Shown here: positions 1 to 64,000 of the stretch, one piece after another
How the letters are laid out: every line of letters starts with the position of its first letter
Position numbering within the stretch: the first letter of the stretch is position 1
Assembly: GCF_038003085.1 (NCBI RefSeq)
Contig: NZ_JBBOOM010000001.1
Location: 3,782,001 to 3,846,000 of the forward strand
Source: Psychrobacillus sp. FSL K6-2836
GTDB taxonomy: Bacteria > Bacillota > Bacilli > Bacillales_A > Planococcaceae
Length of the DNA stretch: 64,000 bases
Reading direction: 5' to 3'
Notes under the pieces: model-generated
Databases searched by the model: none
What the model was told of the DNA's origin: nothing
What the model saw: the letters and a program-made list of their open reading frames with translations, nothing else
Position numbers and translations under genes: made by a program

Positions 1-1
1 A

Positions 2-121
2 CAACGTGTTTTAGATAGATTTGCAGAAGCTTGTACGGAAGTATCCACAATCGAGTCAAAACCGAAAATGGATGGCCGTAGTATGTTCTTAGTGCTTGCA
101 CCAAAGAACGAAAAACAGTAA
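2..121 (+). CDS. infC: Translation initiation factor IF-3, C-terminal end (partial)
   Basis: This is the last 39 codons of an open frame that enters from the left edge. The residues read [14 protein letters not shown], then [18 protein letters not shown], which is the typical end of the IF-3 C-terminal domain that binds the 30S subunit and proofreads initiator tRNA. It ends about 30 bases before rpmI and is followed by rpmI and rplT, the classic infC-rpmI-rplT operon. In Bacillus that operon is controlled by L20 binding a leader upstream of infC, which lies outside this window. Only the C-terminus can be seen. Confidence 0.93.
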
Positions 122-151
122 TAGAGTACAATTGTTTAGGAGGAATTCGAC

Positions 152-352
152 ATGCCGAAAATGAAAACTCACCGTGGAGCTGCAAAGCGTTTCAAAAAAA
201 CCGGGACTGGAAAATTAAAACATGACCGTGCTTTTGGAAGCCACTTATTCGCTAACAAATCTACTAAAGCAAAACGTAAACTACGTAAAACTAAAGTAGC
301 GTCTTCAGGCGATTACAAACGTATCAAAACTTTATTAACTTACATGAAATAA
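152..352 (+). CDS. rpmI: Large ribosomal subunit protein bL35
   Basis: A 66-residue, very basic protein beginning [20 protein letters not shown], the signature start of L35. It is a structural protein of the 50S subunit. A strong ribosome binding site (AGGAGG) lies about 8 bases before the ATG. It is the middle gene of infC-rpmI-rplT and no promoter or terminator separates it from its neighbours, so it is co-transcribed with them. Confidence 0.98.
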
Positions 353-398
353 TAACAGAAATTCAATCATTCGAAAGAATAGCAGGAGGTAATGAATC

Positions 399-758
399 AT
401 GCCACGCGTAAAAAGCACACCAGTAACTAAACGTCGTCGTAAAAAAGTATTAAAATTAGCTAAAGGTTATTACGGTTCAAAACATACATTATACAAAGTT
501 GCTAACCAACAAGTAATGAAATCATTCATGTATGCATACCGTGATCGTCGTAACAAAAAACGTGATTTCCGTAGACTATGGATTACACGTATCAATGCGG
601 CAGCACGTATGAACGGACTTTCGTATAGCCGTTTAATGCACGGATTGAAATTAGCTGAAATCGAAGTTAACCGTAAAATGTTAGCGGATCTTGCAGTATC
701 AGATTCTCAAGCATTTACACAACTTGCAGATGCAGCAAAAAAAGCAATCGCAAAATAA
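399..758 (+). CDS. rplT: Large ribosomal subunit protein bL20
   Basis: A 119-residue basic protein ([20 protein letters not shown]) of the usual L20 length. L20 binds 23S rRNA early in 50S assembly, and in Bacillus it also represses its own operon through the infC leader RNA. An AGGAGGT ribosome binding site precedes the ATG. The gene closes the operon: a strong intrinsic terminator follows within 15 bases of the stop. Confidence 0.98.
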
Positions 759-767
759 TTTAAGTTA

Positions 768-799
768 AAAAGCTGATAGAGATTCTATCAGCTTTTTTT
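768..799 (+). terminator. Intrinsic terminator of infC-rpmI-rplT
   Basis: A perfect 10-bp stem (AGCTGATAGA at 771-780 pairing with TCTATCAGCT at 784-793) with a 3-base loop, followed by a run of six T. It lies just after rplT and before the ysdA ribosome binding site. Confidence 0.93.
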
Positions 800-815
800 G
801 TACAAGGAGCATAAT

Positions 816-1103
816 ATGATGACGAATGTTATTCTTATTTTCATATTAATCATGTCGATAATCGCTTTTTTTGTAATGGGATACGATAAATCACAAGCAA
901 GAAAACATGGACAGCGCATATCGGAAAAAACACTATGGACACTTGCGATTGTAGGAGGGGGAATAGGGGCATACATCGGTATGCAAATGTTTCGCCATAA
1001 AACGAAGCATACGAACTTTCGTGTTGGATTTTTAATGCTATTGATATTATATGCTTTCTTAATTTTCTACATATTAACAACAGACAGCTCTATTATTGCA
1101 TAG
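816..1103 (+). CDS. ysdA: DUF1294 membrane protein (YsdA type)
   Basis: A 95-residue protein with hydrophobic segments at about residues 2-20 and 70-90, and the loop GYDKSQARKHGQRISEKTLW typical of DUF1294. The later part, GGGIGAYIGMQMFRHKTKH, is also characteristic. The function is unknown. The frame is open upstream, but the AAGGAG site at 804-809 fits the ATG at 816 (or the next one at 819). Its place after rplT matches B. subtilis ysdA. A multi-copy repeat begins about 25 bases after the stop. Confidence 0.85.
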   Translation: MMTNVILIFILIMSIIAFFVMGYDKSQARKHGQRISEKTLWTLAIVGGGIGAYIGMQMFRHKTKHTNFRVGFLMLLILYAFLIFYILTTDSSIIA

Positions 1104-1126
1104 GGATGTCTTTTTTTAGAGATAGG

Positions 1127-1690
1127 AAAGTGTATAAAAATGATCTGTGAACACTGGATTTGCAGCACTTTTAAAAATGAATAATATGACTGATTTCCGT
1201 TTCAGGTGGATGCTTTCCGTGGCCGTTGCCTCAGCCTCTTCGAGCGGAAAACATATGCTCATGCGATTACTCGTCGCAAAGATATTACCCAAACAAAGTT
1301 TGGCCAATGTCTTCGCTGCGGGGTCTTCACCTAACGCTTTTCCCACTGGAGTCGCCACCTTGCACTACCATCAATTATGTGAGTAGTCCCAATTATTAGA
1401 TTTGGCAAAGCGTATTGCTTAGATATTAAGATTAGTACAAGTTCGAGAGTTTTCTCTATAAATAGGACAGTAGCTTTTCTCTAGTTATCCAAAACCGCAC
1501 TTACCTGTTTTTAAGAGTTGTAGGAGGGCGACAGATAGACAAACGCCATAAGATTACCGAAAAAAAGATGCTAGTTGGTTGTGACGGACGTCACAACCAA
1601 TAGCATCTCTAAAAATTCACTCGGTAATCATATAGCAAACATGTCTGTCCAAAGCCCTTCGAAAAGGATAGAAACAGGTTTTAAAGTATT
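1127..1690. repeat. Composite intergenic repeat, copy 1 (modules A, truncated B, C)
   Basis: The whole 590-base gap between ysdA and cdd is one copy of a composite repeat. Module A runs from about 1127 to 1435. It has a left arm (AAAGTGTATAAAAATG, then TGATTTCCGTTTCAGGTGGA), a fold-back centre including a hairpin at about 1281-1312 around CCAAACAAAGTTTGG, and a right arm with GGAGTCGCCACC. A shortened module B follows, then module C from about 1480 to 1690. Related copies occur near 13.0-13.7, 31.5-32.2, 42.4-42.9 and 47.0-47.6 kb. Short open frames here exist only because the repeat lacks stops, and they have no ribosome binding site. Confidence 0.85.
1503..1679 (-). terminator. Module C nested fold-back, copy 1; ends in a terminator for cdd
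   Basis: Four nested pairings can be seen: ACCTGTTT (1503-1510) with AAACAGGT (1672-1679); GACAGA (1530-1535) with TCTGTC (1644-1649); GATTACCGA (1552-1560) with TCGGTAATC (1621-1629); and an apical hairpin at 1567-1607 (GATGCTA arm with TAGCATC arm plus the GGTTGTGACG core). On the minus strand the apical hairpin is followed by TTTTTTTCGG, so it can act as an intrinsic terminator for cdd, whose stop is only a few bases away. Structure is seen; termination is inferred. Confidence 0.7.
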
Positions 1691-1694
1691 GTAC

Positions 1695-2093
1695 TTACAT
1701 CTCCAGATCAGTGAATGCGTAAGGTAATAATTCTCTTAAATTCAATTCTAGTATATCTTTGTTCTCATTTGTTAAATAAACTGGCATATCAGGCAAACAA
1801 AATTCTGCTAAAACTTGTCTGCAAATGCTACAAGGTGGAAGGAAATCTACCGTATTACCGGCGACAGCTATAGCCTGGAAATCACCTTTTTTATAACCAT
1901 TTGATATTGCAGTAAAAATAGCCGTTCTCTCAGCACAATTAGTTGCCCCTAATGAAACATTTTCCACGTTTACTCCATTAATTATAGTGCCATCTGTAAG
2001 TAATAATGCTACTCCAACTGGAAATTTGGAATAAGGTACATATGCTACTGATTTCATATTACGTGCACTTTCCATTAACAGTTCTTTATTCAT
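1695..2093 (-). CDS. cdd: Cytidine deaminase
   Basis: A 132-residue homotetramer-type cytidine deaminase, which converts cytidine and deoxycytidine to uridine forms in pyrimidine salvage. The zinc site is complete: Cys53 and catalytic Glu55 in TNCAERTAIF, then Cys88 and Cys91 in PPCSICRQVL. Length matches the family (about 130-136). An earlier in-frame ATG lies 9 bases upstream, but it abuts the ribosome binding site (AGAGG), which is correctly spaced for the start chosen here. It is transcribed against its neighbours and appears to be a single-gene unit ending at the module C hairpin. Confidence 0.96.
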   Translation of the reverse strand: MNKELLMESARNMKSVAYVPYSKFPVGVALLLTDGTIINGVNVENVSLGATNCAERTAIFTAISNGYKKGDFQAIAVAGNTVDFLPPCSICRQVLAEFCLPDMPVYLTNENKDILELNLRELLPYAFTDLEM

Positions 2094-2247
2094 ATTATCC
2101 ATCCTCTTTCATATAAGAATGAACTTTTCAAAGTCCCCTTAGCGCCAATGTTTTGTTGGCAGGACTTCTAATATAATATTTTACAAAGTGTAAGTCAATA
2201 TAAAAATGTGTATAATTTTCACACTAATTAGTAAATATCCATTCTTT

Positions 2248-2634
2248 TCATTCGTCATCCTGCATTAATTGCTCAATAGGGCTTTTCCAGTTTATTTTGG
2301 CATTAGGATAATTCATTTTTATTTCATTTTGTAAAAAACGTAAGTCTTCTTTCGTCAAGCCTTGTAATTTAGCAGGATCTTTTGTCCAAATGAAAATTGA
2401 AACGACTTCGAAGGCTTGGTCGGTAGTACCTAAATATTTTTCTCCCTCAAATAGAATTCCTTTATACGTAATAAAGAAGTTTTTACGAACATTTTTTACC
2501 TCATCATAATAATAATACTGTTCTTTTTCATATGCCTCATCCAGTTTACGCTTAGGATCAAATAAATAGCGAAGAATTTTATAAAAAACATATATGATAA
2601 GTATCAAAATAAGCAGTCTTAGTAAATGGAACAT
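2248..2634 (-). CDS. ysdB: YsdB-like small membrane protein
   Basis: A 128-residue protein with one N-terminal membrane segment (about residues 4-22, LLRLLILILIIYVFYKIL), a charged linker and a soluble C-terminal part containing GILFEGEKYLGTTDQAFEV and IFIWTKDPAKL. Length and position between ysdA and ysdC agree with B. subtilis YsdB, a SigW-controlled protein of unknown function. A frame extending further upstream exists, but the strong AAGGAGG site fits the ATG used here. It is divergent from the dUTPase gene. Confidence 0.8.
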   Translation of the reverse strand: MFHLLRLLILILIIYVFYKILRYLFDPKRKLDEAYEKEQYYYYDEVKNVRKNFFITYKGILFEGEKYLGTTDQAFEVVSIFIWTKDPAKLQGLTKEDLRFLQNEIKMNYPNAKINWKSPIEQLMQDDE

Positions 2635-2727
2635 CTCAAATGTCCTCCTTGTAAAATACATTGTACTTGCTATACGATAGAGGAGGTAGTTTGGTTTCAA
2701 AATAAATTAAAATATTTGGAGGAAATG

Positions 2728-3213
2728 ATGAATTTACATAAACTTTTTACAATGCAACATGCTTTAGACCAATATATTCAAGCTAATAAGCAAGTAACGG
2801 ACGATGTTTTTGAAAAAAAAGGGTTGGCACTTATAGTTGAACTCGCAGAACTTGCGAACGAAACTAGATGCTTTAAATTCTGGAGTGAGAAGGGACCATC
2901 AGAACGAAGTGTTATTTTAGAGGAGTATGTTGATTCTATTCACTTTATATTATCGTTAGGAATAGAAAAAGGATTTCAAGATTTAGAGGAATGGCCACAT
3001 AAAAGTATCGACGGAGATTTAACTGCACTTTTCATAGGTGCAAATGAGTCCGTCTTAACGTTTTTAACTGAACCGACTAAAACTCATTACGAAAAAGTGT
3101 GGATAATGTATGGTGCAATTGCTAAAAAACTAGGTTTTAGCAATGAAGATGTCTTACAGGCGTATATTGCGAAAAATGAAACGAATTATGAACGTCAAAA
3201 AAGTGGTTATTGA
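2728..3213 (+). CDS. Dimeric all-alpha dUTP diphosphatase (dUTPase-2 family)
   Basis: A 161-residue all-helical protein with the MazG/dUTPase-2 metal motifs ELAELANETRCFKFW (about residues 40-54) and EEYVDSIHFILSLG (about 68-81), which supply the acidic Mg ligands. It hydrolyses dUTP to dUMP and diphosphate, keeping uracil out of DNA and feeding thymidylate synthesis. Its place next to cytidine deaminase fits pyrimidine metabolism. The GGAGG site at 2718-2722 suits the second of two adjacent ATGs, chosen here. This is not the trimeric beta-barrel Dut family. Confidence 0.88.
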   Translation: MNLHKLFTMQHALDQYIQANKQVTDDVFEKKGLALIVELAELANETRCFKFWSEKGPSERSVILEEYVDSIHFILSLGIEKGFQDLEEWPHKSIDGDLTALFIGANESVLTFLTEPTKTHYEKVWIMYGAIAKKLGFSNEDVLQAYIAKNETNYERQKSGY

Positions 3214-3282
3214 TTTTGATTGAAACTTTTTCATGGGCGAACCGTAAAAATAACAATACATATTAGAATGGCGGTGTAATCT

Positions 3283-5184
3283 ATGAAAAAGTTTCTATTA
3301 TCAATTATATTAGTATTTCTATCATTCTCTTTTGGAATAGTAGCAGAGGCGAAGTCTTATTCCATTGATAAAGTACATATAAAGTCCTGGATTCAACCAA
3401 ACGGGGATCTATTAGTAAATGAAGTATTTACTTATAATTTTGAGGGGTCCTTCTCTAAATTGCATCGGTCTTTCCCAAATGAACATGGTAAAGATGTAGA
3501 ACAATTTTATGCTTATGAGTTAGCCGACTTGAACTTGGAACCAGGTTTTATTGATCCAGCCATGATGACTCTCTTACAAGTGACACAAGATAATAATACA
3601 TTTTTTTCGAATATAGGAGTACGTGATCGGCAAGTATCATTTTTGTATGCTTATACTCTCAAAAATAGTGTAACTGCATATGATAATTATAACGAACTGG
3701 ATGTTGTTTATTTTGAAGAAGGGGACAACCATGATCAGGATTATTCTAATGTAACAATAGATTATATTCTTCCTAAAACAGTTGAAAAAAATACGTTTGA
3801 AGGCGTTTTGTACAATAAAGCAAAGGTGAAAACGGAGAAAAATACTATTGGTATTCGATTTAAAAGTCCTGTTTCCAAAGCATTTACTGAAACGAAGACT
3901 AGTTTAATATTCCCTGCAGACTTAATTTCATTATCTGGAAAAACTAAAGCATCATTATCCTATAAAGATGCTTTAGCTAATGAAATAGAAAAACAGAAAA
4001 AATGGAATAAAAGACTGTCTTATATGGATACACTTATCTCATTCATACCGAAAGTCTCATTTGCAATAATAATTATCATCCTATGCTTACTGTTTTTCTT
4101 ACCGCAAAGACATTTTTGGAGAAAAGGATATAGTGATGAAGTTTTAAGTACAGATGTATTGTATTTGTTTTTTGTTGATAAATGTGGAAAACCGCATCCT
4201 AAAGCCTTTCTTGCAGGTCTCTTTTCATTAGCAGAAAAAGGAGCAGTTAAAGTTAAACACGCAAAGTCTGCACTTCGATTTAAATATGATCCGAAAGCTC
4301 CAGAAGAAACATTGGATTTCCGGCTTACAGATGGAGCACTGGCTACTTCAGTATTTGAAAAATATATGACAGGTTGGCTATTTACAACTAAAAGTGGCTC
4401 TAGAAAGTGGGCATTTCATTTACATGATGCTGCAGGGGCTGCAAAGGATAATAAGAACTCCAAATTCTTTCATACCAAAGTAAGGGGCTTTAAAAAGAAA
4501 CAAATAGAATGGCATCAATTAGTAGAAAAAGAGCTAGAAGAGGCGAGAGCTATTAATAGTAAAATACCTTTACTAATCATAACTTTTGCTACCCTTATAG
4601 TTTCACTGATTACTATATTCGCTTATTATGCAAATGTACAAAGCTATTTGGCTATTGCTTGTATATGTACTTTTACGATTATTTTTATAGTTATGCTTTG
4701 GATAAAAAAACGTTCGACATTATTTTTTAGTATATATGCTGTTCTATTATTTTTCTTTACTACTTCAATTGGAAATGATGAGGTAGTCGATTTGAACGTT
4801 GGATTATTATTATTGGTTGTCATTTTATATTTAGTCGTACCTAGAAATATTCTTTCGATGAATGCAGTACGTGCAAAAGATGCAGTACGTTCCTATCGAA
4901 AAGTATTAAAGAATGGGATGCCAAATACTTTGAATATTGCTGAACAAGAAAAATGGATAGTTAGAGCTTATTTACTGGGCAGAAAAAATGTAGATATCCC
5001 ATATGAGGAGCTCTCTATTCCACTTGCTACAGTATTATTCGCAAGTACAGATCCGATAGATTATGTGACAAAGTCTTGGTCGTGGACTAAGGCTTCAGCT
5101 TCAACAGATGGAGGAGGTTATCACGGTGGAGATTCATCAAGTGGAGGAGGCGGTGGTGACGGCGGCGGAGCGGGAGCCGATTGA
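3283..5184 (+). CDS. DUF2207 membrane protein with glycine-rich tail
   Basis: A 633-residue protein with a signal peptide (about 1-23, ending EAKS), an extracytoplasmic DUF2207 domain (about 25-245, with SIDKVHIKSWIQPNGDLLVN and LHRSFPNEHG), one membrane span near 255-272, a cytoplasmic region, and a cluster of spans at about 435-515. It ends in a low-complexity Gly/Ser/Asp tail. Tails like this are normal in DUF2207 proteins. The role is unknown. The start has only a weak GGCGGTG site. The gene sits between the dUTPase and ysdC genes, a place where B. subtilis has no counterpart. Confidence 0.85.
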   Translation: MKKFLLSIILVFLSFSFGIVAEAKSYSIDKVHIKSWIQPNGDLLVNEVFTYNFEGSFSKLHRSFPNEHGKDVEQFYAYELADLNLEPGFIDPAMMTLLQVTQDNNTFFSNIGVRDRQVSFLYAYTLKNSVTAYDNYNELDVVYFEEGDNHDQDYSNVTIDYILPKTVEKNTFEGVLYNKAKVKTEKNTIGIRFKSPVSKAFTETKTSLIFPADLISLSGKTKASLSYKDALANEIEKQKKWNKRLSYMDTLISFIPKVSFAIIIIILCLLFFLPQRHFWRKGYSDEVLSTDVLYLFFVDKCGKPHPKAFLAGLFSLAEKGAVKVKHAKSALRFKYDPKAPEETLDFRLTDGALATSVFEKYMTGWLFTTKSGSRKWAFHLHDAAGAAKDNKNSKFFHTKVRGFKKKQIEWHQLVEKELEEARAINSKIPLLIITFATLIVSLITIFAYYANVQSYLAIACICTFTIIFIVMLWIKKRSTLFFSIYAVLLFFFTTSIGNDEVVDLNVGLLLLVVILYLVVPRNILSMNAVRAKDAVRSYRKVLKNGMPNTLNIAEQEKWIVRAYLLGRKNVDIPYEELSIPLATVLFASTDPIDYVTKSWSWTKASASTDGGGYHGGDSSSGGGGGDGGGAGAD

Positions 5185-5203
5185 GATATTTTACATTCAA
5201 ATT

Positions 5204-5232
5204 TTGAAAATGTCATTAATTTAGAATATAAT
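5204..5232 (+). promoter_or_regulatory. Sigma-A promoter for ysdC
   Basis: TTGAAA at 5204-5209, a 17-base spacer and a perfect TATAAT at 5227-5232, about 30 bases upstream of the ysdC start. Confidence 0.75.
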
Positions 5233-5264
5233 TAAATTGTACATATATTTAGGAGGTCGAAATA

Positions 5265-6353
5265 ATGCCAAAGCTAGATGATACATTAACGATGTTAAAG
5301 GAATTAACAGATGCTAAAGGGATTCCAGGGAACGAGCGTGAACCAAGAGAAGTGATGAAGAAGTACATCGCCCCTTTTGCAGATAATATTGAATATGACA
5401 ATTTAGGTAGCCTTATTGCAGAAAAAGTTGGAGATGCAAACGGTCCAAAGATTATGGTAGCTGGACATTTAGACGAAGTCGGCTTTATGATCTCCAAAAT
5501 TGATGACAAAGGATTTTTGAGCTTCCAAACAGTTGGAGGCTGGTGGTCTCAAGTAATGCTAGCACAACGCGTCACGATTGTGACACGTAAAGGAGATACG
5601 ATAACTGGTATTATCGGCTCTAAACCACCGCATATTCTATCTCCAGAAGCTCGTAAAAAAGCAGCGGATGTGAAAGATATGTTCATTGATATAGGTGCAT
5701 CCTCGAAAGAAGAAGCAATGGAATGGGGCGTATTACCAGGAGATATGGTAGTTCCTTATTTTGAGTTTTCCGTAATGAACAACGAAAAGCTTCTATTAGC
5801 TAAAGCGTGGGATAACCGTATCGGTTGTGCAATCGCAATTGATGTATTAAAAGCACTAAAAGGCGAAAACCATCCGAACATCGTTTATGGAGTAGGGAAT
5901 GTCCAAGAAGAGGTAGGTCTTCGTGGTGCCAAAACAACTACTAATAAGATCAAACCAGATATCGGCTTTGCTGTGGACGTAGGTGTAGCTGGAGATACTC
6001 CAGGTATTACTGCAAAAGAATCGACAAGTAAAATGGGTGATGGTCCACAAATCGTATTATTTGATGCATCTATGGTTTCCCATAAAGGTTTACGTGATTT
6101 TGTAACGGATACTGCAGACGAAAATAATATACCTTATCAATTTGAAATGATACCGGGTGGGGGAACTGATGCAGGTTCTATGCATATTTCCGTCAACGGT
6201 GTTCCTTCGCTTTCAATAGGCGTAGCAACTCGTTATATACATTCTCATGCAGGAATCTTGCATAGAGATGATTATGAAAACACAGTAAAACTAATTGTAG
6301 AAGTGATAAAAAAATTAGATCGTGATGCAGTAAATAAAATTACATTCGATTAA
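5265..6353 (+). CDS. ysdC: M42 family aminopeptidase (YsdC)
   Basis: A 362-residue cytoplasmic metallo-aminopeptidase of family M42 (glutamyl aminopeptidase/deblocking type), which trims peptides as a large tetrahedral complex. All dinuclear-site motifs are present: His68 and Asp70 in [10 protein letters not shown], Asp183 in AWDNRIGC, catalytic Glu215 with Glu216 in QEEVGLRG, Asp238 in VDVGVAGD, and the late His in RYIHSHAG. An AGGAGG site precedes the ATG. Own promoter and terminator suggest a monocistronic unit. Some relatives are annotated as endoglucanases, which is an old misnomer. Confidence 0.94.
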
Positions 6354-6448
6354 ATACTAGCGTTTAAAGGATTCTAGGGGAAAGAACAGATTGCGGCACC
6401 GTTATATCTGATTCCCCAAAATTTTCGAATAAAATTGAGATAATAAAT

Positions 6449-6477
6449 ACCTTCTGACAAATGTTGGGAGGTTTTTT
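6449..6477 (+). terminator. Intrinsic terminator after ysdC
   Basis: A 7-bp stem (ACCTTCT at 6449-6455 with GGGAGGT at 6466-6472, two G-U pairs) followed by TTTTTT. Confidence 0.7.
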
Positions 6478-6505
6478 GCATGACTAAAAGAACAGAAGTA
6501 TTAGA

Positions 6506-6712
6506 TGTGAATTAAAATAAAATCTATGTTATAATTATGGTAATTTAAACCAATACTGGAACACATTCATACGTAAAGAGATGTAACCTACATGTGTAGT
6601 GAGGAGGAGAAGAATAGAGTTATTTTAGCAAATGATATTAAACCTAAAATAGGGGTTAGAGAATAATGATTATATTTATATAAAAGGCATTCTCTAATTT
6701 GAGAATGCCTTT
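6506..6712 (+). ncRNA. Candidate small transcript with its own promoter and terminator
   Basis: A perfect TATAAT at 6530-6535 with a poor -35 (TGTGAA) precedes about 150 bases that end in a strong hairpin. AAAAGGCATTCTC pairs with GAGAATGCCTTTT (6685-6712), and the U-tract is on both strands. The stretch holds a 24-codon open frame listed separately. Nothing else in the 740-base gap between ysdC and the response regulator looks transcribed. It could be a small RNA or a small peptide gene; the sequence alone does not decide. Confidence 0.4.
6592..6666 (+). CDS. Possible 24-residue peptide
   Basis: An open frame of 24 codons (MCSEEEKNRVILAND, then IKPKIGVRE) sits between a TATAAT-like promoter and a strong terminator. 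The site upstream (AAAGAG, about 10 bases away) is weak, and a better GAGGAGGAG lies inside the frame without a good start after it. It has no recognisable domain. Treat it as a guess; the transcript may be non-coding. Confidence 0.2.
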   Translation: MCSEEEKNRVILANDIKPKIGVRE

Positions 6713-6844
6713 TAATTGAGTGCATCGGAAGCCCAATTTTAAAAAGTATGCGCACCTCTCGGGTACTCCTGATAAATAACCGTATATCATTTTTTAAATA
6801 TTCTAGGGTTTATTGAATTTTGTTGTTACATGCTGCCTGGATCG

Positions 6845-6990
6845 CTACAATTCAGATCCTGCTCCACCTGTCGAGCAAGATTTATGTTAATCCCGGCTTA
6901 ATTTACGACAATAGACCGCTAGATTACTATAATACAGCTTTACTTTACTACAATCAGAGTCCAACTCCACCCGTCGAGCAAAATTTACGA
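6845..6990. repeat. Two imperfect 42-base direct repeats
   Basis: CTACAATTCAGATCCTGCTC and the following CACCTGTCGAGCAAGATTTA at 6845-6886 are repeated at 6948-6990 with about three quarters identity, including the shared core GTCGAGCAA and ATTTA. A further fragment, ATTTACGACAATAGA, lies between them at 6901. This fills part of the gap before the two-component genes. No gene is seen. It might be a degenerate interspersed repeat or tandem binding sites. Confidence 0.6.
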
Positions 6991-7096
6991 CAATAGTACT
7001 TCTTTAAGAAATCCAGAACTACATCACGACCATCATTCCCAAAACCAGCTAGCATTCAACGAACAAACCACAGGCAAAACCTAAGGAGGACGAAAA

Positions 7097-7765
7097 ATGG
7101 TACATATTCTTTACATAGAAGACGAAATCGATATAGGAAGCTGGGTAAGAAAGGATTTAACGGAGAGAGGGTATGAGGTGACTTGGCTGAAATCTGGGGA
7201 GGATGCGGAAAAGTATATTTCACAAGTGGATATGGCTATTTTGGATGTAATGATTCCTGGGTTAGATGGTTTTTCTATTGGAAGACGTATGAAAAAAGAA
7301 AAGGGAGACCTGCCTATATTAATGCTTTCGGCGCGGACCGCGGTGGAAGATAAAATAGAGGGTCTAAATTTTGCGGATGATTATTTAACGAAACCGTTTC
7401 ATCCGGATGAGCTTGCAGCGCGTGTCGAGGTATTGTTACGGAGATACCAAAAGAATGATGATGTATTAAAGCTTCAGCATTTGATGATTTATACAAAGGA
7501 CATGAGAATCGCTGACAATGAGACGAATGAGGAAATCCAATTAACGGGCAAGCAGTATCACCTTTTGCAGTACTTCGTTCGTCATTTGAATCAAATATTA
7601 ACGAAAGAACAGCTGTATGAGGGAGTATGGGGAGAGCGTTACATCGAGGGTGATAAGACGTTGATGGTGCATATTCGTTATTTACGAGAGAGAATTGAAA
7701 GGAACCCAGCAAAACCAACTATCATTGAAACGATTCGTGGAATCGGGTATAGGGTAAAAATATGA
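7097..7765 (+). CDS. OmpR-family response regulator
   Basis: A 222-residue regulator with a receiver domain (about 1-120) and a winged-helix DNA-binding domain (about 128-222). Glu8/Asp9 form the acidic pocket, Asp50 in AILDVMIPGLDGF is the phosphorylation site, and Lys99 in DDYLTKPF is present. The loop before it reads GLNFADDYL, two residues shorter than the usual GLDxGADDYL. The gene overlaps the kinase gene by four bases (ATGA). By position it most likely controls the adjacent exporter, an inference. A good AGGAGG site precedes the ATG. Confidence 0.92.
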   Translation: MVHILYIEDEIDIGSWVRKDLTERGYEVTWLKSGEDAEKYISQVDMAILDVMIPGLDGFSIGRRMKKEKGDLPILMLSARTAVEDKIEGLNFADDYLTKPFHPDELAARVEVLLRRYQKNDDVLKLQHLMIYTKDMRIADNETNEEIQLTGKQYHLLQYFVRHLNQILTKEQLYEGVWGERYIEGDKTLMVHIRYLRERIERNPAKPTIIETIRGIGYRVKI

Positions 7766-9129
7766 AGAGGTTTTTCCAATCATTATTAGCAAAGTATATG
7801 TTCCTTATTCTATTAGCACTTTCAATTGTTCAAATTTCCTACTTAATTATCGCTTTATTTTTATTTGGCATTTCCAAAAATGTAGAGGATCAAATCCAAA
7901 CTCGAGATACGCTAGAGGAAAGTGAAGTAGAGGGGAAATGGCATCAAGAAGCAAACGCTATGCAAAAGGTTACAACTGATTCCATTCAACAGCATTTTGA
8001 CAATTGGAAACAGCAGCATCCAAAAGCATCGATGTTTTGGGTGGACGATCAAGGGAAGCTAGCTAATCAAGAAGACGTAATGGTACAACTGCCTGCGGAG
8101 TGGTCATCCTCATATACAGCAAAATTCATAAAAGAGCGTTACGGAGGAGACCCATTTACGGTTATTGCGTTTGTCGGGCAAGATGAAAGGAACGGTTTCG
8201 TTGTACTGGAGATGCCGAGGTCCGAGTTTGATCCGCCGCTAGCACATATTTATGATCGGTATGGACTCATTTTCGTTTTTGGTGTCATTTTTATTATTTT
8301 CCTATTTATATTCGTCTCCTTTTTATTCTTTCGTAGTATGAGAAAGCGTTTATTACACTTACAGGAGGCCATGGAAATACGGGATGTAGACGGGCTACCC
8401 ATCGAGATTGCGGTGAAAAAGAAGGACGAAATTGGACAGCTTGAAAAAACGTTCAATCAAATGGTATGTGAGCTGAGGGAAAGTAAACAGCGAGAACGAG
8501 AGGAGGAACAACTACGCCGAGAGCTGATTGCCAATCTTTCTCATGATTTGCGTACACCTTTAACAAAAGTGAGGGCACAAACCTATTCGATTGCTAAAGA
8601 GAATTTATCAGAAGAGGGTCAAAAAGCGATTAAGTCGTTGGAGGCTTCTGTTGTAAATATTGATAGGCTAATGGAAAACTTGATGTCGTATACATTACTC
8701 ATGGCTAGTAAATATAAGTTTGAATCAAAGGAAATTGACGTTATTCGTTACGTACGAGAATGTTTAGCTTTATGGTACCCTGTCTTCGAAAAGGAAGGAT
8801 TTGAAGTGGAAGTCCATTTGGTTCCATTTGAGCAAAACAAATGGAAGGTTGACCCGATTTGGTTAGGAAGCATAGTAGATAACTTATTACAAAACGTGCT
8901 TCGCCACGCAAAAAACGGCGGATATATTTGTGTCAAAACAGAATCTACCAATCTATATGATGCCATCGTCATTTTAGACAGAGGAAATGGGATGAAAAAC
9001 GAATCCAACGAAGCAGGAGCAGGTATCGGCTTATCCATTGTTGATATGATGGTCAAGGGCATGAAACTGGATTGGGATATTGAATCCGGTGAAAAGGGAA
9101 CAACTATCAAAATAAAGAAAAACAAGTGA
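7762..9129 (+). CDS. Sensor histidine kinase
   Basis: A 455-residue membrane kinase. Membrane spans at about 12-36 and 166-190 flank an extracytoplasmic sensor of about 130 residues. A HAMP domain (about 190-243) follows, then the HisKA box with His261 in NLSHDLRTPLTKV, then an HATPase domain ending with GAGIGLSIVDMM. It phosphorylates the regulator encoded by the overlapping upstream gene. The large external loop separates it from the short-loop BceS type, so it may sense its ligand directly. Confidence 0.92.
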   Translation: MKRFFQSLLAKYMFLILLALSIVQISYLIIALFLFGISKNVEDQIQTRDTLEESEVEGKWHQEANAMQKVTTDSIQQHFDNWKQQHPKASMFWVDDQGKLANQEDVMVQLPAEWSSSYTAKFIKERYGGDPFTVIAFVGQDERNGFVVLEMPRSEFDPPLAHIYDRYGLIFVFGVIFIIFLFIFVSFLFFRSMRKRLLHLQEAMEIRDVDGLPIEIAVKKKDEIGQLEKTFNQMVCELRESKQREREEEQLRRELIANLSHDLRTPLTKVRAQTYSIAKENLSEEGQKAIKSLEASVVNIDRLMENLMSYTLLMASKYKFESKEIDVIRYVRECLALWYPVFEKEGFEVEVHLVPFEQNKWKVDPIWLGSIVDNLLQNVLRHAKNGGYICVKTESTNLYDAIVILDRGNGMKNESNEAGAGIGLSIVDMMVKGMKLDWDIESGEKGTTIKIKKNK

Positions 9130-9130
9130 T

Positions 9131-9171
9131 GGTGTATTTGAAGGGACATCCTTTCGAGTATACCTTTTTTT
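9131..9171 (+). terminator. Intrinsic terminator between kinase and ABC genes
   Basis: A 14-bp stem with several G-U pairs (GGTGTATTTGAAGG at 9131-9144 with the strand ending at 9164) and a 5-base loop, followed by TTTTTTT. It implies that the exporter genes downstream have their own promoter. Confidence 0.75.
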
Positions 9172-9243
9172 AAACAAAATTTAAACTTACGCCTTACCAA
9201 GTTTTAACATTCTATGTCTAACATAGATAATGAGGTGAGGGAA

Positions 9244-10155
9244 ATGGAATATGTAGTACAGACAACCAATCTATCCAAACGTTTTGGGAAGGAAAGTGCC
9301 GTGATAGGGCTGGATATGAAAATACGTAAAGGAGAAATATACGGATTTTTAGGACCTAATGGAGCGGGGAAGACAACGACCATTCGTATGCTTTTAGGCC
9401 TGATGAAAGCTTCGTCTGGAACGATTCAAATCTTTGAAAAGGATTTAAATAAAGAAAAAATAAATATTTTAAAAAGAGTGGGTTCCCTAGTAGAGAACCC
9501 GTCCTATTATCCGCATTTAACTGCGTATGAAAATTTAGAGGCATTAAGAAAAATACTAGGCGTTCCTAAAACGAGAATCCATGAGGTATTAGAAATAGTT
9601 CGATTGTCTGAGGTTGCAAATAAAAAGGTAAAAGGATTTTCCCTAGGAATGAAGCAGCGATTAGGGATTGCCGCTTCCCTATTAAACAGTCCAGAGTTAC
9701 TAATCCTAGATGAACCAACCAACGGACTAGATCCATCGGGCATTATAGAGATTCGTAATCTAATCAAACAGCTGCCTGCGGAAACTGGAATGACCATCTT
9801 AATCTCCAGTCATTTATTATCAGAGATTGACCAAATGGCGACGACAGTTGGAATCGTTACGAAAGGGAAAATGATTTACCAGGATTCCATCGAAAATTTG
9901 CGCATGTATGCCCAGCAAAAGGTTCTATTAAAGGTTAGTGACAGCGAGCAAGCGTGGCGTTCGCTATTAGGTAACGGTATAAAAGCAGATTGGCAGGACG
10001 GGATTATTTTATTGTCTGAGCATTCCGATGAAAAAGTTTCGAAGGCGATTCATACCCTTGTACATGAAGGCTACTCCATTTACCGTGTAGAAGAGGAAAA
10101 AAGATCATTGGAAGATACCTTCCTTCAAATGACCACAAGGGAGAAGGTCATATGA
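9244..10155 (+). CDS. ABC transporter ATP-binding protein, drug/lantibiotic-protection type
   Basis: A 303-residue ATPase. Walker A is GPNGAGKTTT (about 37-46), the signature is FSLGMKQRLG, and Walker B is LLILDEPTNGLDPSG, with a C-terminal extension of about 80 residues as in BcrA/SpaF-like exporters. It powers the two permeases encoded next. A start 30 bases upstream is in frame but lacks a site; GAGGTGAG at 9230-9237 fits the ATG used here. Its stop overlaps the first permease start by four bases. Confidence 0.92.
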   Translation: MEYVVQTTNLSKRFGKESAVIGLDMKIRKGEIYGFLGPNGAGKTTTIRMLLGLMKASSGTIQIFEKDLNKEKINILKRVGSLVENPSYYPHLTAYENLEALRKILGVPKTRIHEVLEIVRLSEVANKKVKGFSLGMKQRLGIAASLLNSPELLILDEPTNGLDPSGIIEIRNLIKQLPAETGMTILISSHLLSEIDQMATTVGIVTKGKMIYQDSIENLRMYAQQKVLLKVSDSEQAWRSLLGNGIKADWQDGIILLSEHSDEKVSKAIHTLVHEGYSIYRVEEEKRSLEDTFLQMTTREKVI

Positions 10156-10862
10156 TTGGAAAACTATTACGGGCAGATTTTTTGAAGATTAAACGAAAAG
10201 GACTATGGTTTCTAGCGTTTTTAGGTCCCTTCGGAGTTATTGCCCTGCAGATGGTCAACTACGGAGTTCGAAAGGATTATTTACTAAAACAGAGTGACGA
10301 TGATTGGGGATACTTTTTAGCAAATGTACATTCCTTTACCCCACTAGCACTGGTTTTAGGAATCGCGATTTTAACTTCATTTATGGCAAGTATAGAAAAT
10401 GAAACGAATGCATGGAAGCAGCTAATTTCATTGCCTGTCTCCAAGATGAATGTGTATTTATCGAAATTCACGGTACTTGGTAGCTTGTTATTTGTATCTT
10501 CGCTTCTGTTAGCAGTATTTTCTTTAGGATATGGCATTCTATTAAACTTAGGAGATCAAATACCTTACTTGGAGCTGTTAAAGTATAGCTTCTATCCATA
10601 CTTAGCTGCCTTGCCTGTACTTGCATTACAGCTCTGGATTGCCTCTGTGAGCCAAAACCAGGGAATTCCGATTACGACAGGGGTATTAGGTGTCATATTT
10701 GCGTACTCTGCTTTTATATTACCTGATTGGATGATCTGGAAGTGGCCTTCTTTGATGAACGAGTGGGATGAGCCATTAATCAATGTCATGCTTGGAATCG
10801 GAGTAGGTATACTATTGTATATTGTTGGAATGCTTGACTTTACGAGAAGGGATGTGAAATAA
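10152..10862 (+). CDS. ABC transporter permease, first subunit
   Basis: A 236-residue integral membrane protein with about six hydrophobic segments, starting MIGKLLRADFLKIKRKGLWF. The paired 236- and 243-residue permeases with one ATPase match the LanE/LanG arrangement of lantibiotic self-protection exporters. Both share the phrase ENETNAWKQLISLPVSK / YEHQAGGWKQLLALPVTR, so they are diverged duplicates. The gene overlaps the ATPase gene and is joined to the next permease with no gap. Confidence 0.88.
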   Translation: MIGKLLRADFLKIKRKGLWFLAFLGPFGVIALQMVNYGVRKDYLLKQSDDDWGYFLANVHSFTPLALVLGIAILTSFMASIENETNAWKQLISLPVSKMNVYLSKFTVLGSLLFVSSLLLAVFSLGYGILLNLGDQIPYLELLKYSFYPYLAALPVLALQLWIASVSQNQGIPITTGVLGVIFAYSAFILPDWMIWKWPSLMNEWDEPLINVMLGIGVGILLYIVGMLDFTRRDVK

Positions 10863-11594
10863 ATGGTCTCCATTTTACAATCGGAATGGTTTAAGTTTAG
10901 ACATTCAAAGATTCTGTTCATCATCTTGACTGTACCGCTTATAGGTATATTCCTTGGATTAACAAGTAGATTTTCTAATGAGGATTTTGAAATCAATGAG
11001 TGGTATTTGTCCTTGCTATCTATGAATTTAAGCTATGCCTTACTGTTTTTACCTCTGATAACAGGAGTTTTAGCAAGTGCTATTTGTAGATACGAACATC
11101 AGGCAGGTGGGTGGAAACAGCTACTGGCATTACCTGTGACAAGAGGAAGGGTATTCATCGCGAAGTATGTATTGTTAATGGTGCTAGTACTAGTTATACA
11201 AGTATTATTTTTTGTCGCTGTTTACATAGTCGGAATGATAAAGGGGTTCACTGATCCTTTCCCAATGGAGATTGTTTGGAAAAGCTTAGTTGGAGGATGG
11301 GTAGCGACTTTGCCATTAGTTGCACTACAGTTATGGATGTCCATACTGTTCAAGAGCTTTGCAGCGCCATTTGCCATTAATGTGATTCTTACATTGCCTA
11401 CTATACTTGTAGTAAACTCCGAGCGTTTTGGTACTTTCTATCCGTGGGCACAGCCATTTTTAATGATGTATATCGGGGGAGACACGGGCGATACCTTTTT
11501 CGTTCCTTGGGTACAATTATTAACCGTTGTAGGCGGAAGTTTTATCTTATTTTTTGTCGGAGGGTATTTATATTTTCAAAGGAAAGCAGTTTAA
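10863..11594 (+). CDS. ABC transporter permease, second subunit
   Basis: A 243-residue integral membrane protein with about six hydrophobic segments, related to the preceding permease (shared WKQLLALPVTRGRVFIAKYV region). It begins directly after the stop of the first permease, whose 3' end supplies little of a ribosome binding site, so translation is probably coupled. The two proteins should form the membrane channel of the exporter. Confidence 0.88.
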   Translation: MVSILQSEWFKFRHSKILFIILTVPLIGIFLGLTSRFSNEDFEINEWYLSLLSMNLSYALLFLPLITGVLASAICRYEHQAGGWKQLLALPVTRGRVFIAKYVLLMVLVLVIQVLFFVAVYIVGMIKGFTDPFPMEIVWKSLVGGWVATLPLVALQLWMSILFKSFAAPFAINVILTLPTILVVNSERFGTFYPWAQPFLMMYIGGDTGDTFFVPWVQLLTVVGGSFILFFVGGYLYFQRKAV

Positions 11595-11607
11595 GGGGAT
11601 GATAATA

Positions 11608-12867
11608 ATGTTGAATAAGAGCTATATAGTATGTGCTGCTATCTTGCTTTCTGTTTTTTTGGCAGGATGCAGCAGTGGCAAAGTGATTGATGATGCGGAA
11701 TCATATAGTTCAACAGTGGATGCTATGGATATCCCGGATCATGTTAAGCTGATCGGCTTAGGAGAGGCAACACATGGGAATGTGGAATTTCAAGAGCTGA
11801 AAAAAGATGTATTTAAAACGTTAATCAAACATGAAAACGTCCGTGTATTTGTCTTAGAAGGTGACTTTGGAGGCGGGCAGCAAATAAACGAATTCATTTT
11901 ATATGGAAATGGTACAGCCGAAGAGGCAGTAAATACGCTAGACTATGGTATTTATCAAACAGAGCAAATGGTCGATCTTGTACAATGGCTGCATGATTAT
12001 AACGCGACAGTTAGCGAGGACGAGAAGGTTTACTTTTATGGAAATGACATGCAGCGCTATAACTACAGTAAAGAAGGAGTGCTTAAATACTACAAAACAG
12101 TAAACCAAGATGCATTTAAAAATTATGAATTAAAACTTGAACATGTCTCGAATGAGAAAATGCGTGAGTTAACTACGGAACAGTTAAACGAGGCCAAGCA
12201 AACAATAGATGAGATAATTCTAGATTTACAATCGAATGAAGCAGCTTATGTGGGAAAATCAACAAAGGAAATGTACACATTTGCCCTGCAATACGCGCAA
12301 ATCTTGAAGCAGCGTACGCAATTGTTCTTAAATGATAAAGATTATATGCAGCTGCGAGATGAGTATTTGACGGACAATTTGCAATGGATTATGCAATTTG
12401 AAGCAGCCAGAGGTAACGAGAAAGTATTTTTTAACGGTCATAATGGACATATAGAAAAAACGTCTGCGTCGTTAGCTGGCTACAAATCGATGGGCAATTA
12501 TTTAGATGAGCTATACGGAGAAGAGTATTTTGCAATTGGTACGGACTTTATCGAGAGCAATTTTCAATCAAAAAATGGCAGCTCCGGGGATCGTAAAAAT
12601 TATAAAGTGAAGAATCACAACGAGTTAGTGGACGCTTTCAAAGAGGTGGAATCAAATATTTTTTACGTGGATTTTGAAAAGGCGAGTGAGTCCGGTGAGT
12701 TAGAAGAAATAGTTTCGAAGGAGCAAAAGATGGCAAATATCGGGGATGACTTTCGCATGTGGTACAAATTTTTAAAGATGTTTTACACGATTGAAATGAC
12801 GCCGAATGAAGCATATGACGGTATCATTATTGTAAAGGAAGCTACACCGACAAGTGTGAAAGAATAG
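11608..12867 (+). CDS. Erythromycin-esterase-family lipoprotein
   Basis: A 419-residue protein with a lipoprotein signal (lipobox LAGC, Cys21) followed by an Ere-like domain (PF05139 type). The motifs GLGEATHGNVEFQELK, EGDFGGGQQINEF, YGNDMQRY and FFNGHNGHI correspond to the conserved His and Glu blocks. Known Ere enzymes hydrolyse the macrolide lactone, but many members have no known substrate. Being outside the membrane is unusual for a resistance esterase. The start is set by AAGGGG at 11593-11598. It ends the exporter operon and is followed by a terminator. Confidence 0.82.
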   Translation: MLNKSYIVCAAILLSVFLAGCSSGKVIDDAESYSSTVDAMDIPDHVKLIGLGEATHGNVEFQELKKDVFKTLIKHENVRVFVLEGDFGGGQQINEFILYGNGTAEEAVNTLDYGIYQTEQMVDLVQWLHDYNATVSEDEKVYFYGNDMQRYNYSKEGVLKYYKTVNQDAFKNYELKLEHVSNEKMRELTTEQLNEAKQTIDEIILDLQSNEAAYVGKSTKEMYTFALQYAQILKQRTQLFLNDKDYMQLRDEYLTDNLQWIMQFEAARGNEKVFFNGHNGHIEKTSASLAGYKSMGNYLDELYGEEYFAIGTDFIESNFQSKNGSSGDRKNYKVKNHNELVDAFKEVESNIFYVDFEKASESGELEEIVSKEQKMANIGDDFRMWYKFLKMFYTIEMTPNEAYDGIIIVKEATPTSVKE

Positions 12868-12877
12868 AAATAATAAG

Positions 12878-12920
12878 AATCCATTTTGGTGAATCTATTT
12901 TACAAAATGGATTTTATTTT
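12878..12920 (+). terminator. Intrinsic terminator of the exporter/esterase operon
   Basis: An 11-bp perfect stem (AATCCATTTTG at 12878-12888 with CAAAATGGATT at 12903-12913), then a T-rich tail. Confidence 0.85.
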
Positions 12921-12969
12921 AAAAAGAGATGTTTTTTCGGAGTGTAAAGTACAACGGGTTTTAAAAGAT

Positions 12970-13697
12970 AAGAAAGTATAAAAAAATGTGGCATGAACAC
13001 TGGGTTCATGATACTTTAAGGAATGAATAATGCTAGTGATTTCCGTTACAGGTGGACGCGTTCTAGCTGAGCGAGGCCGAGCCTCCCCGGACCAGTACAA
13101 TGCTGGTTACGAATCGTCGACACATGCTGTAGATTTCTTGACCTTCATTCCTAATAACCACTACCTGCGGGGTCTCGACTTTCTCGCTTATCCCGCTGGA
13201 GTCGCCACCTGTAACGAAAATCAATCAGTGAGTAGTACTCCACTAGGATATTTGGTCTAGCTTATCGCTTAGATGATAAGATTGGTCAAATTTTAGAGAG
13301 TAATTAAATTATTTGTAATCGCTTTTGAATTAGAAATGCGATTATCCAATGGTCGAGGAAGAAAGCAAATTTTCTTTTATCCTAGTGGAAATAAAGAGAA
13401 GTAGTAAGTGTTTGCCCCATAAAGAAGCGAAATAGCGAACGAAATTGCATCTTCGAGAGCTTCCTCTATCCTCTATGTATAGGAAATTAGCTTTTCTCTA
13501 GTTATCCAGAAACGCACTAACTTGTTTCTAAGAGTTGCAGGAGGGCGACGGACAGGCAAACGCCATAAGATTATCGAAAAAAAGGGATATTGGTTGTGAC
13601 GTCAGTCACAACCAATATCCCTAAAAATTCCCTCGGTAATCATATAGTAAAATGTCTGTCCAAAGCATTTCGGAAACGATAGAAACAGGTTTTGACC
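12970..13697. repeat. Composite intergenic repeat, copy 2 (modules A, B, C complete)
   Basis: This is the fullest copy of the composite. Module A (about 12970-13290) has the left arm AAAGTATAAAAAAATGTGGC, then GTTACAGGTGGACGCG, a variable centre with a hairpin (ACCAG/CTGGT), and the right arm CCCGCTGGAGTCGCCACC. Module B (about 13330-13490) contains AACGAAATTGCATCTTCGAG. Module C (about 13505-13697) carries AAGAGTTGCAGGAGGGCGAC. It fills the gap between the esterase and argF except for the argF promoter region. No gene is seen. Confidence 0.88.
13519..13691. repeat. Module C nested fold-back, copy 2
   Basis: The nested arms are AACTTGTTTC (13519-13528) with GAAACAGGTT (13682-13691), GGACAG (13550-13555) with CTGTCC (13656-13661), and GATTATCGA (13569-13577) with TCGGTAATC (13633-13641, one G-U). 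The apex is a perfect 17-bp hairpin of GGGATATTGG plus TTGTGAC (13584-13600) with its complement (13605-13621). Compared with copy 1 the apical stem base is GGGATA instead of GATGCTA, with the partner strand changed to match. On the minus strand the apex is followed by a T-run. Confidence 0.8.
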
Positions 13698-13832
13698 TTA
13701 AAGGACCGGGCATCTTTTTGCGCGGTTTTTCTTATTTTAATTTATTGTTAGTAGAGAAAAAATCTTATCAAGTATTACTTATGACTTAAAATAATAATGT
13801 GTTTTATGTTTATTTAGTGTATATAAATCCAC

Positions 13833-13861
13833 TTGACTTTATAATTATTCAAACATATAAT
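13833..13861 (+). promoter_or_regulatory. Sigma-A promoter of argF
   Basis: TTGACT at 13833-13838, a 17-base spacer and a perfect TATAAT at 13856-13861, 39 bases before the argF start. The spacer contains ATTATTCAAA, which resembles half an arginine-repressor box, but no full operator is evident. Confidence 0.85.
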
Positions 13862-13900
13862 TGATATTACATAAATATACGGAAAAAGGAGTTTTTATAA

Positions 13901-14866
13901 ATGAAGTTACTTGAATGGGTGAATTTAAAAGTAGTGGATAGTTTAAAGGGGAAAGACTTATTGACACTTTTAGATTACTCAAAGGAGGAGGTAAGCGACT
14001 TAATACAGTTGGCTGTTGATTTGAAGACGCTAACGAAAGCTGGAAAATGTCCTCCTTTACTTGAAGGGAAAACGTTAGGGATGATTTTTGAAAAACATTC
14101 AACACGTACAAGAATTTCCTTTGAAGTAGGTATGAAGCAATTAGGTGGTAATGGCATGTTCATGAATGCGCGTGATTTACAAATCGGTCGCGGTGAATCT
14201 GTCTACGACACTGGGCATGTATTATCTGGTTATTTAGATGGAATCATGATCCGTGCAAATTCACATGAAATGGTTAAAGAGCTTGCCGAGCATGCTAGTA
14301 TTCCTGTGATTAATGGATTAACAGATATTTATCATCCATGCCAAGCACTTGCAGACATTTTAACGATTCATGAAGTGAAGGGATATACGTCTGGACTGAA
14401 GCTAGCATATATAGGTGATGGAAATAATGTTGCGCATTCACTAGTTATAGCAGCTGCCTATATGGGGATGCATATTTCCGTAGCAACTCCAGTTGGCTAT
14501 GAAGCTAATACACAAATAATAGAAAAAGCTAAATCAATTGCACTAGCAAATGGTGGCTCTCTGTTCGTTTCTAATGATCCTGTTGAAGCTGCTGTAAATG
14601 CAGACGTTGTGTATACAGATGTATGGACGTCAATGGGTCAAGAAGAGGAAACAGCTAAACGACTTGCTGATTTTAAAGATTTCCAAATTAATGAGGAGCT
14701 AGTTGCAAATGCAAAAGATGATTATATGTTTTTACATTGCTTACCAGCCCATCGTGAAGAAGAGGTTGCAAGCACTGTAATTGATGGTACGAACTCGTAC
14801 ATTTTCCAACAAGCAGAAAATCGCTTGCATGCACAAAAAGCGGTGCTTGCATCAGTCATGGCTTAA
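13901..14866 (+). CDS. argF: Ornithine carbamoyltransferase
   Basis: A 321-residue enzyme making citrulline from ornithine and carbamoyl phosphate. The carbamoyl-phosphate loop is STRTR in KHSTRTRISFE, the second motif is HPCQALAD, and the ornithine loop with the catalytic Cys is HCLPAHR. An N-terminal extension of about 12 residues precedes the usual start LKGKDLLTLLDY, but the GGAG site fits the ATG used. It stands alone, without other arg or arc genes, so whether it serves synthesis or breakdown of arginine cannot be told from context. Confidence 0.96.
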   Translation: MKLLEWVNLKVVDSLKGKDLLTLLDYSKEEVSDLIQLAVDLKTLTKAGKCPPLLEGKTLGMIFEKHSTRTRISFEVGMKQLGGNGMFMNARDLQIGRGESVYDTGHVLSGYLDGIMIRANSHEMVKELAEHASIPVINGLTDIYHPCQALADILTIHEVKGYTSGLKLAYIGDGNNVAHSLVIAAAYMGMHISVATPVGYEANTQIIEKAKSIALANGGSLFVSNDPVEAAVNADVVYTDVWTSMGQEEETAKRLADFKDFQINEELVANAKDDYMFLHCLPAHREEEVASTVIDGTNSYIFQQAENRLHAQKAVLASVMA

Positions 14867-15012
14867 ATTAAGTATCAACAAATGGGGAAGACAGGGTTTG
14901 TCTCTTTGTTTGGAATTATATATACAATGTGATGTCGTTTATCAAGATGGATAACTTCATCACTACATAGGAAGAGTGATTCGGGAGACGCTGAATCACT
15001 CTTTATTACATG

Positions 15013-15062
15013 AAAAGACTGTCCACAAGTCGATTAATTCGACGAGTAAGACAGCCTTTTTT
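15013..15062 (-). terminator. Intrinsic terminator of the GlcD-like gene (usable on both strands)
   Basis: AAAAGACTGTC pairs with GACAGCCTTTT across an inner TCGATTAATTCGA hairpin. On the minus strand the stem is followed by a T-run, 60 bases after the oxidase stop. A separate small stem (AAGAGTGATTC / GAATCACTCTT, 14972-15003) just upstream may end argF on the plus strand. Confidence 0.65.
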
Positions 15063-15121
15063 AGATTAGTGCTATATGCCAATATGTGCTTTAACTTACT
15101 AGTAGAAACCAATAATTTCTT

Positions 15122-16516
15122 TTACTCGCCTGAATCTCCAATATTAACATTCTTACGTGGGTTTAATATATTGTTTGGGTCAAGAGCAATTTTAATCTTT
15201 TCCATCACCTGTAATGCTGTTCCATGCTCTAAAGCTTGGTATTTTTGTTTACCAATACCAACACCATGCTCTCCTGTACATGTTCCGTTACGCTCTAAAG
15301 CATAATGAACTATTTTTTCATTATATTTATCTGCCTTGGCAACTTCCTCTGCATCATTCATATCAATCATTATGATTGAATGGAAATTACCATCTCCCAC
15401 ATGCCCTGTAATACCGCCAGTAAGCCCATTGGAATGTAATTCTTTTCGCGCAAATATCACTGCTTCGGCAAGTTCTGAGATAGGAACGCAAACATCCGTA
15501 ATCATCATTTTTTTTCCAACATTCCCGTGAATATAGGCATATGCTAGGTTATGTCTTGCGTCCCATAGCTTAGTACGAGCTGTATTATCTGTTTCAAATT
15601 GGATTTCTTCGCAGCCATGATCTTCCATTATTTCTTTGGTAAACTCGACATCTTGTTTTAACCCTGCTTCATTGCCGTCAAATTCCAAAAATAGTGTGGG
15701 CCTTTCAGCGTAATTCATATCATTATAATGATTTACTTGACGGATAGATTCCTCATCGACTAATTCTACTCTTGCGATTGGAATTCCTGCCTGTAAAATG
15801 GAGGTAACTGCTTCTACAGCATTTTGAACGGTAGGGAAGACGGCTCTTGCTGCAGTTGTAAATTCAGGAATGCCGTATACTCTTAGTGTTAGTTCTGTAA
15901 AACAACCAAGCGTCCCCTCTGAACCTACGAATAGTCCATTCAAATGTAACCCTGATGCTGATTTTGCTGCTAAGCTTCCTGTGTGCATAACAGTTCCATC
16001 TGCAAGCACAACCTCCAAATCACGAACCTGATCACGCATTACACCATATTTGACTGTGGTTGTTCCACTTGCATTAGTAGCAGCCATTCCACCTAGTGTT
16101 GCATCTGCTCCGGGATCTACGGAGAAGAATAATCCATATTTTTTTAGCTCTTTGTTTAATTGTGTTCGTGTTACACCAGGCTGCACCTTTACAAGCAGGT
16201 CACTTTCACGGACCTCCAAAATTTTATCCATCAATGAAAAATCGATTGTAATTCCATTATCATAGGGGATTATATGACCCTCTAAGCTGGAGCCACGACC
16301 AAAAGGGACAACTGGGATTTGGTAATTGTTAGCTAACTTCATAATTTGACTAACTTCATCCGTATTTTTTGGAAAAACAACTATGTCCGGAAGACTTGCC
16401 TCATGATACGACTCGTCTTTGCTATGTAATTCTCTCACAGTTAGATTGACCGAAACTTGTTCATCTGTTAATAGCTTCTTTAATTCTAGTACAATATTAT
16501 CAATGGATATACTCAT
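15122..16516 (-). CDS. FAD-linked 2-hydroxyacid oxidase, GlcD/D-lactate dehydrogenase type
   Basis: A 464-residue flavoprotein with an FAD_binding_4 domain (about 30-220; PVVPFGRGSSLEGH and GGMAATNASGTTTVKYG) and a C-terminal oxidase domain ending with GHVGDGNFHSIIMID and the flavin-proximal CTGEHGVGIGKQKY. It oxidises glycolate, D-lactate or similar acids. B. subtilis YsfC lies at the same place before sspI. The partner subunits GlcE and GlcF are not beside it here, and no iron-sulfur gene follows, so its electron acceptor is unknown. An AGAGGCG site precedes the ATG. Confidence 0.9.
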   Translation of the reverse strand: MSISIDNIVLELKKLLTDEQVSVNLTVRELHSKDESYHEASLPDIVVFPKNTDEVSQIMKLANNYQIPVVPFGRGSSLEGHIIPYDNGITIDFSLMDKILEVRESDLLVKVQPGVTRTQLNKELKKYGLFFSVDPGADATLGGMAATNASGTTTVKYGVMRDQVRDLEVVLADGTVMHTGSLAAKSASGLHLNGLFVGSEGTLGCFTELTLRVYGIPEFTTAARAVFPTVQNAVEAVTSILQAGIPIARVELVDEESIRQVNHYNDMNYAERPTLFLEFDGNEAGLKQDVEFTKEIMEDHGCEEIQFETDNTARTKLWDARHNLAYAYIHGNVGKKMMITDVCVPISELAEAVIFARKELHSNGLTGGITGHVGDGNFHSIIMIDMNDAEEVAKADKYNEKIVHYALERNGTCTGEHGVGIGKQKYQALEHGTALQVMEKIKIALDPNNILNPRKNVNIGDSGE

Positions 16517-16674
16517 ATTATTCGCCTCTTTAATATTATGAAATGTATATCGGAATTTTAAAATAATTCCAATAACACAATTATAAGCAGTTATTTTAAA
16601 AAGGTAAACGTATATTATGTATTTAATGGATATAATAATATAATGAATGTCTCCAAAATGTATTATTAAAAATT

Positions 16675-16712
16675 GAAAAATCCCGCGAAGAGTTCAATTT
16701 CTTCACGGGATT
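16675..16712 (-). terminator. Intrinsic terminator of sspI
   Basis: On the minus strand a 13-bp stem with one G-U pair (AATCCCGTGAAGA with TCTTCGCGGGATT) is followed by TTTTTC, directly after the sspI stop. Confidence 0.88.
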
Positions 16713-16715
16713 GTA

Positions 16716-16925
16716 TCATTTAGCGAACGCAGTTGCCAATTCGTTTAATACAGATTGCTTGTTCGATTCGTCTGTCATGTTCCACCATTTTTCGAAAAAC
16801 ACACCTAGCCCAGGTAGTAAATGTTCTTCGCCTCTTTGAATAGCGTCTTCTACTACACCTCGAATGTCTGTTGCCGTATGACCTTTCATATTAGCGGTAA
16901 TAGCTTCTCTAATTTGAAAATCCAT
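16716..16925 (-). CDS. sspI: Small acid-soluble spore protein I
   Basis: A 69-residue protein (MDFQIREAITANMKGHTATD, then AIQRGEEHLLPGLGVFFE) matching SspI, a minor spore-core protein of about 70 residues made in the forespore. The GEExxLPGLGVxFE block is diagnostic. Earlier in-frame GTG and ATG codons lie too close to the GAGGAG site, so the third candidate is used. It stands next to ysgA as in B. subtilis. A SigG promoter is expected but I cannot assign it with confidence. Confidence 0.93.
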   Translation of the reverse strand: MDFQIREAITANMKGHTATDIRGVVEDAIQRGEEHLLPGLGVFFEKWWNMTDESNKQSVLNELATAFAK

Positions 16926-17015
16926 TTTCATCACTCCTCGTAATTATCTTCCCCAAACTCTCGCCAGCTATACATGATTTTGTTACACTTATATAAAAAA
17001 GGCGGTCACATATAT

Positions 17016-17780
17016 ATGAAACGTATTGAATCTCCTCAAAATTCTTTAGTAAAGCATTGGAAAAAACTATTAAGTGTTAGAAAAGAACGCGACAAAACAG
17101 GCGAATTCATTATGGAAGGGTATCATTTAGTAGAAGAAGCTATAAAGCAAAAAGAAAATGTACTCACCATCATGATAAGTGATACAGCAGAAGTTCCAGG
17201 CAATTGGGAGATTGAGAATATAGAAGTTGTAGAAATAAATGACTTGATAAAAAAAGAGCTAGCTGAAACCGAGCATACGCAAGGAATATTTGCGCATTGC
17301 AAGCAACAAACTGTGAATGAAGAAGAATATGTTAACTGGAATCGTCTATTATTAGTAGATGCTGTGCAGGATCCGGGAAATATCGGCACAATGATTCGTA
17401 CTGCAGATGCAGCGGGAATTGATGCTGTTATTCTTGGAAAAGGATCTGCAGATGCCTATAATTCGAAAACTTTGCGTTCCGCACAGGGATCTCACTTTCA
17501 TTTGCCAATCATTAAAGGAGATCTCTCTGATTGGGTAGAGAAATTGAAAGAACGAAAAGTAACAGTTTATGGTACAGCGTTTGAAAATTCTACACCTTTT
17601 AATGAAGTGAAAAAAGAAGAATCATTTGCGTTAATCGTCGGAAATGAAGGAAGCGGTATTAATACCGAACTTCTCGGGCAAACTGACCAAAATATTATTG
17701 TTCCTTTATTAGGACAAGCAGAATCATTAAACGTTGCAGTAGCTACGGGAATTCTGTTATATGGACTTACATTAAAATAA
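17016..17780 (+). CDS. ysgA: SpoU/TrmH-family rRNA 2'-O-methyltransferase (YsgA)
   Basis: A 254-residue enzyme with an N-terminal L30e-like substrate-binding domain (about 1-100) and the SPOUT methyltransferase domain. The three SPOUT motifs are present: LVDAVQDPGNIGTMIRTADA, VGNEGSGI and AESLNVAVATGILLYG. It uses SAM to methylate ribose in RNA, probably rRNA. The frame is open further upstream, but the AGGCGG site supports MKRIESPQ, which matches the start of B. subtilis YsgA. Confidence 0.92.
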   Translation: MKRIESPQNSLVKHWKKLLSVRKERDKTGEFIMEGYHLVEEAIKQKENVLTIMISDTAEVPGNWEIENIEVVEINDLIKKELAETEHTQGIFAHCKQQTVNEEEYVNWNRLLLVDAVQDPGNIGTMIRTADAAGIDAVILGKGSADAYNSKTLRSAQGSHFHLPIIKGDLSDWVEKLKERKVTVYGTAFENSTPFNEVKKEESFALIVGNEGSGINTELLGQTDQNIIVPLLGQAESLNVAVATGILLYGLTLK

Positions 17781-17813
17781 TTTTAGACCATGTTATCTAA
17801 TTGTTAATTGTTT

Positions 17814-17853
17814 ATTGATTGGAGTGGAAAGCGTCCGCCTGGAACTGAAATAC
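17814..17853. repeat. Minimal module A remnant
   Basis: GATTGGAGTGGAAAGCGTCC followed by GCCTGGAACTGAAATA is the outer end of a minus-orientation module A with the whole fold-back centre missing. The same junction (GGAGcG joined to GAAAGCGTCCGCC) recurs at 42829-42862. Confidence 0.7.
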
Positions 17854-17918
17854 CACTTTGTAGTTGTGCGCAAATGTAGTAGTACTATTATTTTTATATA
17901 TTTCTGAATAAATCAGAC

Positions 17919-17947
17919 TTGAAGAAAAATGTAAAAGTCCGTATAAT
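17919..17947 (+). promoter_or_regulatory. Sigma-A promoter of the pheST leader
   Basis: TTGAAG at 17919-17924, a 17-base spacer and a perfect TATAAT at 17942-17947, a short distance upstream of the T-box leader. Confidence 0.8.
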
Positions 17948-17954
17948 GGATATA

Positions 17955-18216
17955 ATTTGATAGATAAAAGCTGTAATCGGGAAAAGTATATATGATCATT
18001 CGAAATAGAGGGATTTTACACCTTGACTGAAAGTGTAAATGGAGAATGCATATAGAAGTTCACCCCGTTAGCTGCCACCGGGACCAGCAATTGCTGTAAA
18101 GGTGTGCCGGTGTAGAGCCGTTAGTCGAATTGAGTGATTGCACTTATTTTTGTGCAATAATCAGGGTGGTACCGCGAAATTAGTCCTCGTCCCTTTTATA
18201 GGGGCGGGGATTTTTT
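17955..18216 (+). promoter_or_regulatory. T-box riboswitch for phenylalanyl-tRNA, with terminator
   Basis: The leader contains stem I with a TTC specifier codon at 18059-18061 (phenylalanine) and the conserved T-box AGGGTGGTACCGCG at 18163-18176. The terminator has arms TCCTCGTCCC (18184-18193) and GGGGCGGGGA (18201-18210) and ends in TTTTTT. Uncharged tRNA-Phe pairs with the specifier and with the TGGT bulge to stabilise the antiterminator, so pheST is read when phenylalanine is short. The specifier matches the downstream gene. Confidence 0.95.
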
Positions 18217-18224
18217 ATTGTTTA

Positions 18225-18350
18225 ATATTAATCAGCCAAAAACATGCTAATTTAAATTAAACAACCTCCGACGGATGTCACAGATTTTGTAAAGGAGTTT
18301 ATCGAGGCAAGCTGGATACAAAATCTGGACGCAAATCCAAGGCGAATTTG
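18225..18350 (+). repeat. Family D structured repeat in the pheS 5' untranslated region
   Basis: Between the T-box terminator and the pheS ribosome binding site lies CCTCCGACGGATGTCACAG. Its long stem is CAGATTTTGTA (18281-18291) with TACAAAATCTG (18317-18327), followed by a small hairpin CAAAT/ATTTG (18332-18350). The same arrangement precedes fadR at 38914-39066 with different but still paired stem ends. It must be transcribed as part of the pheST mRNA. Function unknown. Confidence 0.75.
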
Positions 18351-18374
18351 AATGAAAAGGAGAGAGTATTACAC

Positions 18375-19412
18375 ATGGAAGCACAACTTCAACAGTTAAA
18401 AGAAGAAGTATTACAAAAAATTGCGGCTTCAGGCACAGTCAAAGAACTAAATGACGTACGTGTTGCCTACTTAGGAAAAAAAGGTCCGATTACGGATCTA
18501 CTAAAAGGAATGGGCAAACTTCCCGCAGAAGAACGTCCGAAAATGGGTGCACTAGTAAATGTAGTACGTGAAGAAGTAACTACTGTATTGGAAGCACGTA
18601 TGACTTTACTTCAAGAACAGGCTATTAATGAACAACTAGAAAAAGAATCGATTGATGTAACATTACCGGGTCGTCCAGTGAAGACCGGAAACCATCACCC
18701 ACTTACTCGAGTAGTAGAGGAGATTGAAGATTTATTTATAAGTATGGGCTATGAAATAGCGGAAGGTCCAGAAGTGGAGAAAGACTATTACAATTTCGAA
18801 GCGTTGAATTTACCAAAAGGTCATCCAGCTCGTGATATGCAGGATTCTTTCTATATTTCGGAAGATATTCTTTTACGTACACATACGTCTCCAGTTCAAG
18901 CACGTACGATGGAAGCAAAAGAAGGTCAACCGATTAAAATTATTTGTCCAGGTAAAGTGTATCGTCGTGATAATGATGACGCGACTCATTCACATCAATT
19001 TACACAAATTGAAGGACTGGTAATTGGTGAAAATATTCGCATGAGCGATCTTAAAGGTACTCTTTCGATATTTGCAAAGAAAATGTTCGGGGACGATCGT
19101 GAAATTCGTCTACGTCCAAGCTTTTTCCCATTCACGGAGCCTTCTGTGGAAATGGATATTTCTTGCTTCAAATGTGGTGGCGATGGCTGTAATGTTTGTA
19201 AGAAAACAGGGTGGATTGAAATTTTAGGCGCTGGTATGGTTCATCCAAACGTTTTAGAAATGGCTGGGTATGATTCTAAAAAGCTTTCTGGCTTTGCATT
19301 TGGTATGGGTCCAGAGCGTATTGCAATGTTGAAATATGGAGTGGAAGATATTCGTCATTTCTATACGAATGATGTGCGTTTCTTAACGCAATTCCACCGA
19401 ACAGAAGTGTAA
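18375..19412 (+). CDS. pheS: Phenylalanyl-tRNA synthetase alpha subunit
   Basis: A 345-residue catalytic subunit. An N-terminal coiled coil (about 1-90) for tRNA is followed by the class II core, with the motif 2 region [20 protein letters not shown], the cysteine-bearing [16 protein letters not shown] typical of bacillar PheS, and motif 3 [13 protein letters not shown]. It charges tRNA-Phe as an alpha2-beta2 enzyme with PheT. An upstream in-frame ATG exists, but AAGGAGAG at 18357-18364 sets the start used here. The gene is controlled by the T-box leader. Confidence 0.98.
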
Positions 19413-19425
19413 GGAGGAATATGAT

Positions 19426-21837
19426 ATGTTAGTTTCGACGAAATGGTTATCAGAATATGTAAATACACAAGGATTAGATCCAAAAGATTTAGGAGAAAAG
19501 ATCACACGCTCAGGTATCGAAGTAGATGCTGTGATTGATCGTTCTCAAGGAATGACAAATGTTGTCGTTGGTTATGTGAAAGAAAAAGTGAAGCACCCAG
19601 AAGCAGATAAACTGAATATTTGTCAGGTAGATGTTGGGGAAGAAACTACACAAATTATTTGTGGGGCACCAAATGTAGATGCAGGGCAAAAAGTAATCGT
19701 TGCTCGTCCAGGAGCAGTACTTCCAGGCGGTATGAAGATAAAAAAAGCGAAGCTTCGCGGGGAAGAATCGAATGGTATGATTTGTTCTCTTCAAGAATTA
19801 GGGATTGAAGGACGCCTTGTTTCTAAAGCATATGCAGATGGGATTTATGTTCTTCCGGAAAAAGCAGTTCCTGGAGAAAGTGTTCTTCCATTGCTAGGTT
19901 TAGATGATGTTGTTTTAGAGCTTGGTTTGACACCTAACCGTTCGGATGCATTAAGTATGCTTGGCGTAGCTTATGAAGTTGGAGCTATTTTATCTGAGGA
20001 TATGAAATATCCAGAAGCAAGCTATTCTGAAAGTAATGAAAAAGCATCGGATTACTTAAATCTGAAAGTAGATGCAATCGAAGAAAATCCAATGTATATT
20101 GCTAAAGTTGTGAAAAATATTCAAGTAAAAGAATCACCACTTTGGTTACAGAATCGTTTAATGGCAGCTGGAGTACGTCCACATAATAATGTAGTTGACA
20201 TAACGAACTACGTACTAATGGAATATGGTCAACCACTTCATGCATTTGACTATGACCGGCTAGAAACAAAAGAAATTGTTGTTCGTCTTGCGAGTGAAGG
20301 AGAAAAAATTGTTACCCTTGATGATCAAGAACGTACTTTGAAATCAAATCACTTAGTTATTACAAATGGCAATGAGCCAGTTGCAATTGCGGGTGTCATG
20401 GGTGGAGCAAATTCGGAAGTTCACGATGGAACTACGACCGTTGTAATCGAGTCAGCATACTTTGCAAGTGGCTCTGTTCGTCAAACATCGAAAGATCATA
20501 ATTTACGCAGTGATGCTAGTGCACGTTTTGAAAAAGGGGTAGACCCAAATCGTGTAATTCTTGCAGCAGAGCGTGCAGCAAGTCTTCTTGCAGAGCTTGC
20601 AGGAGGAGAAGTGTTAGCGGGATCTGTAATTGTTGATGAGCTAGACAAAACTCCTGCAGAAGTGATTGTATCTCCAGACTTTATCAACAATCGTTTAGGG
20701 ATGAAAATTTCTTTAGAGGATATGACATCTATTTTATCTAGATTAAAATTTGACTATCAAGCTGCAAACGGTCTCTTATATATTAAAGCACCGACTCGTC
20801 GCCAAGATATTAAAATTGAAGAAGATATAATTGAAGAAATTGCACGTATGTATGGCTATGATGAAATTCCAATGACACTACCAGTGGAGGAATCCAAGCC
20901 AGGCGGTCTAACATCTTATCAGGCAAAACGTCGTCAAGTACGTGCCTACTTAGAAGGTGCAGGATTATACCAAGCAATTACGTATTCATTAACTTCTAAA
21001 GAAATGTCTCAAAAATTTGCGTTAGAAACAGCCACGGTAACAGAATTGTTAATGCCGATGAGTGAAGAACGAAGCATACTTCGCCAAAGTTTAATCCCGC
21101 ATTTACTGGAAGCTGTTACCTATAATACAGCCCGTCAAGCAGATACGGTAGCACTGTATGAAGTAGGCTCTGTTTTCTTAGGTGAAACTGATTCTGGATT
21201 ACCTCATGAACAAGAACATCTAGCAGCAGTAATCTCTGGTAAATGGTTAGACCATAGCTGGCAAGGTGAGAAAAAAGCAGTTGATTTCTTTGTATTAAAA
21301 GGAATTGTGGAAGGATTAATGGAGCTTCTCGGACATACAAGTGAGCTTACATTTGAACGTGCAGTAGTAGATGGTTTACATCCTGGACGCACAGCTTCTA
21401 TCAAATTGTCTGGAGAAAAAATCGGGTTAATCGCTCAATTACACCCATCTGAGCAAAAAGATCGTGATTTAAAAGAAACGTATGTGTTGGAAATGGATTT
21501 AGCAAAAGTGCTAAATAAATCAGTAGAAGCATTGTATTATGCACCAGTATCTAAATTCCCTTCTATTACACGTGATATTGCCTTAGTTGTAGATAGTGAA
21601 AAAGCAACCGGGGAACTTCAAGCGATTATCCACTTATCTGGTGGTAGATTATTAAAAGGTGTACATCTATTCGATCTATATGAAGGAGAAAAAATGGAAC
21701 CAGGTAAAAAGTCGGTTGCATTCTCCCTAACATACTTTGACCCAGAGCGTACCCTTACAGACGAAGAAGTAGTAAATGCACATAACAAAGTTTTAAAAGC
21801 ACTTGCAGAACAAGCGGGAGCGGAGTTAAGAGGATAA
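19426..21837 (+). CDS. pheT: Phenylalanyl-tRNA synthetase beta subunit
   Basis: An 803-residue subunit of normal length. It has a tRNA-binding OB domain (about 40-150, VVVGYVKEKVKHPEADKL), the B3/B4 editing domain (about 210-385), a B5 domain (about 405-475), a catalytic-like core and the C-terminal anticodon-binding FDX-ACB domain (about 710-803, YAPVSKFPSITRDIALVVD). It edits mischarged Tyr-tRNA-Phe. It lies 13 bases after pheS with a GGAGG site, so the two are one operon. Confidence 0.98.
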   Translation: MLVSTKWLSEYVNTQGLDPKDLGEKITRSGIEVDAVIDRSQGMTNVVVGYVKEKVKHPEADKLNICQVDVGEETTQIICGAPNVDAGQKVIVARPGAVLPGGMKIKKAKLRGEESNGMICSLQELGIEGRLVSKAYADGIYVLPEKAVPGESVLPLLGLDDVVLELGLTPNRSDALSMLGVAYEVGAILSEDMKYPEASYSESNEKASDYLNLKVDAIEENPMYIAKVVKNIQVKESPLWLQNRLMAAGVRPHNNVVDITNYVLMEYGQPLHAFDYDRLETKEIVVRLASEGEKIVTLDDQERTLKSNHLVITNGNEPVAIAGVMGGANSEVHDGTTTVVIESAYFASGSVRQTSKDHNLRSDASARFEKGVDPNRVILAAERAASLLAELAGGEVLAGSVIVDELDKTPAEVIVSPDFINNRLGMKISLEDMTSILSRLKFDYQAANGLLYIKAPTRRQDIKIEEDIIEEIARMYGYDEIPMTLPVEESKPGGLTSYQAKRRQVRAYLEGAGLYQAITYSLTSKEMSQKFALETATVTELLMPMSEERSILRQSLIPHLLEAVTYNTARQADTVALYEVGSVFLGETDSGLPHEQEHLAAVISGKWLDHSWQGEKKAVDFFVLKGIVEGLMELLGHTSELTFERAVVDGLHPGRTASIKLSGEKIGLIAQLHPSEQKDRDLKETYVLEMDLAKVLNKSVEALYYAPVSKFPSITRDIALVVDSEKATGELQAIIHLSGGRLLKGVHLFDLYEGEKMEPGKKSVAFSLTYFDPERTLTDEEVVNAHNKVLKALAEQAGAELRG

Positions 21838-21849
21838 TAGGTAAAAGTT

Positions 21850-21882
21850 GAGCAGCGCCGATTTTAGGTGTTGCTCTTTTTT
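21850..21882 (+). terminator. Intrinsic terminator of pheST
   Basis: A 10-bp stem (GAGCAGCGCC at 21850-21859 with GGTGTTGCTC at 21867-21876, two G-U pairs), then TTTTTT. Confidence 0.88.
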
Positions 21883-21960
21883 ATGGAATTATAAAATATA
21901 TTCAGAATAGTGTTTGAATTGTATGGCGCACAGGGAAGAGAGAAATTAAGGAGGGGTTTG

Positions 21961-23391
21961 ATGGGTTTAAGCTTTTGGACATGGACATTGACTATAGTAT
22001 TATCCTTATTCTTTATAGTAATGTCGTTTTTCTTTAAAAAGAAGGCAGATGCTAGTTTCGCTCACTATGCAATAGCGGGTGGGTCGCTACCTTTTTTCTT
22101 ATTACTATTCACGGATATTGCTACGATTATGGGTGTTGGGAATTTTGTTGGTCACTCTTCCAAGGGTTATGAGATTGGAATAGCTAATATTCCTTTTGTA
22201 GTTGGAGAGCAGGGGGCAAAGATACTATTTGCTTTAGTTTTTGCAGGGTTTGCAGCAAAATTTACATATAAAACGTTGGCAGAAATGATAAATGATTTAA
22301 TCGTGCGAGATCGCATTACTCGCAGTCTAGTTGCTATTTTGACTTCATCCATAATGATAGCATGGGTCAGTGGACAGGCAATGGGGATGGGGGCTTTGTT
22401 TTCAACCTTTACTGGTGCTGAACCTGTTCTAATGATTTTAGTGTTTTCTGCAGTATTTATTATTTATACAGCAGTAGGGGGGATGTATTCAGTAGTATGG
22501 ACTGATCTCATACAAGGAGGGATTCTCATTGCTATAGCAGTGTGGTTCTATTTTCAAGTATTTGATCGTATTGACTTTAGTTATGCAAATTTGAAAACCG
22601 GGTTAGCTGAAGTCGGTTCAAGTGAACTCGTTCAGATGAATCTATCTGTAATGGAGGTTGTAACACTTTTTGTGACAGGAACTTTAGGAATATTAGCTGC
22701 TCAAGTTTATTGGCAACGTTGCTTTGCGTCTAAAAGTTCAAAGTCAGCAAGTCGTGCTATGCTGGTAAGTGGTATTGTAGCAATTATCTTTACGACTCTA
22801 GCAACAATTAGTGGATTAGTAGTTAAGCTTCAAAATCCAACTCTCGATGCGGATAATGCTATTTCGTGGTTAATATTAGAAGAAATGACACAATTAGCTG
22901 CTCTAGCTTTCTTTATCATGATTTTCATGGCTGCTATCTCAAGTGCGTCATCATTACTTCATTCAGCTGCTGTTGTAATCATCAATGATTTAGTTATTCC
23001 GAATATAAAGGAAAAGACGGATTTGTATTACCTCAAGTTAACAAGAGTTAGTGTAGTTGTATTTGGCATACTCACTATTGTAACTGCTATTTGGGCGGAT
23101 TCTATAATTGATTTATTTTCTCTAGCATACTCTATGGCCGGGGGAGGAGTGGTACCTGTATTAATTGTAGGATTAATCTGGAAAAGTAAGAGAAACTCTA
23201 CTTTTGTTATGGGTATGAAGAATAGTAAAGTTTCTGTTTGTGGTGCTCGAATCGGTATAATCTCTGGGGCAATTGTCTCTTTAATATTAGGTGTTTTATG
23301 GGGGGTACTTGCGTCTGTAATATTGACAATATTGTTTTCTAAACTATTACCTTCAGAAGATATTATGATTGGTTCGAGAGAAATGAGTTAA
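21961..23391 (+). CDS. Sodium:solute symporter family protein
   Basis: A 476-residue protein with about 12-13 membrane segments and SSS-family features (AIAGGSLPFFLLLFTDIATI near the N-terminus, then AVGGMYSVVWTDLIQGG). The family couples Na+ to uptake of sugars, amino acids, pantothenate or organic acids; the substrate cannot be told here. The AAGGAGGGG site fixes the ATG at 21961. It is a single-gene unit between pheST and a bidirectional terminator, an insertion relative to the B. subtilis order. Confidence 0.85.
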   Translation: MGLSFWTWTLTIVLSLFFIVMSFFFKKKADASFAHYAIAGGSLPFFLLLFTDIATIMGVGNFVGHSSKGYEIGIANIPFVVGEQGAKILFALVFAGFAAKFTYKTLAEMINDLIVRDRITRSLVAILTSSIMIAWVSGQAMGMGALFSTFTGAEPVLMILVFSAVFIIYTAVGGMYSVVWTDLIQGGILIAIAVWFYFQVFDRIDFSYANLKTGLAEVGSSELVQMNLSVMEVVTLFVTGTLGILAAQVYWQRCFASKSSKSASRAMLVSGIVAIIFTTLATISGLVVKLQNPTLDADNAISWLILEEMTQLAALAFFIMIFMAAISSASSLLHSAAVVIINDLVIPNIKEKTDLYYLKLTRVSVVVFGILTIVTAIWADSIIDLFSLAYSMAGGGVVPVLIVGLIWKSKRNSTFVMGMKNSKVSVCGARIGIISGAIVSLILGVLWGVLASVILTILFSKLLPSEDIMIGSREMS

Positions 23392-23397
23392 TATAGC

Positions 23398-23434
23398 AAA
23401 ATGAAACCCTGCATTTTACGCAGGGTTTCATTTT
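23398..23434. terminator. Bidirectional terminator
   Basis: A 15-bp perfect stem (AAAATGAAACCCTGC with GCAGGGTTTCATTTT) with A- and T-rich ends. It serves the symporter on the plus strand and the small gene ending at 23428 on the minus strand. Confidence 0.88.
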
Positions 23435-23622
23435 GGAGAAATTTGTTTCTGATTAATCCACCAATCAATATGATCCAAATTAAAGACGATCATATTTGCC
23501 ATTGGTTTTAAGTGAGGAATCTCTTTGTTCATGATTAAATCGTTTATTTCCTCTTCAGTAAGTGGGTATCCAACTGTATCTAAATAAGAAGATAACTTTT
23601 TTACCCCATAGGCTCTTCTCAA
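23428..23622 (-). CDS. Small conserved-looking protein, function unknown
   Basis: A 64-residue protein (MRRAYGVKKLSSYLDTVGYP, then LTEEEINDLIMNKEIPHLKP and FNLDHIDWWINQ). It has the outline of an excisionase-like winged helix: a helical reader region, a short 'KEIPHL' turn and a final 'DWWI' helix. That reading is tentative. The start is TTG, set by a strong GGGAGGTGA six bases upstream, so translation is likely real. It is a lone gene on the minus strand sharing a terminator with the symporter. Confidence 0.6.
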   Translation of the reverse strand: MRRAYGVKKLSSYLDTVGYPLTEEEINDLIMNKEIPHLKPMANMIVFNLDHIDWWINQKQISPK

Positions 23623-23727
23623 TTAATCACCTCCCACCAAAATCTCTTCCTGTAAATAAAGAAAGTTTAGTAAAAGGTACTAATTTTAAGTCTATGTATT
23701 TTTAATACCCATTTTTAAAGAAAATAA

Positions 23728-24873
23728 TCATACATGAACTTTTCGCTTTCGAATAGTCAACAGTAAACCAAATACAACTCCTATGAAGGACAACGCTGAA
23801 ATGATGAAGTAAAATGAATGTCCTCCAAACTCTTTGTAAAGGGATCCACCTGCATAAGAAGCAATAATGCTAGATAATCCAAAAAATAATAATGCTAGAA
23901 CAGTTTGTCCCGTAGCACGCCATTCCTTTGGCATAATATTATACAAGTACTGAATTGCAGCAGTGTAAAAAATAGGGAATGTTAGCATTTGCAATAATTG
24001 TAGGATAGTTAGAGTAACAGGACTAGTTACATAACCTGATATAAAAAAACGTAAAAAGTAAAAGAAGGTGGCAATCGTAATGATCTCCAACTCCTTACCT
24101 TTTCTTAGCCACCAAAAACTAAGCGCAAAGATAATGATTTCACTAGTAGCTGCCAAGAAAAAGGCGATTCCCACTAAGGATGTATCTCCCCCAAGTGCTT
24201 TAATATGAATCCCTAAAAACGTATCATTCATACGAGCAGGAACGGAGCTTACGAAGACTAATGCTAAAAACAGAAGCATTTCTTTGTTTCGTAATACTTG
24301 TTTTAACCCCTTCATGGTCACTGGTTTAGCAGAGGCTTGTATATCAGGCATGAACCAAACAATTCCTAACGATAGAAGTCCCAATAAAACAAATAAAATC
24401 GATAGACTGCTCACCCCAAAATAATCCATCGTAAACCCAGCTATTAAAGACAAAACTGCATAGCCAAGCGCTCCATATGTGCGAATGGAACCATAGCTAA
24501 TCCGAGCCATCTCCGAAACGGTGAAATTTAAGCTCTCTGTTAATGGATCAAGTGGCATGAGGAAAAAATACACTAGCAATGCAAAGATAATTAGTAAAAC
24601 AAAGCTATCGAAGTTAAATAAAAAGTAACCCGAAACTGCAGTCAAACATACAAGTATTAGCATGACCTTTCGGATAGTTTTTGTTTTATCACTGATGAAT
24701 CCCCATAAAGGTTGTGCAAATAACGTCACAAACCCCCCAGTTCCAATGATTATTCCAATTTCACTCGTGGATAATCCTTGTTCAGCTAAATACACAGGTA
24801 AAAAAGGAATAAAGAGTGCAAGTAAACCAAAAAATAAAAAGTTATATCCTTTTAATAAAACATGTACCTTCAA
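23728..24873 (-). CDS. Major facilitator superfamily transporter
   Basis: A 381-residue, 12-span permease with the MFS loop between spans 2 and 3 (GFVTLFAQPLWGFISDKTKT). The pattern LPVYLAEQGLSTSEIGIIIG resembles the PPP/HcaT-like branch of MFS. Substrate unknown. The start codon is TTG (TTGAAGGTACATG), placed seven bases after AAGGAG. It stands alone on the minus strand. Confidence 0.85.
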   Translation of the reverse strand: MKVHVLLKGYNFLFFGLLALFIPFLPVYLAEQGLSTSEIGIIIGTGGFVTLFAQPLWGFISDKTKTIRKVMLILVCLTAVSGYFLFNFDSFVLLIIFALLVYFFLMPLDPLTESLNFTVSEMARISYGSIRTYGALGYAVLSLIAGFTMDYFGVSSLSILFVLLGLLSLGIVWFMPDIQASAKPVTMKGLKQVLRNKEMLLFLALVFVSSVPARMNDTFLGIHIKALGGDTSLVGIAFFLAATSEIIIFALSFWWLRKGKELEIITIATFFYFLRFFISGYVTSPVTLTILQLLQMLTFPIFYTAAIQYLYNIMPKEWRATGQTVLALLFFGLSSIIASYAGGSLYKEFGGHSFYFIISALSFIGVVFGLLLTIRKRKVHV

Positions 24874-25043
24874 ATAAATTCTCCTTAAGTAAAACCGTAA
24901 TGATACCCTTCATTGTAACTGATTTAATCAGGAATTTGTATGGATTAATAGGAATAATACTAAATTCAGATATTTAAATTAGAAAGAGGAAAAAAATCAT
25001 TTTTAAGAGAATATAAAAAGTAATGAAGTTTGGGGGTGATTTG

Positions 25044-25277
25044 GTGGATGGAATAGACAAAAGAAATCGTTTAGATGAAAACCCTTTTAGTTATAAGATT
25101 TCTAAGGATAATACGGTTTTCATAGAATTTCATGGGAAGCGTGTGAAAATATTAAAAGCCAAAGAGGCAGATAAGTTTTTAAAAAGAATAGAAGAGGCAG
25201 AAAATGATAAGGAACAGCAATTAATCTTAGCAAAAATCACTGGGAACTTTAAACGTGGAAATGAGCGAAAAAAATAG
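25044..25277 (+). CDS. Conserved hypothetical protein of Bacillales
   Basis: A 77-residue charged protein (MDGIDKRNRLDENPFSYKIS, then VFIEFHGKRVKILKAKEADK and AKITGNFKRGNE). I recall close relatives across Bacillus with the same ENPFSY and TGNFKRGNE blocks, always without assigned function. The frame opens with an ATG at 25023, but GGGGGTGA fits the GTG at 25044 better. No partner genes are evident. Confidence 0.65.
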   Translation: MDGIDKRNRLDENPFSYKISKDNTVFIEFHGKRVKILKAKEADKFLKRIEEAENDKEQQLILAKITGNFKRGNERKK

Positions 25278-25475
25278 AAAATGTGCTAAAGAGATGTTAA
25301 GAAGATACGGCAATCACTTGATAGGAAATGAATTATTCAAAGAGAGTACACAAATTTTTTTGTAGAGAAAAAAGAATCTACAGGATATATCATATTATTA
25401 AATATGAAAAAGGTTACAGAGTAACTATGGGTATAGCACGGGGCAAAGGATTTGTATTGTAAATGATAATTATAT

Positions 25476-25844
25476 GTGGCTACAGCATTTTCTGATAGGG
25501 AAAAATTTTTCCGTCACTACGATGTTCGATACTTGTGGGGAAATAATGCAGTGTATATTGATATATGTTACGAAATAAGAATCGAAAATTATATTCCTTG
25601 GTGGGATGACTTGTTTCTAGATATTGTCGCATTACTTACAGGAGAAGTTATTCAACACGATGAGGATGAACTGGAAGAAGCGCTTGAAAGTGGAAGTATC
25701 TATCATAAAATGTATGATTTAGCAAGAGTTGTGGCAACTAGAATTGCTACATGTATTAATGAAGAGCAATTTAAGTTGCTTGGTTTTTCGAAGGTCCTTA
25801 AAGAATTGTTAGAAGAATATTTGCAAGAGGTGAAAAATGAATAA
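25476..25844 (+). CDS. Hypothetical protein, possibly lacking its true N-terminus
   Basis: A 122-residue acidic frame (FSDREKFFRHYDVRYLWGNN, ICYEIRIENYIPWWDDLFLD). I do not recognise the family. The only available start is a GTG with no ribosome binding site, and a stop codon lies three codons upstream, so the gene may be truncated or use a weak start. It overlaps the GrpB gene by 8 bases, which argues that at least its 3' end is translated and coupled. Confidence 0.5.
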   Translation: MATAFSDREKFFRHYDVRYLWGNNAVYIDICYEIRIENYIPWWDDLFLDIVALLTGEVIQHDEDELEEALESGSIYHKMYDLARVVATRIATCINEEQFKLLGFSKVLKELLEEYLQEVKNE

Positions 25845-26361
25845 ACGTAAAGTATCAGTAGAAAAGTATTCAACAGATTGGAAGAAAAAGTTTGATGAAG
25901 AAGCAATACTGCTCCAAAAGATTTTTGGTTTAGAAATTCAAATGATTCATCATATTGGAAGCACGTCTGTGAATGGTTTGAGTGCAAAGCCGATTATCGA
26001 TATGATGCCCGTTGTACGAGATATAACAAAAATAGATGCATATAACGAAGCAATGATTGCAATCGGTTATGAACCAAAAGGTGAAAACGGACTTTCTGGT
26101 CGTAGATACTTCCAAAAAGGAGGAGATAATCGGACGCATCATGTACATATTTATGAACTTGGCAATGGTGAAATTGAAAGGCATCTTGCATTTCGAGATT
26201 TTTTGAGAGTGCAACCGGTTATTGCAAAAAAATACGGAGATTTAAAAAAAGCATTAGCGGAGCAATTTCCATATGACATTGACGCCTATATTAATGGAAA
26301 AGAGAAATTAGCCAAGGATATTGAACAACAAGCGATTCATTGGTTTTCTAGAAGAACGTAA
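25837..26361 (+). CDS. GrpB/UPF0157 nucleotidyltransferase-fold protein
   Basis: A 174-residue member of the GrpB family. The MIHHIGSTSVNGLSAKPIID block contains the GS...D motif of the nucleotidyltransferase fold, and later parts read HHVHIYELGNGEIERHLAFRDFLR. Members are linked by annotation to glutamate-rich protein GrpB, with no firm biochemical role. The AGAGGTG site supports the ATG. It overlaps the preceding hypothetical gene. Confidence 0.87.
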   Translation: MNKRKVSVEKYSTDWKKKFDEEAILLQKIFGLEIQMIHHIGSTSVNGLSAKPIIDMMPVVRDITKIDAYNEAMIAIGYEPKGENGLSGRRYFQKGGDNRTHHVHIYELGNGEIERHLAFRDFLRVQPVIAKKYGDLKKALAEQFPYDIDAYINGKEKLAKDIEQQAIHWFSRRT

Positions 26362-26595
26362 TTTTCACCGAGCAAAGCATTTGAATGACTAAGAAGCAAT
26401 GTTTTAGGATTAGATGCCAATTGCTACGATGATTGGAAAGTAAAACTAAAGCGCTAATAAATGGATGGTATAATTGGATACAACTTTCTGAAAGAAATTT
26501 ACCTTGTAATAGGTTTGTATAAACTTAAATTATACTTGTAGTTAGAAGAAGTACAATTAATGGCATTGCTTTTTTAATGAATTTGGAGGGGAAAT

Positions 26596-27675
26596 ATGTT
26601 AACTAACAATCTTACTAACCTATTAAAAATAGACTATCCAATCATTCAAGCTCCGATGGCGGGGGGAATTACGACTTCTAAATTAGTCGCTGCTGTTTCG
26701 AATAATGGAGCACTTGGAATGATTGGAGCGGGATATATGAGTCCAATTCAATTACGAGAAGAAATCAGAGATATAAAGGAGCTAACTTCGAGTAATTTTG
26801 GAGTGAATCTATTTGTCCCGTGCGAATTTGAAATCTCGGAAAACGAAGTAGAAAAGACGAACCGTTTATTAAACCGATATCGTGAGGAACTGAACATACT
26901 AGAAGAAAAGATCACTCTTCCAAACATAGAAAATGCCTTTCAGTCTTATATGGAACAAATACAAGTAGTTATTGAAGAAAAAGTACCAATCTGCTCCTTT
27001 ACATTCGGTGTTCCAACTGCTGACGTGATGGAAAAATTTAAACAACATAATGTAACTACAATTGGAACAGCTACAACTGTGGCAGAGGCAATTTCTATTG
27101 AGAAGCTTGGAATGGATGCAGTGGTTGTGCAAGGAAGTGAAGCTGGTGGGCACAGGGGAAACTTCATAAGTAATCATGAGGAAAGCTTAGTTGGTTTAAT
27201 GTCTTTGATTCCACAAGTTGCAGACACTGTAAGTATTCCAGTAATTGCAGCTGGGGGGATTATGGACGGACGGGGACTAATGGCTGCATTATGTTTAGGG
27301 GCAAAGGCTGGTCAAATGGGCACTGCTTTTTTGACTTGTGAGGAAAGTGGTGCGCATCCTTTACATAAAGAAGCAATATTGCATTCGAAAGATGTGGATA
27401 CGACATTAACTCGTACATTTTCAGGAAAATGGGCAAGAGGCATTAACAATAAATTTACAATGCAAATGGGAAAATTCGAAGGAACTATTCCAAACTTTCC
27501 AATACAAAATGCACTAACCAAATCGATTCGAAAAGCTTCTGCAAATCAAAATAACAAAGAATATATGTCACTATGGGCTGGTCAAAATGCGAAACTTGCT
27601 AGAGGCGAGACTGTGGAACAACTTGTTCAAAGGGTTATGGATGAAGCGAGGATAGTACCAGATAATCTGGTGTGA
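26596..27675 (+). CDS. Nitronate monooxygenase / 2-nitropropane dioxygenase-like flavoprotein
   Basis: A 359-residue FMN-binding TIM barrel. Diagnostic pieces are YPIIQAPMAGGITTSKLVAA at the N-terminus, the active-site GSEAGGHRG, and the phosphate-binding IPVIAAGGIMDGRGLMAALC plus GTAFLTCEESGAHP. It oxidises alkyl nitronates, protecting from natural nitro toxins; related proteins include enoyl-ACP reductase FabK, which differs in sequence. A GGAGGGG site precedes the ATG. It is a single-gene unit. Confidence 0.9.
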   Translation: MLTNNLTNLLKIDYPIIQAPMAGGITTSKLVAAVSNNGALGMIGAGYMSPIQLREEIRDIKELTSSNFGVNLFVPCEFEISENEVEKTNRLLNRYREELNILEEKITLPNIENAFQSYMEQIQVVIEEKVPICSFTFGVPTADVMEKFKQHNVTTIGTATTVAEAISIEKLGMDAVVVQGSEAGGHRGNFISNHEESLVGLMSLIPQVADTVSIPVIAAGGIMDGRGLMAALCLGAKAGQMGTAFLTCEESGAHPLHKEAILHSKDVDTTLTRTFSGKWARGINNKFTMQMGKFEGTIPNFPIQNALTKSIRKASANQNNKEYMSLWAGQNAKLARGETVEQLVQRVMDEARIVPDNLV

Positions 27676-27718
27676 GTATAAAAGAATATGAGGCTGGGAC
27701 AAAACCCACCTCAAAATT

Positions 27719-27769
27719 AAAAGCAGTTCAAATTTTACGATGAGTAAAGTTTGAACTGCTTTATTTTTA
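27719..27769 (+). terminator. Hairpin with T-run inside the left end of the IS relic
   Basis: AAAGCAGTTCAAA pairs with TTTGAACTGCTTT across a 17-base loop, then TATTTTTA. It follows the nitronate monooxygenase stop by about 45 bases and probably ends that transcript, although it belongs to the insertion. Confidence 0.75.
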
Positions 27770-27784
27770 TGTCTACTTCGTAAC

Positions 27785-27885
27785 CGTTGTTCTCCGTTAC
27801 GGCGGACGCTTTCCTGGGGGCACGGGTCGAGCCTGTAGTCTCTCCCACGCGCTTGTCCCCTGGGAGTCGCCGCCTTCACTCCGCA
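27785..27885 (+). repeat. Module A copy nested inside the IS1182 relic
   Basis: CGTTACGGCGGACGCTTTCC, a short GC-rich centre and GGGAGTCGCCGCCTTCACTC form the same fold-back as the intergenic module A copies but with a much shortened centre and without the conserved left and right arms. Confidence 0.7.
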
Positions 27886-28004
27886 CAACTAATATTTCTT
27901 CTATATTCAGTTAATCTCTATATAATTTCAGGCAACAAAAAAGGACATCTTCTGCTAATGTTTTAGTATCCTACTACCAAATTCTAAACGAAAGAAGTGT
28001 CCTT

Positions 28005-28328
28005 ATGTTTAAAAATTATAACATGATACAGGTTGCCCATCGTATCATCCTCGTATGATGCTAAAACTGATTTTATGTGGGTACACACAATCCACTTTTT
28101 CAGGTCGTAAAATGGAGGATCTGACGAAAGATAGTATTCGCATGATGTGTCTAGCCCAAGGGTATGCGCCAAGTTACCGCACTATTTAACCGTTTCCGTG
28201 TACATCCAGATATGAAAGAATTGCTTCGCCAATGTTTTGTACAATTTCGTGGAAAGTCGTGGATTGATAATGAAATTGGGCTCGCATTCATGGCCACAAA
28301 TTTAAGAAAATACGCGGTACGAGGATAA
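28005..28328 (+). pseudogene. IS1182-family transposase remnant
   Basis: Fragments of the IS1182 transposase are readable in different frames. First MFKNYNMIQ, a normal N-terminus; then, after an internal deletion, YHPRMMLKLILCGYTQSTFS and GRKMEDLTKDSIRMMCLAQG; then, after one extra base, NRFRVHPDMKELLRQCFVQF; then a second large deletion joined to IGLAFMATNLRKYAVRG near the C-terminus. The catalytic middle is gone. The deletions and frameshift show an old, dead copy. Confidence 0.85.
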
Positions 28329-28357
28329 CGCCTCGTCGGATATTTTCAAAATAAAAT

Positions 28358-28396
28358 GCAAAAAGAGAAATCGCACTGTGCAATTTCTCTTTTTGC
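28358..28396. terminator. Hairpin at the right end of the IS relic
   Basis: A near-perfect 18-bp stem, GCAAAAAGAGAAATcGCAC pairing with GTGCaATTTCTCTTTTTGC, with A-rich and T-rich flanks, able to stop transcription in either direction, including read-in toward the relic. Confidence 0.75.
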
Positions 28397-28456
28397 GTAA
28401 ACTGAAACTAATTATGTCCCAGTCTCATTAATTTATATAATGCTTTTCGATAATTT

Positions 28457-28948
28457 CTAACACCAAACAATAATTTCATATGGTGTAGTTTGAGCAGGGA
28501 TACTTCTTGTGGTAGGACCATAAATTACAATTAGATTTCGGTTTGCGGGATTTCTTGTAAAAGCTTGCCCATTTGTCAATAATATTCGAGTATATGGTGA
28601 TATATTTAACTTTAATTGACCATCGCTACTTTCAAACTGGCTGTTGAAGTAGTCTACTTTCACATTTTGATTTGGATTTTCTTTTGCTATAACGAGTGCT
28701 CGATATTGTGGTGGATAAATAAGAGGAACAGGAGCATTTGCATCATAGTATCCGGTCACCCTGTCTCCAACCACTACCATTACATGGTCTACAAAATAAG
28801 TAGTGGGGGACACCACGAAATTTACTGAAGTTCCATTGCCGTTATCTACGGACATTAATGTATAACAACCTTCTCCTTCACCATTAGAGCCAATCATAAA
28901 ATCACTAATCATGGTAACAGTACCATGAAAAGCTTGAAAATTTACCAT
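28457..28948 (-). CDS. Conserved protein of unknown function
   Basis: A 163-residue, beta-rich, probably cytoplasmic protein without signal peptide or membrane span. Conserved-looking phrases are FHGTVTMISDFMIGSNGEGE, VVSPTTYFVDH, VTGYYDANAPVPLIYPPQYR and GPTTRSIPAQTTPYEI. I recall similar proteins in Bacillus and Clostridium but no function. It has a good GGAGG site 7 bases before the ATG and is monocistronic. An inverted repeat (ACATGTA/TACATGT, 28973-28990) lies 25-40 bases upstream. Confidence 0.75.
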   Translation of the reverse strand: MVNFQAFHGTVTMISDFMIGSNGEGEGCYTLMSVDNGNGTSVNFVVSPTTYFVDHVMVVVGDRVTGYYDANAPVPLIYPPQYRALVIAKENPNQNVKVDYFNSQFESSDGQLKLNISPYTRILLTNGQAFTRNPANRNLIVIYGPTTRSIPAQTTPYEIIVWC

Positions 28949-28972
28949 ACTCTAACCTCCATCGCTATTTAA

Positions 28973-28990
28973 ACATGTACAGATACATGT
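28973..28990. promoter_or_regulatory. Inverted repeat upstream of the unknown gene, possible operator
   Basis: ACATGTA and TACATGT separated by four bases, in the 5' region of the minus-strand gene starting at 28948. Operator function is only a guess. Confidence 0.3.
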
Positions 28991-29144
28991 TATGCATTTC
29001 TATGGTTTTGTGTTATCTGTAATAATTTTCCATGACAGGAGCTTTAGGAGGAAAAGTGGCCGGTTTCACAAACAACCTCTTGTTCCTTTTATGTATTGAT
29101 AAAGATCATAAGTAGAGTATGGTAACTTATATGAAAATTTGACA

Positions 29145-29648
29145 TTACAGTAAATACTCATAATAAGGCTCTTCTTGCTCTGTATCTTCAAACCACTTCA
29201 TTCCCTTATAGGTAAAACCAATTTTTTCTAAAATCTTTAAAGAACTTTGATTTAGGGGGTCTGCTGATGCAGTAATGATTTTAGTATTTCCTTTATTTTT
29301 AGCTAGCTTCAGGCAAGCAACCGCAGCTTCTGTTGCAAAACCTTTCCCCCATTTGTTTTTGCTAAAATGATAAATTAACTCTATTACTTCCATAGAATCA
29401 GTTGGATTAAAACCAACTGCTCCGATTACTTCATCCGATTCTTTTTCTATTACTGCATAAACGGATAAACCTCTATCTTCTTGCAATTTACGATATCCTT
29501 CTATCACTTCAGGAAGCAACTCATGTGCAGAAGGCCCATCACACAGTGACATTACTTCTTCATCACCCCAAAATTGTTTTGCTGCCTCTACATGTGATTG
29601 ATCAAATACACATAAATACAACCGTTCTGTTTCATAAATATTTTCCAA
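29145..29648 (-). CDS. GNAT-family N-acetyltransferase (RimJ/RimL type)
   Basis: A 167-residue acetyltransferase starting ETERLYLCVFDQSHVEAAKQ, with the acetyl-CoA-binding region HFSKNKWGKGFATEAAVACL and a late NQSSLKILEKIGFTYKG, the standard layout of the RimJ/RimL-like GNAT_3 group. Substrate unknown. The start is TTG with AGGGGG about ten bases upstream. It lies 19 bases after the rnhC stop on the same strand, so read-through from rnhC is likely. Confidence 0.85.
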   Translation of the reverse strand: MENIYETERLYLCVFDQSHVEAAKQFWGDEEVMSLCDGPSAHELLPEVIEGYRKLQEDRGLSVYAVIEKESDEVIGAVGFNPTDSMEVIELIYHFSKNKWGKGFATEAAVACLKLAKNKGNTKIITASADPLNQSSLKILEKIGFTYKGMKWFEDTEQEEPYYEYLL

Positions 29649-29667
29649 TTATGTTCAACCCCCTATG

Positions 29668-30600
29668 CTAAAATCGTCTCTTGTTTACAATTTTTATCGC
29701 TTTTCCAGTATTAGCGAAATGCCATTTGGTGATGGACTTTAAAAATTCTTCTCCATGCTTCAAATAAATCTTAGCTGCTATTTCATCGACTTTTGCGCTT
29801 GCTCCTTTCGGTATCGTGGTGTTTGCTAATTCAGTTAAACGATCCATTTCCTTTAAAAATGCATATCTTGCAATAATGGATGCCGCTGCAACTGAAACAT
29901 GAAGCTGTTCAGCTTTTGTAGAAAACAAAACATTTTCTCGGATTATTTCTTTCTCCGCTTTGATATGATTATAGTAAATACCACGCTCCGCAAACTGATC
30001 TATTAATATAAATGTTGGTTTTTCTGAACCCATTTTTTTCAGTACAAGTTTAAGTGCTTGGTTATGCATAAGCGCTTTTATTTTTCCTTGGGACCACCCA
30101 CGGGATTGTATATCATTGTATTTTTCGTTTTTTAATACTAGGACGCTATGTGTTAAAGTCGCCATTAAGTCAGGTGCCATTTTGCGCATTACATCATCTG
30201 TTAGCATTTTGGAATCCTTGACACCTAGTTCTTTAACTAGTTCTACTTGTTCGCTACTTACAAAACAAGCTGCAACTGTAATTGGACCAAAATAATCCCC
30301 GGTTCCTGTTTCATCAGAACCTAGTACAGATAAGGAAGAAAAGTTAGGAGGTAAAATATCTCCTTTCGCTACACTTGTTGATGTAGATTGAATCGAACTT
30401 GTTCCCCAAAGTGAGGCCTCTCGTGTAGCGCCGTTTCCTTGAAACATAACCTTGCCCGATTTATAGATAGTAATGGCTGTATCTGCTAGCTTTGCTGCAA
30501 AAACAACACCAGGAGCAGAGCGTTCTACCTTAAATTTCATATAATGGGATTTTACTTTTTCTATTTCATTTGGCTTCATTAATAAGACTTCGTTTGACAT
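29668..30600 (-). CDS. rnhC: Ribonuclease HIII
   Basis: A 310-residue enzyme with an N-terminal TBP-like substrate-binding domain (about 1-85, DUF3378) and the type 2 RNase H domain starting at GSDETGTGDYFGPITVAACF, which carries the catalytic Asp-Glu pair. KELGVKDSKML and VSVAAASIIARYAFLKEMD complete it. It removes RNA from RNA:DNA hybrids. It is divergent from zapA, as in B. subtilis. AAAGGAAC precedes the ATG. Confidence 0.96.
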   Translation of the reverse strand: MSNEVLLMKPNEIEKVKSHYMKFKVERSAPGVVFAAKLADTAITIYKSGKVMFQGNGATREASLWGTSSIQSTSTSVAKGDILPPNFSSLSVLGSDETGTGDYFGPITVAACFVSSEQVELVKELGVKDSKMLTDDVMRKMAPDLMATLTHSVLVLKNEKYNDIQSRGWSQGKIKALMHNQALKLVLKKMGSEKPTFILIDQFAERGIYYNHIKAEKEIIRENVLFSTKAEQLHVSVAAASIIARYAFLKEMDRLTELANTTIPKGASAKVDEIAAKIYLKHGEEFLKSITKWHFANTGKAIKIVNKRRF

Positions 30601-30672
30601 TCGTTCGTTCCTTTCTTCACATCGTAATCTATTTCGTGTTATTATAGGTATTAGGATTTTCTGAGGAGGGTT

Positions 30673-30939
30673 ATGGCTTTGTCAGAACAAGAAAAAACAC
30701 GAATTTCGGTTGATATATATGGACAGAATTATAAAATGGTAGGTTCTGAATCTTCAGGCCATATGAGACTAGTAGCTTCTATAGTGGATGACAAAATGAG
30801 AGAAATACATTCACATAATAGTCAGCTAGACATTGCAAAGCTTGCAGTGCTCACAGCTGTAAATACTGTACATGATTACATAAAAGTAAAAGAACAATTA
30901 GAGCTACTTGAAGAAGAATTGAAAAGGTTAAAGGACTGA
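30673..30939 (+). CDS. zapA: Cell division protein ZapA
   Basis: An 88-residue protein ([20 protein letters not shown], then a C-terminal coiled coil [18 protein letters not shown]). ZapA binds and bundles FtsZ at the division ring. The length and the coiled coil fit the family, and the location beside rnhC and cvpA matches B. subtilis. GAGGAGGGTT precedes the ATG. The gap to cvpA is four bases, so they form an operon. Confidence 0.94.
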
Positions 30940-30943
30940 AAAT

Positions 30944-31486
30944 ATGTTAGATATAATTATATTAATATTACTTGTGGGTGGCTTAATAACTGGCGCAAAG
31001 CGCGGGTTGATTGTTCAACTTCTCCACATGACTGGTTTTATTATTGCATTAGTAGTAGCTTACTCTTATTATAAACCACTTGCAGATAAATTTGTTTTAT
31101 GGATTCCATTTCCAGCTGTAACTGCTGGTTCTAAATTGACAATTGCGGTAGAAAGTTTAGATTTAGCTCAAACATTTTATCGAATTATTGCCTTTGCGCT
31201 TATTTTTATAGTGGTGAAATTTGCCTTACAAATGATTGCATCTATGTTTGACTTTTTAAAGTATTTACCTGTTTTGGGATTTGTAAGCAATATTATGGGT
31301 GCAATCTTAGGACTTATCGAATTTTATTTTATTTTATTTGTATTACTTTATGTATTTGCTCTTTTACCAATTGATTTTATCCAAAATTTAATGTCAGGTT
31401 CAATATTAACCGAATGGATGTTAGATCATACGCCAATCCTATCGGAAATGGTTAAAAATTGGTGGTATATTTATATTGAAAAATAA
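30944..31486 (+). CDS. cvpA: CvpA family membrane protein
   Basis: A 180-residue protein with four membrane segments and the CvpA hallmark GLITGAKRGLIVQLLHMTGF near its N-terminus. Members were first linked to colicin V production; the role in Firmicutes is not settled. It is translated just after zapA, and its stop codon overlaps the stem of an intrinsic terminator. Confidence 0.92.
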   Translation: MLDIIILILLVGGLITGAKRGLIVQLLHMTGFIIALVVAYSYYKPLADKFVLWIPFPAVTAGSKLTIAVESLDLAQTFYRIIAFALIFIVVKFALQMIASMFDFLKYLPVLGFVSNIMGAILGLIEFYFILFVLLYVFALLPIDFIQNLMSGSILTEWMLDHTPILSEMVKNWWYIYIEK

Positions 31487-31513
31487 CTTCTCTCGGTAGA
31501 GGGAAGTTTTTTT
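31485..31513 (+). terminator. Intrinsic terminator of zapA-cvpA
   Basis: AACTTCTCTC pairs with GAGGGAAGTT (one G-U) around GGTA, then TTTTTTT. It separates zapA-cvpA from polX-mutS2. Confidence 0.9.
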
Positions 31514-31524
31514 GAAAGGTTAAG

Positions 31525-31905
31525 AAAGTATATAATAATGTAGCGTGTCAACTGGGTTCACGGAACTTTTAAGAATGAATAATCCTGATGATTTCCGTTA
31601 CATGTGGAGAACAAAGGCTAAGTGCGCCACGTCCTGTGGCAAAGCCTTTGTGACCAACATCCTGTTGGCCTCCGCGGGCGAGGCCGAGCCTCCTCGTTGA
31701 AAACATATGCTCCTACGGTTACTCGTCGCAAAGACATTGACCAAATAAAGTTTGGCCAATGTCTTCGCTACGCTACCAGCGGGATCTCGACTTTCTCGCT
31801 CATCCCGCTGGAGTCGCCACATTCCACTACAATCAATATAAGGAGTAGTACTCCACTAGGTGATTTGGCAAAACACATTGCTTAGATGATAAGATTTCCC
31901 TTAGT
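31525..31905 (+). repeat. Module A copy 3
   Basis: A long module A. It has the left arm AAAGTATATAATAATGTAGC and TGATTTCCGTTACATGTGGA. The expanded centre carries several hairpins: CCAACATCCTGTTGG, and GACATTG with CAATGTC at 31733-31763. The right arm is CCCGCTGGAGTCGCCACATT, then GAGTAGTACTCCACTAGG and ATTGCTTAGATGATAAGATT. No modules B or C follow. The hairpin around CCAAAtaaagTTTGG is shared with copy 1. Confidence 0.82.
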
Positions 31906-31994
31906 GCCAGTGTTAATTACCCCCTGACTTTTTATCCTATAATCCTCGTTTATTTAGCTGATACTATTTACAATTATCTGTTTTTATAAAGGGA

Positions 31995-32205
31995 ATATGG
32001 TTGATTGGAGCGCAGGGCGGCGACTCCAGTGGGAACAGCAAATGTTTTCTGCACCGATAGCGAAGCGACAGGTGCACGAGCTGAAGACCCTGGACGGAGC
32101 GTAGCGAAAATCTTTTTTGCGACGAGCTTGCGCAGGAGCAAAGGAAGCGGCTGAAGCCGTGCCCACGGAAAGCGTCCACTCGGAGCGGAAATCACCGGCA
32201 TATCT
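31995..32205 (-). repeat. Module A copy 4, inverted relative to copy 3
   Basis: GGCGGCGACTCCAGTGGGAA on the left and CACGGAAAGCGTCCACTCGG with AGCGGAAATCACCGG on the right show the element in the opposite orientation, 90 bases after copy 3. The centre contains TTTTTTGCGACGAGCTTGCG followed by CAGGAGCAA, the very unit that is repeated six times after sdhB. Together copies 3 and 4 fill the 770-base gap before polX; no gene is seen there. Confidence 0.8.
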
Positions 32206-32257
32206 AGGTTTCTTATGTTAGCTATATTAGTTAATTGAAATGAAAGAGGTGTTATCG

Positions 32258-33961
32258 TTGGATAAGAAGACGATTATTAAAACTTTAGAAAAAATTGCGT
32301 TATATATGGAATTACAAGGTGAAAATCCTTTTAAAGTATCTGCTTTTCGAAAAGCTGCGCAAGTTCTAGAATTAGATGACAGAAGCTTGTCTGAAATGGA
32401 TAATATTTTATCTTTAAAAGGGATTGGTGCAGCAACCGGAGCTGTAATAGAGGATTTAATCACAACTGGTGACTCTACTTTGCTTATGGAGCTACAAGAA
32501 ACAGTGCCTAGTGGACTACTCCCGATGCTTAAAATTCCAGGACTTGGCGGCAAGAAAATTGCTAAGCTTTACAAGGAATTACATATTGACTCCGTTGACG
32601 CACTGAAGATTGCATGCGAAGAAGGGAGAGTTCAAGGTCTTCCCGGATTTGCCAAGAAGACGGAAGAGAAAATATTAGTAGAAATAGTAAACCTTCAATC
32701 AAAACCGGAACGAACCGCCGTTTGGCAAATCGAACCGATCGTAGAGCTAATCGAGCACAAACTTTCATCCATTTCATTAATTGAAAAGTTTTCTGTTGCT
32801 GGATCGTACAGAAGGGTCAAAGAATCAAGTAAGGATATCGATTTTATAATCGCTACGAGTTCTCCACAAGCAGTTAGAGAAGAATTATTAAAAGTACTTC
32901 CTGTACAAAAGATAATTGCTGCTGGAGATACGAAAGTTTCGGTAACTCTAGCTGTGGAAGTGGAGATTGATGTCGATTTCCGACTTGTGGAGTTAAACCA
33001 GTATGCCTCTGCATTAAATCATTTTACCGGATCGAAAGACCATAATATTAAAATGCGTCAGATTGCAAAAGACCAAGGCAAGAAGATCAGTGAATATGGT
33101 GTTGAACTTGCAGATGGAAGTGTCGAGCATTTTGAATCCGAAGAAGATTTTTATGCTTATTTTGATTTGCCTTTTATACCCCCAACTGTTCGAGAAGACG
33201 GATCGGAATTTTCCAAGTTAGATCAGCTGTCTTCCTTAGTTAAGCTAAAAGATATACAAGGTGATTTTCATATGCATACTACTTGGTCGGATGGGGCTCA
33301 TTCTATAGAAGAAATGGTAGATGCTTGTCGTGCGAAAGGCTATTCACATATGGTGATTACGGATCATTCCAATTATTTAAAAGTAGCTAATGGGCTTTCT
33401 AAGGAACGATTATTAAACCAAATGGATATTATACATGAGCTTAATGAAAAATACTCAGATATTGAAATACTTACTGGTACCGAGATGGACATACTACCAG
33501 ATGGCACACTTGATTTTGAAGATGATTTGCTTTCGCAACTAGACTTTGTAATAGCTTCCATCCATTCTAGTTTTAGTCAGCCGCAAGAAAAGATTATGGA
33601 AAGACTCTTAACGGCAGTAAAAAATCCTTATGTACATATGATTGCGCATCCAACGGGAAGAATAATCGAACAAAGAGATGGTTATAATCCAGATGTTCCA
33701 ACTCTTATCGGATGGGCCCAAGAATATGGCAAGATTTTGGAGTTAAATGCAAATCCTTATCGTCTCGATTTGAACACAGAATATTTAAAGCTAGCACAAG
33801 AAAAGGGTGTTCCAATAGCCATTAATACGGATGCTCATCATATCGCTCAACTGAAATATATGGACATTGGTGTACGATATGCTCAAAAAGCCTGGTTGCA
33901 TAAAGACAATATCGTGAACACTTGGTCCTTTGAGAAGTTTAAGCAATATATACAGAAATAA
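32258..33961 (+). CDS. polX: DNA polymerase/3'-5' exonuclease PolX
   Basis: A 567-residue family X polymerase. It has helix-hairpin-helix repeats (about 50-130), the polymerase core with GSYRRVKESSKDIDFII and the catalytic VEIDVDFRLV, and a C-terminal PHP exonuclease domain (from about 325: DFHMHTTWSDGAHS, VITDHS, TGTEMDIL, IAHPTGR, INTDAHH). It fills gaps in base-excision repair. The frame starts with ATG at 32240, but AAAGAGGTG fits the TTG at 32258, giving MDKKTIIKTLEK as in relatives. mutS2 follows 16 bases later. Confidence 0.95.
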   Translation: MDKKTIIKTLEKIALYMELQGENPFKVSAFRKAAQVLELDDRSLSEMDNILSLKGIGAATGAVIEDLITTGDSTLLMELQETVPSGLLPMLKIPGLGGKKIAKLYKELHIDSVDALKIACEEGRVQGLPGFAKKTEEKILVEIVNLQSKPERTAVWQIEPIVELIEHKLSSISLIEKFSVAGSYRRVKESSKDIDFIIATSSPQAVREELLKVLPVQKIIAAGDTKVSVTLAVEVEIDVDFRLVELNQYASALNHFTGSKDHNIKMRQIAKDQGKKISEYGVELADGSVEHFESEEDFYAYFDLPFIPPTVREDGSEFSKLDQLSSLVKLKDIQGDFHMHTTWSDGAHSIEEMVDACRAKGYSHMVITDHSNYLKVANGLSKERLLNQMDIIHELNEKYSDIEILTGTEMDILPDGTLDFEDDLLSQLDFVIASIHSSFSQPQEKIMERLLTAVKNPYVHMIAHPTGRIIEQRDGYNPDVPTLIGWAQEYGKILELNANPYRLDLNTEYLKLAQEKGVPIAINTDAHHIAQLKYMDIGVRYAQKAWLHKDNIVNTWSFEKFKQYIQK

Positions 33962-33977
33962 TTAGGAGGTGCTTCGG

Positions 33978-36341
33978 TTGATAGCTGAAAGAGCACTGAG
34001 AACTTTAGAGTATTATAAAATTAGAGAAGAAGTTTCCAATTACTGTACTTCTTCTATTGGAAAAAGCCATATAGATAAGCTCATACCTTCCGTTGAGTTT
34101 ACAGAAGTGACGAAGCTGTTAGAGGAAATGGATGAAGGTATGGCAATTCTCAGGTTACGTGGAAATGTACCAATGGGTGGGATGACAGATGTTCGACCTC
34201 ATGCTAAACGTGCCCAAATTGGAGGTATGCTTAGCCCTACAGAGTTAATGGAGATAGCTAGTACTATTCGTGCAAGTAAAATATTGCGCCAGTTTTTAGA
34301 AAATGTAGCGGAATCGGAGGACGTTAAAATTCCTCACTTCCTAAGGAAAAAAGAAGATATTCCGGTTTTAACTGCTCTCGAACATGAGATTAATGATTGT
34401 ATCGATGAAAATGGTTCAGTATTAGATAGTGCTAGTAGTACATTACGCTCTATTCGCCAACAATTACGCATTCAAGTAAGTCGTGTGCGTGAAAAACTAG
34501 AAAGCTATACAAGAGGGGCTAATGCTTCGAAAATGCTTTCAGATTCGATTATTACAATCAGAAACGATCGATATGTAATTCCCGTTAAGTCCGAATACCG
34601 TAGTCATTACGGTGGAATCATCCATGACCAATCCTCTTCGGGACAAACATTATTCATCGAGCCTTCAGCAGTAGTACAAATAAACAACGATATACGAAGC
34701 TTAAAAGTGAAGGAACAGGAAGAGATTAATCGTATCCTCATCAAATTGACAGCTGAGGTAGAAATAGTAGGACATGACATTTTTCTGTTAGTAAATGTAC
34801 TTGGAGAAATTGATGTTATTCTAGCGAAAGCAAAATATGGTCAAGCCCAAAAATGTACGATGCCAATCATTAATAACGAAGGATATATTCGTTTAGTGAA
34901 AGCAAGGCATCCACTTATTCCAATAGAGACGGCTGTGCCAAATACAATTGAATTCGGGAAAGACATTACAACTATTGTCATTACCGGACCGAATACAGGT
35001 GGTAAAACGGTCACCCTGAAAACAGTTGGGCTTTGTACATTAATGGCCCAAAGTGGACTTCCTATTCCTGCCTTGGATGGCTCTGAAGTGGCATTATTCG
35101 AATCAGTATTTGCAGATATCGGAGATGAGCAATCTATTGAGCAAAGTCTAAGTACTTTTTCTTCTCACATGGTTAATATTGTCGATATATTAAAAAAATA
35201 TGACGATAAGTCATTGATCATATTTGATGAGCTTGGAGCAGGAACCGATCCGCAAGAAGGTGCTGCACTCGCGATATCTATATTGGATGCTGTACATGGG
35301 ACAGGTGCTCGAGTGATGGCTACGACACATTATCCTGAACTTAAGGCGTATGGATACAATAGACCTGGTGTTGCTAATGCAAGTGTTGAATTTGACATTG
35401 AAACTTTAAGTCCGACTTATAAACTATTAATAGGAGTTCCAGGAAGAAGTAATGCATTTGAAATATCCGAGCGACTTGGATTACCAGAGTATATTATTAA
35501 CCAAGCACAAACCTTTACTGGGACAGACCGCGGAGAAGTGAACTCCATGATTGCATCTCTTGAGAACAGTCGTAGACAAGCAGAAAAGGATGCAGAAGAA
35601 ACAGAAGTCCTTTTAGCTGAAGCTCGTAAAGTAAAAGAAGATGTAGAACTAAGGTTAGCTGAATTGGAACAGGGTAAAGAAAAACTAGAACAAAAAGCAA
35701 AAGATAAAGCAAAGAAAATTGTTGATGAAGCCCGACGAGAAGCAGATGAAATTATTAGTGAACTGCGTAAAATGCAAACAAATACACATAAGTTCGTAAA
35801 AGAACATGAATTGATCGATGCAAAAAAACGTCTAGATGCCGCTTTACCAGATAATCCTGTATTGAGGAAACAAAAGAAATTAAATGAAATGGCTCAAGAG
35901 TTGAAAACTGGGGATGAAGTAAAAGTAGTAAGCTTCGGTCAAAAAGGGACTCTGCTTGAGAAGTTGTCTAAAACGGAATGGTCTGTTCAAATTGGTATGT
36001 TAAAAATGAAATTAGACGAATCGGATCTTGAATTTGTAAAACCAGAGAAACAAAAACAGACCGTTTCAGTGAATTCTATTCGTGGCAGAGACTCACATGT
36101 AAAATTAGAGTTAGATCTTCGTGGAGAACGATATGAAGATGCTATAATGCGTACTGAAAAGTATTTAGATGACGCAATTCTTGCTAACTATCCAAGAATC
36201 TCTATTATTCATGGAAAAGGCACTGGAGTATTAAGACAAGCTATACAACAGTTTTTGAAAAACCATTCTCGTGTGAAAAGCTATCGTTTCGGCGAGGCTG
36301 GTGAGGGTGGTCACGGAGTAACAGTTGTTGAATTAAAATAA
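33978..36341 (+). CDS. mutS2: Endonuclease MutS2
   Basis: A 787-residue MutS homologue without the mismatch-reading domain. It has a core/clamp region (about 1-310), an ATPase with Walker A TGPNTGGKTVTLKT and Walker B LIIFDELGAGTDPQEG, a long coiled coil (about 510-610), and a C-terminal Smr nuclease domain (LDLRGERYEDAIMRTEKYLD, then IIHGKGTGVLRQAI). Known roles are control of recombination and rescue of collided ribosomes. The AGGAGGTG at 33964-33971 fits the TTG at 33978 rather than the GTG inside that site. It forms an operon with polX. Confidence 0.96.
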   Translation: MIAERALRTLEYYKIREEVSNYCTSSIGKSHIDKLIPSVEFTEVTKLLEEMDEGMAILRLRGNVPMGGMTDVRPHAKRAQIGGMLSPTELMEIASTIRASKILRQFLENVAESEDVKIPHFLRKKEDIPVLTALEHEINDCIDENGSVLDSASSTLRSIRQQLRIQVSRVREKLESYTRGANASKMLSDSIITIRNDRYVIPVKSEYRSHYGGIIHDQSSSGQTLFIEPSAVVQINNDIRSLKVKEQEEINRILIKLTAEVEIVGHDIFLLVNVLGEIDVILAKAKYGQAQKCTMPIINNEGYIRLVKARHPLIPIETAVPNTIEFGKDITTIVITGPNTGGKTVTLKTVGLCTLMAQSGLPIPALDGSEVALFESVFADIGDEQSIEQSLSTFSSHMVNIVDILKKYDDKSLIIFDELGAGTDPQEGAALAISILDAVHGTGARVMATTHYPELKAYGYNRPGVANASVEFDIETLSPTYKLLIGVPGRSNAFEISERLGLPEYIINQAQTFTGTDRGEVNSMIASLENSRRQAEKDAEETEVLLAEARKVKEDVELRLAELEQGKEKLEQKAKDKAKKIVDEARREADEIISELRKMQTNTHKFVKEHELIDAKKRLDAALPDNPVLRKQKKLNEMAQELKTGDEVKVVSFGQKGTLLEKLSKTEWSVQIGMLKMKLDESDLEFVKPEKQKQTVSVNSIRGRDSHVKLELDLRGERYEDAIMRTEKYLDDAILANYPRISIIHGKGTGVLRQAIQQFLKNHSRVKSYRFGEAGEGGHGVTVVELK

Positions 36342-36409
36342 TTTATAAATAATGAAACTTTTTATCGGGCTCTCCGTATAGAAGGAAAAGTTAAAAGGGG
36401 TTTTTAAGT

Positions 36410-36823
36410 ATGCTTCTATCCAGTTTCTGGTCAAACCCACTTGTAGAGTCTGCAGGTTATTTTAGTGTTGTTATTCTATGCTTGCTCGTTTCGATGGTTA
36501 TTTTTGAAGTCGTCACGAAGTATAAGAATTGGGAAGAAATAAAAAAAGGTAATGTAGCAGTTGCACTTGCTACTGGTGGGAAGATTTTTGGTGTGTGTAA
36601 CATTTTTAGGTATTCCATAGAACAACACAATTCATTCTTTGAAATGGTTGGGTGGGGTTTATTTGGGTTTACATTACTAATTATTGCTTACCTGTTATTT
36701 GAGTTTTTAACTCCAAGCTTTAATGTTGATCAGGAAATCGAAAAGGATAATCGTTCAATTGGGTTTATTTCACTAGTTATTTCTGTAGGGTTATCATTTG
36801 TTATTGGTGCAAGTATTTCTTAG
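36410..36823 (+). CDS. yshE: DUF350 membrane protein (YshE type)
   Basis: A 137-residue protein with four membrane segments in two repeated halves and the polar loop ATGGKIFGVCNIFRYSIEQH, typical of DUF350. The function is unknown. Its place between mutS2 and the acyl-CoA synthetase matches B. subtilis yshE. AAAAGGGG lies upstream of the ATG. A tiny membrane-peptide gene follows 11 bases later. Confidence 0.87.
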   Translation: MLLSSFWSNPLVESAGYFSVVILCLLVSMVIFEVVTKYKNWEEIKKGNVAVALATGGKIFGVCNIFRYSIEQHNSFFEMVGWGLFGFTLLIIAYLLFEFLTPSFNVDQEIEKDNRSIGFISLVISVGLSFVIGASIS

Positions 36824-36834
36824 GAGCGGTTATA

Positions 36835-36915
36835 ATGGAGAAATTGTCGAAAATTTTATTGGCTGTTGGGATACTTTTTATCTTAGTAGGTATAATATAT
36901 ATCGTTACAAATTAA
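36835..36915 (+). CDS. Single-span membrane peptide of 26 residues
   Basis: A 26-codon frame encoding MEKLSKILLAVGILFILVGI then IYIVTN: a short charged start and one hydrophobic helix. The AGGAGCGG site five bases before its ATG overlaps the end of the upstream DUF350 gene, and spacing (11 bases) suggests co-transcription. A stem-loop follows at 36940-36996. The coding call rests on this site and the clean membrane helix. I do not know the family, although it resembles the first helix of DUF2905-like proteins. Confidence 0.55.
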   Translation: MEKLSKILLAVGILFILVGIIYIVTN

Positions 36916-36939
36916 TATAATAAGTTACTAGCCTATTTG

Positions 36940-36997
36940 AAGACTGCAATGTAGCACTTTTTATCTTAATGATGAGGGAGTGAGCGTTGCAGTCTTT
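36940..36997 (+). terminator. Probable terminator after the DUF350 operon
   Basis: AAGACTGCAA (36940-36949) pairs with TTGCAGTCTT (36987-36996) across a 37-base loop, followed by a T-rich stretch. Confidence 0.55.
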
Positions 36998-37042
36998 ATT
37001 ATTTCTTTCTAGTAAGCTTTCAAAAAAACTCTTTTTATTAAA

Positions 37043-37074
37043 GAATTGAATTGTCATTCAGTTTTCTCTATAAT
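37043..37074 (+). promoter_or_regulatory. lcfA promoter overlapped by a FadR-like operator
   Basis: TTGAAT at 37046-37051, a 17-base spacer and TATAAT at 37069-37074. GAATTGAATTGTCATTCA at 37043-37060 covers the -35 region. Its right half TCATTCA matches the Bacillus FadR box perfectly and its left half matches partly (12 of 16 fixed positions overall by my count). Repression of lcfA by the FadR encoded downstream is therefore likely. Confidence 0.65.
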
Positions 37075-37120
37075 TAAAAATAGGAATATTCACGCTATTA
37101 TAAACAAAGGGGGCATTCAA

Positions 37121-38815
37121 ATGACAGAAAAGCCGTGGTTAGCGCAATATCCACCAGAAATTCCGCATACGCTCGATTATGAACATATTCCGGTTCAAGA
37201 ATATTTAACAAGAGCGTATAAGAAATTTCCAACAAAGATTGCGATACATTTTATGGGGAGAGATGTATCTTACAAAGAGCTTTACGAGTCATCATTGAAG
37301 TTTGCTAACTATTTACAATCGATTGGTATCCAAAAGGGAGATAGAGTAGCAATTATGCTACCGAACTGTCCACAAGGGGTAATTGGTTACTACGGTGCAT
37401 TATATGCGGGAGCGATTGTTGTTCAGACAAATCCTCTTTATACAGAAAGAGAAATTGCATATCAAATGAAGGACTCAGGAGCAAAAGCTATTTTAGTAAT
37501 GGATATATTATATCCACGTGTTACAAAAGTTTTAAAAGATACAGATTTAGAGAACGTCATTGTTACTGGTATTAAGGATTACCTTCCATTTCCTAAAAAT
37601 CTTATTTATCCATTTATTCAAAAGAAACAATACGGATTTAGTGTTAAAGTGGAGCACCGAGGGATAAACCACTTATTTACGGAAATTATGAAAGTTGGAA
37701 AATCTGAAGCGATTAATATGGCTTTCGATTTCGAAGAGGATATTGCACTTTTACAATATACAGGCGGTACAACAGGTTTTCCAAAAGGGGTTATGCTTAC
37801 ACATAAAAATTTAGTATCTAACACTGCTATGTGTACCGCATGGATGTACAAATGCAAAGAAGGTGAAGAAACTATTTTAGGCGTACTCCCATTCTTTCAT
37901 GTGTATGGAATGACTACCGTTTTAGTATTTTCTGTTATGCTAGGTAATAGAATGGTATTATTGCCTAAGTTCGATGTAGAAACTGCACTAAAAACGATAG
38001 ATAAGCAAAAACCAACTATTTTCCCAGGAGCTCCAACAATTTATATTGGTTTATTAAATCATCCAGATATCCAAAAATATGACTTATCTTCTATTGTCGC
38101 TTGTTTAAGTGGATCTGCTCCATTACCATTAGAGGTACAAGAGAATTTTGAAAAAATTACCGGTGGTAAATTAGTAGAAGGCTACGGTTTAACCGAAACC
38201 TCCCCTGTAGCCCATGCGAATCTGATATATAAGGAAGATCGAATTAAAGGATCAGTTGGTATTCCTTGGCCAGATACAGATGCGGCAATTTTCGCGGTTG
38301 ATTCAACTACGCCATTACCATTTGGGGAAATTGGGGAAATCGCAGTTAAAGGACCTCAAGTAATGAAGGGTTATTGGAATCGACCAGAAGATACGGAAGC
38401 GACAATGCGTGATGGTTGGTTTTTAACTGGTGATTTAGGGTATATGGATGAAAGCGGTTACTTTTATGTGGTCGATCGAAAAAAAGATTTAATCATTGCT
38501 GGAGGATTTAATATTTATCCTAGAGATGTGGAAGAGGTACTATATGAACACCCGGCAATTCAGGAATGTGTTGTTGCTGGAGTTCCAGATCCATATAGAG
38601 GAGAAACAGTAAAAGCATATATAGTTGTTAAAGAGGGAGTAACTGTGACAGAAGATGAGTTAAATGCTTTTTGTCGTGAAAATTTGGCTGCATTTAAAGT
38701 GCCAAGAATCTATGAATTCAGAGCAGAACTTCCGAAGACGGCGGTAGGTAAAATTTTGAGAAGAACGCTAGTAGAAGAAGAAAAAGAGAAACAAAAACAA
38801 GTAGTTCAAAGTTAA
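37121..38815 (+). CDS. lcfA: Long-chain fatty acid-CoA ligase
   Basis: A 564-residue AMP-forming acyl-CoA synthetase. The P-loop-like motif is YTGGTTGFPKGVMLTHKN, the second is VEGYGLTETSPV, and the C-terminal domain has TGDLGYMDESGYFYVVDRKK followed by IIAGGFNIYPRDVEEVL, with the catalytic Lys in PKTAVGKILRR. It activates fatty acids for beta-oxidation. Length matches B. subtilis LcfA (about 560). An upstream extension of the frame lacks a site, and AAAGGGGGC fits this ATG. It heads the FadR regulon block. Confidence 0.95.
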   Translation: MTEKPWLAQYPPEIPHTLDYEHIPVQEYLTRAYKKFPTKIAIHFMGRDVSYKELYESSLKFANYLQSIGIQKGDRVAIMLPNCPQGVIGYYGALYAGAIVVQTNPLYTEREIAYQMKDSGAKAILVMDILYPRVTKVLKDTDLENVIVTGIKDYLPFPKNLIYPFIQKKQYGFSVKVEHRGINHLFTEIMKVGKSEAINMAFDFEEDIALLQYTGGTTGFPKGVMLTHKNLVSNTAMCTAWMYKCKEGEETILGVLPFFHVYGMTTVLVFSVMLGNRMVLLPKFDVETALKTIDKQKPTIFPGAPTIYIGLLNHPDIQKYDLSSIVACLSGSAPLPLEVQENFEKITGGKLVEGYGLTETSPVAHANLIYKEDRIKGSVGIPWPDTDAAIFAVDSTTPLPFGEIGEIAVKGPQVMKGYWNRPEDTEATMRDGWFLTGDLGYMDESGYFYVVDRKKDLIIAGGFNIYPRDVEEVLYEHPAIQECVVAGVPDPYRGETVKAYIVVKEGVTVTEDELNAFCRENLAAFKVPRIYEFRAELPKTAVGKILRRTLVEEEKEKQKQVVQS

Positions 38816-38822
38816 TTGATTA

Positions 38823-38879
38823 TTGACAATCGATAAAATAAAATATAATATAAAAATATGAATGAATAATCATTCATAT
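38823..38879 (+). promoter_or_regulatory. fadR operon promoter region with a perfect FadR box
   Basis: TTGACA at 38823-38828 precedes an AT-rich -10 region (TATAAT at 38844-38849 with a short spacer, or TAATAT two bases on). Directly downstream is a perfect palindrome at 38856-38879: ATATGAATGA, four bases, TCATTCATAT. This equals the published Bacillus FadR consensus (TGAATGAnTAnTCATTCA). It points to autoregulation of fadR-fadB-etfB-etfA. Confidence 0.85.
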
Positions 38880-38913
38880 TTTTTTATTTTATTCAGCCCA
38901 AGCCGAATAAAAA

Positions 38914-39066
38914 AGCCTCCGGCGGATGTCGCAGATTTTGAATGAAGTTTTTTAAAGGATAGTAGCCTAAGTAACTTGCATTCATGCGGCGAAGGCAACC
39001 TTATCTGCATCACGCAGGCTTTAACTCAATTCAAAATCAGGACACAATTATGCCATGGCGTAATTG
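38914..39066 (+). repeat. Family D structured repeat in the fadR 5' untranslated region
   Basis: CCTCCGGCGGATGTCGCAG opens the element. CAGATTTTGAAT (38932-38943) pairs with ATTCAAAATCAG (39029-39040), and a final hairpin CAATTATGCC / GGCGTAATTG (39045-39066) ends 7 bases before the fadR ribosome binding site. Compared with the pheS copy the stem ends changed from GTA/TAC to GAAT/ATTC, with pairing kept, and the loop is longer and carries extra hairpins. Confidence 0.75.
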
Positions 39067-39088
39067 ATAAATTGGTGGTGAATTCATA

Positions 39089-39670
39089 TTGAAAAAGGAC
39101 AAACCAAAATATAAGCAAATCATCGATGCAGCAATTATTGTAATCGCTGAAAATGGTTATCATCAGTCACAGGTTTCTAAAATAGCCAAACAGGCGGGAG
39201 TAGCTGACGGGACAATTTACTTATATTTTAAAAACAAAGAAGAAATTTTAGTTTCTGTTTTTGAAGAAAAAATGGAAATATTTGCGGATAATTTGAAAGA
39301 AATTATTGAACAAGACATTAGTTCTTCAGAAAAATTGTATAAAATGATTGAGAATCATTTTATGGTGTTATCAAGCGATCATCATTTAGCGACGGTCACC
39401 CAATTGGAATTAAGACAAGCCAATTTAGCATTGCGATTACGGATTAATGCAGTTTTAAGAAACTATTTAATATTATTAGATACCGTTTTAAAAGAAGGAA
39501 TCGACCAAGGAGAATTTGATCATACGATCGATATTCGCTTAGCAAGACAAATGGTTTTTGGTACAATTGATGAGACGACTACTACCTGGGTCATGAACGA
39601 GCATAAATACGATTTAGTTGATCTTACAGGTAAAGTACATCGTCTATTGTTAAATGGTATAAAAGGTTAA
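39089..39670 (+). CDS. fadR: TetR-family fatty acid degradation repressor FadR
   Basis: A 193-residue repressor. The N-terminal helix-turn-helix (about 10-55) reads [20 protein letters not shown] then [14 protein letters not shown], nearly identical to what I recall for B. subtilis FadR (YsiA). The C-terminal domain binds long-chain acyl-CoA, which releases the protein from DNA. The start is TTG, eight bases after GGTGGTG. It heads fadR-fadB-etfB-etfA, and operator-like palindromes sit before it and before lcfA. Confidence 0.94.
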
Positions 39671-39687
39671 CAAAGGGGAGTGAGAAA

Positions 39688-40461
39688 ATGGAATTTCTGT
39701 CATGGACTATTGAAGAGGGTGTAGCTACTGTTACATTAAATCGTCCACCAGCAAATGCTTTAGCAAGAGGGGTTATTTTAGAAGTAAATGAACTTTTAGA
39801 TGCAGTTGAAAATGATGATGCAGTTCGAGTAGTCTTGCTAAAAGGGGAAGGTAGATTTTTCTCTGCAGGGGCAGATATAAAAGAATTTACCTCCATTACA
39901 TCAGGAGAAGCATTCTCTGAGCTTGCAGCAAGTGGCCAAACAATTTTCGAAAGAGTGGAAACTTTCTCTAAACCAGTAATAGCTGCAATTCATGGAGCAG
40001 CACTTGGTGGAGGGCTTGAACTTGCGATGAGTTGTCATATTAGACTTGTTGCAGAAAATGCAAAACTTGGGTTGCCGGAATTGCAACTAGGTTTAATACC
40101 AGGTTTTGCTGGTACACAACGACTACCACGTTATGTTGGATTTGCGAAAGCGGCAGAAATGTTGTTAACAAGTGATCCAATAAGTGGGAAAGAGGCAGCT
40201 CAATTAGGTCTTGCAAACCAAGCTTACGCGGAAGAAGAATTATTTGAACATGCCAAAAAGCTAGCCGTTAAGATTGCGAAGAAGAGTCCAATTGCTGTAA
40301 AAAATGCTTTAGCAATGCTTCAATATGCTAAACCTGCTTCCTATCATGAAGGTGTAAGGGCAGAAGCAAATGCTTTTGGAACTGTCTTTGTTTCAGAGGA
40401 TGCAAAAGAAGGCATTTCTGCATTTATTGAAAAAAGAGAACCTGTATTTAAAGGTAAATAA
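39688..40461 (+). CDS. fadB: Enoyl-CoA hydratase
   Basis: A 257-residue crotonase-fold enzyme. The oxyanion-hole segments are [13 protein letters not shown] and [20 protein letters not shown]. The catalytic glutamates lie in the region [20 protein letters not shown]. It hydrates 2-enoyl-CoA in beta-oxidation. It follows fadR by 17 bases with a GGGGAG site. This is the B. subtilis FadB (YsiB) type, not the large bifunctional FadB of E. coli. Confidence 0.94.
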
Positions 40462-40486
40462 TAATTTACATTGGGAGGATATCAAT

Positions 40487-41260
40487 ATGAATATTTATGT
40501 TTTAGTAAAACGTACATTTGATACAGAAGAGAAGATCGTTGTTAGCGGGGGTAAAATACAAGAAGATGGAGCAGAATTCATTATTAATCCTTATGATGAA
40601 TACGCAATTGAAGAAGCGATCCAAGTTCGCGATGCTCAGGGTGGAGAAGTAACAGTTCTTACAATGGGTGGAGAAGACGCTGAGAAGCAACTTCGTACAG
40701 CACTAGCAATGGGCGCAGATAAAGCTGTCCTTATTAATATAGAGGATGATGTAGAAGAGTTGGATCAATTTACTGCTGCACATATTATCTCGGAATACTT
40801 AAAGGATAAAAATCCGGATTTAATATTAGCTGGTAACGTAGCAATTGATGGTGGATCAGGACAAGTAGGGCCACGAGTTGCTGAAAGCCTTGGTATTAAC
40901 TATGTAACTACTATTACAAACTTAGAGATAAATGGGACTACAGTGACTATTAAACGTGATGTTGAAGGAGATACGGAAGTATTAGAAACTTCATTGCCAT
41001 TATTGGTTACTGCTCAGCAAGGTCTAAATGAGCCACGTTATCCATCTCTTCCAGGAATTATGAAGGCGAAGAAAAAGCCACTAGAAGAAGTAGAATTAGA
41101 TGACTTAGATATCGATGAAGACGATGTAGAAGCAAAAACAGAAACAATCGAAATTTATTTACCTCCTAAAAAGGAAGCTGGAAAAGTATTAGAAGGCGAG
41201 CTAGCTGATCAAGTAAAAGAGTTAGTTCATTTACTTCACTCGGAAGCGAAAGTCGTTTAA
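40487..41260 (+). CDS. etfB: Electron transfer flavoprotein beta subunit
   Basis: A 257-residue AMP-binding subunit (MNIYVLVKRTFDTEEKI start; DLILAGNVAIDGGSGQVGPR signature; AQQGLNEPRYPSLPGIMKAK). With EtfA it carries electrons from acyl-CoA dehydrogenases to the membrane quinone reductase. The GGGAGGATA site fixes the start; the longer open frame upstream overlaps fadB and is not used. Confidence 0.96.
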   Translation: MNIYVLVKRTFDTEEKIVVSGGKIQEDGAEFIINPYDEYAIEEAIQVRDAQGGEVTVLTMGGEDAEKQLRTALAMGADKAVLINIEDDVEELDQFTAAHIISEYLKDKNPDLILAGNVAIDGGSGQVGPRVAESLGINYVTTITNLEINGTTVTIKRDVEGDTEVLETSLPLLVTAQQGLNEPRYPSLPGIMKAKKKPLEEVELDDLDIDEDDVEAKTETIEIYLPPKKEAGKVLEGELADQVKELVHLLHSEAKVV

Positions 41261-41348
41261 CTTATTCAGAAAAGATTATTTTGCATAGGAGCGAATACGC
41301 TGAGGAGTATTTGAACCGAATTAATTTTACTATTAGGAGGAAAATAGC

Positions 41349-42326
41349 ATGTCTAAAAAAGTATTAGTATTAGGAGAAGCGCGTGAAGGTGCTCTTCGTA
41401 ACGTATCATATGAAGCAATCGCTGCAGCTAAACAAATTTCAAGCGGCGGAGAAGTTGTTAGTGTTCTATTAGGAGATTCAGTGGGAGAATTAGCTGCTAA
41501 TCTTGGTAAATATGGCGCTGATCGTGTAATTACTGTGGAACATCCACATTTAAAGCAATATACTTCAGATGGCTATGGTCAAGCATTGTTAGCGGTTATT
41601 GAGCAAGAAAATCCAGAGGCAATTGTATTTGGTCATACAGCGCTTGGGAAAGATTTATCTCCTAAAATTGCAAGTAAGCTGCAAATTGGTTTAGTATCAG
41701 ACGTAACTTCTATTGAAGGTGAAGGCGAAGCGGCTGTTTTCATCCGCCCGATCTATTCAGGCAAAGCTTTTGAAAAAGTAAAAGTGAAGGCTGGTATTGA
41801 ATTTATCACTATCCGTCCTAATAATATTGCACCACTTGCAAAAGATGACAGTAAGTCAGCTGACGTTTCATCCTTGTCAGTAGATATTACAAACCTTCGT
41901 ACAATTATAAAAGAAGTAGTTCGTAAATCTACAGAAGGTGTAGATTTATCAGAGGCAAAAGTTGTTATTGCTGGTGGACGTGGAGTTAAAAGTGAAGAAG
42001 GATTCGCACCTTTAAAAGAGCTTGCAGATGTATTAGGTGGAGCAGTTGGTGCTTCTCGTGGAGCTTGTGACGCTGATTATTGTGATTATTCGTTACAAAT
42101 TGGACAAACTGGTAAAGTAGTAACTCCAGACCTTTATATCGCAGCAGGTATTTCCGGAGCGATTCAGCATTTAGCTGGTATGTCTAACTCGAAAATTATT
42201 GTAGCTATCAACAAAGATCCTGAAGCAAATATTTTCAAAGTAGCGGACTACGGTATCGTCGGAGATTTGTTCGAAGTAATTCCAATGCTTACAGAAGAGT
42301 TCAAAAAACTAAAAGTAAACGCTTAA
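41349..42326 (+). CDS. etfA: Electron transfer flavoprotein alpha subunit
   Basis: A 325-residue FAD-binding subunit. The C-terminal FAD domain carries GGRGVKSEEGFAPLKELADV, GASRGACDADY, and TPDLYIAAGISGAIQHLAGM then INKDPEANIF, all typical. It lies 88 bases after etfB and is followed by a strong terminator, so it ends the fadR operon. An AGGAGG site precedes the ATG. Confidence 0.96.
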   Translation: MSKKVLVLGEAREGALRNVSYEAIAAAKQISSGGEVVSVLLGDSVGELAANLGKYGADRVITVEHPHLKQYTSDGYGQALLAVIEQENPEAIVFGHTALGKDLSPKIASKLQIGLVSDVTSIEGEGEAAVFIRPIYSGKAFEKVKVKAGIEFITIRPNNIAPLAKDDSKSADVSSLSVDITNLRTIIKEVVRKSTEGVDLSEAKVVIAGGRGVKSEEGFAPLKELADVLGGAVGASRGACDADYCDYSLQIGQTGKVVTPDLYIAAGISGAIQHLAGMSNSKIIVAINKDPEANIFKVADYGIVGDLFEVIPMLTEEFKKLKVNA

Positions 42327-42336
42327 TAATAGAAGT

Positions 42337-42374
42337 GGCTGTCCAAAAGAATAACTTTTGGGCAGCTTTTTTTT
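42337..42374 (+). terminator. Intrinsic terminator of the fadR-fadB-etfBA operon
   Basis: A 12-bp stem with one G-U (GCTGTCCAAAAG with CTTTTGGGCAGC) around AATAA, followed by eight T. Confidence 0.92.
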
Positions 42375-42384
42375 GAAAGAAGAT

Positions 42385-42862
42385 ATATATAAATACAGCA
42401 TGAATACTGGTTTACAGAACTTATAAGAATGAATAATACTACCGATTTCCGTTCCAGGCGGACGCTTTCCGCGGGGTGAGCGATGAGCCATCACCGTCGC
42501 TTGCGCGTCGATGTGACGTCTCATCTGTCTCACTCATCCCGCTGGAGTCGACGCCTTTCACTACAATCAATATAATGTGTAGTACTCCACTTTAAGATAT
42601 AGCAAAGCCTATCGCTTAGATGATAAGTGTAGTCAAAGTTAATATGGTGATAAAACCATCTGCCGTTTAGGGGGCTGGTTCTGTCATGAAGGATGAAGAA
42701 AGTAGATTTACTTTTATACTAGTGGAATAAGAAAAATAGTAAGTGCTTACTAAAGAAAGTAGGGAAAGAGCGAACGAAATTGCATCTTCGAGAGCTTCCT
42801 TTATGAATAGGAAAGTTGTCGTTTCTCTGGAGCGGAAAGCGTCCGCCTGAAGCAGAAATCAA
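42385..42862. repeat. Composite repeat copy (modules A and B, then a minimal A)
   Basis: Module A lies at about 42385-42635. Its core at 42457-42555 folds into one long imperfect hairpin with five nested stems: GGCG/CGCC, GCGGG/CCCGC, GTGAG/CTCAC, GATGAG/CTCATC and TCAC/GTGA. Module B follows at about 42690-42825 (AACGAAATTGCATCTTCGAG again). Module C is absent; instead a minimal module A end (GGAGCGGAAAGCGTCCGCC) sits at 42829-42862. This occupies most of the 790-base gap before trxA. Confidence 0.83.
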
Positions 42863-43115
42863 TGTTGTTCTAATTTCACTATTTAACATACTTTTATGAA
42901 ATTGACACACTTAATGTCTTATACGTTGAATAATAAATTTTGTTTCATTCTTATTGAACGTTTTAGTCTTTTTTTATAAATCATCACTTAAAATGATAGG
43001 GAACTGGTTTTGTACTTTGAGGGAGCATACGCTTTTCTATTTCGAGCTAATATGTAGATGTTGATATTTCTGTCTGTTATAATCATTACATAGTAGATAA
43101 AGGAGGAATTTTAAT
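42863..43115 (+). promoter_or_regulatory. Region holding the trxA promoter
   Basis: No gene is seen. TATAAT at about 43078-43083 (in GTTATAATCATTAC) is a good -10 for trxA, with TTGATA at 43061 too close and no clear -35 at 17 bases. AAAGGAGG at 43099-43106 is the trxA ribosome binding site. A SigB- or Spx-type promoter is known for trxA in B. subtilis but I cannot assign one here. Confidence 0.4.
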
Positions 43116-43430
43116 ATGGCAATAGTTCACGGAACAGATCAAACTTTTAATTCAGAAATAGAAGAAGGATTAGTATTAGTAGATTTTTGGGCAACATGGT
43201 GCGGACCTTGTAAAATGATTGCTCCTGTATTAGAAGAAATGGACGCTGAAATGAGCGACAAAGTTAAAATTGTAAAAGTAGATGTTGATGAAAACCAAGC
43301 AACTGCTAGTCAATTCGGTATTATGTCTATCCCAACTCTAGTATTATTTAAAGATGGGCAACCTGTAGACAAAGCAGTAGGGTTCCAACCAAAAGAAGCA
43401 TTAGTACAATTTGTAGAAAAAAACGCATAA
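43116..43430 (+). CDS. trxA: Thioredoxin
   Basis: A 104-residue thioredoxin with the redox site WCGPC (Cys29, Cys32) in [16 protein letters not shown] and the cis-Pro region [12 protein letters not shown]. It reduces protein disulfides and ribonucleotide reductase. It has its own terminator before uvrC, as in B. subtilis where trxA is essential. Confidence 0.98.
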
Positions 43431-43436
43431 TATAAA

Positions 43437-43467
43437 ACCGGGTGCTACATAGTGCCCGGTTTTTTTA
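43437..43467 (+). terminator. Intrinsic terminator of trxA
   Basis: ACCGGGTGC pairs with GTGCCCGGT (wobble pairs included) around a small loop, then seven T. Confidence 0.9.
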
Positions 43468-43480
43468 AACGGGTGATAAT

Positions 43481-45271
43481 ATGAATGATTTAATAGAACA
43501 AAAATGTGCCATCCTACCAGATGAGCCAGGATGTTACTTAATGAAAGACCGACAAGGGACTATTATATACGTCGGCAAAGCAAAGATATTAAAAAATCGG
43601 GTGCGCTCTTATTTCAAAGGAGCTCATGATGGTAAAACGCTGCGATTAGTGCAAGAAATTGTTGACTTTGAATATATCGTCACTTCATCTGAGCTGGAAG
43701 CTTTAATACTAGAGCTCCATCTTATTAAAAAGCATGATCCAAAATATAATATTATGTTAAAAGATGATAAAACGTATCCATATATTAAAATTACTGCGGA
43801 ACAAGATCCTCGACTGATCATTACAAGGCAGGTAAAAAAAGATAAAGGGAAATACTTCGGACCTTATCCAAATTCTCATGCGGCACATGAAACGAAAAAA
43901 CTTCTAGATCGTTTATATCCACTTCGTAAATGTCAAAAGATGCCAAATAGAGTTTGTCTATACTACCATATGGGACAGTGTTTAGCTCCCTGTGTGAAAA
44001 AAGTGGAAGAAAATGCTTATGATACAATCATTCATGAAATTATTAGTTTCTTGAATGGCGGGCATACGCAAGTGAAAAAAGAATTGGTTGCGAAAATGAA
44101 TTCAGCTGCAGAAGCACTTGAATTTGAACGAGCAAAAGAGTATCGCGATCAAATTTCACATATCGAACAAGTGATGGAAAAACAAAAAATGACGATGAAT
44201 GATTTCACAAGCAGAGATATTTTTGGTTTCCATGTAGATAAAGGCTGGATGTGTGTGCAAGTATTCTTTATACGACAAGGGAAGCTTATAGAAAGAGACG
44301 TTTCGCTATTTCCTATTTTCCGAGATCCTGAAGAGGAGTTTATAACATTTTTAGGTCAATTTTATGCGAAGTCAGAACATATTAAACCTAAAGAAATTTA
44401 TGTTCCTATAAGTACGGATATCGACTTGGCTTCAAAGCTTCTAGAGATGAAGGTTTTTGTTCCACAAAGAGGCACGAAAAAAAATCTAGTCGAATTAGCG
44501 GAAAAGAATGCTCAAATAGCACTTACGGAGAAATTCCATTTGATTGAAAGACAAGAGGAACGGACGATCGGAGCAGTAGAGCAGCTTGGTGATTCGATGG
44601 GGATTGCAGCTCCAATGCGCATTGAAGCTTTTGATAATTCGCATATTCATGGGACTGATGCAGTATCCGCAATGGTTGTTTTTATCGATGGTAGGTCCAG
44701 TAAAAAGGATTATCGTAAATATAAAACAAAAACTGCAGCTAAACATGATGATTACGGAGCAATGCGTGAAGTTGTACGTAGAAGATATACTCGTGTACTT
44801 AAGGAAAATTTGCCGCTACCTGATTTAATCATTATTGATGGAGGCAAAGGACAAATTGAAGCTGCACGTGAAATTATAGAGGATGAGCTTGGGCTAGATA
44901 TTCCAATTGCAGGTCTTGCAAAGGATGGCAAGCATCAAACTTCGCAGCTTATTTACGGAGACCCTTTGGAGCTAATACCGATGAAGCGGACTAGTGAAGG
45001 TTTTTATTTGCTACAACGAATTCAGGATGAGGTCCATCGATTTGCTATAACATTCCATAGGCAGCAACGAGGAAAGCATACGATTGCATCTTCGCTGGAT
45101 GGTATTGAAGGTATCGGACCTCAGCGGAAAAAGTTATTATTAAAACATTTTGGTTCCTTAAAGAAAATTCAAGCTGCAAGTAAAGATGAATTAATGGCGG
45201 CGGGACTTCCGAGTAAACAGGCAGATATAATGATTGGTCATTTTCAGAAAAATGTATTGTCTTCTGAATAA
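43481..45271 (+). CDS. uvrC: UvrABC system protein C
   Basis: A 596-residue excinuclease subunit. It has an N-terminal GIY-YIG nuclease (about 12-95, [20 protein letters not shown]), a UvrB-binding UVR segment (about 198-235), an RNase H-like nuclease domain ([20 protein letters not shown] and [12 protein letters not shown]) and C-terminal helix-hairpin-helix repeats ([18 protein letters not shown]). It makes both cuts in nucleotide-excision repair. Length is normal (about 590-600). Confidence 0.97.
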
Positions 45272-45312
45272 TCATGTGTTATGGTTATATGAATTTAATA
45301 TTCACTGTATTT

Positions 45313-45491
45313 AAGTGAAGATAGAGGTGCGATTAGACATCAGTACTCAGCAGGAGGAAGGAAAGTTCCTAGAATGGCTGAGGAAAGGGTTTTTCGCCGA
45401 AACATAGAATAGCTTTTCCTATTTTATTGTTGGTTCTGCATTTAATAGATGTAGGATTGTCAGAATTTATATTCTGGAGGGCTATCTCACA
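45313..45491 (+). promoter_or_regulatory. Lysine riboswitch (L-box)
   Basis: The aptamer is bounded by GTGAAGATAG (45315-45324) and CTATCTCAC (45482-45490), which form P1. Inside are the L-box landmarks AGATAGAGGTGCGA, GTACTCAGCAGGAGGAAGG and a GGAGGGCTATCTCAC end. When lysine binds, the downstream terminator forms and lysC is shut off. The expected gene follows. Confidence 0.93.
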
Positions 45492-45521
45492 TGGGCAGAT
45501 TTTTTGGACCGTGTATGAGAC

Positions 45522-45555
45522 AATGCTTTTCACAATATGTGAAAAGCATTTTTTG
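45522..45555 (+). terminator. Riboswitch-controlled terminator of lysC
   Basis: A perfect 13-bp stem (AATGCTTTTCACA at 45522-45534 with TGTGAAAAGCATT at 45538-45550) followed by TTTTG. It is the expression platform of the lysine riboswitch. Confidence 0.92.
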
Positions 45556-45737
45556 ATCCTTTCAGTAAAGAGAAACTTCAATTGATGGGGATTTTCTTCA
45601 TTCCCTATTATGTTAGTTGAACCATTCGGGCTTTAACGGGCAGTTGATTTCCCACATAGGCCATTGTACATTGTGGATTCGTTGAAGTGGGAGTCTCACT
45701 GCACGTGAAAGCGGGACAAAAAAGGGAGCGGATATAC

Positions 45738-46970
45738 ATGACTAAAATTGTAATGAAGTTTGGCGGTACTTCAGTTGAATCAACAGAAAAAATTTCAAAT
45801 GTTGCTAATCGGGTGAAACGTGAAAAAGAAAAAGGAAATGATATTGTCGTTGTTGTATCTGCAATGGGTAAAACAACAGATGAATTAGCAAACCTTGCTT
45901 TCGGATTAGCGGAATCACCATCCAAACGAGAAATGGACATGCTTTTATCGAATGGTGAGCAGGTTACGATGGCATTACTAGCTATTAAGTTAAATGCAAT
46001 TGGGATAGATGCCATCTCTCTAACTGGTGCTCAGGCAGGTCTCATAACAGATAATGTACATAGAAATGCAAAAGTACTAAAACTGGATCCTTCTAAAATT
46101 GACGGTTTACTTGCCACAAATAAAGTAGTTATTGTAGCGGGTTTCCAGGGGATAACAGAAGCTGGAGAGATTACTACTCTTGGCAGAGGAGGATCTGATA
46201 CAACTGCTGTAGCTATTGCTGCTTCCATCGGAGCTGAGATTTGCGACATTTATACGGATGTTGATGGTATTTATACATCCGATCCACGTTATATTGAGAA
46301 TGCTCGAAAACTTGACCAACTTGAATATGACGAAATGCTTGAACTAGCTAACTTAGGCGCAGGGGTATTACATCCACGTGCTGTTGAATTTGCTAAAAAC
46401 TATAAGGTTCCATTACGAGTACGCTCAAGCTATAAAGATGGAGAAGGAACGATTTTGAAGGAGGAAGTAGATGTGGAAAATAATTTAGTAGTTCGTGGGG
46501 TAGCGTTTGAATCCGATATCGTTCGATTAACTATAGAATATGAGGTGCCATTTAATGGCTCTTTAGCTTCTATTTTCACAACTCTAGCTACAAACCATAT
46601 AAACGTGGATATAATTGTTCAGTCGATAGTTGATGGAGTGAAGCCAGCAGTTTCTTTTTCTATAAAAAAAGAATCTCTGGCTGAAGCGATAACAGTTTTA
46701 GAAACACATAAACAAACGCTTGGCTTTACCTTCGCAGATTTTGAAGTAGGTCTTTCAAAGGTTTCTATTGTAGGTTCTGGTATGGTTTCGAACCCAGGTG
46801 TTGCAGCTCAAATGTTTGATCGCCTGAGAACAGAGAATATTCCTGTGAAAATGGTAAGTACATCTGAGATAAAAGTGTCTGTTGTAGTACCTCAGCAACA
46901 TATGATTGAAGCCGCAAATGCCTTGCATGACGAATTCGATCTTGCGTTAACCCATCAATCGGTACAATAA
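45738..46970 (+). CDS. lysC: Aspartokinase, lysine-sensitive type
   Basis: A 410-residue enzyme making aspartyl phosphate for lysine, threonine, methionine and diaminopimelate (cell wall and spore cortex). The kinase domain carries KFGGTSVES and TTLGRGGSDTTAVAIAA, and two ACT domains (about 265-400) bind effectors. In B. subtilis this gene also makes a smaller beta subunit from an internal start. AGGGAGCGG supports the ATG used; the longer open frame overlaps the leader. It is under the lysine riboswitch. Confidence 0.96.
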   Translation: MTKIVMKFGGTSVESTEKISNVANRVKREKEKGNDIVVVVSAMGKTTDELANLAFGLAESPSKREMDMLLSNGEQVTMALLAIKLNAIGIDAISLTGAQAGLITDNVHRNAKVLKLDPSKIDGLLATNKVVIVAGFQGITEAGEITTLGRGGSDTTAVAIAASIGAEICDIYTDVDGIYTSDPRYIENARKLDQLEYDEMLELANLGAGVLHPRAVEFAKNYKVPLRVRSSYKDGEGTILKEEVDVENNLVVRGVAFESDIVRLTIEYEVPFNGSLASIFTTLATNHINVDIIVQSIVDGVKPAVSFSIKKESLAEAITVLETHKQTLGFTFADFEVGLSKVSIVGSGMVSNPGVAAQMFDRLRTENIPVKMVSTSEIKVSVVVPQQHMIEAANALHDEFDLALTHQSVQ

Positions 46971-47029
46971 TTTATAGTTTAAAGTAACGATGAAATTAAA
47001 CTATCTCAAATAAAATCAAATTGATTTTT

Positions 47030-47071
47030 AAAGAGGTCGATTGTGACGCAGTCACGATCAGCCTCTTTTTT
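47030..47071 (+). terminator. Module C apical hairpin acting as lysC terminator
   Basis: AAAGAGG and a GATTGTGACG core pair with GTCACGATC and CCTCTTT, followed by a T-run. It lies 60 bases after the lysC stop. The sequence beyond it (TTATGGCGTTAGTCTGCCCG, GTCGCCCTCC) is module C read on the other strand, so the terminator is the apex of a truncated repeat copy whose outer arm has been lost on the lysC side. Confidence 0.75.
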
Positions 47072-47600
47072 CTATGGTAATTTTATGGCGTTAGTCTGCC
47101 CGTCGCCCTCCTATAACTCTTAGAAAGAGGTTAGTGCGTTTTTGGATAACTAGAGAAAAGATGCTTTCCTAATCATAGAGTAAGCGCCAGAAGATACAAT
47201 TTCTGGCGCTATTTGGCTTCTTTTGGGTAAACACTTACTATTTCTCTTTATTTCCACTAGTATTAAGAAAAATCTATTTCCTTTATCCATCATTAAAATA
47301 ATTGCATCTCATTAACTAAAACTAATTCTATTTTCATAATCATAACCAATGCTAAATCTAATATTGAGTACTACACACTATATTGATTATAGTTAAAGGG
47401 CGACTTCGGCGGGATGAGGGAGACAGATGAGTTATCACAGCGACGCGTTGAGCTGTGGTGATAGCTCATCGCTTCCCCTGCGGAAAGCGTCCACTTGTTT
47501 CTTCATCGCTACGCTAGCTTCGAAACATGAAAGTGGGTTGAAACTGAAATCAGTAGTATCTTTCATTAATGATAGTAATTTTGAAGAACATTTTTATATA
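47030..47600 (-). repeat. Composite intergenic repeat, inverted copy (modules C, B, A)
   Basis: Reading the minus strand gives the same order A-B-C as copies 1 and 2. Module A covers about 47600-47345, with a strong apical hairpin in which GATGAG, TATCAC and CTCATC take part. Module B (about 47300-47150) contains a perfect 10-bp hairpin AGCGCCAGAA / TTCTGGCGCT (47183-47210). Module C, lacking one outer arm, is at 47150-47030. It fills the whole 680-base gap between lysC and yslB. No gene is seen. Confidence 0.83.
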
Positions 47601-47611
47601 CGCTTATCTAT

Positions 47612-47660
47612 TGAAAAAGGGTGACAGGAAAAGTCAAAAATGACTAACCTGTTACCCTTT
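47612..47660 (-). terminator. Intrinsic terminator of yslB
   Basis: On the minus strand AAAGGGTAACAGG pairs with CCTGTCACCCTTT (one G-U) and TTT follows. The stem overlaps the yslB stop codon at 47652. Confidence 0.8.
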
Positions 47661-48065
47661 AGTTTTAGAATCCCATTTTATCTGTAAAGAGACTAAGCCG
47701 TTCTTTTTAACTTCCTCGTCGTAACATTCGGTTAAATAGCCAGTAAGCTTTTGTTGTTGTTCAGCTAAAAAACCTGCTTCTAATCGGTGACTTCTGCTCT
47801 GTCCACTCTGAGGTAGATTATATGTACTTAACGTATAGAAAGTAGAATCTTTTGTTGTTTTTTCTAAATGTAAAGTGCCCCAACCAGCTTCATTGAAAAA
47901 CGTGACGGCTTCTTCCATCGAATAAAGGGGGAATTTTCGAGCTAAATCTTTTCCAGCCCAATATAATATATCTTTTTCATGTTTTCCGAGAATAGAAGTA
48001 AGCACGTGGTCTCTTATTAACTCATATCCAAAGGAAGTTACATGTGAATGTTCCTTTTCATTCAA
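47652..48065 (-). CDS. yslB: DUF2507 protein YslB
   Basis: A 137-residue protein with DUF2507 landmarks YELIRDHVLTSILGKHEKDI, YWAGKDLARKFPL, FFNEAGWGTLHLEK and RLEAGFLAEQ. The family resembles ligand-binding V4R/haem-NO-like folds, but no function is established. A longer frame with ATG exists, but AGAAGGG fits the TTG chosen here, giving MNEKEHSHVTSFG. Its position between lysC and sdhC, on the opposite strand, matches B. subtilis. Confidence 0.87.
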   Translation of the reverse strand: MNEKEHSHVTSFGYELIRDHVLTSILGKHEKDILYWAGKDLARKFPLYSMEEAVTFFNEAGWGTLHLEKTTKDSTFYTLSTYNLPQSGQSRSHRLEAGFLAEQQQKLTGYLTECYDEEVKKNGLVSLQIKWDSKTKG

Positions 48066-48213
48066 GTAGCAACCCTTCTTTCCAAAAATCATTATTGCCT
48101 ATTTATTTTATCATAAAAAAATAGTAATGGGGACCAGAATAGATTGTGATTAATTAAACAAATTATTATCCAAAATAGGTAAAGGAATCCAAATGAAAAT
48201 TCAGAAACATACC

Positions 48214-48242
48214 TTGACGCTCCAAAATGATGAGAGTACAAT
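48214..48242 (+). promoter_or_regulatory. Sigma-A promoter of sdhCAB
   Basis: TTGACG at 48214-48219, a 17-base spacer and TACAAT at 48237-48242, about 107 bases before the sdhC start. A small hairpin, GATAGTTT / AAACTATC at 48304-48321, lies in the leader close to the ribosome binding site. Confidence 0.8.
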
Positions 48243-48348
48243 GGATATGTCATAAATACGTAACATGATGATGTGAAAGATTTGAAAACAATTGTTTTTT
48301 TGCGATAGTTTTCAAACTATCAGTCGGAAATTTGAGGGGGTAATTGTT

Positions 48349-48960
48349 TTGTCGAAGGAGCGCGAATTTTATTGGCGTCGACTGCATTCCTTACTAGGTA
48401 TTATTCCTGTAGGTTTGTTTTTAACGCAGCATTTAGTAGTAAACCATTTTGCTACAAGAGGTGCAGAAGCATTTAATAGTGCAACTCACTTTATGGAGAG
48501 TCTACCATTTAAGTTATTGTTAGAAATCTTCGTAATATATCTACCATTAATGTTCCATGCATTTTACGGAATTTATATTGCATTCACTGCAAAAAATAAT
48601 CCGAAAAACTTTGGTACATTAAGAAACTATTTATTTATTTTGCAACGCTTTACTGGAATTTTCCTTGTAGTATTTATTGCATGGCATGTTTTTGAAACAC
48701 GTTTCCAAGCTGCTATTGGAGCAAAAGAAGTTAACTTTAACATGATGGAAGAGATCTTATCTAATCCATGGATGTTAGGTTTCTATATCGTAGGTGTTAT
48801 TTCGGCTACATTCCATTTAGCTAACGGTATTTGGTCATTCTTAGTTAGCTGGGGTATTACACAATCTGCAAGATCACAACAAATTGCAACTTACGTAACA
48901 TTAATAATCTTCTTAGCGTTATCTGTAGTTGGCGTACAAGCTCTTCTAGCATTCGTTTAA
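48349..48960 (+). CDS. sdhC: Succinate dehydrogenase cytochrome b558 subunit
   Basis: A 203-residue five-span membrane anchor carrying two b haems. The ligand histidines can be placed at 13, 28, 70, 113 and 156, which match the B. subtilis SdhC haem ligands (13, 28, 70, 113, 155). It starts REFYWRRLHSLLGIIPVG. The start codon is TTG, after GAGGGGG. It anchors SdhA and SdhB to the membrane and passes electrons to menaquinone. Confidence 0.97.
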   Translation: MSKEREFYWRRLHSLLGIIPVGLFLTQHLVVNHFATRGAEAFNSATHFMESLPFKLLLEIFVIYLPLMFHAFYGIYIAFTAKNNPKNFGTLRNYLFILQRFTGIFLVVFIAWHVFETRFQAAIGAKEVNFNMMEEILSNPWMLGFYIVGVISATFHLANGIWSFLVSWGITQSARSQQIATYVTLIIFLALSVVGVQALLAFV

Positions 48961-49009
48961 GAAACTGTAAAGACGTTCAACTACTATTAAATCGAGGAGT
49001 GAGAATAGC

Positions 49010-50767
49010 ATGGCAAAAAGTAAACTGATTGTTGTCGGCGGTGGATTAGCTGGCTTGATGGCAACAATGAAAGCTGCCGAGGATGGCACGCACGTAGATC
49101 TATTTTCAATAGTACCTGTAAAACGTTCACACTCTGTTTGTGCACAAGGCGGTATTAACGGAGCTGTAAATACAAAAGGTGAAGGAGATTCTCCAGCAGT
49201 ACATTTAGATGATACTATATATGGTGGAGATTTCTTAGCAAACCAAAAACCAGTAAAAGCAATGGCAGATGCAGCACCTGGGATTATTAGTTTATTTGAC
49301 AGAATGGGTGTTATGTTCAACCGTACACCTGAAGGATTATTAGATTTCCGTCGTTTTGGTGGTACAATGATGCACCGTACAGCATTTGCTGGTGCAACAA
49401 CTGGCCAACAATTACTTTATGCACTAGACGAGCAAGTTCGTCGTTTTGAAGTAGACGGTTTAGTAACAAAATTCGAAGGATGGGAATTCCTTGGAATTAT
49501 TAAAGATAACGAAGGCGTATGTCGTGGTATTAAAGCGCAAAACCTTCTAACAATGGAAATTCGTGCGTTCCGCGGAGATGCAGTTATTATGGCTACTGGT
49601 GGCCCTGGAATTATTTTCGGGAAAACTACTAACTCTATCATCAATACTGGTTCTGCTGCTTCAATCGTATATCAACAAGGTGCTTATTATGCAAACGGAG
49701 AATTTATCCAAATTCACCCAACTGCAATCCCTGGTGACGATAAACTACGTTTGATGTCAGAATCTGCACGTGGTGAGGGTGGACGTATTTGGACATACAA
49801 AGACGGTAAACCTTGGTACTTCCTAGAAGAAAAATATCCTGCCTACGGTAACTTAGTTCCACGTGATATTGCAACACGTGAAATCTTTGACGTATGTGTT
49901 AACCAAAAGCTAGGTATTAATGGAGAAAACATGGTTTATCTAGATCTTTCACACAAGGATCCACATGAACTAGACGTTAAACTTGGTGGTATCATTGAAA
50001 TTTACGAGAAATTCACTGGTGATGACCCTCGTAAAGTTCCAATGAAAATTTTCCCTGCAGTTCACTATTCAATGGGCGGACTATGGGTCGATGATGATCA
50101 AATGACGAATATTCCAGGATTATTTGCTGCTGGAGAATGTGATTTTTCACAGCATGGTGCTAACCGTTTAGGAGCTAACTCCTTACTTTCAGCTGTTTTC
50201 GGCGGAAGTGTTGCAGGACCAAATGCAGTTAAATATATGAGTCATCTTAAAACTCATGCAGTTGATATGGATGATTCTATCTTTGAAGCTGAACTAAAAC
50301 TGGAACAAGAGAAATGGGACAAAGTTATGTCTATGAAAGGTACGGAAAATGCGTACTTACTTCATAAAGAACTTGGTGAATGGATGACGGATAACGTAAC
50401 TGTTGTTCGTTATAATGATAAATTAGAAGCAACTGATAAGAAAATTCAAGAGCTTTTAGAGCGTTTTGAAAATATTAATATGGATGACACGCAACAATGG
50501 TCTAACCAAGGCGCATCATTTACTCGTCAGTTAAAAAATATGTTATATTTAGCACGTGTTATTACATTAGGTGCGCTTAATCGTAATGAAAGCCGTGGAG
50601 CGCATTACAAGCCTGACTTCCCAGAGCGTAATGATGAAGAGTTCTTGAAAACAACGATGGCGAAATTTGATCCAGCTACAGGGGCTCCAGTTTTACATTA
50701 TGAAGAAGTAGATATATCTCTTATTGCACCTCGTAAACGCGATTATTCTGCGAAAGGGGACAATTAA
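49010..50767 (+). CDS. sdhA: Succinate dehydrogenase flavoprotein subunit
   Basis: A 585-residue flavoprotein. The FAD fold is VVGGGLAGLMATMKAAEDGT, the flavin-attachment region is RSHSVCAQGGINGAVNTKGE, and the active-site segments include LMSESARGEGGRIW and HQFGANRLGANSLLS-like AANRLGANSLLSAVFGG region (here QHGANRLGANSLLSAVFGG). It oxidises succinate to fumarate in the TCA cycle. It lies 49 bases after sdhC and two bases before sdhB. GAGGAGTGA precedes the ATG. Confidence 0.97.
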   Translation: MAKSKLIVVGGGLAGLMATMKAAEDGTHVDLFSIVPVKRSHSVCAQGGINGAVNTKGEGDSPAVHLDDTIYGGDFLANQKPVKAMADAAPGIISLFDRMGVMFNRTPEGLLDFRRFGGTMMHRTAFAGATTGQQLLYALDEQVRRFEVDGLVTKFEGWEFLGIIKDNEGVCRGIKAQNLLTMEIRAFRGDAVIMATGGPGIIFGKTTNSIINTGSAASIVYQQGAYYANGEFIQIHPTAIPGDDKLRLMSESARGEGGRIWTYKDGKPWYFLEEKYPAYGNLVPRDIATREIFDVCVNQKLGINGENMVYLDLSHKDPHELDVKLGGIIEIYEKFTGDDPRKVPMKIFPAVHYSMGGLWVDDDQMTNIPGLFAAGECDFSQHGANRLGANSLLSAVFGGSVAGPNAVKYMSHLKTHAVDMDDSIFEAELKLEQEKWDKVMSMKGTENAYLLHKELGEWMTDNVTVVRYNDKLEATDKKIQELLERFENINMDDTQQWSNQGASFTRQLKNMLYLARVITLGALNRNESRGAHYKPDFPERNDEEFLKTTMAKFDPATGAPVLHYEEVDISLIAPRKRDYSAKGDN

Positions 50768-50769
50768 TA

Positions 50770-51546
50770 ATGGTAACAGCAACTGAAACAAAAAAAGTCC
50801 AGTTTGAAATTTTACGTCAAGATACACCTGAATCTACACCATTTTGGGAAAAATTCGAAGTAAATTATCGACCAAATATGAATGTAATTTCTGCTTTAAT
50901 GGAAATTCGTCAAAACCCTGTAAATGTTGATGGAAAAGCTACAACTCCTGTAACTTGGGATATGAACTGTTTAGAGGAAGTATGTGGAGCTTGTTCAATG
51001 GTTATCAATGGTCGTCCACGTCAATCTTGTTCGGCATTAATCGATCAATTGACACAACCGATTCAATTGGCACCAATGAAAACATTCCCAGTTGTTCGTG
51101 ATCTTCAAGTGGATCGTACACGCATGTTCGATTCTTTGAAAAAAGTAAAAGCATGGGTTCCTATCGATGGTTCTTACGATCTTGGTGAAGGACCTCGTAT
51201 GCCAGAACGCAAACGTCAATGGGCATATGAATTGTCTAAATGTATGACTTGTGGTGTATGTCTAGAAGCTTGTCCAAACGTAAACAGTGGTTCTAACTTT
51301 ATGGGACCAGCACCGCTTTCACAAGTACGTTTATTTAATGCACATCCAACTGGTTCTATGAACAAGGATGAACGTTTAAATACAATTATGGGAGATGGTG
51401 GTCTTGCAAACTGTGGTAACGCACAAAACTGTGTTGTTGCTTGTCCAAAAGGTATCCCACTTACAACTTCTATCGCTGCATTGAACCGTGATACTACTGT
51501 TCAAATGTTCAAAGACTTCTTCGGAAGCGACCATATGGTTGATTAG
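50770..51546 (+). CDS. sdhB: Succinate dehydrogenase iron-sulfur subunit
   Basis: A 258-residue protein with three clusters: [2Fe-2S] in CLEEVCGACSMVINGRPRQ plus the next Cys, [4Fe-4S] in CMTCGVCLEACP and [3Fe-4S] in CGNAQNCVVACPKGIP. It passes electrons from the flavin to cytochrome b558. It starts two bases after the sdhA stop, so translation is coupled. No ordinary terminator follows; instead a hairpin-rich repeat region begins at once. Confidence 0.97.
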   Translation: MVTATETKKVQFEILRQDTPESTPFWEKFEVNYRPNMNVISALMEIRQNPVNVDGKATTPVTWDMNCLEEVCGACSMVINGRPRQSCSALIDQLTQPIQLAPMKTFPVVRDLQVDRTRMFDSLKKVKAWVPIDGSYDLGEGPRMPERKRQWAYELSKCMTCGVCLEACPNVNSGSNFMGPAPLSQVRLFNAHPTGSMNKDERLNTIMGDGGLANCGNAQNCVVACPKGIPLTTSIAALNRDTTVQMFKDFFGSDHMVD

Positions 51547-51716
51547 TAGAAATGCGTAATCGCGCCTATGGAGGTATACAGTCTAAGTATGCGACATCGT
51601 GTCGCAACGACTGTATGACCCGCCTCCTGCGGGCCTCCGACAAGTAAATGGGAAGATTTGCAGTCCAACTTGTTGGAAGGAAAAGATTTACATTTAACCT
51701 CGAGGGGCAACGTTTT
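51547..51716. repeat. Hairpin cluster after sdhB
   Basis: ATACAGTC (51576-51583) pairs with GACTGTAT (51609-51616) around an inner GCGACA/TGTCGC stem, followed by CCCGC/GCGGG (51620-51634). No T-run follows, so these are not classic terminators. The hairpins could protect the 3' end of sdh mRNA. No gene is seen. Confidence 0.6.
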
Positions 51717-51925
51717 TCTGCGACGAGCTTTGCGCAGGAGCAATATATTTTTTTCTGCGACGAGCTTTGCGCAGGAGCAATATGTTTTTTTCTGCGACGA
51801 GCTTTTGCGCAGGAGCAAAATGTTTTTTTCTGCGACGAGCTTTGCGCAGGAGCAATATGTTTTTCTGCGACGAGCTTTGCGCAGGAGCAATATGTTTTTC
51901 TGCGACGAGCTTTGCGCAGGAGCAA
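51717..51925. repeat. Six-unit tandem array of a 35-38-base fold-back unit
   Basis: Units start at 51717, 51754, 51791, 51829, 51864 and 51899. Each has the core TCTGCGACGAGCTTTGCGC then AGGAGCAA, with a CTGCG/CGCAG stem, joined by a short TATGTTTTTT spacer. The same unit occurs once inside module A copy 4 (TTTGCGACGAGCTTGCG at 32117) and as a variant in copies 1 and 3. Frames on both strands stay open through the array and give a low-complexity product; they are not genes. Confidence 0.92.
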
Positions 51926-52049
51926 GGCGTTGAAGCTAGACAATAGATGCTATAAGAAGATCTGTGTAGAATATTATTATTCTATGCAGATTTTTTCTTT
52001 CTCTGTTACAATAAATGAATATCTATTCATTTTAGGGGGAGCTTAATTT

Positions 52050-52502
52050 ATGAAGGCTAAATACATAGAAGATAGTGCAACATGGGAGCAGGATTTTCGT
52101 TTTTATTCGGAGGTTAGTGTACGTTTTTCAGAAACGGACATGTATGGACATTTGAACAATACAGTTACATTTGCTTATTTTGAATATGCGCGAATTGAAT
52201 ACTTCAAGCATATTCAACTCATGAATGACTGGTTAAATCCAAAGGGAGAAAAAATTCCGGTAGTTGCTGATTTGCAATGTGATTATGTAAAACAAGTATT
52301 CTTTGATGAGTTGCTCCACATTTATGTGAAAGCAAATTCTGTTGGCTCATCCTCTGTGGATATACATTACATGGCAAAGAATGAAAAAGGTGAAATTGTC
52401 TTTACTGGTCGTGGATCCATAGTTCAAATTGATAAAAAAACTGGTCGTGCTGCAAAATGGTCTGAGGAGGAACGAGAAGTTTTTCAAAAGAGTATTAACT
52501 AG
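52050..52502 (+). CDS. ysmA: Hot-dog-fold acyl-CoA thioesterase (YsmA)
   Basis: A 150-residue 4HBT-family protein. The active-site segment VRFSETDMYGHLNNTVTFAY with Asp before YGHLNN is diagnostic, and IEYFKHI and QCDYVKQVFFDELLHIYVKA follow. It hydrolyses an acyl-CoA of unknown chain; the family includes 4-hydroxybenzoyl-CoA-type thioesterases. Position between sdhB and gerE matches B. subtilis ysmA. AGGGGGAGC precedes the ATG. Confidence 0.88.
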   Translation: MKAKYIEDSATWEQDFRFYSEVSVRFSETDMYGHLNNTVTFAYFEYARIEYFKHIQLMNDWLNPKGEKIPVVADLQCDYVKQVFFDELLHIYVKANSVGSSSVDIHYMAKNEKGEIVFTGRGSIVQIDKKTGRAAKWSEEEREVFQKSIN

Positions 52503-52557
52503 CCGTCACCTACCATCCCCGTGCTACATACGTTAGTAGGAGAGTGGATAGGGGGCT

Positions 52558-52788
52558 ATGGCATTGTACGACAACAATCAGCATCGTTCGATTTTGACAA
52601 GTAGAGAACGTCAAATTTTTCAATTATTAGTAGAAGATAATTCTACAAAAGAAATTTCAGCTTTGTTATCAATAAGCGAGAAAACAGTTAGAAACCATAT
52701 TTCAAATACAATACAAAAACTAGGAGTTTCGGGTAGGTCTCAAGCGATTGTAGAATTATTACGATTAGGTGAACTATCGTTGAATTGA
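52558..52788 (+). CDS. gerE: Spore-coat transcription regulator GerE
   Basis: A 76-residue LuxR-type helix-turn-helix protein (LTSRERQIFQLLVEDNSTKE, then LLSISEKTVRNHISNTIQKL and GVSGRSQAIVELLRLGE) with no receiver domain, which is the GerE layout. In Bacillus it acts in the mother cell with SigK to control late coat genes. AGGGGG lies just upstream of the ATG. Its presence marks a spore former. Confidence 0.95.
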   Translation: MALYDNNQHRSILTSRERQIFQLLVEDNSTKEISALLSISEKTVRNHISNTIQKLGVSGRSQAIVELLRLGELSLN

Positions 52789-52866
52789 TATGAATCCTTG
52801 CCATTTTCCTCATAACACGTCACAATAATAGAAAGAAGGTTATTGTTTTGAGGAGTGAAGGAACAG

Positions 52867-53322
52867 ATGGCAGAGGATATTAATAAGGCAATATTAGATC
52901 AGGAGCAAGTTGCTTTTTTAGAAAAAGAGCTTCGACATATATCTGGAATCATTAAACAAAAGGGACGACAAATTTTAAGTGCCTACACTATTACGCCTCC
53001 ACAGTTTGTAGCACTTCAATGGCTACTCGAGCTTGGCGATATGACTATCGGAGATTTATCCAATAAAATGTATTTAGCTTTTAGTACAACTACGGACTTA
53101 ATTGATCGTATGGAAAAAAGTGACCTTGTGAAGCGTATAAGGGATGAACAAGACCGTCGTGTTGTTCGTATACATTTGTTAGAAGAGGGCGCACGAATTA
53201 TAGAAGAGGTTATAGATAAACGACAGCAGTATTTAGAGGATGTACTTCAACAATTCGATCATGATGAAGTTGCAAATTTATCCGTATTATTAGAAAAATT
53301 ACATCAAGAGATGAAGAACTGA
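52867..53322 (+). CDS. ysmB: MarR-family regulator (YsmB)
   Basis: A 151-residue winged-helix regulator: helices at LEKELRHISGIIKQKGRQIL, the recognition region MTIGDLSNKMYLAFSTTTDL and wing IRDEQDRRVVRIHLLEEG. The ligand is unknown. An upstream GTG at 52855 is in frame but abuts GAGGA; AAGGAA fits the ATG used here only with short spacing, so the start is uncertain by four codons. It lies ten bases before racE, as in B. subtilis. Confidence 0.88.
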   Translation: MAEDINKAILDQEQVAFLEKELRHISGIIKQKGRQILSAYTITPPQFVALQWLLELGDMTIGDLSNKMYLAFSTTTDLIDRMEKSDLVKRIRDEQDRRVVRIHLLEEGARIIEEVIDKRQQYLEDVLQQFDHDEVANLSVLLEKLHQEMKN

Positions 53323-53331
53323 GGAATTGAC

Positions 53332-54129
53332 GTGAAAGCCCCAATTGGTGTTATAGACTCTGGAGTTGGTGGGTTAACAGTTGCGAAAGAAATTATGCAA
53401 TTACTACCGAATGAAAAAATAATTTACATTGGTGATACAGCCAGATGCCCGTATGGACCTAGAACAAGCGAAGAGGTCCGAAAATTTACGTGGCAGTTGG
53501 CTAATGCTTTAGCAAAAATGAATATCAAAATGCTAGTAATTGCGTGCAATACTGCTACTGCAGTAGCACTCAATTCATTAAGTAATAAGATGCCATTTCC
53601 TGTGATAGGTGTAATTTTTCCAGGAGCTCGAGCGGCGATTAAAGCAACAAAAAGTAATGAAATAGTAGTGCTAGGTACAAGCGGTACTATAAAAAGTGGT
53701 GCGTATGAGAAAGCTATTGCTTCTTTAAATACGTCTAGTAAAGTGATTCCACTAGCATGCCCCACATTTGTACCACTTGTAGAAAGTAATGAATACGAAG
53801 GTGAATTTGCTCGAAATATGGTAATGGAAACATTAACACCACTGAAGAAAGAGCAATTTGATACCGTCATTTTAGGTTGTACTCATTATCCACTTTTACA
53901 AAAGCATATTGAAGAGGCTGTTGGGAACCATGTAAATGTACTTTCTTCTGCGGAAGAAACTGCTCATGATGTAAAAGAATATTTAAATTACCATGAACTT
54001 AATAATCCGATTAAACAAAAAGAATCACCAATATTTTATACGACTGGCTCTGTGCCTATATTCAAAACGATCGTAGAGAAATGGTTGGAAATACCGAGTG
54101 CAGACGTTCGAACAATTTCATTCAAATGA
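53332..54129 (+). CDS. racE: Glutamate racemase
   Basis: A 265-residue enzyme making D-glutamate for peptidoglycan. The two catalytic cysteines are Cys72 in VIACNTATA and Cys183 in ILGCTHYPLL, with the N-terminal IGVIDSGVGGLTVAKE. The start codon is GTG after GAGGAA. B. subtilis RacE occupies the same place beside ysmB. A terminator follows, so it probably ends the gerE-side transcript. Confidence 0.96.
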   Translation: MKAPIGVIDSGVGGLTVAKEIMQLLPNEKIIYIGDTARCPYGPRTSEEVRKFTWQLANALAKMNIKMLVIACNTATAVALNSLSNKMPFPVIGVIFPGARAAIKATKSNEIVVLGTSGTIKSGAYEKAIASLNTSSKVIPLACPTFVPLVESNEYEGEFARNMVMETLTPLKKEQFDTVILGCTHYPLLQKHIEEAVGNHVNVLSSAEETAHDVKEYLNYHELNNPIKQKESPIFYTTGSVPIFKTIVEKWLEIPSADVRTISFK

Positions 54130-54170
54130 CCCTGTTAGCTAGAGAATCCTCGAAAACGGGGTCTTCTTTT
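54128..54170 (+). terminator. Intrinsic terminator of racE
   Basis: GACCCTGTT pairs with AACGGGGTC (one G-U) across an 18-base loop, then TTCTTTT. It starts at the last base of the racE stop codon region. Confidence 0.7.
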
Positions 54171-54260
54171 GCTTGCAGGGTATTTACTGATAATTAGCTG
54201 CTAATGTACATAACTAGAGAAGTTGGCTTTTAAAATTAGAGAAAAAGGACGAGATATCAA

Positions 54261-54863
54261 TTGAAACAGATAATAATAGCAACTAAAAATAAAGGAAAAG
54301 CAAAAGACTTTGAAGCGTTGTTTAACCCCCTAGGATATGAAGTTAAAACGCTCCATGATGTGGCGGAAGAAATGGATATAGAAGAAACAGGTACAACCTT
54401 TGAAGAAAATGCATTATTAAAAGCTACTTCCTTAGCAAACCATTTACAAACGATGGTTATTGCAGATGACAGTGGTTTAGAGATTGACGCACTTGATGGG
54501 CGACCAGGTATCTATTCTGCACGTTATGCAGGCGAAGAGAAAAGTGATGAGGCAAATATCGAAAAAGTGCTAAAAGAGCTAGAAGGCATCAAAGAAACCG
54601 AAAAAACAGCACGATTTGTATGTGCTATTGCAGTTGCATCCCCAAACAAAGAGCCTTTCACTGTCAGAGGAACATGTGAGGGAGTCATTGGGACCGAAAG
54701 AAAAGGGACGAATGGATTTGGATATGACCCAATCTTTTATGTTCCTTCCGAACAAAAAATGATGGCAGAACTAACAGTGGAGCAAAAGGGAGCAATTTCT
54801 CATCGAGGCAATGCGATAAAAAAACTTTCATTGGGTCTGAAAGAAATAATTTCTGAAGGATAG
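54261..54863 (+). CDS. rdgB: XTP/dITP diphosphatase (Ham1/RdgB)
   Basis: A 200-residue house-cleaning enzyme that removes xanthosine and inosine triphosphates. Motifs are ATKNKGKAKDFEALF at the N-terminus, ADDSGLEIDALDGRPGIYSA, and GTNGFGYDPIFYVPSEQK with SHRGNAIKKL at the end. The start is TTG after AAGGACGAG. The ysnB gene starts within ten bases of its stop, so the two are an operon (ysnA-ysnB in B. subtilis). Confidence 0.95.
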   Translation: MKQIIIATKNKGKAKDFEALFNPLGYEVKTLHDVAEEMDIEETGTTFEENALLKATSLANHLQTMVIADDSGLEIDALDGRPGIYSARYAGEEKSDEANIEKVLKELEGIKETEKTARFVCAIAVASPNKEPFTVRGTCEGVIGTERKGTNGFGYDPIFYVPSEQKMMAELTVEQKGAISHRGNAIKKLSLGLKEIISEG

Positions 54864-54872
54864 GTGAGGGAA

Positions 54873-55370
54873 ATGAAGCTATTAATAATGAGTGATACAC
54901 ATAATACAACCAACACAATGGAACAGGTGTTGGAGCAACACCAACAGGAAGTGGATGCGATTATCCATTGTGGGGATAGTGAGTTAGATGCAAATTACTT
55001 TTATGATACTCCTATTCATGTTGTTCGTGGAAATTGTGATATAGATGATCGATTTCCTCTAGAGGAATTGTTTTCTGTCCAGGATGCCAAAGTACTTGTA
55101 GTTCATGGTCATAAATACAATGTTAAATCGACTCTAATGCCCCTTTTTTATCGAGCGCAGGAGGTACAAGCCTCAGTAGTTTGCTTTGGTCATTCGCATT
55201 TATTAGGGGCAGAAATGCAGGAGGGTATATTATTTATCAATCCTGGTAGTCTTCAGCAACCTCGTGGACGTAAAGAAAAAAGCTATGCAATAGCTGAAAA
55301 AAGCGGTGATTTTTGGTCAGTTCTGTTTTATTCAGATGAACATATACTGCTAGAAAAAGTAACTTTATAA
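54873..55370 (+). CDS. ysnB: MJ0936/YfcE-family metallophosphoesterase (YsnB)
   Basis: A 165-residue phosphodiesterase with all metal motifs: MSDTHNT, IHCGDSELD, VRGNCDID, VVHGHKYNV and CFGHSHLLGAEM, then INPGSLQQPRG. It probably cleaves phosphodiesters in the cytoplasm; the natural substrate is not known. A GTG three codons upstream is possible, but AGGTGAGG better fits the ATG chosen. It closes the conserved block. Confidence 0.9.
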   Translation: MKLLIMSDTHNTTNTMEQVLEQHQQEVDAIIHCGDSELDANYFYDTPIHVVRGNCDIDDRFPLEELFSVQDAKVLVVHGHKYNVKSTLMPLFYRAQEVQASVVCFGHSHLLGAEMQEGILFINPGSLQQPRGRKEKSYAIAEKSGDFWSVLFYSDEHILLEKVTL

Positions 55371-55386
55371 ATTATTTGAAGTAGTG

Positions 55387-55415
55387 TTGACTTATCTTTG
55401 TTATCATTATATAAT
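55387..55415 (+). promoter_or_regulatory. Sigma-A promoter of the tRNA-Arg pair
   Basis: TTGACT at 55387-55392, a 17-base spacer and a perfect TATAAT at 55410-55415, 40 bases before the first tRNA. Confidence 0.88.
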
Positions 55416-55455
55416 AAATCTTGTCTTTCCTATCAGTTTAGGTGGGGGAGTACTT

Positions 55456-55529
<74 letters not shown>

Positions 55530-55624
55530 TAATTATTTAAGGTTATGAATTTTTGGAAAAACCGTATATGAACGAATCCCTAATTCATCAAAAATAACCT
55601 TGTATCCCTTTAGGGGGAGCACTA

Positions 55625-55698
<74 letters not shown>

Positions 55699-55723
55699 TA
55701 CTTTATGCTTTGTATCGAAATTG

Positions 55724-55753
55724 CCTTCTAATCAATGATTAGGAGGTTTTTTT
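55724..55753 (+). terminator. Intrinsic terminator of the tRNA pair
   Basis: CCTTCTAATC pairs with GATTAGGAGG (one G-U) around a 3-base loop, followed by TTTTTTT. Confidence 0.9.
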
Positions 55754-55965
55754 GCATCTAATAAATTCGATGGCTTTAAAATTTCTCATTTAGTATGTAT
55801 AAGATGTGCGTGTAACGGATTATATGTATTCTAATACCAGAATCATTATCTTTTCATTTTTTGCTTCTTTGACTCTTCTAGTTTAGTGGTCTCTATACGC
55901 TATAAATTAGTTTATGGAAATGCTATGATTAAAAGAATAGTTATATTAAGAAAAGAGTTCTGACA

Positions 55966-57594
55966 ATGAATAAACTTAAAAATATTCCATTACAAACTAA
56001 AATATTAGGACTAATTAGTACGCTAATTTTTTTAATCATTATTCTACTTGCAAGCATATTTGCTTACCTTCAATCTGTTGATACAAGGAATCATGTGGAA
56101 CAATTAGCTTTGCAATCGGCAAAGTCTATTTCCCTCATGCCTGAGCTTAGGGATGCTATTGAAAAACAAGAATTAGAAACCCATTTTCGACCAATTGCTG
56201 AGCAGGTAAAGGATCAGGTGCAAGCGGCAAATATTATCATCGAAAATCGAGAGGGTATCATTTATTCACATGTAAATCCAAGTCTGGTCGGTCAGAAGAC
56301 TTTAGATGATACAGGTTATCTGGCGTTAATTTTTGGGGGTTCTAATAATTTTGAAGTAGAGCGGAAGCAAGGTTCAGTTTTAACTGGGAAGGTACCTATT
56401 ATTACGGATTATGGAGATTATACTCAGGTGATTGGAACAGTATCTGTCGAGTTTTTGGAAAGGGATATTTATCAGAGTATTTATCAACGCATTAAAATTA
56501 TTATCGTTGCTTCATTGGTTGTTTTACTGTTGGGAATCATCGGCGGTATTTTTCTAACAAAAAGTATTAGAAACGATACATTGGGACTGGAACCACATGA
56601 AATTGCTTCTTTGTATAGGGAAAGAAGTGCAATTCTTTTATCCGTTAAAGAAGGAATTATAGCTATTGATGAAAATGGATTATTAACTTTAATCAATCAT
56701 TCTGCAAAGTCTATGTTGAATCTAAACACGGAAGACTTTATAGGTCAGCATATTCAGCATGTCCTTCCAGATATAAAAATGGATGATGTGCTACAGACAG
56801 GAAAGACTGCTCATAATGTTGAGGTGTTGATCATTGAAAAAGTTTTCATCTTTAACTTAATACCAATTATTGAAAATGGGAATGTTGTAGGTGTCGTTTC
56901 TAGTTTCCGGGATAAAACTGAACTAAAAAAGCTTATGAATACAATAACGGAGGTTCGAGGTTATTCAGAAGGGCTTCGTGCGCAAACACATGAGTACGCC
57001 AATAAATTATATTTGTTATCAGGATTATTACAATTAGAACGGTATGAGGACGCATTAGAATTTATTCAAAAAGAGTCTATCAATCATCAGCATCAAAACC
57101 AAATATTATTTAATCAAATTCATGATGCAAATGTCCAAGCTATTTTGTTAGGGAAACTTGGAAAAGCGTCAGAGAAGAAGATTATCCTTGATATTGATGC
57201 TGAGAGTTATGTAGATCCCTTACCTAGCCATATTGAGGTAACAGATATCGTTACAATCATAGGGAATCTTATTGATAATGCATTTGATGCCGTTGCACAT
57301 CAGAACGAGAAAAAAGTGGCTTTTTCCATTACGGGGCTTGGAAACGATATAATTATTGAAGTAATAGACAACGGAAAAGGAATTTCAGAAGACTTGTTAG
57401 AGTCTTTGTTTACTTTAGGATACTCCTCTAAGGGTGAAAATAGGGGATATGGTCTATTCAATGTTAAACGCATTGTAGAATTATTAGGTGGAACAATTGA
57501 AGTGAGTAATGAACGAAATGGAGGGTCTATTTTTACAGTTTACCTTCCGAAAAATGGTTTTGGGATAGAGTCAGGAGTGGAAGAAAGTGATTAA
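55966..57594 (+). CDS. citS: Citrate/C4-dicarboxylate-type sensor histidine kinase (CitS)
   Basis: A 542-residue kinase of the CitA/DcuS family. It has membrane spans at about 12-33 and 175-198, between them a PAS-like sensor (CACHE/PDC, about 40-170), then a cytoplasmic PAS (about 220-315), a phosphoacceptor region with His in LRAQTHEYANKLYLLSGLLQ and a C-terminal HATPase with GYGLFNVKRIVELLGG. It should sense a carboxylate outside. Gene order citS-citT-TctC-like-CitM type is that of the B. subtilis citrate uptake system. Confidence 0.9.
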   Translation: MNKLKNIPLQTKILGLISTLIFLIIILLASIFAYLQSVDTRNHVEQLALQSAKSISLMPELRDAIEKQELETHFRPIAEQVKDQVQAANIIIENREGIIYSHVNPSLVGQKTLDDTGYLALIFGGSNNFEVERKQGSVLTGKVPIITDYGDYTQVIGTVSVEFLERDIYQSIYQRIKIIIVASLVVLLLGIIGGIFLTKSIRNDTLGLEPHEIASLYRERSAILLSVKEGIIAIDENGLLTLINHSAKSMLNLNTEDFIGQHIQHVLPDIKMDDVLQTGKTAHNVEVLIIEKVFIFNLIPIIENGNVVGVVSSFRDKTELKKLMNTITEVRGYSEGLRAQTHEYANKLYLLSGLLQLERYEDALEFIQKESINHQHQNQILFNQIHDANVQAILLGKLGKASEKKIILDIDAESYVDPLPSHIEVTDIVTIIGNLIDNAFDAVAHQNEKKVAFSITGLGNDIIIEVIDNGKGISEDLLESLFTLGYSSKGENRGYGLFNVKRIVELLGGTIEVSNERNGGSIFTVYLPKNGFGIESGVEESD

Positions 57595-58261
57595 GGTTGT
57601 AATTGCAGAGGACGATTTTCGAATTGCACAAGTTCAAGAGCAGTTTTTACAAAAGATAACGGGTGTACAACTGGTCGGGAAGGCGCTAAATGCGAAAGAA
57701 ACAATGGAACTTTTAAGTGAAAATGAAGTGGATCTACTTTTATTAGATATCTATTTGCCTGATGAACTTGGAACAGATTTATTATCGAAAATCAGAGAGA
57801 TGTATCCGACTATTGATATTATTATGGTGACTGCTGCAACGGAAAGAACCATGCTTGAAAAAGCTGTCAGATATGGTGTATCAAATTATTTATTGAAGCC
57901 GGTAACAATGAAGAAATTTGTTGAAACAATTGAAGGTTATAAAGGAAAGAAAGAATTACTTAGAAGTAGTGACGAAATGGATCAGACGATGATTGATCGA
58001 TTATTTGGAATCACTAATCCATCAACAATCATGCAAAAAGATCTCCCAACAGGCGTTGATCGCCATACTTTAGAGAAAATAAAAGGGGTAGTGGAAGAAC
58101 TTAGAGGCGTTTCCATTGATGAAATGAGTGAAAAGATGGGCGTATCTCGAACAACTGCAAGAAGGTATTTAGAGTATCTCGTTTCGATAGATGTCTGCAC
58201 AGCAAAGCATGAATATGGAATAGTAGGAAGACCTCAGAGGAAATATTACCTTATAGAATAA
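57587..58261 (+). CDS. citT: CitT/DctR-type response regulator
   Basis: A 224-residue regulator. The receiver has acidic residues in IAEDDFRIAQ and phosphoacceptor Asp54 in LLLLDIYLPDELG. The C-terminal domain (about 150-224) has a helix-turn-helix SIDEMSEKMGVSRTTARRYL and ends VGRPQRKYYLIE, as in the CitB/DcuR group. The start is GTG, with AGGAG within the overlapping kinase gene. It most likely activates the citrate transporter gene downstream. Confidence 0.92.
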   Translation: MIKVVIAEDDFRIAQVQEQFLQKITGVQLVGKALNAKETMELLSENEVDLLLLDIYLPDELGTDLLSKIREMYPTIDIIMVTAATERTMLEKAVRYGVSNYLLKPVTMKKFVETIEGYKGKKELLRSSDEMDQTMIDRLFGITNPSTIMQKDLPTGVDRHTLEKIKGVVEELRGVSIDEMSEKMGVSRTTARRYLEYLVSIDVCTAKHEYGIVGRPQRKYYLIE

Positions 58262-58315
58262 CAAAGGGCTCAAAATAGTTGAGGTGTTCTTAATTAAGTT
58301 AATGAGGGATGAACA

Positions 58316-59281
58316 ATGAGGATAAAATTAATGGTCGTTTTCACACTTTTTGTCACGCTCTTAACCGGGTGTTCACCAGAAGACAACCAGGAAGTGATTA
58401 CAGACGAAGTAAGGATTGTAGCTGGATCAATTGGTGGAGGATGGGACTTAACCGCACGAGCTATACAAGACGTTCTAATGAGCGAAAACTTAGTTGACGA
58501 GGATATTCATGTGCTCAATAAAATTGGAGCTGGTGGAGAGTTAGGGTGGAAATATACAAAACAGCAAAAAGATCATGTATTAGCTATCAATTCCAGCTTG
58601 CTTATTACTAATCATTTATTAGGTCAAAGTAAGATAACCTATAAAGATTTTACACCAATAGCCATTTTGGCTACAGAATGGGAGGTCGTAATCGTTTCAA
58701 AGGATTCAAGCATAAGCAGTGCAAAAAGCTTAATGGAAAATTTGAAAGAAACACCTTCTGAATATAAAATTGGCGTTTCTCCAAGATTAGGGAACGACGA
58801 TCAGCTCTCATTTGTATTAGCTGGCAAACAAGCTGGATTGCAACCCGAAGAACTGGACTTTTTTATATACGAAAATAGTGCTCAAGTAGTGGATGCATTA
58901 TTAAAAAAGCAAATAGATGTTGCCACAATGACTTTAGCAGAGGCAAAAAAGTATTATGATTTAAACCAAGTGAAAATGCTTGTTATCTCATCTGATGAAA
59001 GATTAACAGAACTTCCTGAAATCCCTACATGGTCAGAAGAAGGGATAGACTTAGTTTTTGAACATTGGCGCGGTATTATGGGACCGCCTAATATGACGAA
59101 GGAAGAAATTCGTTTTTGGGATAGGACGATTGAAAAAATGGTGCGGACAGAGGAATGGCAACAAATGCTACAGAAATATATGTGGAAAGACTTTTATAAG
59201 GATAGCAGTGAAACTTCTAAATTCCTAGAAGAGCAGGACAAGATGTATGAGGATTTAATGAAGGTTTATGGAGAATACTAA
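58316..59281 (+). CDS. TctC-family tricarboxylate-binding lipoprotein (YflP type)
   Basis: A 321-residue extracytoplasmic binding protein of the TctC/Bug family. It has a lipobox LLTGC (Cys19), then IVAGSIGGGWDLTARAIQDV and NKIGAGGELGWKY, and later the typical HWRGIMGPPNMTKEEI. TctC proteins normally feed TctAB permeases, but none is adjacent. In B. subtilis the same type of gene (yflP) follows citST, perhaps as an auxiliary ligand sensor. It lies 54 bases after citT. Confidence 0.88.
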   Translation: MRIKLMVVFTLFVTLLTGCSPEDNQEVITDEVRIVAGSIGGGWDLTARAIQDVLMSENLVDEDIHVLNKIGAGGELGWKYTKQQKDHVLAINSSLLITNHLLGQSKITYKDFTPIAILATEWEVVIVSKDSSISSAKSLMENLKETPSEYKIGVSPRLGNDDQLSFVLAGKQAGLQPEELDFFIYENSAQVVDALLKKQIDVATMTLAEAKKYYDLNQVKMLVISSDERLTELPEIPTWSEEGIDLVFEHWRGIMGPPNMTKEEIRFWDRTIEKMVRTEEWQQMLQKYMWKDFYKDSSETSKFLEEQDKMYEDLMKVYGEY

Positions 59282-59355
59282 TATTGCTCTGAATAATATA
59301 AACAAAATAGTTTAAATGGATTTAATGAAATAATATTTCGTATTATTTACTTCTT

Positions 59356-59574
59356 ATGATAATAGCCGTACGATATTGGCAAAAGTATTATGATATAGAA
59401 ATTAACTTATTACGAGGTTGCCTTAGGGATATATGTGTTAATACCTCCGCCGTTTCATTCAAGTTGGTTGATTGTTTTGTTCTTGTGCCGATTATCCAGG
59501 CAGATGTATCAATGGTTGCTGCTTATCAGTTATTTCGCGTTTTTTTCATCTTGTTCATCGTGCCATTTTTTTGA
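59356..59574 (+). pseudogene. Decayed membrane-protein fragment, possibly AbrB-type
   Basis: A 72-codon frame whose last part, ADVSMVAAYQLFRVFFILFI then VPFF, looks like the end of an AbrB-family (PF05145) membrane protein, where GADVxFVxxxHxxRI is usual. The next bases continue with similar but broken coding in other frames. There is no ribosome binding site. The family guess is weak; what is clear is a hydrophobic remnant between the TctC-like gene and citM. Confidence 0.35.
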
Positions 59575-59701
59575 GGTATCTATTTGGTAGTCAGGATGTT
59601 CTTGAAGGACCGGTAAAGGCATTGTAATCATTTGTGATATATAAGAGAGCTGTCACTAGTTAAAACTATTTGCTTATTCGTCATATAGAAGTCAGTCAAA
59701 G

Positions 59702-59729
59702 AATGCTTAGATTTTCTAAGTGTTTTTTT
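59702..59729 (+). terminator. Intrinsic terminator upstream of citM
   Basis: AATGCTTAGA pairs with TCTAAGTGTT (G-U pairs included) around TTT, then further T. It separates the citST transcript from citM. Confidence 0.8.
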
Positions 59730-59803
59730 ATGTTGATTTTAGAATTATCAGACTATGGATTAAATGAACGAAATAGCTAAAAAGGTTTTAAATAACTATA
59801 TTT

Positions 59804-59817
59804 TGTAAACGTTTACA
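59804..59817. promoter_or_regulatory. Catabolite-response element (CcpA site) before citM
   Basis: TGTAAACGTTTACA is a perfect 14-base palindrome that fits the cre consensus WTGNAARCGNWWWCA at every position. It lies about 105 bases upstream of the transporter start. CcpA repression of citrate uptake by glucose is known in B. subtilis, so the same control is likely here. Confidence 0.9.
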
Positions 59818-59920
59818 TGAGCGAACTACTAATCTATATTTAGACAATATCTAAATTGTTAAATTATTTGTCATATTTGATAAATGACAATTGGGGAATG
59901 CGATATAGGGGAGGAATAGT

Positions 59921-61228
59921 ATGTTAGCGCTTTTAGGTTTTTCAATGATCGCTGTATTTATGTACTTAATCATAACAAAACGAATGTCCGCGATGGTCGC
60001 GTTGGTTTCAATACCAATTTTGTTCGCATTACTAGGAGGATTTGGACCAGGCATCGGTGAAATGATGCTAGATGGTATCAAACAAGTTGCACCGACTGGT
60101 GTAATGTTAATGTTCGCTATACTTTATTTTGGTGTAATGATTGATGCTGGCCTATTTGATCCGCTTGTTTCAAAAATTTTAGTCATTGTTAAGGGAGACC
60201 CATTAAAAATTGTTTTAGGTACAGCTATCCTTTCCATGCTTGTAGCACTTGATGGTGATGGAACAACAACTTATATGATTACAGTATCAGCAATGCTTCC
60301 GCTTTATAAGCGCATTGGAATGAATCCACTCATATTAACATGCGTTGCGATGCTGTCATTTGGTGTTATGAACATGACACCGTGGGGGGGACCGACAGCA
60401 AGAGCGGTAGCTGCACTGCAGCTAGATGTAGCGGATGTGTTTACTCCTCTAATCCCTGTTATGGCCGTTGGAATTTTATGGTGTTTATTTACGGCGTATA
60501 TTCTTGGGAAAAAAGAGCGTAAAAGATTGGGAGTTGCAGAGATTCAATATTCAAAGGACGAGATGCTTGCTTTAGGTGAGCTAGCAGTAACTTCAGCATT
60601 GGAAGACTATAAGCGACCGAAATTGTTATGGGTCAATTTCATTTTAACGATTGTACTGATTGTTTGTTTAGTTACCTCTGTATTACCGTTAGCAACTTTG
60701 TTCATGATTGCTTTTGTCGTAGCTCTTATGATTAACTATCCAAATCTAGATGACCAGAAAGAAAGGATATCTAATCATGCAGGAAATGTACTCGCAGTTG
60801 TTGGTTTAGTTTTTGCTTCTGGTATTTTTACGGGAATTTTATCTGGAACAGAAATGGTTGATGCGATGGCCAATAGCTTAGTTTCAGTAATTCCAGATTC
60901 TTTAGGCTCGAATTTCGCCGTCATTACAGCTGTAACAAGTATACCGTTTACTTATTTTATGGCAAATGATCCATACTATTTTGGGGTGCTACCAATATTG
61001 GCTGAAACTGCCGCAGCTTATGGTGTGGATCCAGTAGAGATTGCGCGTGCGTCATTACTAGGTCAACCAGTTCATGCGATGAGCCCATTAATGGCTTCTG
61101 CCTATTTACTTGTTGGTATGGCTGGTGTGGAATTTGGTGACCATCAAAAGTTTATTATTAAATGGGCTTTAGGGTCATGTTTTGTCATGATTATAGCGGC
61201 AATTGTCTTCGGAGTAATTTCTTTCTAA
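59921..61228 (+). CDS. citM: Citrate:metal symporter, CitMHS family
   Basis: A 435-residue protein with about 11-12 membrane segments and CitMHS features: LFALLGGFGPGIGEMMLDGI, ILSMLVALDGDGTTTYMITV and NMTPWGGPTARAVAALQLD. It takes up citrate complexed with Mg or Ca. Context (citST upstream, cre site in the promoter region) agrees. GGGGAGG precedes the ATG. A bidirectional hairpin follows. Confidence 0.93.
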   Translation: MLALLGFSMIAVFMYLIITKRMSAMVALVSIPILFALLGGFGPGIGEMMLDGIKQVAPTGVMLMFAILYFGVMIDAGLFDPLVSKILVIVKGDPLKIVLGTAILSMLVALDGDGTTTYMITVSAMLPLYKRIGMNPLILTCVAMLSFGVMNMTPWGGPTARAVAALQLDVADVFTPLIPVMAVGILWCLFTAYILGKKERKRLGVAEIQYSKDEMLALGELAVTSALEDYKRPKLLWVNFILTIVLIVCLVTSVLPLATLFMIAFVVALMINYPNLDDQKERISNHAGNVLAVVGLVFASGIFTGILSGTEMVDAMANSLVSVIPDSLGSNFAVITAVTSIPFTYFMANDPYYFGVLPILAETAAAYGVDPVEIARASLLGQPVHAMSPLMASAYLLVGMAGVEFGDHQKFIIKWALGSCFVMIIAAIVFGVISF

Positions 61229-61267
61229 TTTTGACCAGATCAAATCAAGTTGCTAATTTAGAAATAA

Positions 61268-61310
61268 ACACAAAAAATCACCTTTCTAGCTGAAGGTGGT
61301 TTTTTGTGTT
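61268..61310. terminator. Intrinsic terminator of citM
   Basis: ACACAAAAAATCACCTT pairs with AAGGTGGTTTTTTGTGT (one G-U) around a short loop; the T-run lies within the stem, so it can work in both directions. Confidence 0.85.
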
Positions 61311-61474
61311 GTTTATGCGTTTATGTACTGACAGAGTCTAGTCTTGAGGATAGTTCTACATTTTTTCTGTACCTCATATACTCTTCTAAAAAGACGGAAT
61401 ATTTTAAAATATCTAAATATATCATTCAATATATAGTAATTTTATTTTATAATAAATATATAGGAAAGGAGTAG

Positions 61475-63076
61475 ATGAATGTGAAAACTATTTTTATCAA
61501 TGGGCAAGTTTACACGATGAATCCGAAAGAACCTATTGTGCAATCCATCTTTATTCATAATGAACGAATCGTGGATATGGGGACTAATGAGGGAATTCTA
61601 CTTCAATGGGGGAGAAATGGAGCTAAAATTATCGATTTGGAAGGTCGGGCTGTTTTGCCAGGCTTAATAGATAGTCATTTGCATATTTCAAGCGTTGGTA
61701 TCAATTCACAAGAACTGGATCTCACTAACGTTAAATCTACAGATGATTTATTGGACTCCATCGAGAAATGGGCAGTTAATATGAAGCCTGGTGAGTGGAT
61801 TTTAGGAAGAGGTTGGGATGAGAATGTTTTTCCAGATAGAAGAATTCCATCTATTGAAGAATTAGACAAGGTTTCGTCGAATAAGCCGCTTTTTTTGCCT
61901 CGAATTTGTGGACACGCATTTTTGGTTAACAGCACTGCTTTGAAAATAAGTGGCTACCACCCAAATATGAATATTCCCTATGGCGGTACAATTGTATTAG
62001 ATCCAAATACGAACAAGCCTAATGGGTTATTGCTGGAAACTGCATCAACGATCATTTCCAAGCATATTCCAGAAAAGAGTTACGGACAATTAAAGAGTGC
62101 CTTACAAGCGGGCTTGCAACAAGCTATTCGTTTAGGCTTAACGAGTATTCATACTAATGACCCGAATTATCTAGGAGGTGCGCGACAAACATACAGATTA
62201 TTTGATGAACTTATCAATCATGAGGGAATAGGGCCTCGTAGTAATCTATTAATAGATTATGATTATTTAGAGGAAATGGTGACTTCTGGAATGAGCACTG
62301 GATATGGAAATGACAAGGTTAGAATAGGAGCCATTAAATTATTTGCTGATGGTGCATTAGGTGGTAGGACAGCTCATCTATCGGAGCCTTATCTAGATGA
62401 TCCATGTAATGTTGGCAACGCGATGTACGATAATGAAGTCTTATTTCAACTAATACGTGACATTAGACTGCAAAATATGCCTGTAGCAATACATACGATT
62501 GGGGATCAGGCACTTATTAATGTCCTTGATATTTTAGATCAATTTAAACCGTCCAAATATCGCGATAGGCTCATTCATGTTTCTATATTGAATGAACAAT
62601 TAATCCAAAGATTAAGCAGTCCTCATCGAATGGTTGATCTGCAGCCTAAATTTGTTTCAAGTGATTATCCTTGGATTGAGGATAGACTCGGAAAACATAG
62701 AGCTAGGTTTGCGTATCCTTTTAAAAGCCTCCTAGATAAAGGAGTAATAAGTGCTGGAGGCTCAGATGCTCCAATTGAACCTTTAAATCCGTTATTAGGT
62801 ATTCATGCGGCTATAACTAGAAGGAAGGCTGGAGAAAGCCATAATGGCTATAATGAGTCAGAAAAATTGTCTATGTATGAAGCCATTCATTTATTCACAG
62901 TGGGGGGCGCCTACGCAACCAATGAAGAAAATTTGAAAGGAACATTAGAACGGGGCAAGTTGGGTGATATGACCATTTTATCTAAAGACCCTTTTCAAAT
63001 GGAAAGTCCCGATGAATTATTGACTACCGAAACGGAAATGACCGTTATTGGAGGAGAAGTAAGGTACCAGAGATAA
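61475..63076 (+). CDS. Amidohydrolase of the YtcJ type (Amidohydro_3)
   Basis: A 533-residue metal-dependent hydrolase. The first metal motif is GLIDSHLHIS (about residues 64-73). Later come ILGRGWDENVFPDRR, KLFADGALGGRTAHLSEPYL, HTIGDQALIN and GGSDAPIEPLNPLLGIHAAI, all typical of this family. The physiological substrate is unknown. AAAGGAG is three bases before the ATG and nine before an in-frame GTG at 61481, so the start may be two codons later. The AGCS transporter gene follows about 30 bases on, suggesting uptake and hydrolysis of a related compound. Confidence 0.88.
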   Translation: MNVKTIFINGQVYTMNPKEPIVQSIFIHNERIVDMGTNEGILLQWGRNGAKIIDLEGRAVLPGLIDSHLHISSVGINSQELDLTNVKSTDDLLDSIEKWAVNMKPGEWILGRGWDENVFPDRRIPSIEELDKVSSNKPLFLPRICGHAFLVNSTALKISGYHPNMNIPYGGTIVLDPNTNKPNGLLLETASTIISKHIPEKSYGQLKSALQAGLQQAIRLGLTSIHTNDPNYLGGARQTYRLFDELINHEGIGPRSNLLIDYDYLEEMVTSGMSTGYGNDKVRIGAIKLFADGALGGRTAHLSEPYLDDPCNVGNAMYDNEVLFQLIRDIRLQNMPVAIHTIGDQALINVLDILDQFKPSKYRDRLIHVSILNEQLIQRLSSPHRMVDLQPKFVSSDYPWIEDRLGKHRARFAYPFKSLLDKGVISAGGSDAPIEPLNPLLGIHAAITRRKAGESHNGYNESEKLSMYEAIHLFTVGGAYATNEENLKGTLERGKLGDMTILSKDPFQMESPDELLTTETEMTVIGGEVRYQR

Positions 63077-63106
63077 GCACATAAAAATAAGAGAGGGGTT
63101 ATGCTT

Positions 63107-64000
63107 TTGGATGCAATACTGGAAACGATTGTTGGTTGGTTATGGGGATTACCACTAATATTTACAGTTCTTTTTGTAGGTTTATATTTTACAATTGGAA
63201 GTAAACTTTTTCAGTTTAGTTATTTGCCTCATATTTTTAAAGAAACATTTGGGAAGGTTTTTGGAAAAAAAGATAAAACGGAAGATACAAAAGGAATATT
63301 AACACCATTCCAAGCTGTGGCTACTGCTATTGGGGGAAGTGTGGGGGTAGGGAATATCGGTGGTGTTGCTACTGCAATTGCCATTGGTGGACCTGGAGCA
63401 GTTTTTTGGATGTGGATTACGGCACTCCTAGGTATGATTACAAAAACGGTTGAAGTAACATTATCTGTGTACTACCGAAATACGGATGAAAAAGGCAATC
63501 CATATGGAGGACCAACTTACTATATGGAAAAAGGTCTTGGTGAGGAAAAGAATTTTAAGTATTGGAAGGTTCCAGCAATCCTATTTGGCTTAGGTATTTT
63601 CACTACATTTTTTATCACACTTCAAAATTATACGATTTCAGAAGCAGTTAGCTCTACATTTGATATTGGAATGATACCCGCCTCGTTTATTTATTTAACG
63701 ATTATTTATATTATTATTTACGGTGGCATTAAACGGGTTGGTGAGATTGCTTCTTTGCTCGTTCCGTTTATGTGTTTGTTCTATGTGATCGCTGGACTTT
63801 TTATCATTTTTAAAAATTACTCCGAAATCATACCTGTTTTTTCCTTAATATTTGATAGTGCTTTTTCTGGAATGGCGGCAGTAGGTGGGTTCACCGGAGC
63901 GGCAATTGCTCAGGTAATTCGTATGGGTGTTGCTCGTGCGGTTTATAGTAATGAGGCTGGTTGGGGTACTTCACCAATGATCCACTCAACAGCTAAGACT
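63107..64000 (+). CDS. Sodium:alanine/glycine symporter (AGCS family), partial
   Basis: An open frame of 298 codons running off the right edge. It shows AGCS hallmarks: TPFQAVATAIGGSVGVGNIG, GGVATAIAIGGPGAVFWMW, and later RGVARAVYSNEAGWGTSP-like GVARAVYSNEAGWGTSP. It imports alanine or glycine with Na+. The ATG at 63101 is too close to GAGAGGGG; the TTG at 63107 is better spaced. The family's usual length is about 450-490 residues, so roughly a third is missing. Confidence 0.92.
   Translation, partial: MDAILETIVGWLWGLPLIFTVLFVGLYFTIGSKLFQFSYLPHIFKETFGKVFGKKDKTEDTKGILTPFQAVATAIGGSVGVGNIGGVATAIAIGGPGAVFWMWITALLGMITKTVEVTLSVYYRNTDEKGNPYGGPTYYMEKGLGEEKNFKYWKVPAILFGLGIFTTFFITLQNYTISEAVSSTFDIGMIPASFIYLTIIYIIIYGGIKRVGEIASLLVPFMCLFYVIAGLFIIFKNYSEIIPVFSLIFDSAFSGMAAVGGFTGAAIAQVIRMGVARAVYSNEAGWGTSPMIHSTAKT

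What the first reader, a model, noticed from the sequence alone, without database searches (positions are those of the whole stretch)
1503..1679. Module C: nested inverted repeat with compensatory changes between copies
Module C occurs at 1503-1679, 13519-13691 and, shortened, 47030-47150 (inverted). The first two copies have the same four nested stems. The apical stem base is GATGCTA/TAGCATC in copy 1, GGGATA/TATCCC in copy 2 and AAGAGG/CCTCTT in copy 3, so both strands changed together. The GATTACCGA/TCGGTAATC stem has one G-U in copy 2. In-between sequence such as AGGAGGGCGAC and CAAACGCCATAA is strongly kept. Paired change with fixed single-stranded parts is what one expects of a selected structure, either an RNA or a folded mobile DNA element. 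I know of no described family that fits.
Basis: seen in the sequence. Interest (0 to 1): 0.75.

Follow-up and report, generated by a model that had tools for sequence, protein, structure and literature searches.

The report
Structured hairpin inside dispersed mobile repeats
The repeated hairpin is real: it is a roughly 175-base fold, conserved by matching changes across three related bacterial genera, that sits near the 3' end of gene-free mobile repeats; about ninety copies are scattered through this Psychrobacillus genome, with a strong tendency to lie just behind the stop signals of genes.

Summary
Module C is the near-3' domain of a modular, gene-free repeat of about 175-1000 bp (constant 5' module A, optional B/D/C, constant 3' terminator T). 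A covariance model finds about 90 separate copies in this Psychrobacillus genome and copies in all 18 other congeners searched. In two other genera of the family it finds relatives of very different sequence but the same fold; no other genus in the order had a hit. Across the three genera 20 of 31 pairs show double compensatory changes (102 cells; shuffles 34, slid controls 10-20). Rfam has no match.

In one sister genus (g3), C lies near one end of a true MITE: inverted ends of about 19-24 bp, perfect 9-bp target duplications in 10 of 16 copies, random orientation to genes. In Psychrobacillus the vehicle differs: no duplication detected, the upstream gene co-oriented in 39/43, and an intrinsic terminator within 60 nt upstream in 25/43 (random windows 15/600). 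Older copies lose pairing and orthologous sites decay, so selection probably acts on source copies, not on each insert.

Best reading: a structured domain, probably RNA, carried by non-autonomous mobile elements of two kinds. The mobilising enzyme and the role of C are not shown.

The parts
1121..1683 (+). Element copy 1: module A, B/D-type middle, module C; the 3' terminator module T is missing (sequence runs into the minus-strand ORF 1695-2102)
1082..1117 (+). Hairpin plus T-run directly upstream of copy 1 (host terminator-like)
   Evidence: L001: AGACAGCTCTATTATTGCATAGGGATGTCTTTTTTT
1497..1683 (+). Module C, copy 1: nested hairpin
12967..13734 (+). Element copy 2, full length (A + B + D + C + T), upstream of the 13901-14866 ORF; absent at the same place in P. 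psychrotolerans
12880..12920 (+). Hairpin plus T-rich run about 50 nt upstream of copy 2
   Evidence: sequence
12959..13056 (+). Module A of copy 2 (constant 5' module with hairpin; preceded by GATAAGAAAGTATATAAAAAT-like start)
13514..13694 (+). Module C, copy 2
13683..13734 (+). Module T of copy 2: GAAACAGGTTTTGACC + intrinsic terminator, ends TTTTTCTTA
47020..47608 (-). Element copy 3, 3'-truncated; reads from 47608 down, behind a hairpin/T-run at 47660-47616 on the minus strand
   Evidence: sequence GATAAGCGTATATAAAAATGT on the minus strand
46959..47137 (-). Module C remnant, copy 3 (66 bits); only the apical hairpin keeps both arms
31511..31900 (+). Related element without module C: A behind a terminator-like hairpin (31486-31513), then B and the start of D; right end approximate
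42409..42860 (+). Related element without module C: A-, B- and D-like stretches; ends approximate
   Evidence: families D4, D5, D7, D10, D11

Best explanation
Module C is a conserved structured domain, most likely acting as RNA, carried near the 3' end of non-autonomous mobile repeats. Shown: the fold is kept by compensatory change across three genera; the repeats are dispersed and carry no gene of their own; in one sister genus (g3) the carrier is a TIR-bounded MITE with 9-bp target duplications; in Psychrobacillus the carrier has constant ends A and T, ends in its own intrinsic terminator, and is strongly enriched just behind the terminators of genes in the same orientation. Inferred: an enzyme acting in trans moves the element; insertion behind a terminator together with its own terminator makes it nearly harmless; selection acts on C in the source copies that keep spreading, while inserted copies decay. 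The most likely role of C is to be transcribed as a long rod with conserved internal loops that is bound by a protein of the mobilising or host RNA machinery; this last step is a guess.
For: About 90 separate copies in the own genome (139 raw matches, many of them the opposite strand of the same hairpin). 25-sequence, three-genus alignment: 95.7% of cells paired, 20/31 pairs double-changed, 0/500 shuffles as high. g3: inverted ends; mean 7.44 of 9 flank bases identical, permutation mean 3.26, maximum 4.81; 10 of 16 perfect 9-bp duplications. Psychrobacillus: terminator in the 60 nt upstream in 25/43 versus 15/600 random, 0/43 at -260, 1/43 downstream; upstream gene co-oriented 39/43, downstream gene 23:20. 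A + T copies without C, of about 175-270 bp, exist (L254, L255, L260, L264). A new copy lies directly behind another copy's terminator (L005, L029, L249). G-U far exceeds A-C in stems of the 26 best copies (84:13, unpaired control 55:39). Sites orthologous to own copies are decayed, reduced to remnants or without the element in P. psychrotolerans; the orthologue pair L011/L084 diverges in C about as in its flanks, by eye.
Against: No autonomous partner was found: no reverse transcriptase, Y1 transposase or IS110 locus examined carries module C; Y1, RT and IS110 loci show no A...T ends, and no pair of g3 TIRs 1-3 kb apart was seen in the G220 list. No target duplication is detectable in Psychrobacillus, so how it moves there is unknown. 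The G-U bias weakens with the structure used (p = 0.035 in the 26 best copies, 0.054 in g3, 0.15 in the rest), copies are not independent, and top-strand DNA would give a similar bias. Terminator adjacency could partly reflect which insertions survive. The terminator scan is my own simple script and finds no hairpin above its threshold for 18 of 43 copies.
Confidence: 0.68

Rival explanations
1. Single-stranded DNA reading: C is a hairpin of the top DNA strand needed for transposition by an IS200/RAYT-like Y1 enzyme; ends A and T each carry a hairpin, as in IS200/IS605 elements, and no target duplication is made.
For: 18 of 19 Psychrobacillus genomes hold a Y1 transposase of about 200 aa, and the element-rich species form their own clade of it on a long branch. 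Hairpins near both ends, no target duplication, one fixed orientation.
Against: The own Y1 protein scores 50.7 bits for RAYT, below the cut-off of 80; no element next to its gene in 26 of 27 Y1 loci, own genome included; in g3 the same fold rides a TIR/9-bp-duplication MITE that needs no internal hairpin; C is dispensable, since A + T copies exist. The clade pattern is confounded with species phylogeny.
Confidence: 0.25
2. C is a host-useful RNA (small RNA or 3'-end stabiliser) kept at many individual sites by selection.
For: Placement behind co-oriented genes; strong fold; presence in all 19 Psychrobacillus genomes searched.
Against: Fast turnover between P. psychrotolerans and the own genome, orthologue drift, weaker pairing constraint in older copies, random orientation to genes in g3.
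Confidence: 0.12
3. Retroelement reading: a terminator-ended RNA copied back behind terminators by a group IIC-type reverse transcriptase, SINE-like.
For: Target resembles that of group IIC introns (PMC4424553); the element's 3' end coincides with its own terminator.
Against: No group II domain match in Rfam; reverse transcriptase numbers do not follow element numbers (G012: 4 RT, 4 elements; G007: 1 weak RT, at least 63 matches); no C in RT loci; in g3 the carrier moves as DNA.
Confidence: 0.07
4. No selection: the copies are old repeats whose pairing is inherited from one ancestor.
For: Copies decay and are mosaics of each other.
Against: Compensatory changes across genera far exceed shuffled and slid controls.
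Confidence: 0.03

Closest known systems
[quoted passage not shown] MITEAba12 with 9-bp target duplications (PMC6382973)
   Same: Gene-free, dispersed, intergenic; in genus g3 the carrier has inverted ends and 9-bp target duplications.
   Different: Carries a 175-nt internal fold kept by covariation across genera; the Psychrobacillus carrier shows no target duplication and only a very short inverted match of its ends (TAAGAAA/TTTCTTA).
Pneumococcal BOX / RUP / SPRITE repeats (PMC3049150)
   Same: Modular architecture with constant ends and optional middle units, predicted RNA fold; SPRITE resembles a terminator.
   Different: Unrelated by origin as far as tested; here the element itself ends in a terminator and lies behind terminators with fixed orientation. 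[quoted passage not shown] here about 92% of chromosomal copies (81 of 88) run with replication.
REP/RAYT systems (PMC3733652)
   Same: Palindromic repeats plus a Y1 transposase gene elsewhere in the genome.
   Different: REPs are 20-40 bp, GTAG-tagged and often next to the RAYT gene; none of this holds here.
Group IIC introns (PMC4424553)
   Same: Target: intrinsic terminators.
   Different: No ribozyme domains, no reverse transcriptase, own terminator at the 3' end.

Membership tests
MITE | Terminal inverted repeats | tested here: inconclusive
   Met in genus g3 (CACGYCTGTTGATTAACCA at both ends). Not met in the host of this window: Psychrobacillus copies share only TAAGAAA/TTTCTTA at their ends.
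MITE | Target-site duplication | tested here: inconclusive
   g3: 9 bp, perfect in 10/16. Psychrobacillus: shared end k-mers no more than in permuted pairs.
MITE | No coding capacity, many copies | tested here: met
   the 14-codon frame in module A is not conserved.
MITE | Autonomous IS with the same ends | tested here: inconclusive
   None found among Y1, RT and IS110 loci of Psychrobacillus or among TIR pairs of G220; other transposase families were not searched.
REP/RAYT | RAYT gene flanked by the repeats | tested here: not met
REP/RAYT | RAYT protein above family cut-off | tested here: not met
   50.7 bits against a cut-off of 80
Group IIC intron | Group II ribozyme domains | tested here: not met
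   No Rfam group II match
Group IIC intron | Insertion at intrinsic terminators | tested here: met
   (enrichment; 25 of 43 copies)
IS110 / bridge RNA | IS110 transposase linked to the structured RNA | tested here: not met
   No module C in 30 IS110 loci; element-rich G007 and G014 have no IS110 hit
Known Rfam family | Match at gathering score | tested here: not met
Structured RNA | Covariation beyond shuffled and slid controls | tested here: met
   (R-scape itself not available)
Structured RNA | Transcription of the structured strand | not testable with these tools
   No RNA-seq on hand

The most novel reading that the evidence does not exclude
C is the RNA part of a mobilising or targeting ribonucleoprotein that two different kinds of non-autonomous bacterial elements share, and in Psychrobacillus it directs insertion to the DNA just behind intrinsic transcription terminators.
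Probability: 0.07. Interest if true: 0.9.

Novelty: new variant of a known kind. Interest (0 to 1): 0.6.

Why it matters
If right, gene-free bacterial repeats can carry a structured domain that is selected at the level of the element and occurs in carriers with different ends and different insertion habits. That would make testable whether such repeats are only parasites of transposases or encode working RNAs. The terminator-behind-terminator habit would be a way for a repeat to spread with little harm to its host, and the roughly ninety natural copies per genome are a ready set for RNA structure work.

Tried and rejected
Coding: the 14-codon frame ATGTCCCGTGAACAC...TAA in module A is broken in many copies. 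IS3-like transposase in elements L249/L250 as autonomous partner: it is a secondary insertion in the B hairpin. Group IIC intron: no ribozyme, RT counts do not follow. RAYT: not linked. IS110: not linked. Target duplication in Psychrobacillus: none detected. Plasmid and phage collections: no match for the own or the g3 version. Replication-strand targeting: 81 of 88 chromosomal copies run with replication, but orientation follows the upstream gene, so I do not claim a separate strand effect; I did not measure the gene-orientation baseline of the whole genome. Literature on terminator-targeting repeats: nothing matching found in the held library.

Full report
Observation. Both long copies of module C fold into the same nested rod, at -77.9 and -76.9 kcal/mol, at 1497-1683 and 13514-13694. 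The third copy on the minus strand is cut on its 3' side and keeps only the apical hairpin with both arms.

Extent. A covariance model built from 26 copies reports 139 matches in the 4.54 Mb genome; after removing matches to the opposite strand of the same hairpin about 90-100 places remain, 90 of which I collected. All 18 other genomes of the genus have matches. A DNA pattern from the most conserved stretch names the genus: Psychrobacillus; G014 is P. psychrotolerans DSM 11706, because its contig of 979195 bases is the named record NZ_FOXU01000001.1. A second model built over three genera hits, in 261 genomes of the order, only Psychrobacillus (19 of 19), unnamed genus g3 (11 genomes) and unnamed genus g27 (7 genomes). 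Nothing in the plasmid and phage collections or in Rfam.

The element. C is one module of a composite. Constant parts are a 5' module A of about 100 nt, which begins GATAAGAAAGTATATAAAAAT and holds a hairpin GTCCCGTGAAC/GTTCATGGGAC, and a 3' module T of about 55 nt, GAAACAGGTTTTGACCTTAAAGG followed by an intrinsic terminator and TTTTTCTTA. Between them lie optional B, D and C. Copies with A and T but without C exist and are only about 175-270 bp long (L254, L255, L260, L264). Copies are mosaics: stretches of one copy are 94-96% identical to different partners.

Covariation. Among 26 Psychrobacillus copies 9 pairs and 31 cells changed on both sides with pairing kept (shuffles 4.5 and 10.3; slid controls 6-12 cells). 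In 25 sequences from three genera 20 of 31 pairs and 102 cells did so (shuffles 10.4 and 33.7; slid controls 10-20 cells; 0 of 500 shuffles as high in any measure). Conserved stretches include GCGACGGA opposite TCCAAAGC, and the A-run beside the apical hairpin. This is strong evidence for selection on the fold, with the reservation that R-scape was not available and that the structure was derived from the same alignment.

RNA or DNA. In the 26 best copies G-U outnumbers A-C at paired sites 84 to 13, against 55 to 39 for the same classes of change at unpaired sites. With a structure predicted afresh the contrast is smaller (86:23 against 54:29, p = 0.035; g3 107:51 against 99:75, p = 0.054; remaining older copies 183:86 against 288:173, p = 0.15). 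This favours a fold of the plus strand; RNA is the simpler reading, but single-stranded DNA of that strand is not excluded, and cells are not independent.

Where it sits in Psychrobacillus. For 43 copies with a recognisable 5' end, a simple scan finds an intrinsic terminator in the 60 nt before the element in 25; random windows give 15 of 600, the region around -260 gives 0 of 43, the downstream flank 1 of 43 on either strand. The hairpin foot is mostly 2-13 nt before the element. The upstream gene points towards the element in 39 of 43; the downstream gene is 23 to 20. Some copies lie directly behind the terminator of another copy (L005, L029, L249). Comparison with P. psychrotolerans at seven syntenic places shows one decayed copy (L010), two sites with remnants (L002, L124) and four without a recognisable element; copy 2 of the window is also absent there. 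No target duplication: shared k-mers at the two ends equal permuted pairs.

Where it sits in g3. There C lies about 35 nt from the right end of elements of 410-820 bp with inverted ends CACGYCTGTTGATTAACCA. Of 16 copies with both ends found, 10 have a perfect 9-bp target duplication (for example ATATATAAG, TTATGATTG, TCCGCATGG); mean identity 7.44 of 9 against 3.26 in permuted pairs. Orientation to the upstream gene is 9 to 7. By the usual criteria that carrier is a MITE of a cut-and-paste (DDE-type) transposase; the transposase was not found.

What moves it in Psychrobacillus. Candidates were tested by linkage. Y1 transposase: present in 18 of 19 genomes as a gene of about 200 aa, own copy at C1:1067 kb, RAYT-like but below cut-off, no element beside it. 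Reverse transcriptases: numbers do not follow element numbers. IS110: absent from element-rich G007 and G014. None of 66 such loci holds module C. The Y1 enzyme remains the most economical suspect (no target duplication, hairpins near both ends, fixed orientation), at about one in four.

Selection on copies. Older copies pair less well. The orthologous pair L011/L084 differs in C about as much as in its flanks, and one change deletes two bases of the apical stem (one pair, judged by eye). So the fold is probably maintained in the copies that spread, not at each site.

Conclusion. Known kind: non-autonomous mobile repeats. New in detail: a cross-genus, covariation-supported domain in two carriers of different end type, and a terminator-ended element found behind terminators. 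Function of C and the mobiliser in Psychrobacillus are open. Whether C moved between carriers or one carrier changed its ends is also open.

Noticed in passing
window 31602-31668 and 51567-51633: Rfam Bacillaceae-1 RNA (RF01690) matches; the first lies inside a related A/B element, so that Rfam family may overlap this group of repeats.
   Followed up: partly
window 51692-51934: Six head-to-tail copies of a 35-38 bp unit (TTTGCGCAGGAGCAATATGTTTTTCTGCGACGAGC) just after the second Bacillaceae-1 match.
   Followed up: no
L249 and L250 (C1:1497.7-1500.4 kb and 1744.7-1747.3 kb): An IS with two overlapping frames of IS3/IS150 type (identified by eye) sits in the B hairpin of two element copies, on the opposite strand.
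   Followed up: partly
L355, L356, L365, L374 (G012, G018) about 1177-1339: IS110 genes in these genomes are preceded by B-like repeat sequence ending at nearly the same base, as if that IS110 targets the B repeat.
   Followed up: no
L285:1468-2067 and relatives: Y1 (RAYT-like) gene, mostly single-copy, in 18 of 19 Psychrobacillus genomes; the clade of G000, G004, G006, G007, G008, G014 is on a long branch. G002 has no Y1 hit and only weak element matches.
   Followed up: partly
L025, L129 (contig C4, 70 kb): Two module C copies on a small contig, possibly a plasmid.
   Followed up: no
L304: A g3 MITE copy interrupts a terminator-like hairpin (AACTCCGCATGG / TCCGCATGGGCT...CCTGCGGAGTTTGTTT).
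   Followed up: no
L303 (G110, genus g27): A 66-nt stretch upstream of module C is an inverted, 80% identical partner of a stretch downstream; the carrier type in g27 was not determined.
   Followed up: no
window 45314-45492 and 17964-18197: Lysine riboswitch upstream of the 45687-46970 ORF (lysC-like) and a T-box leader; ordinary.
   Followed up: no
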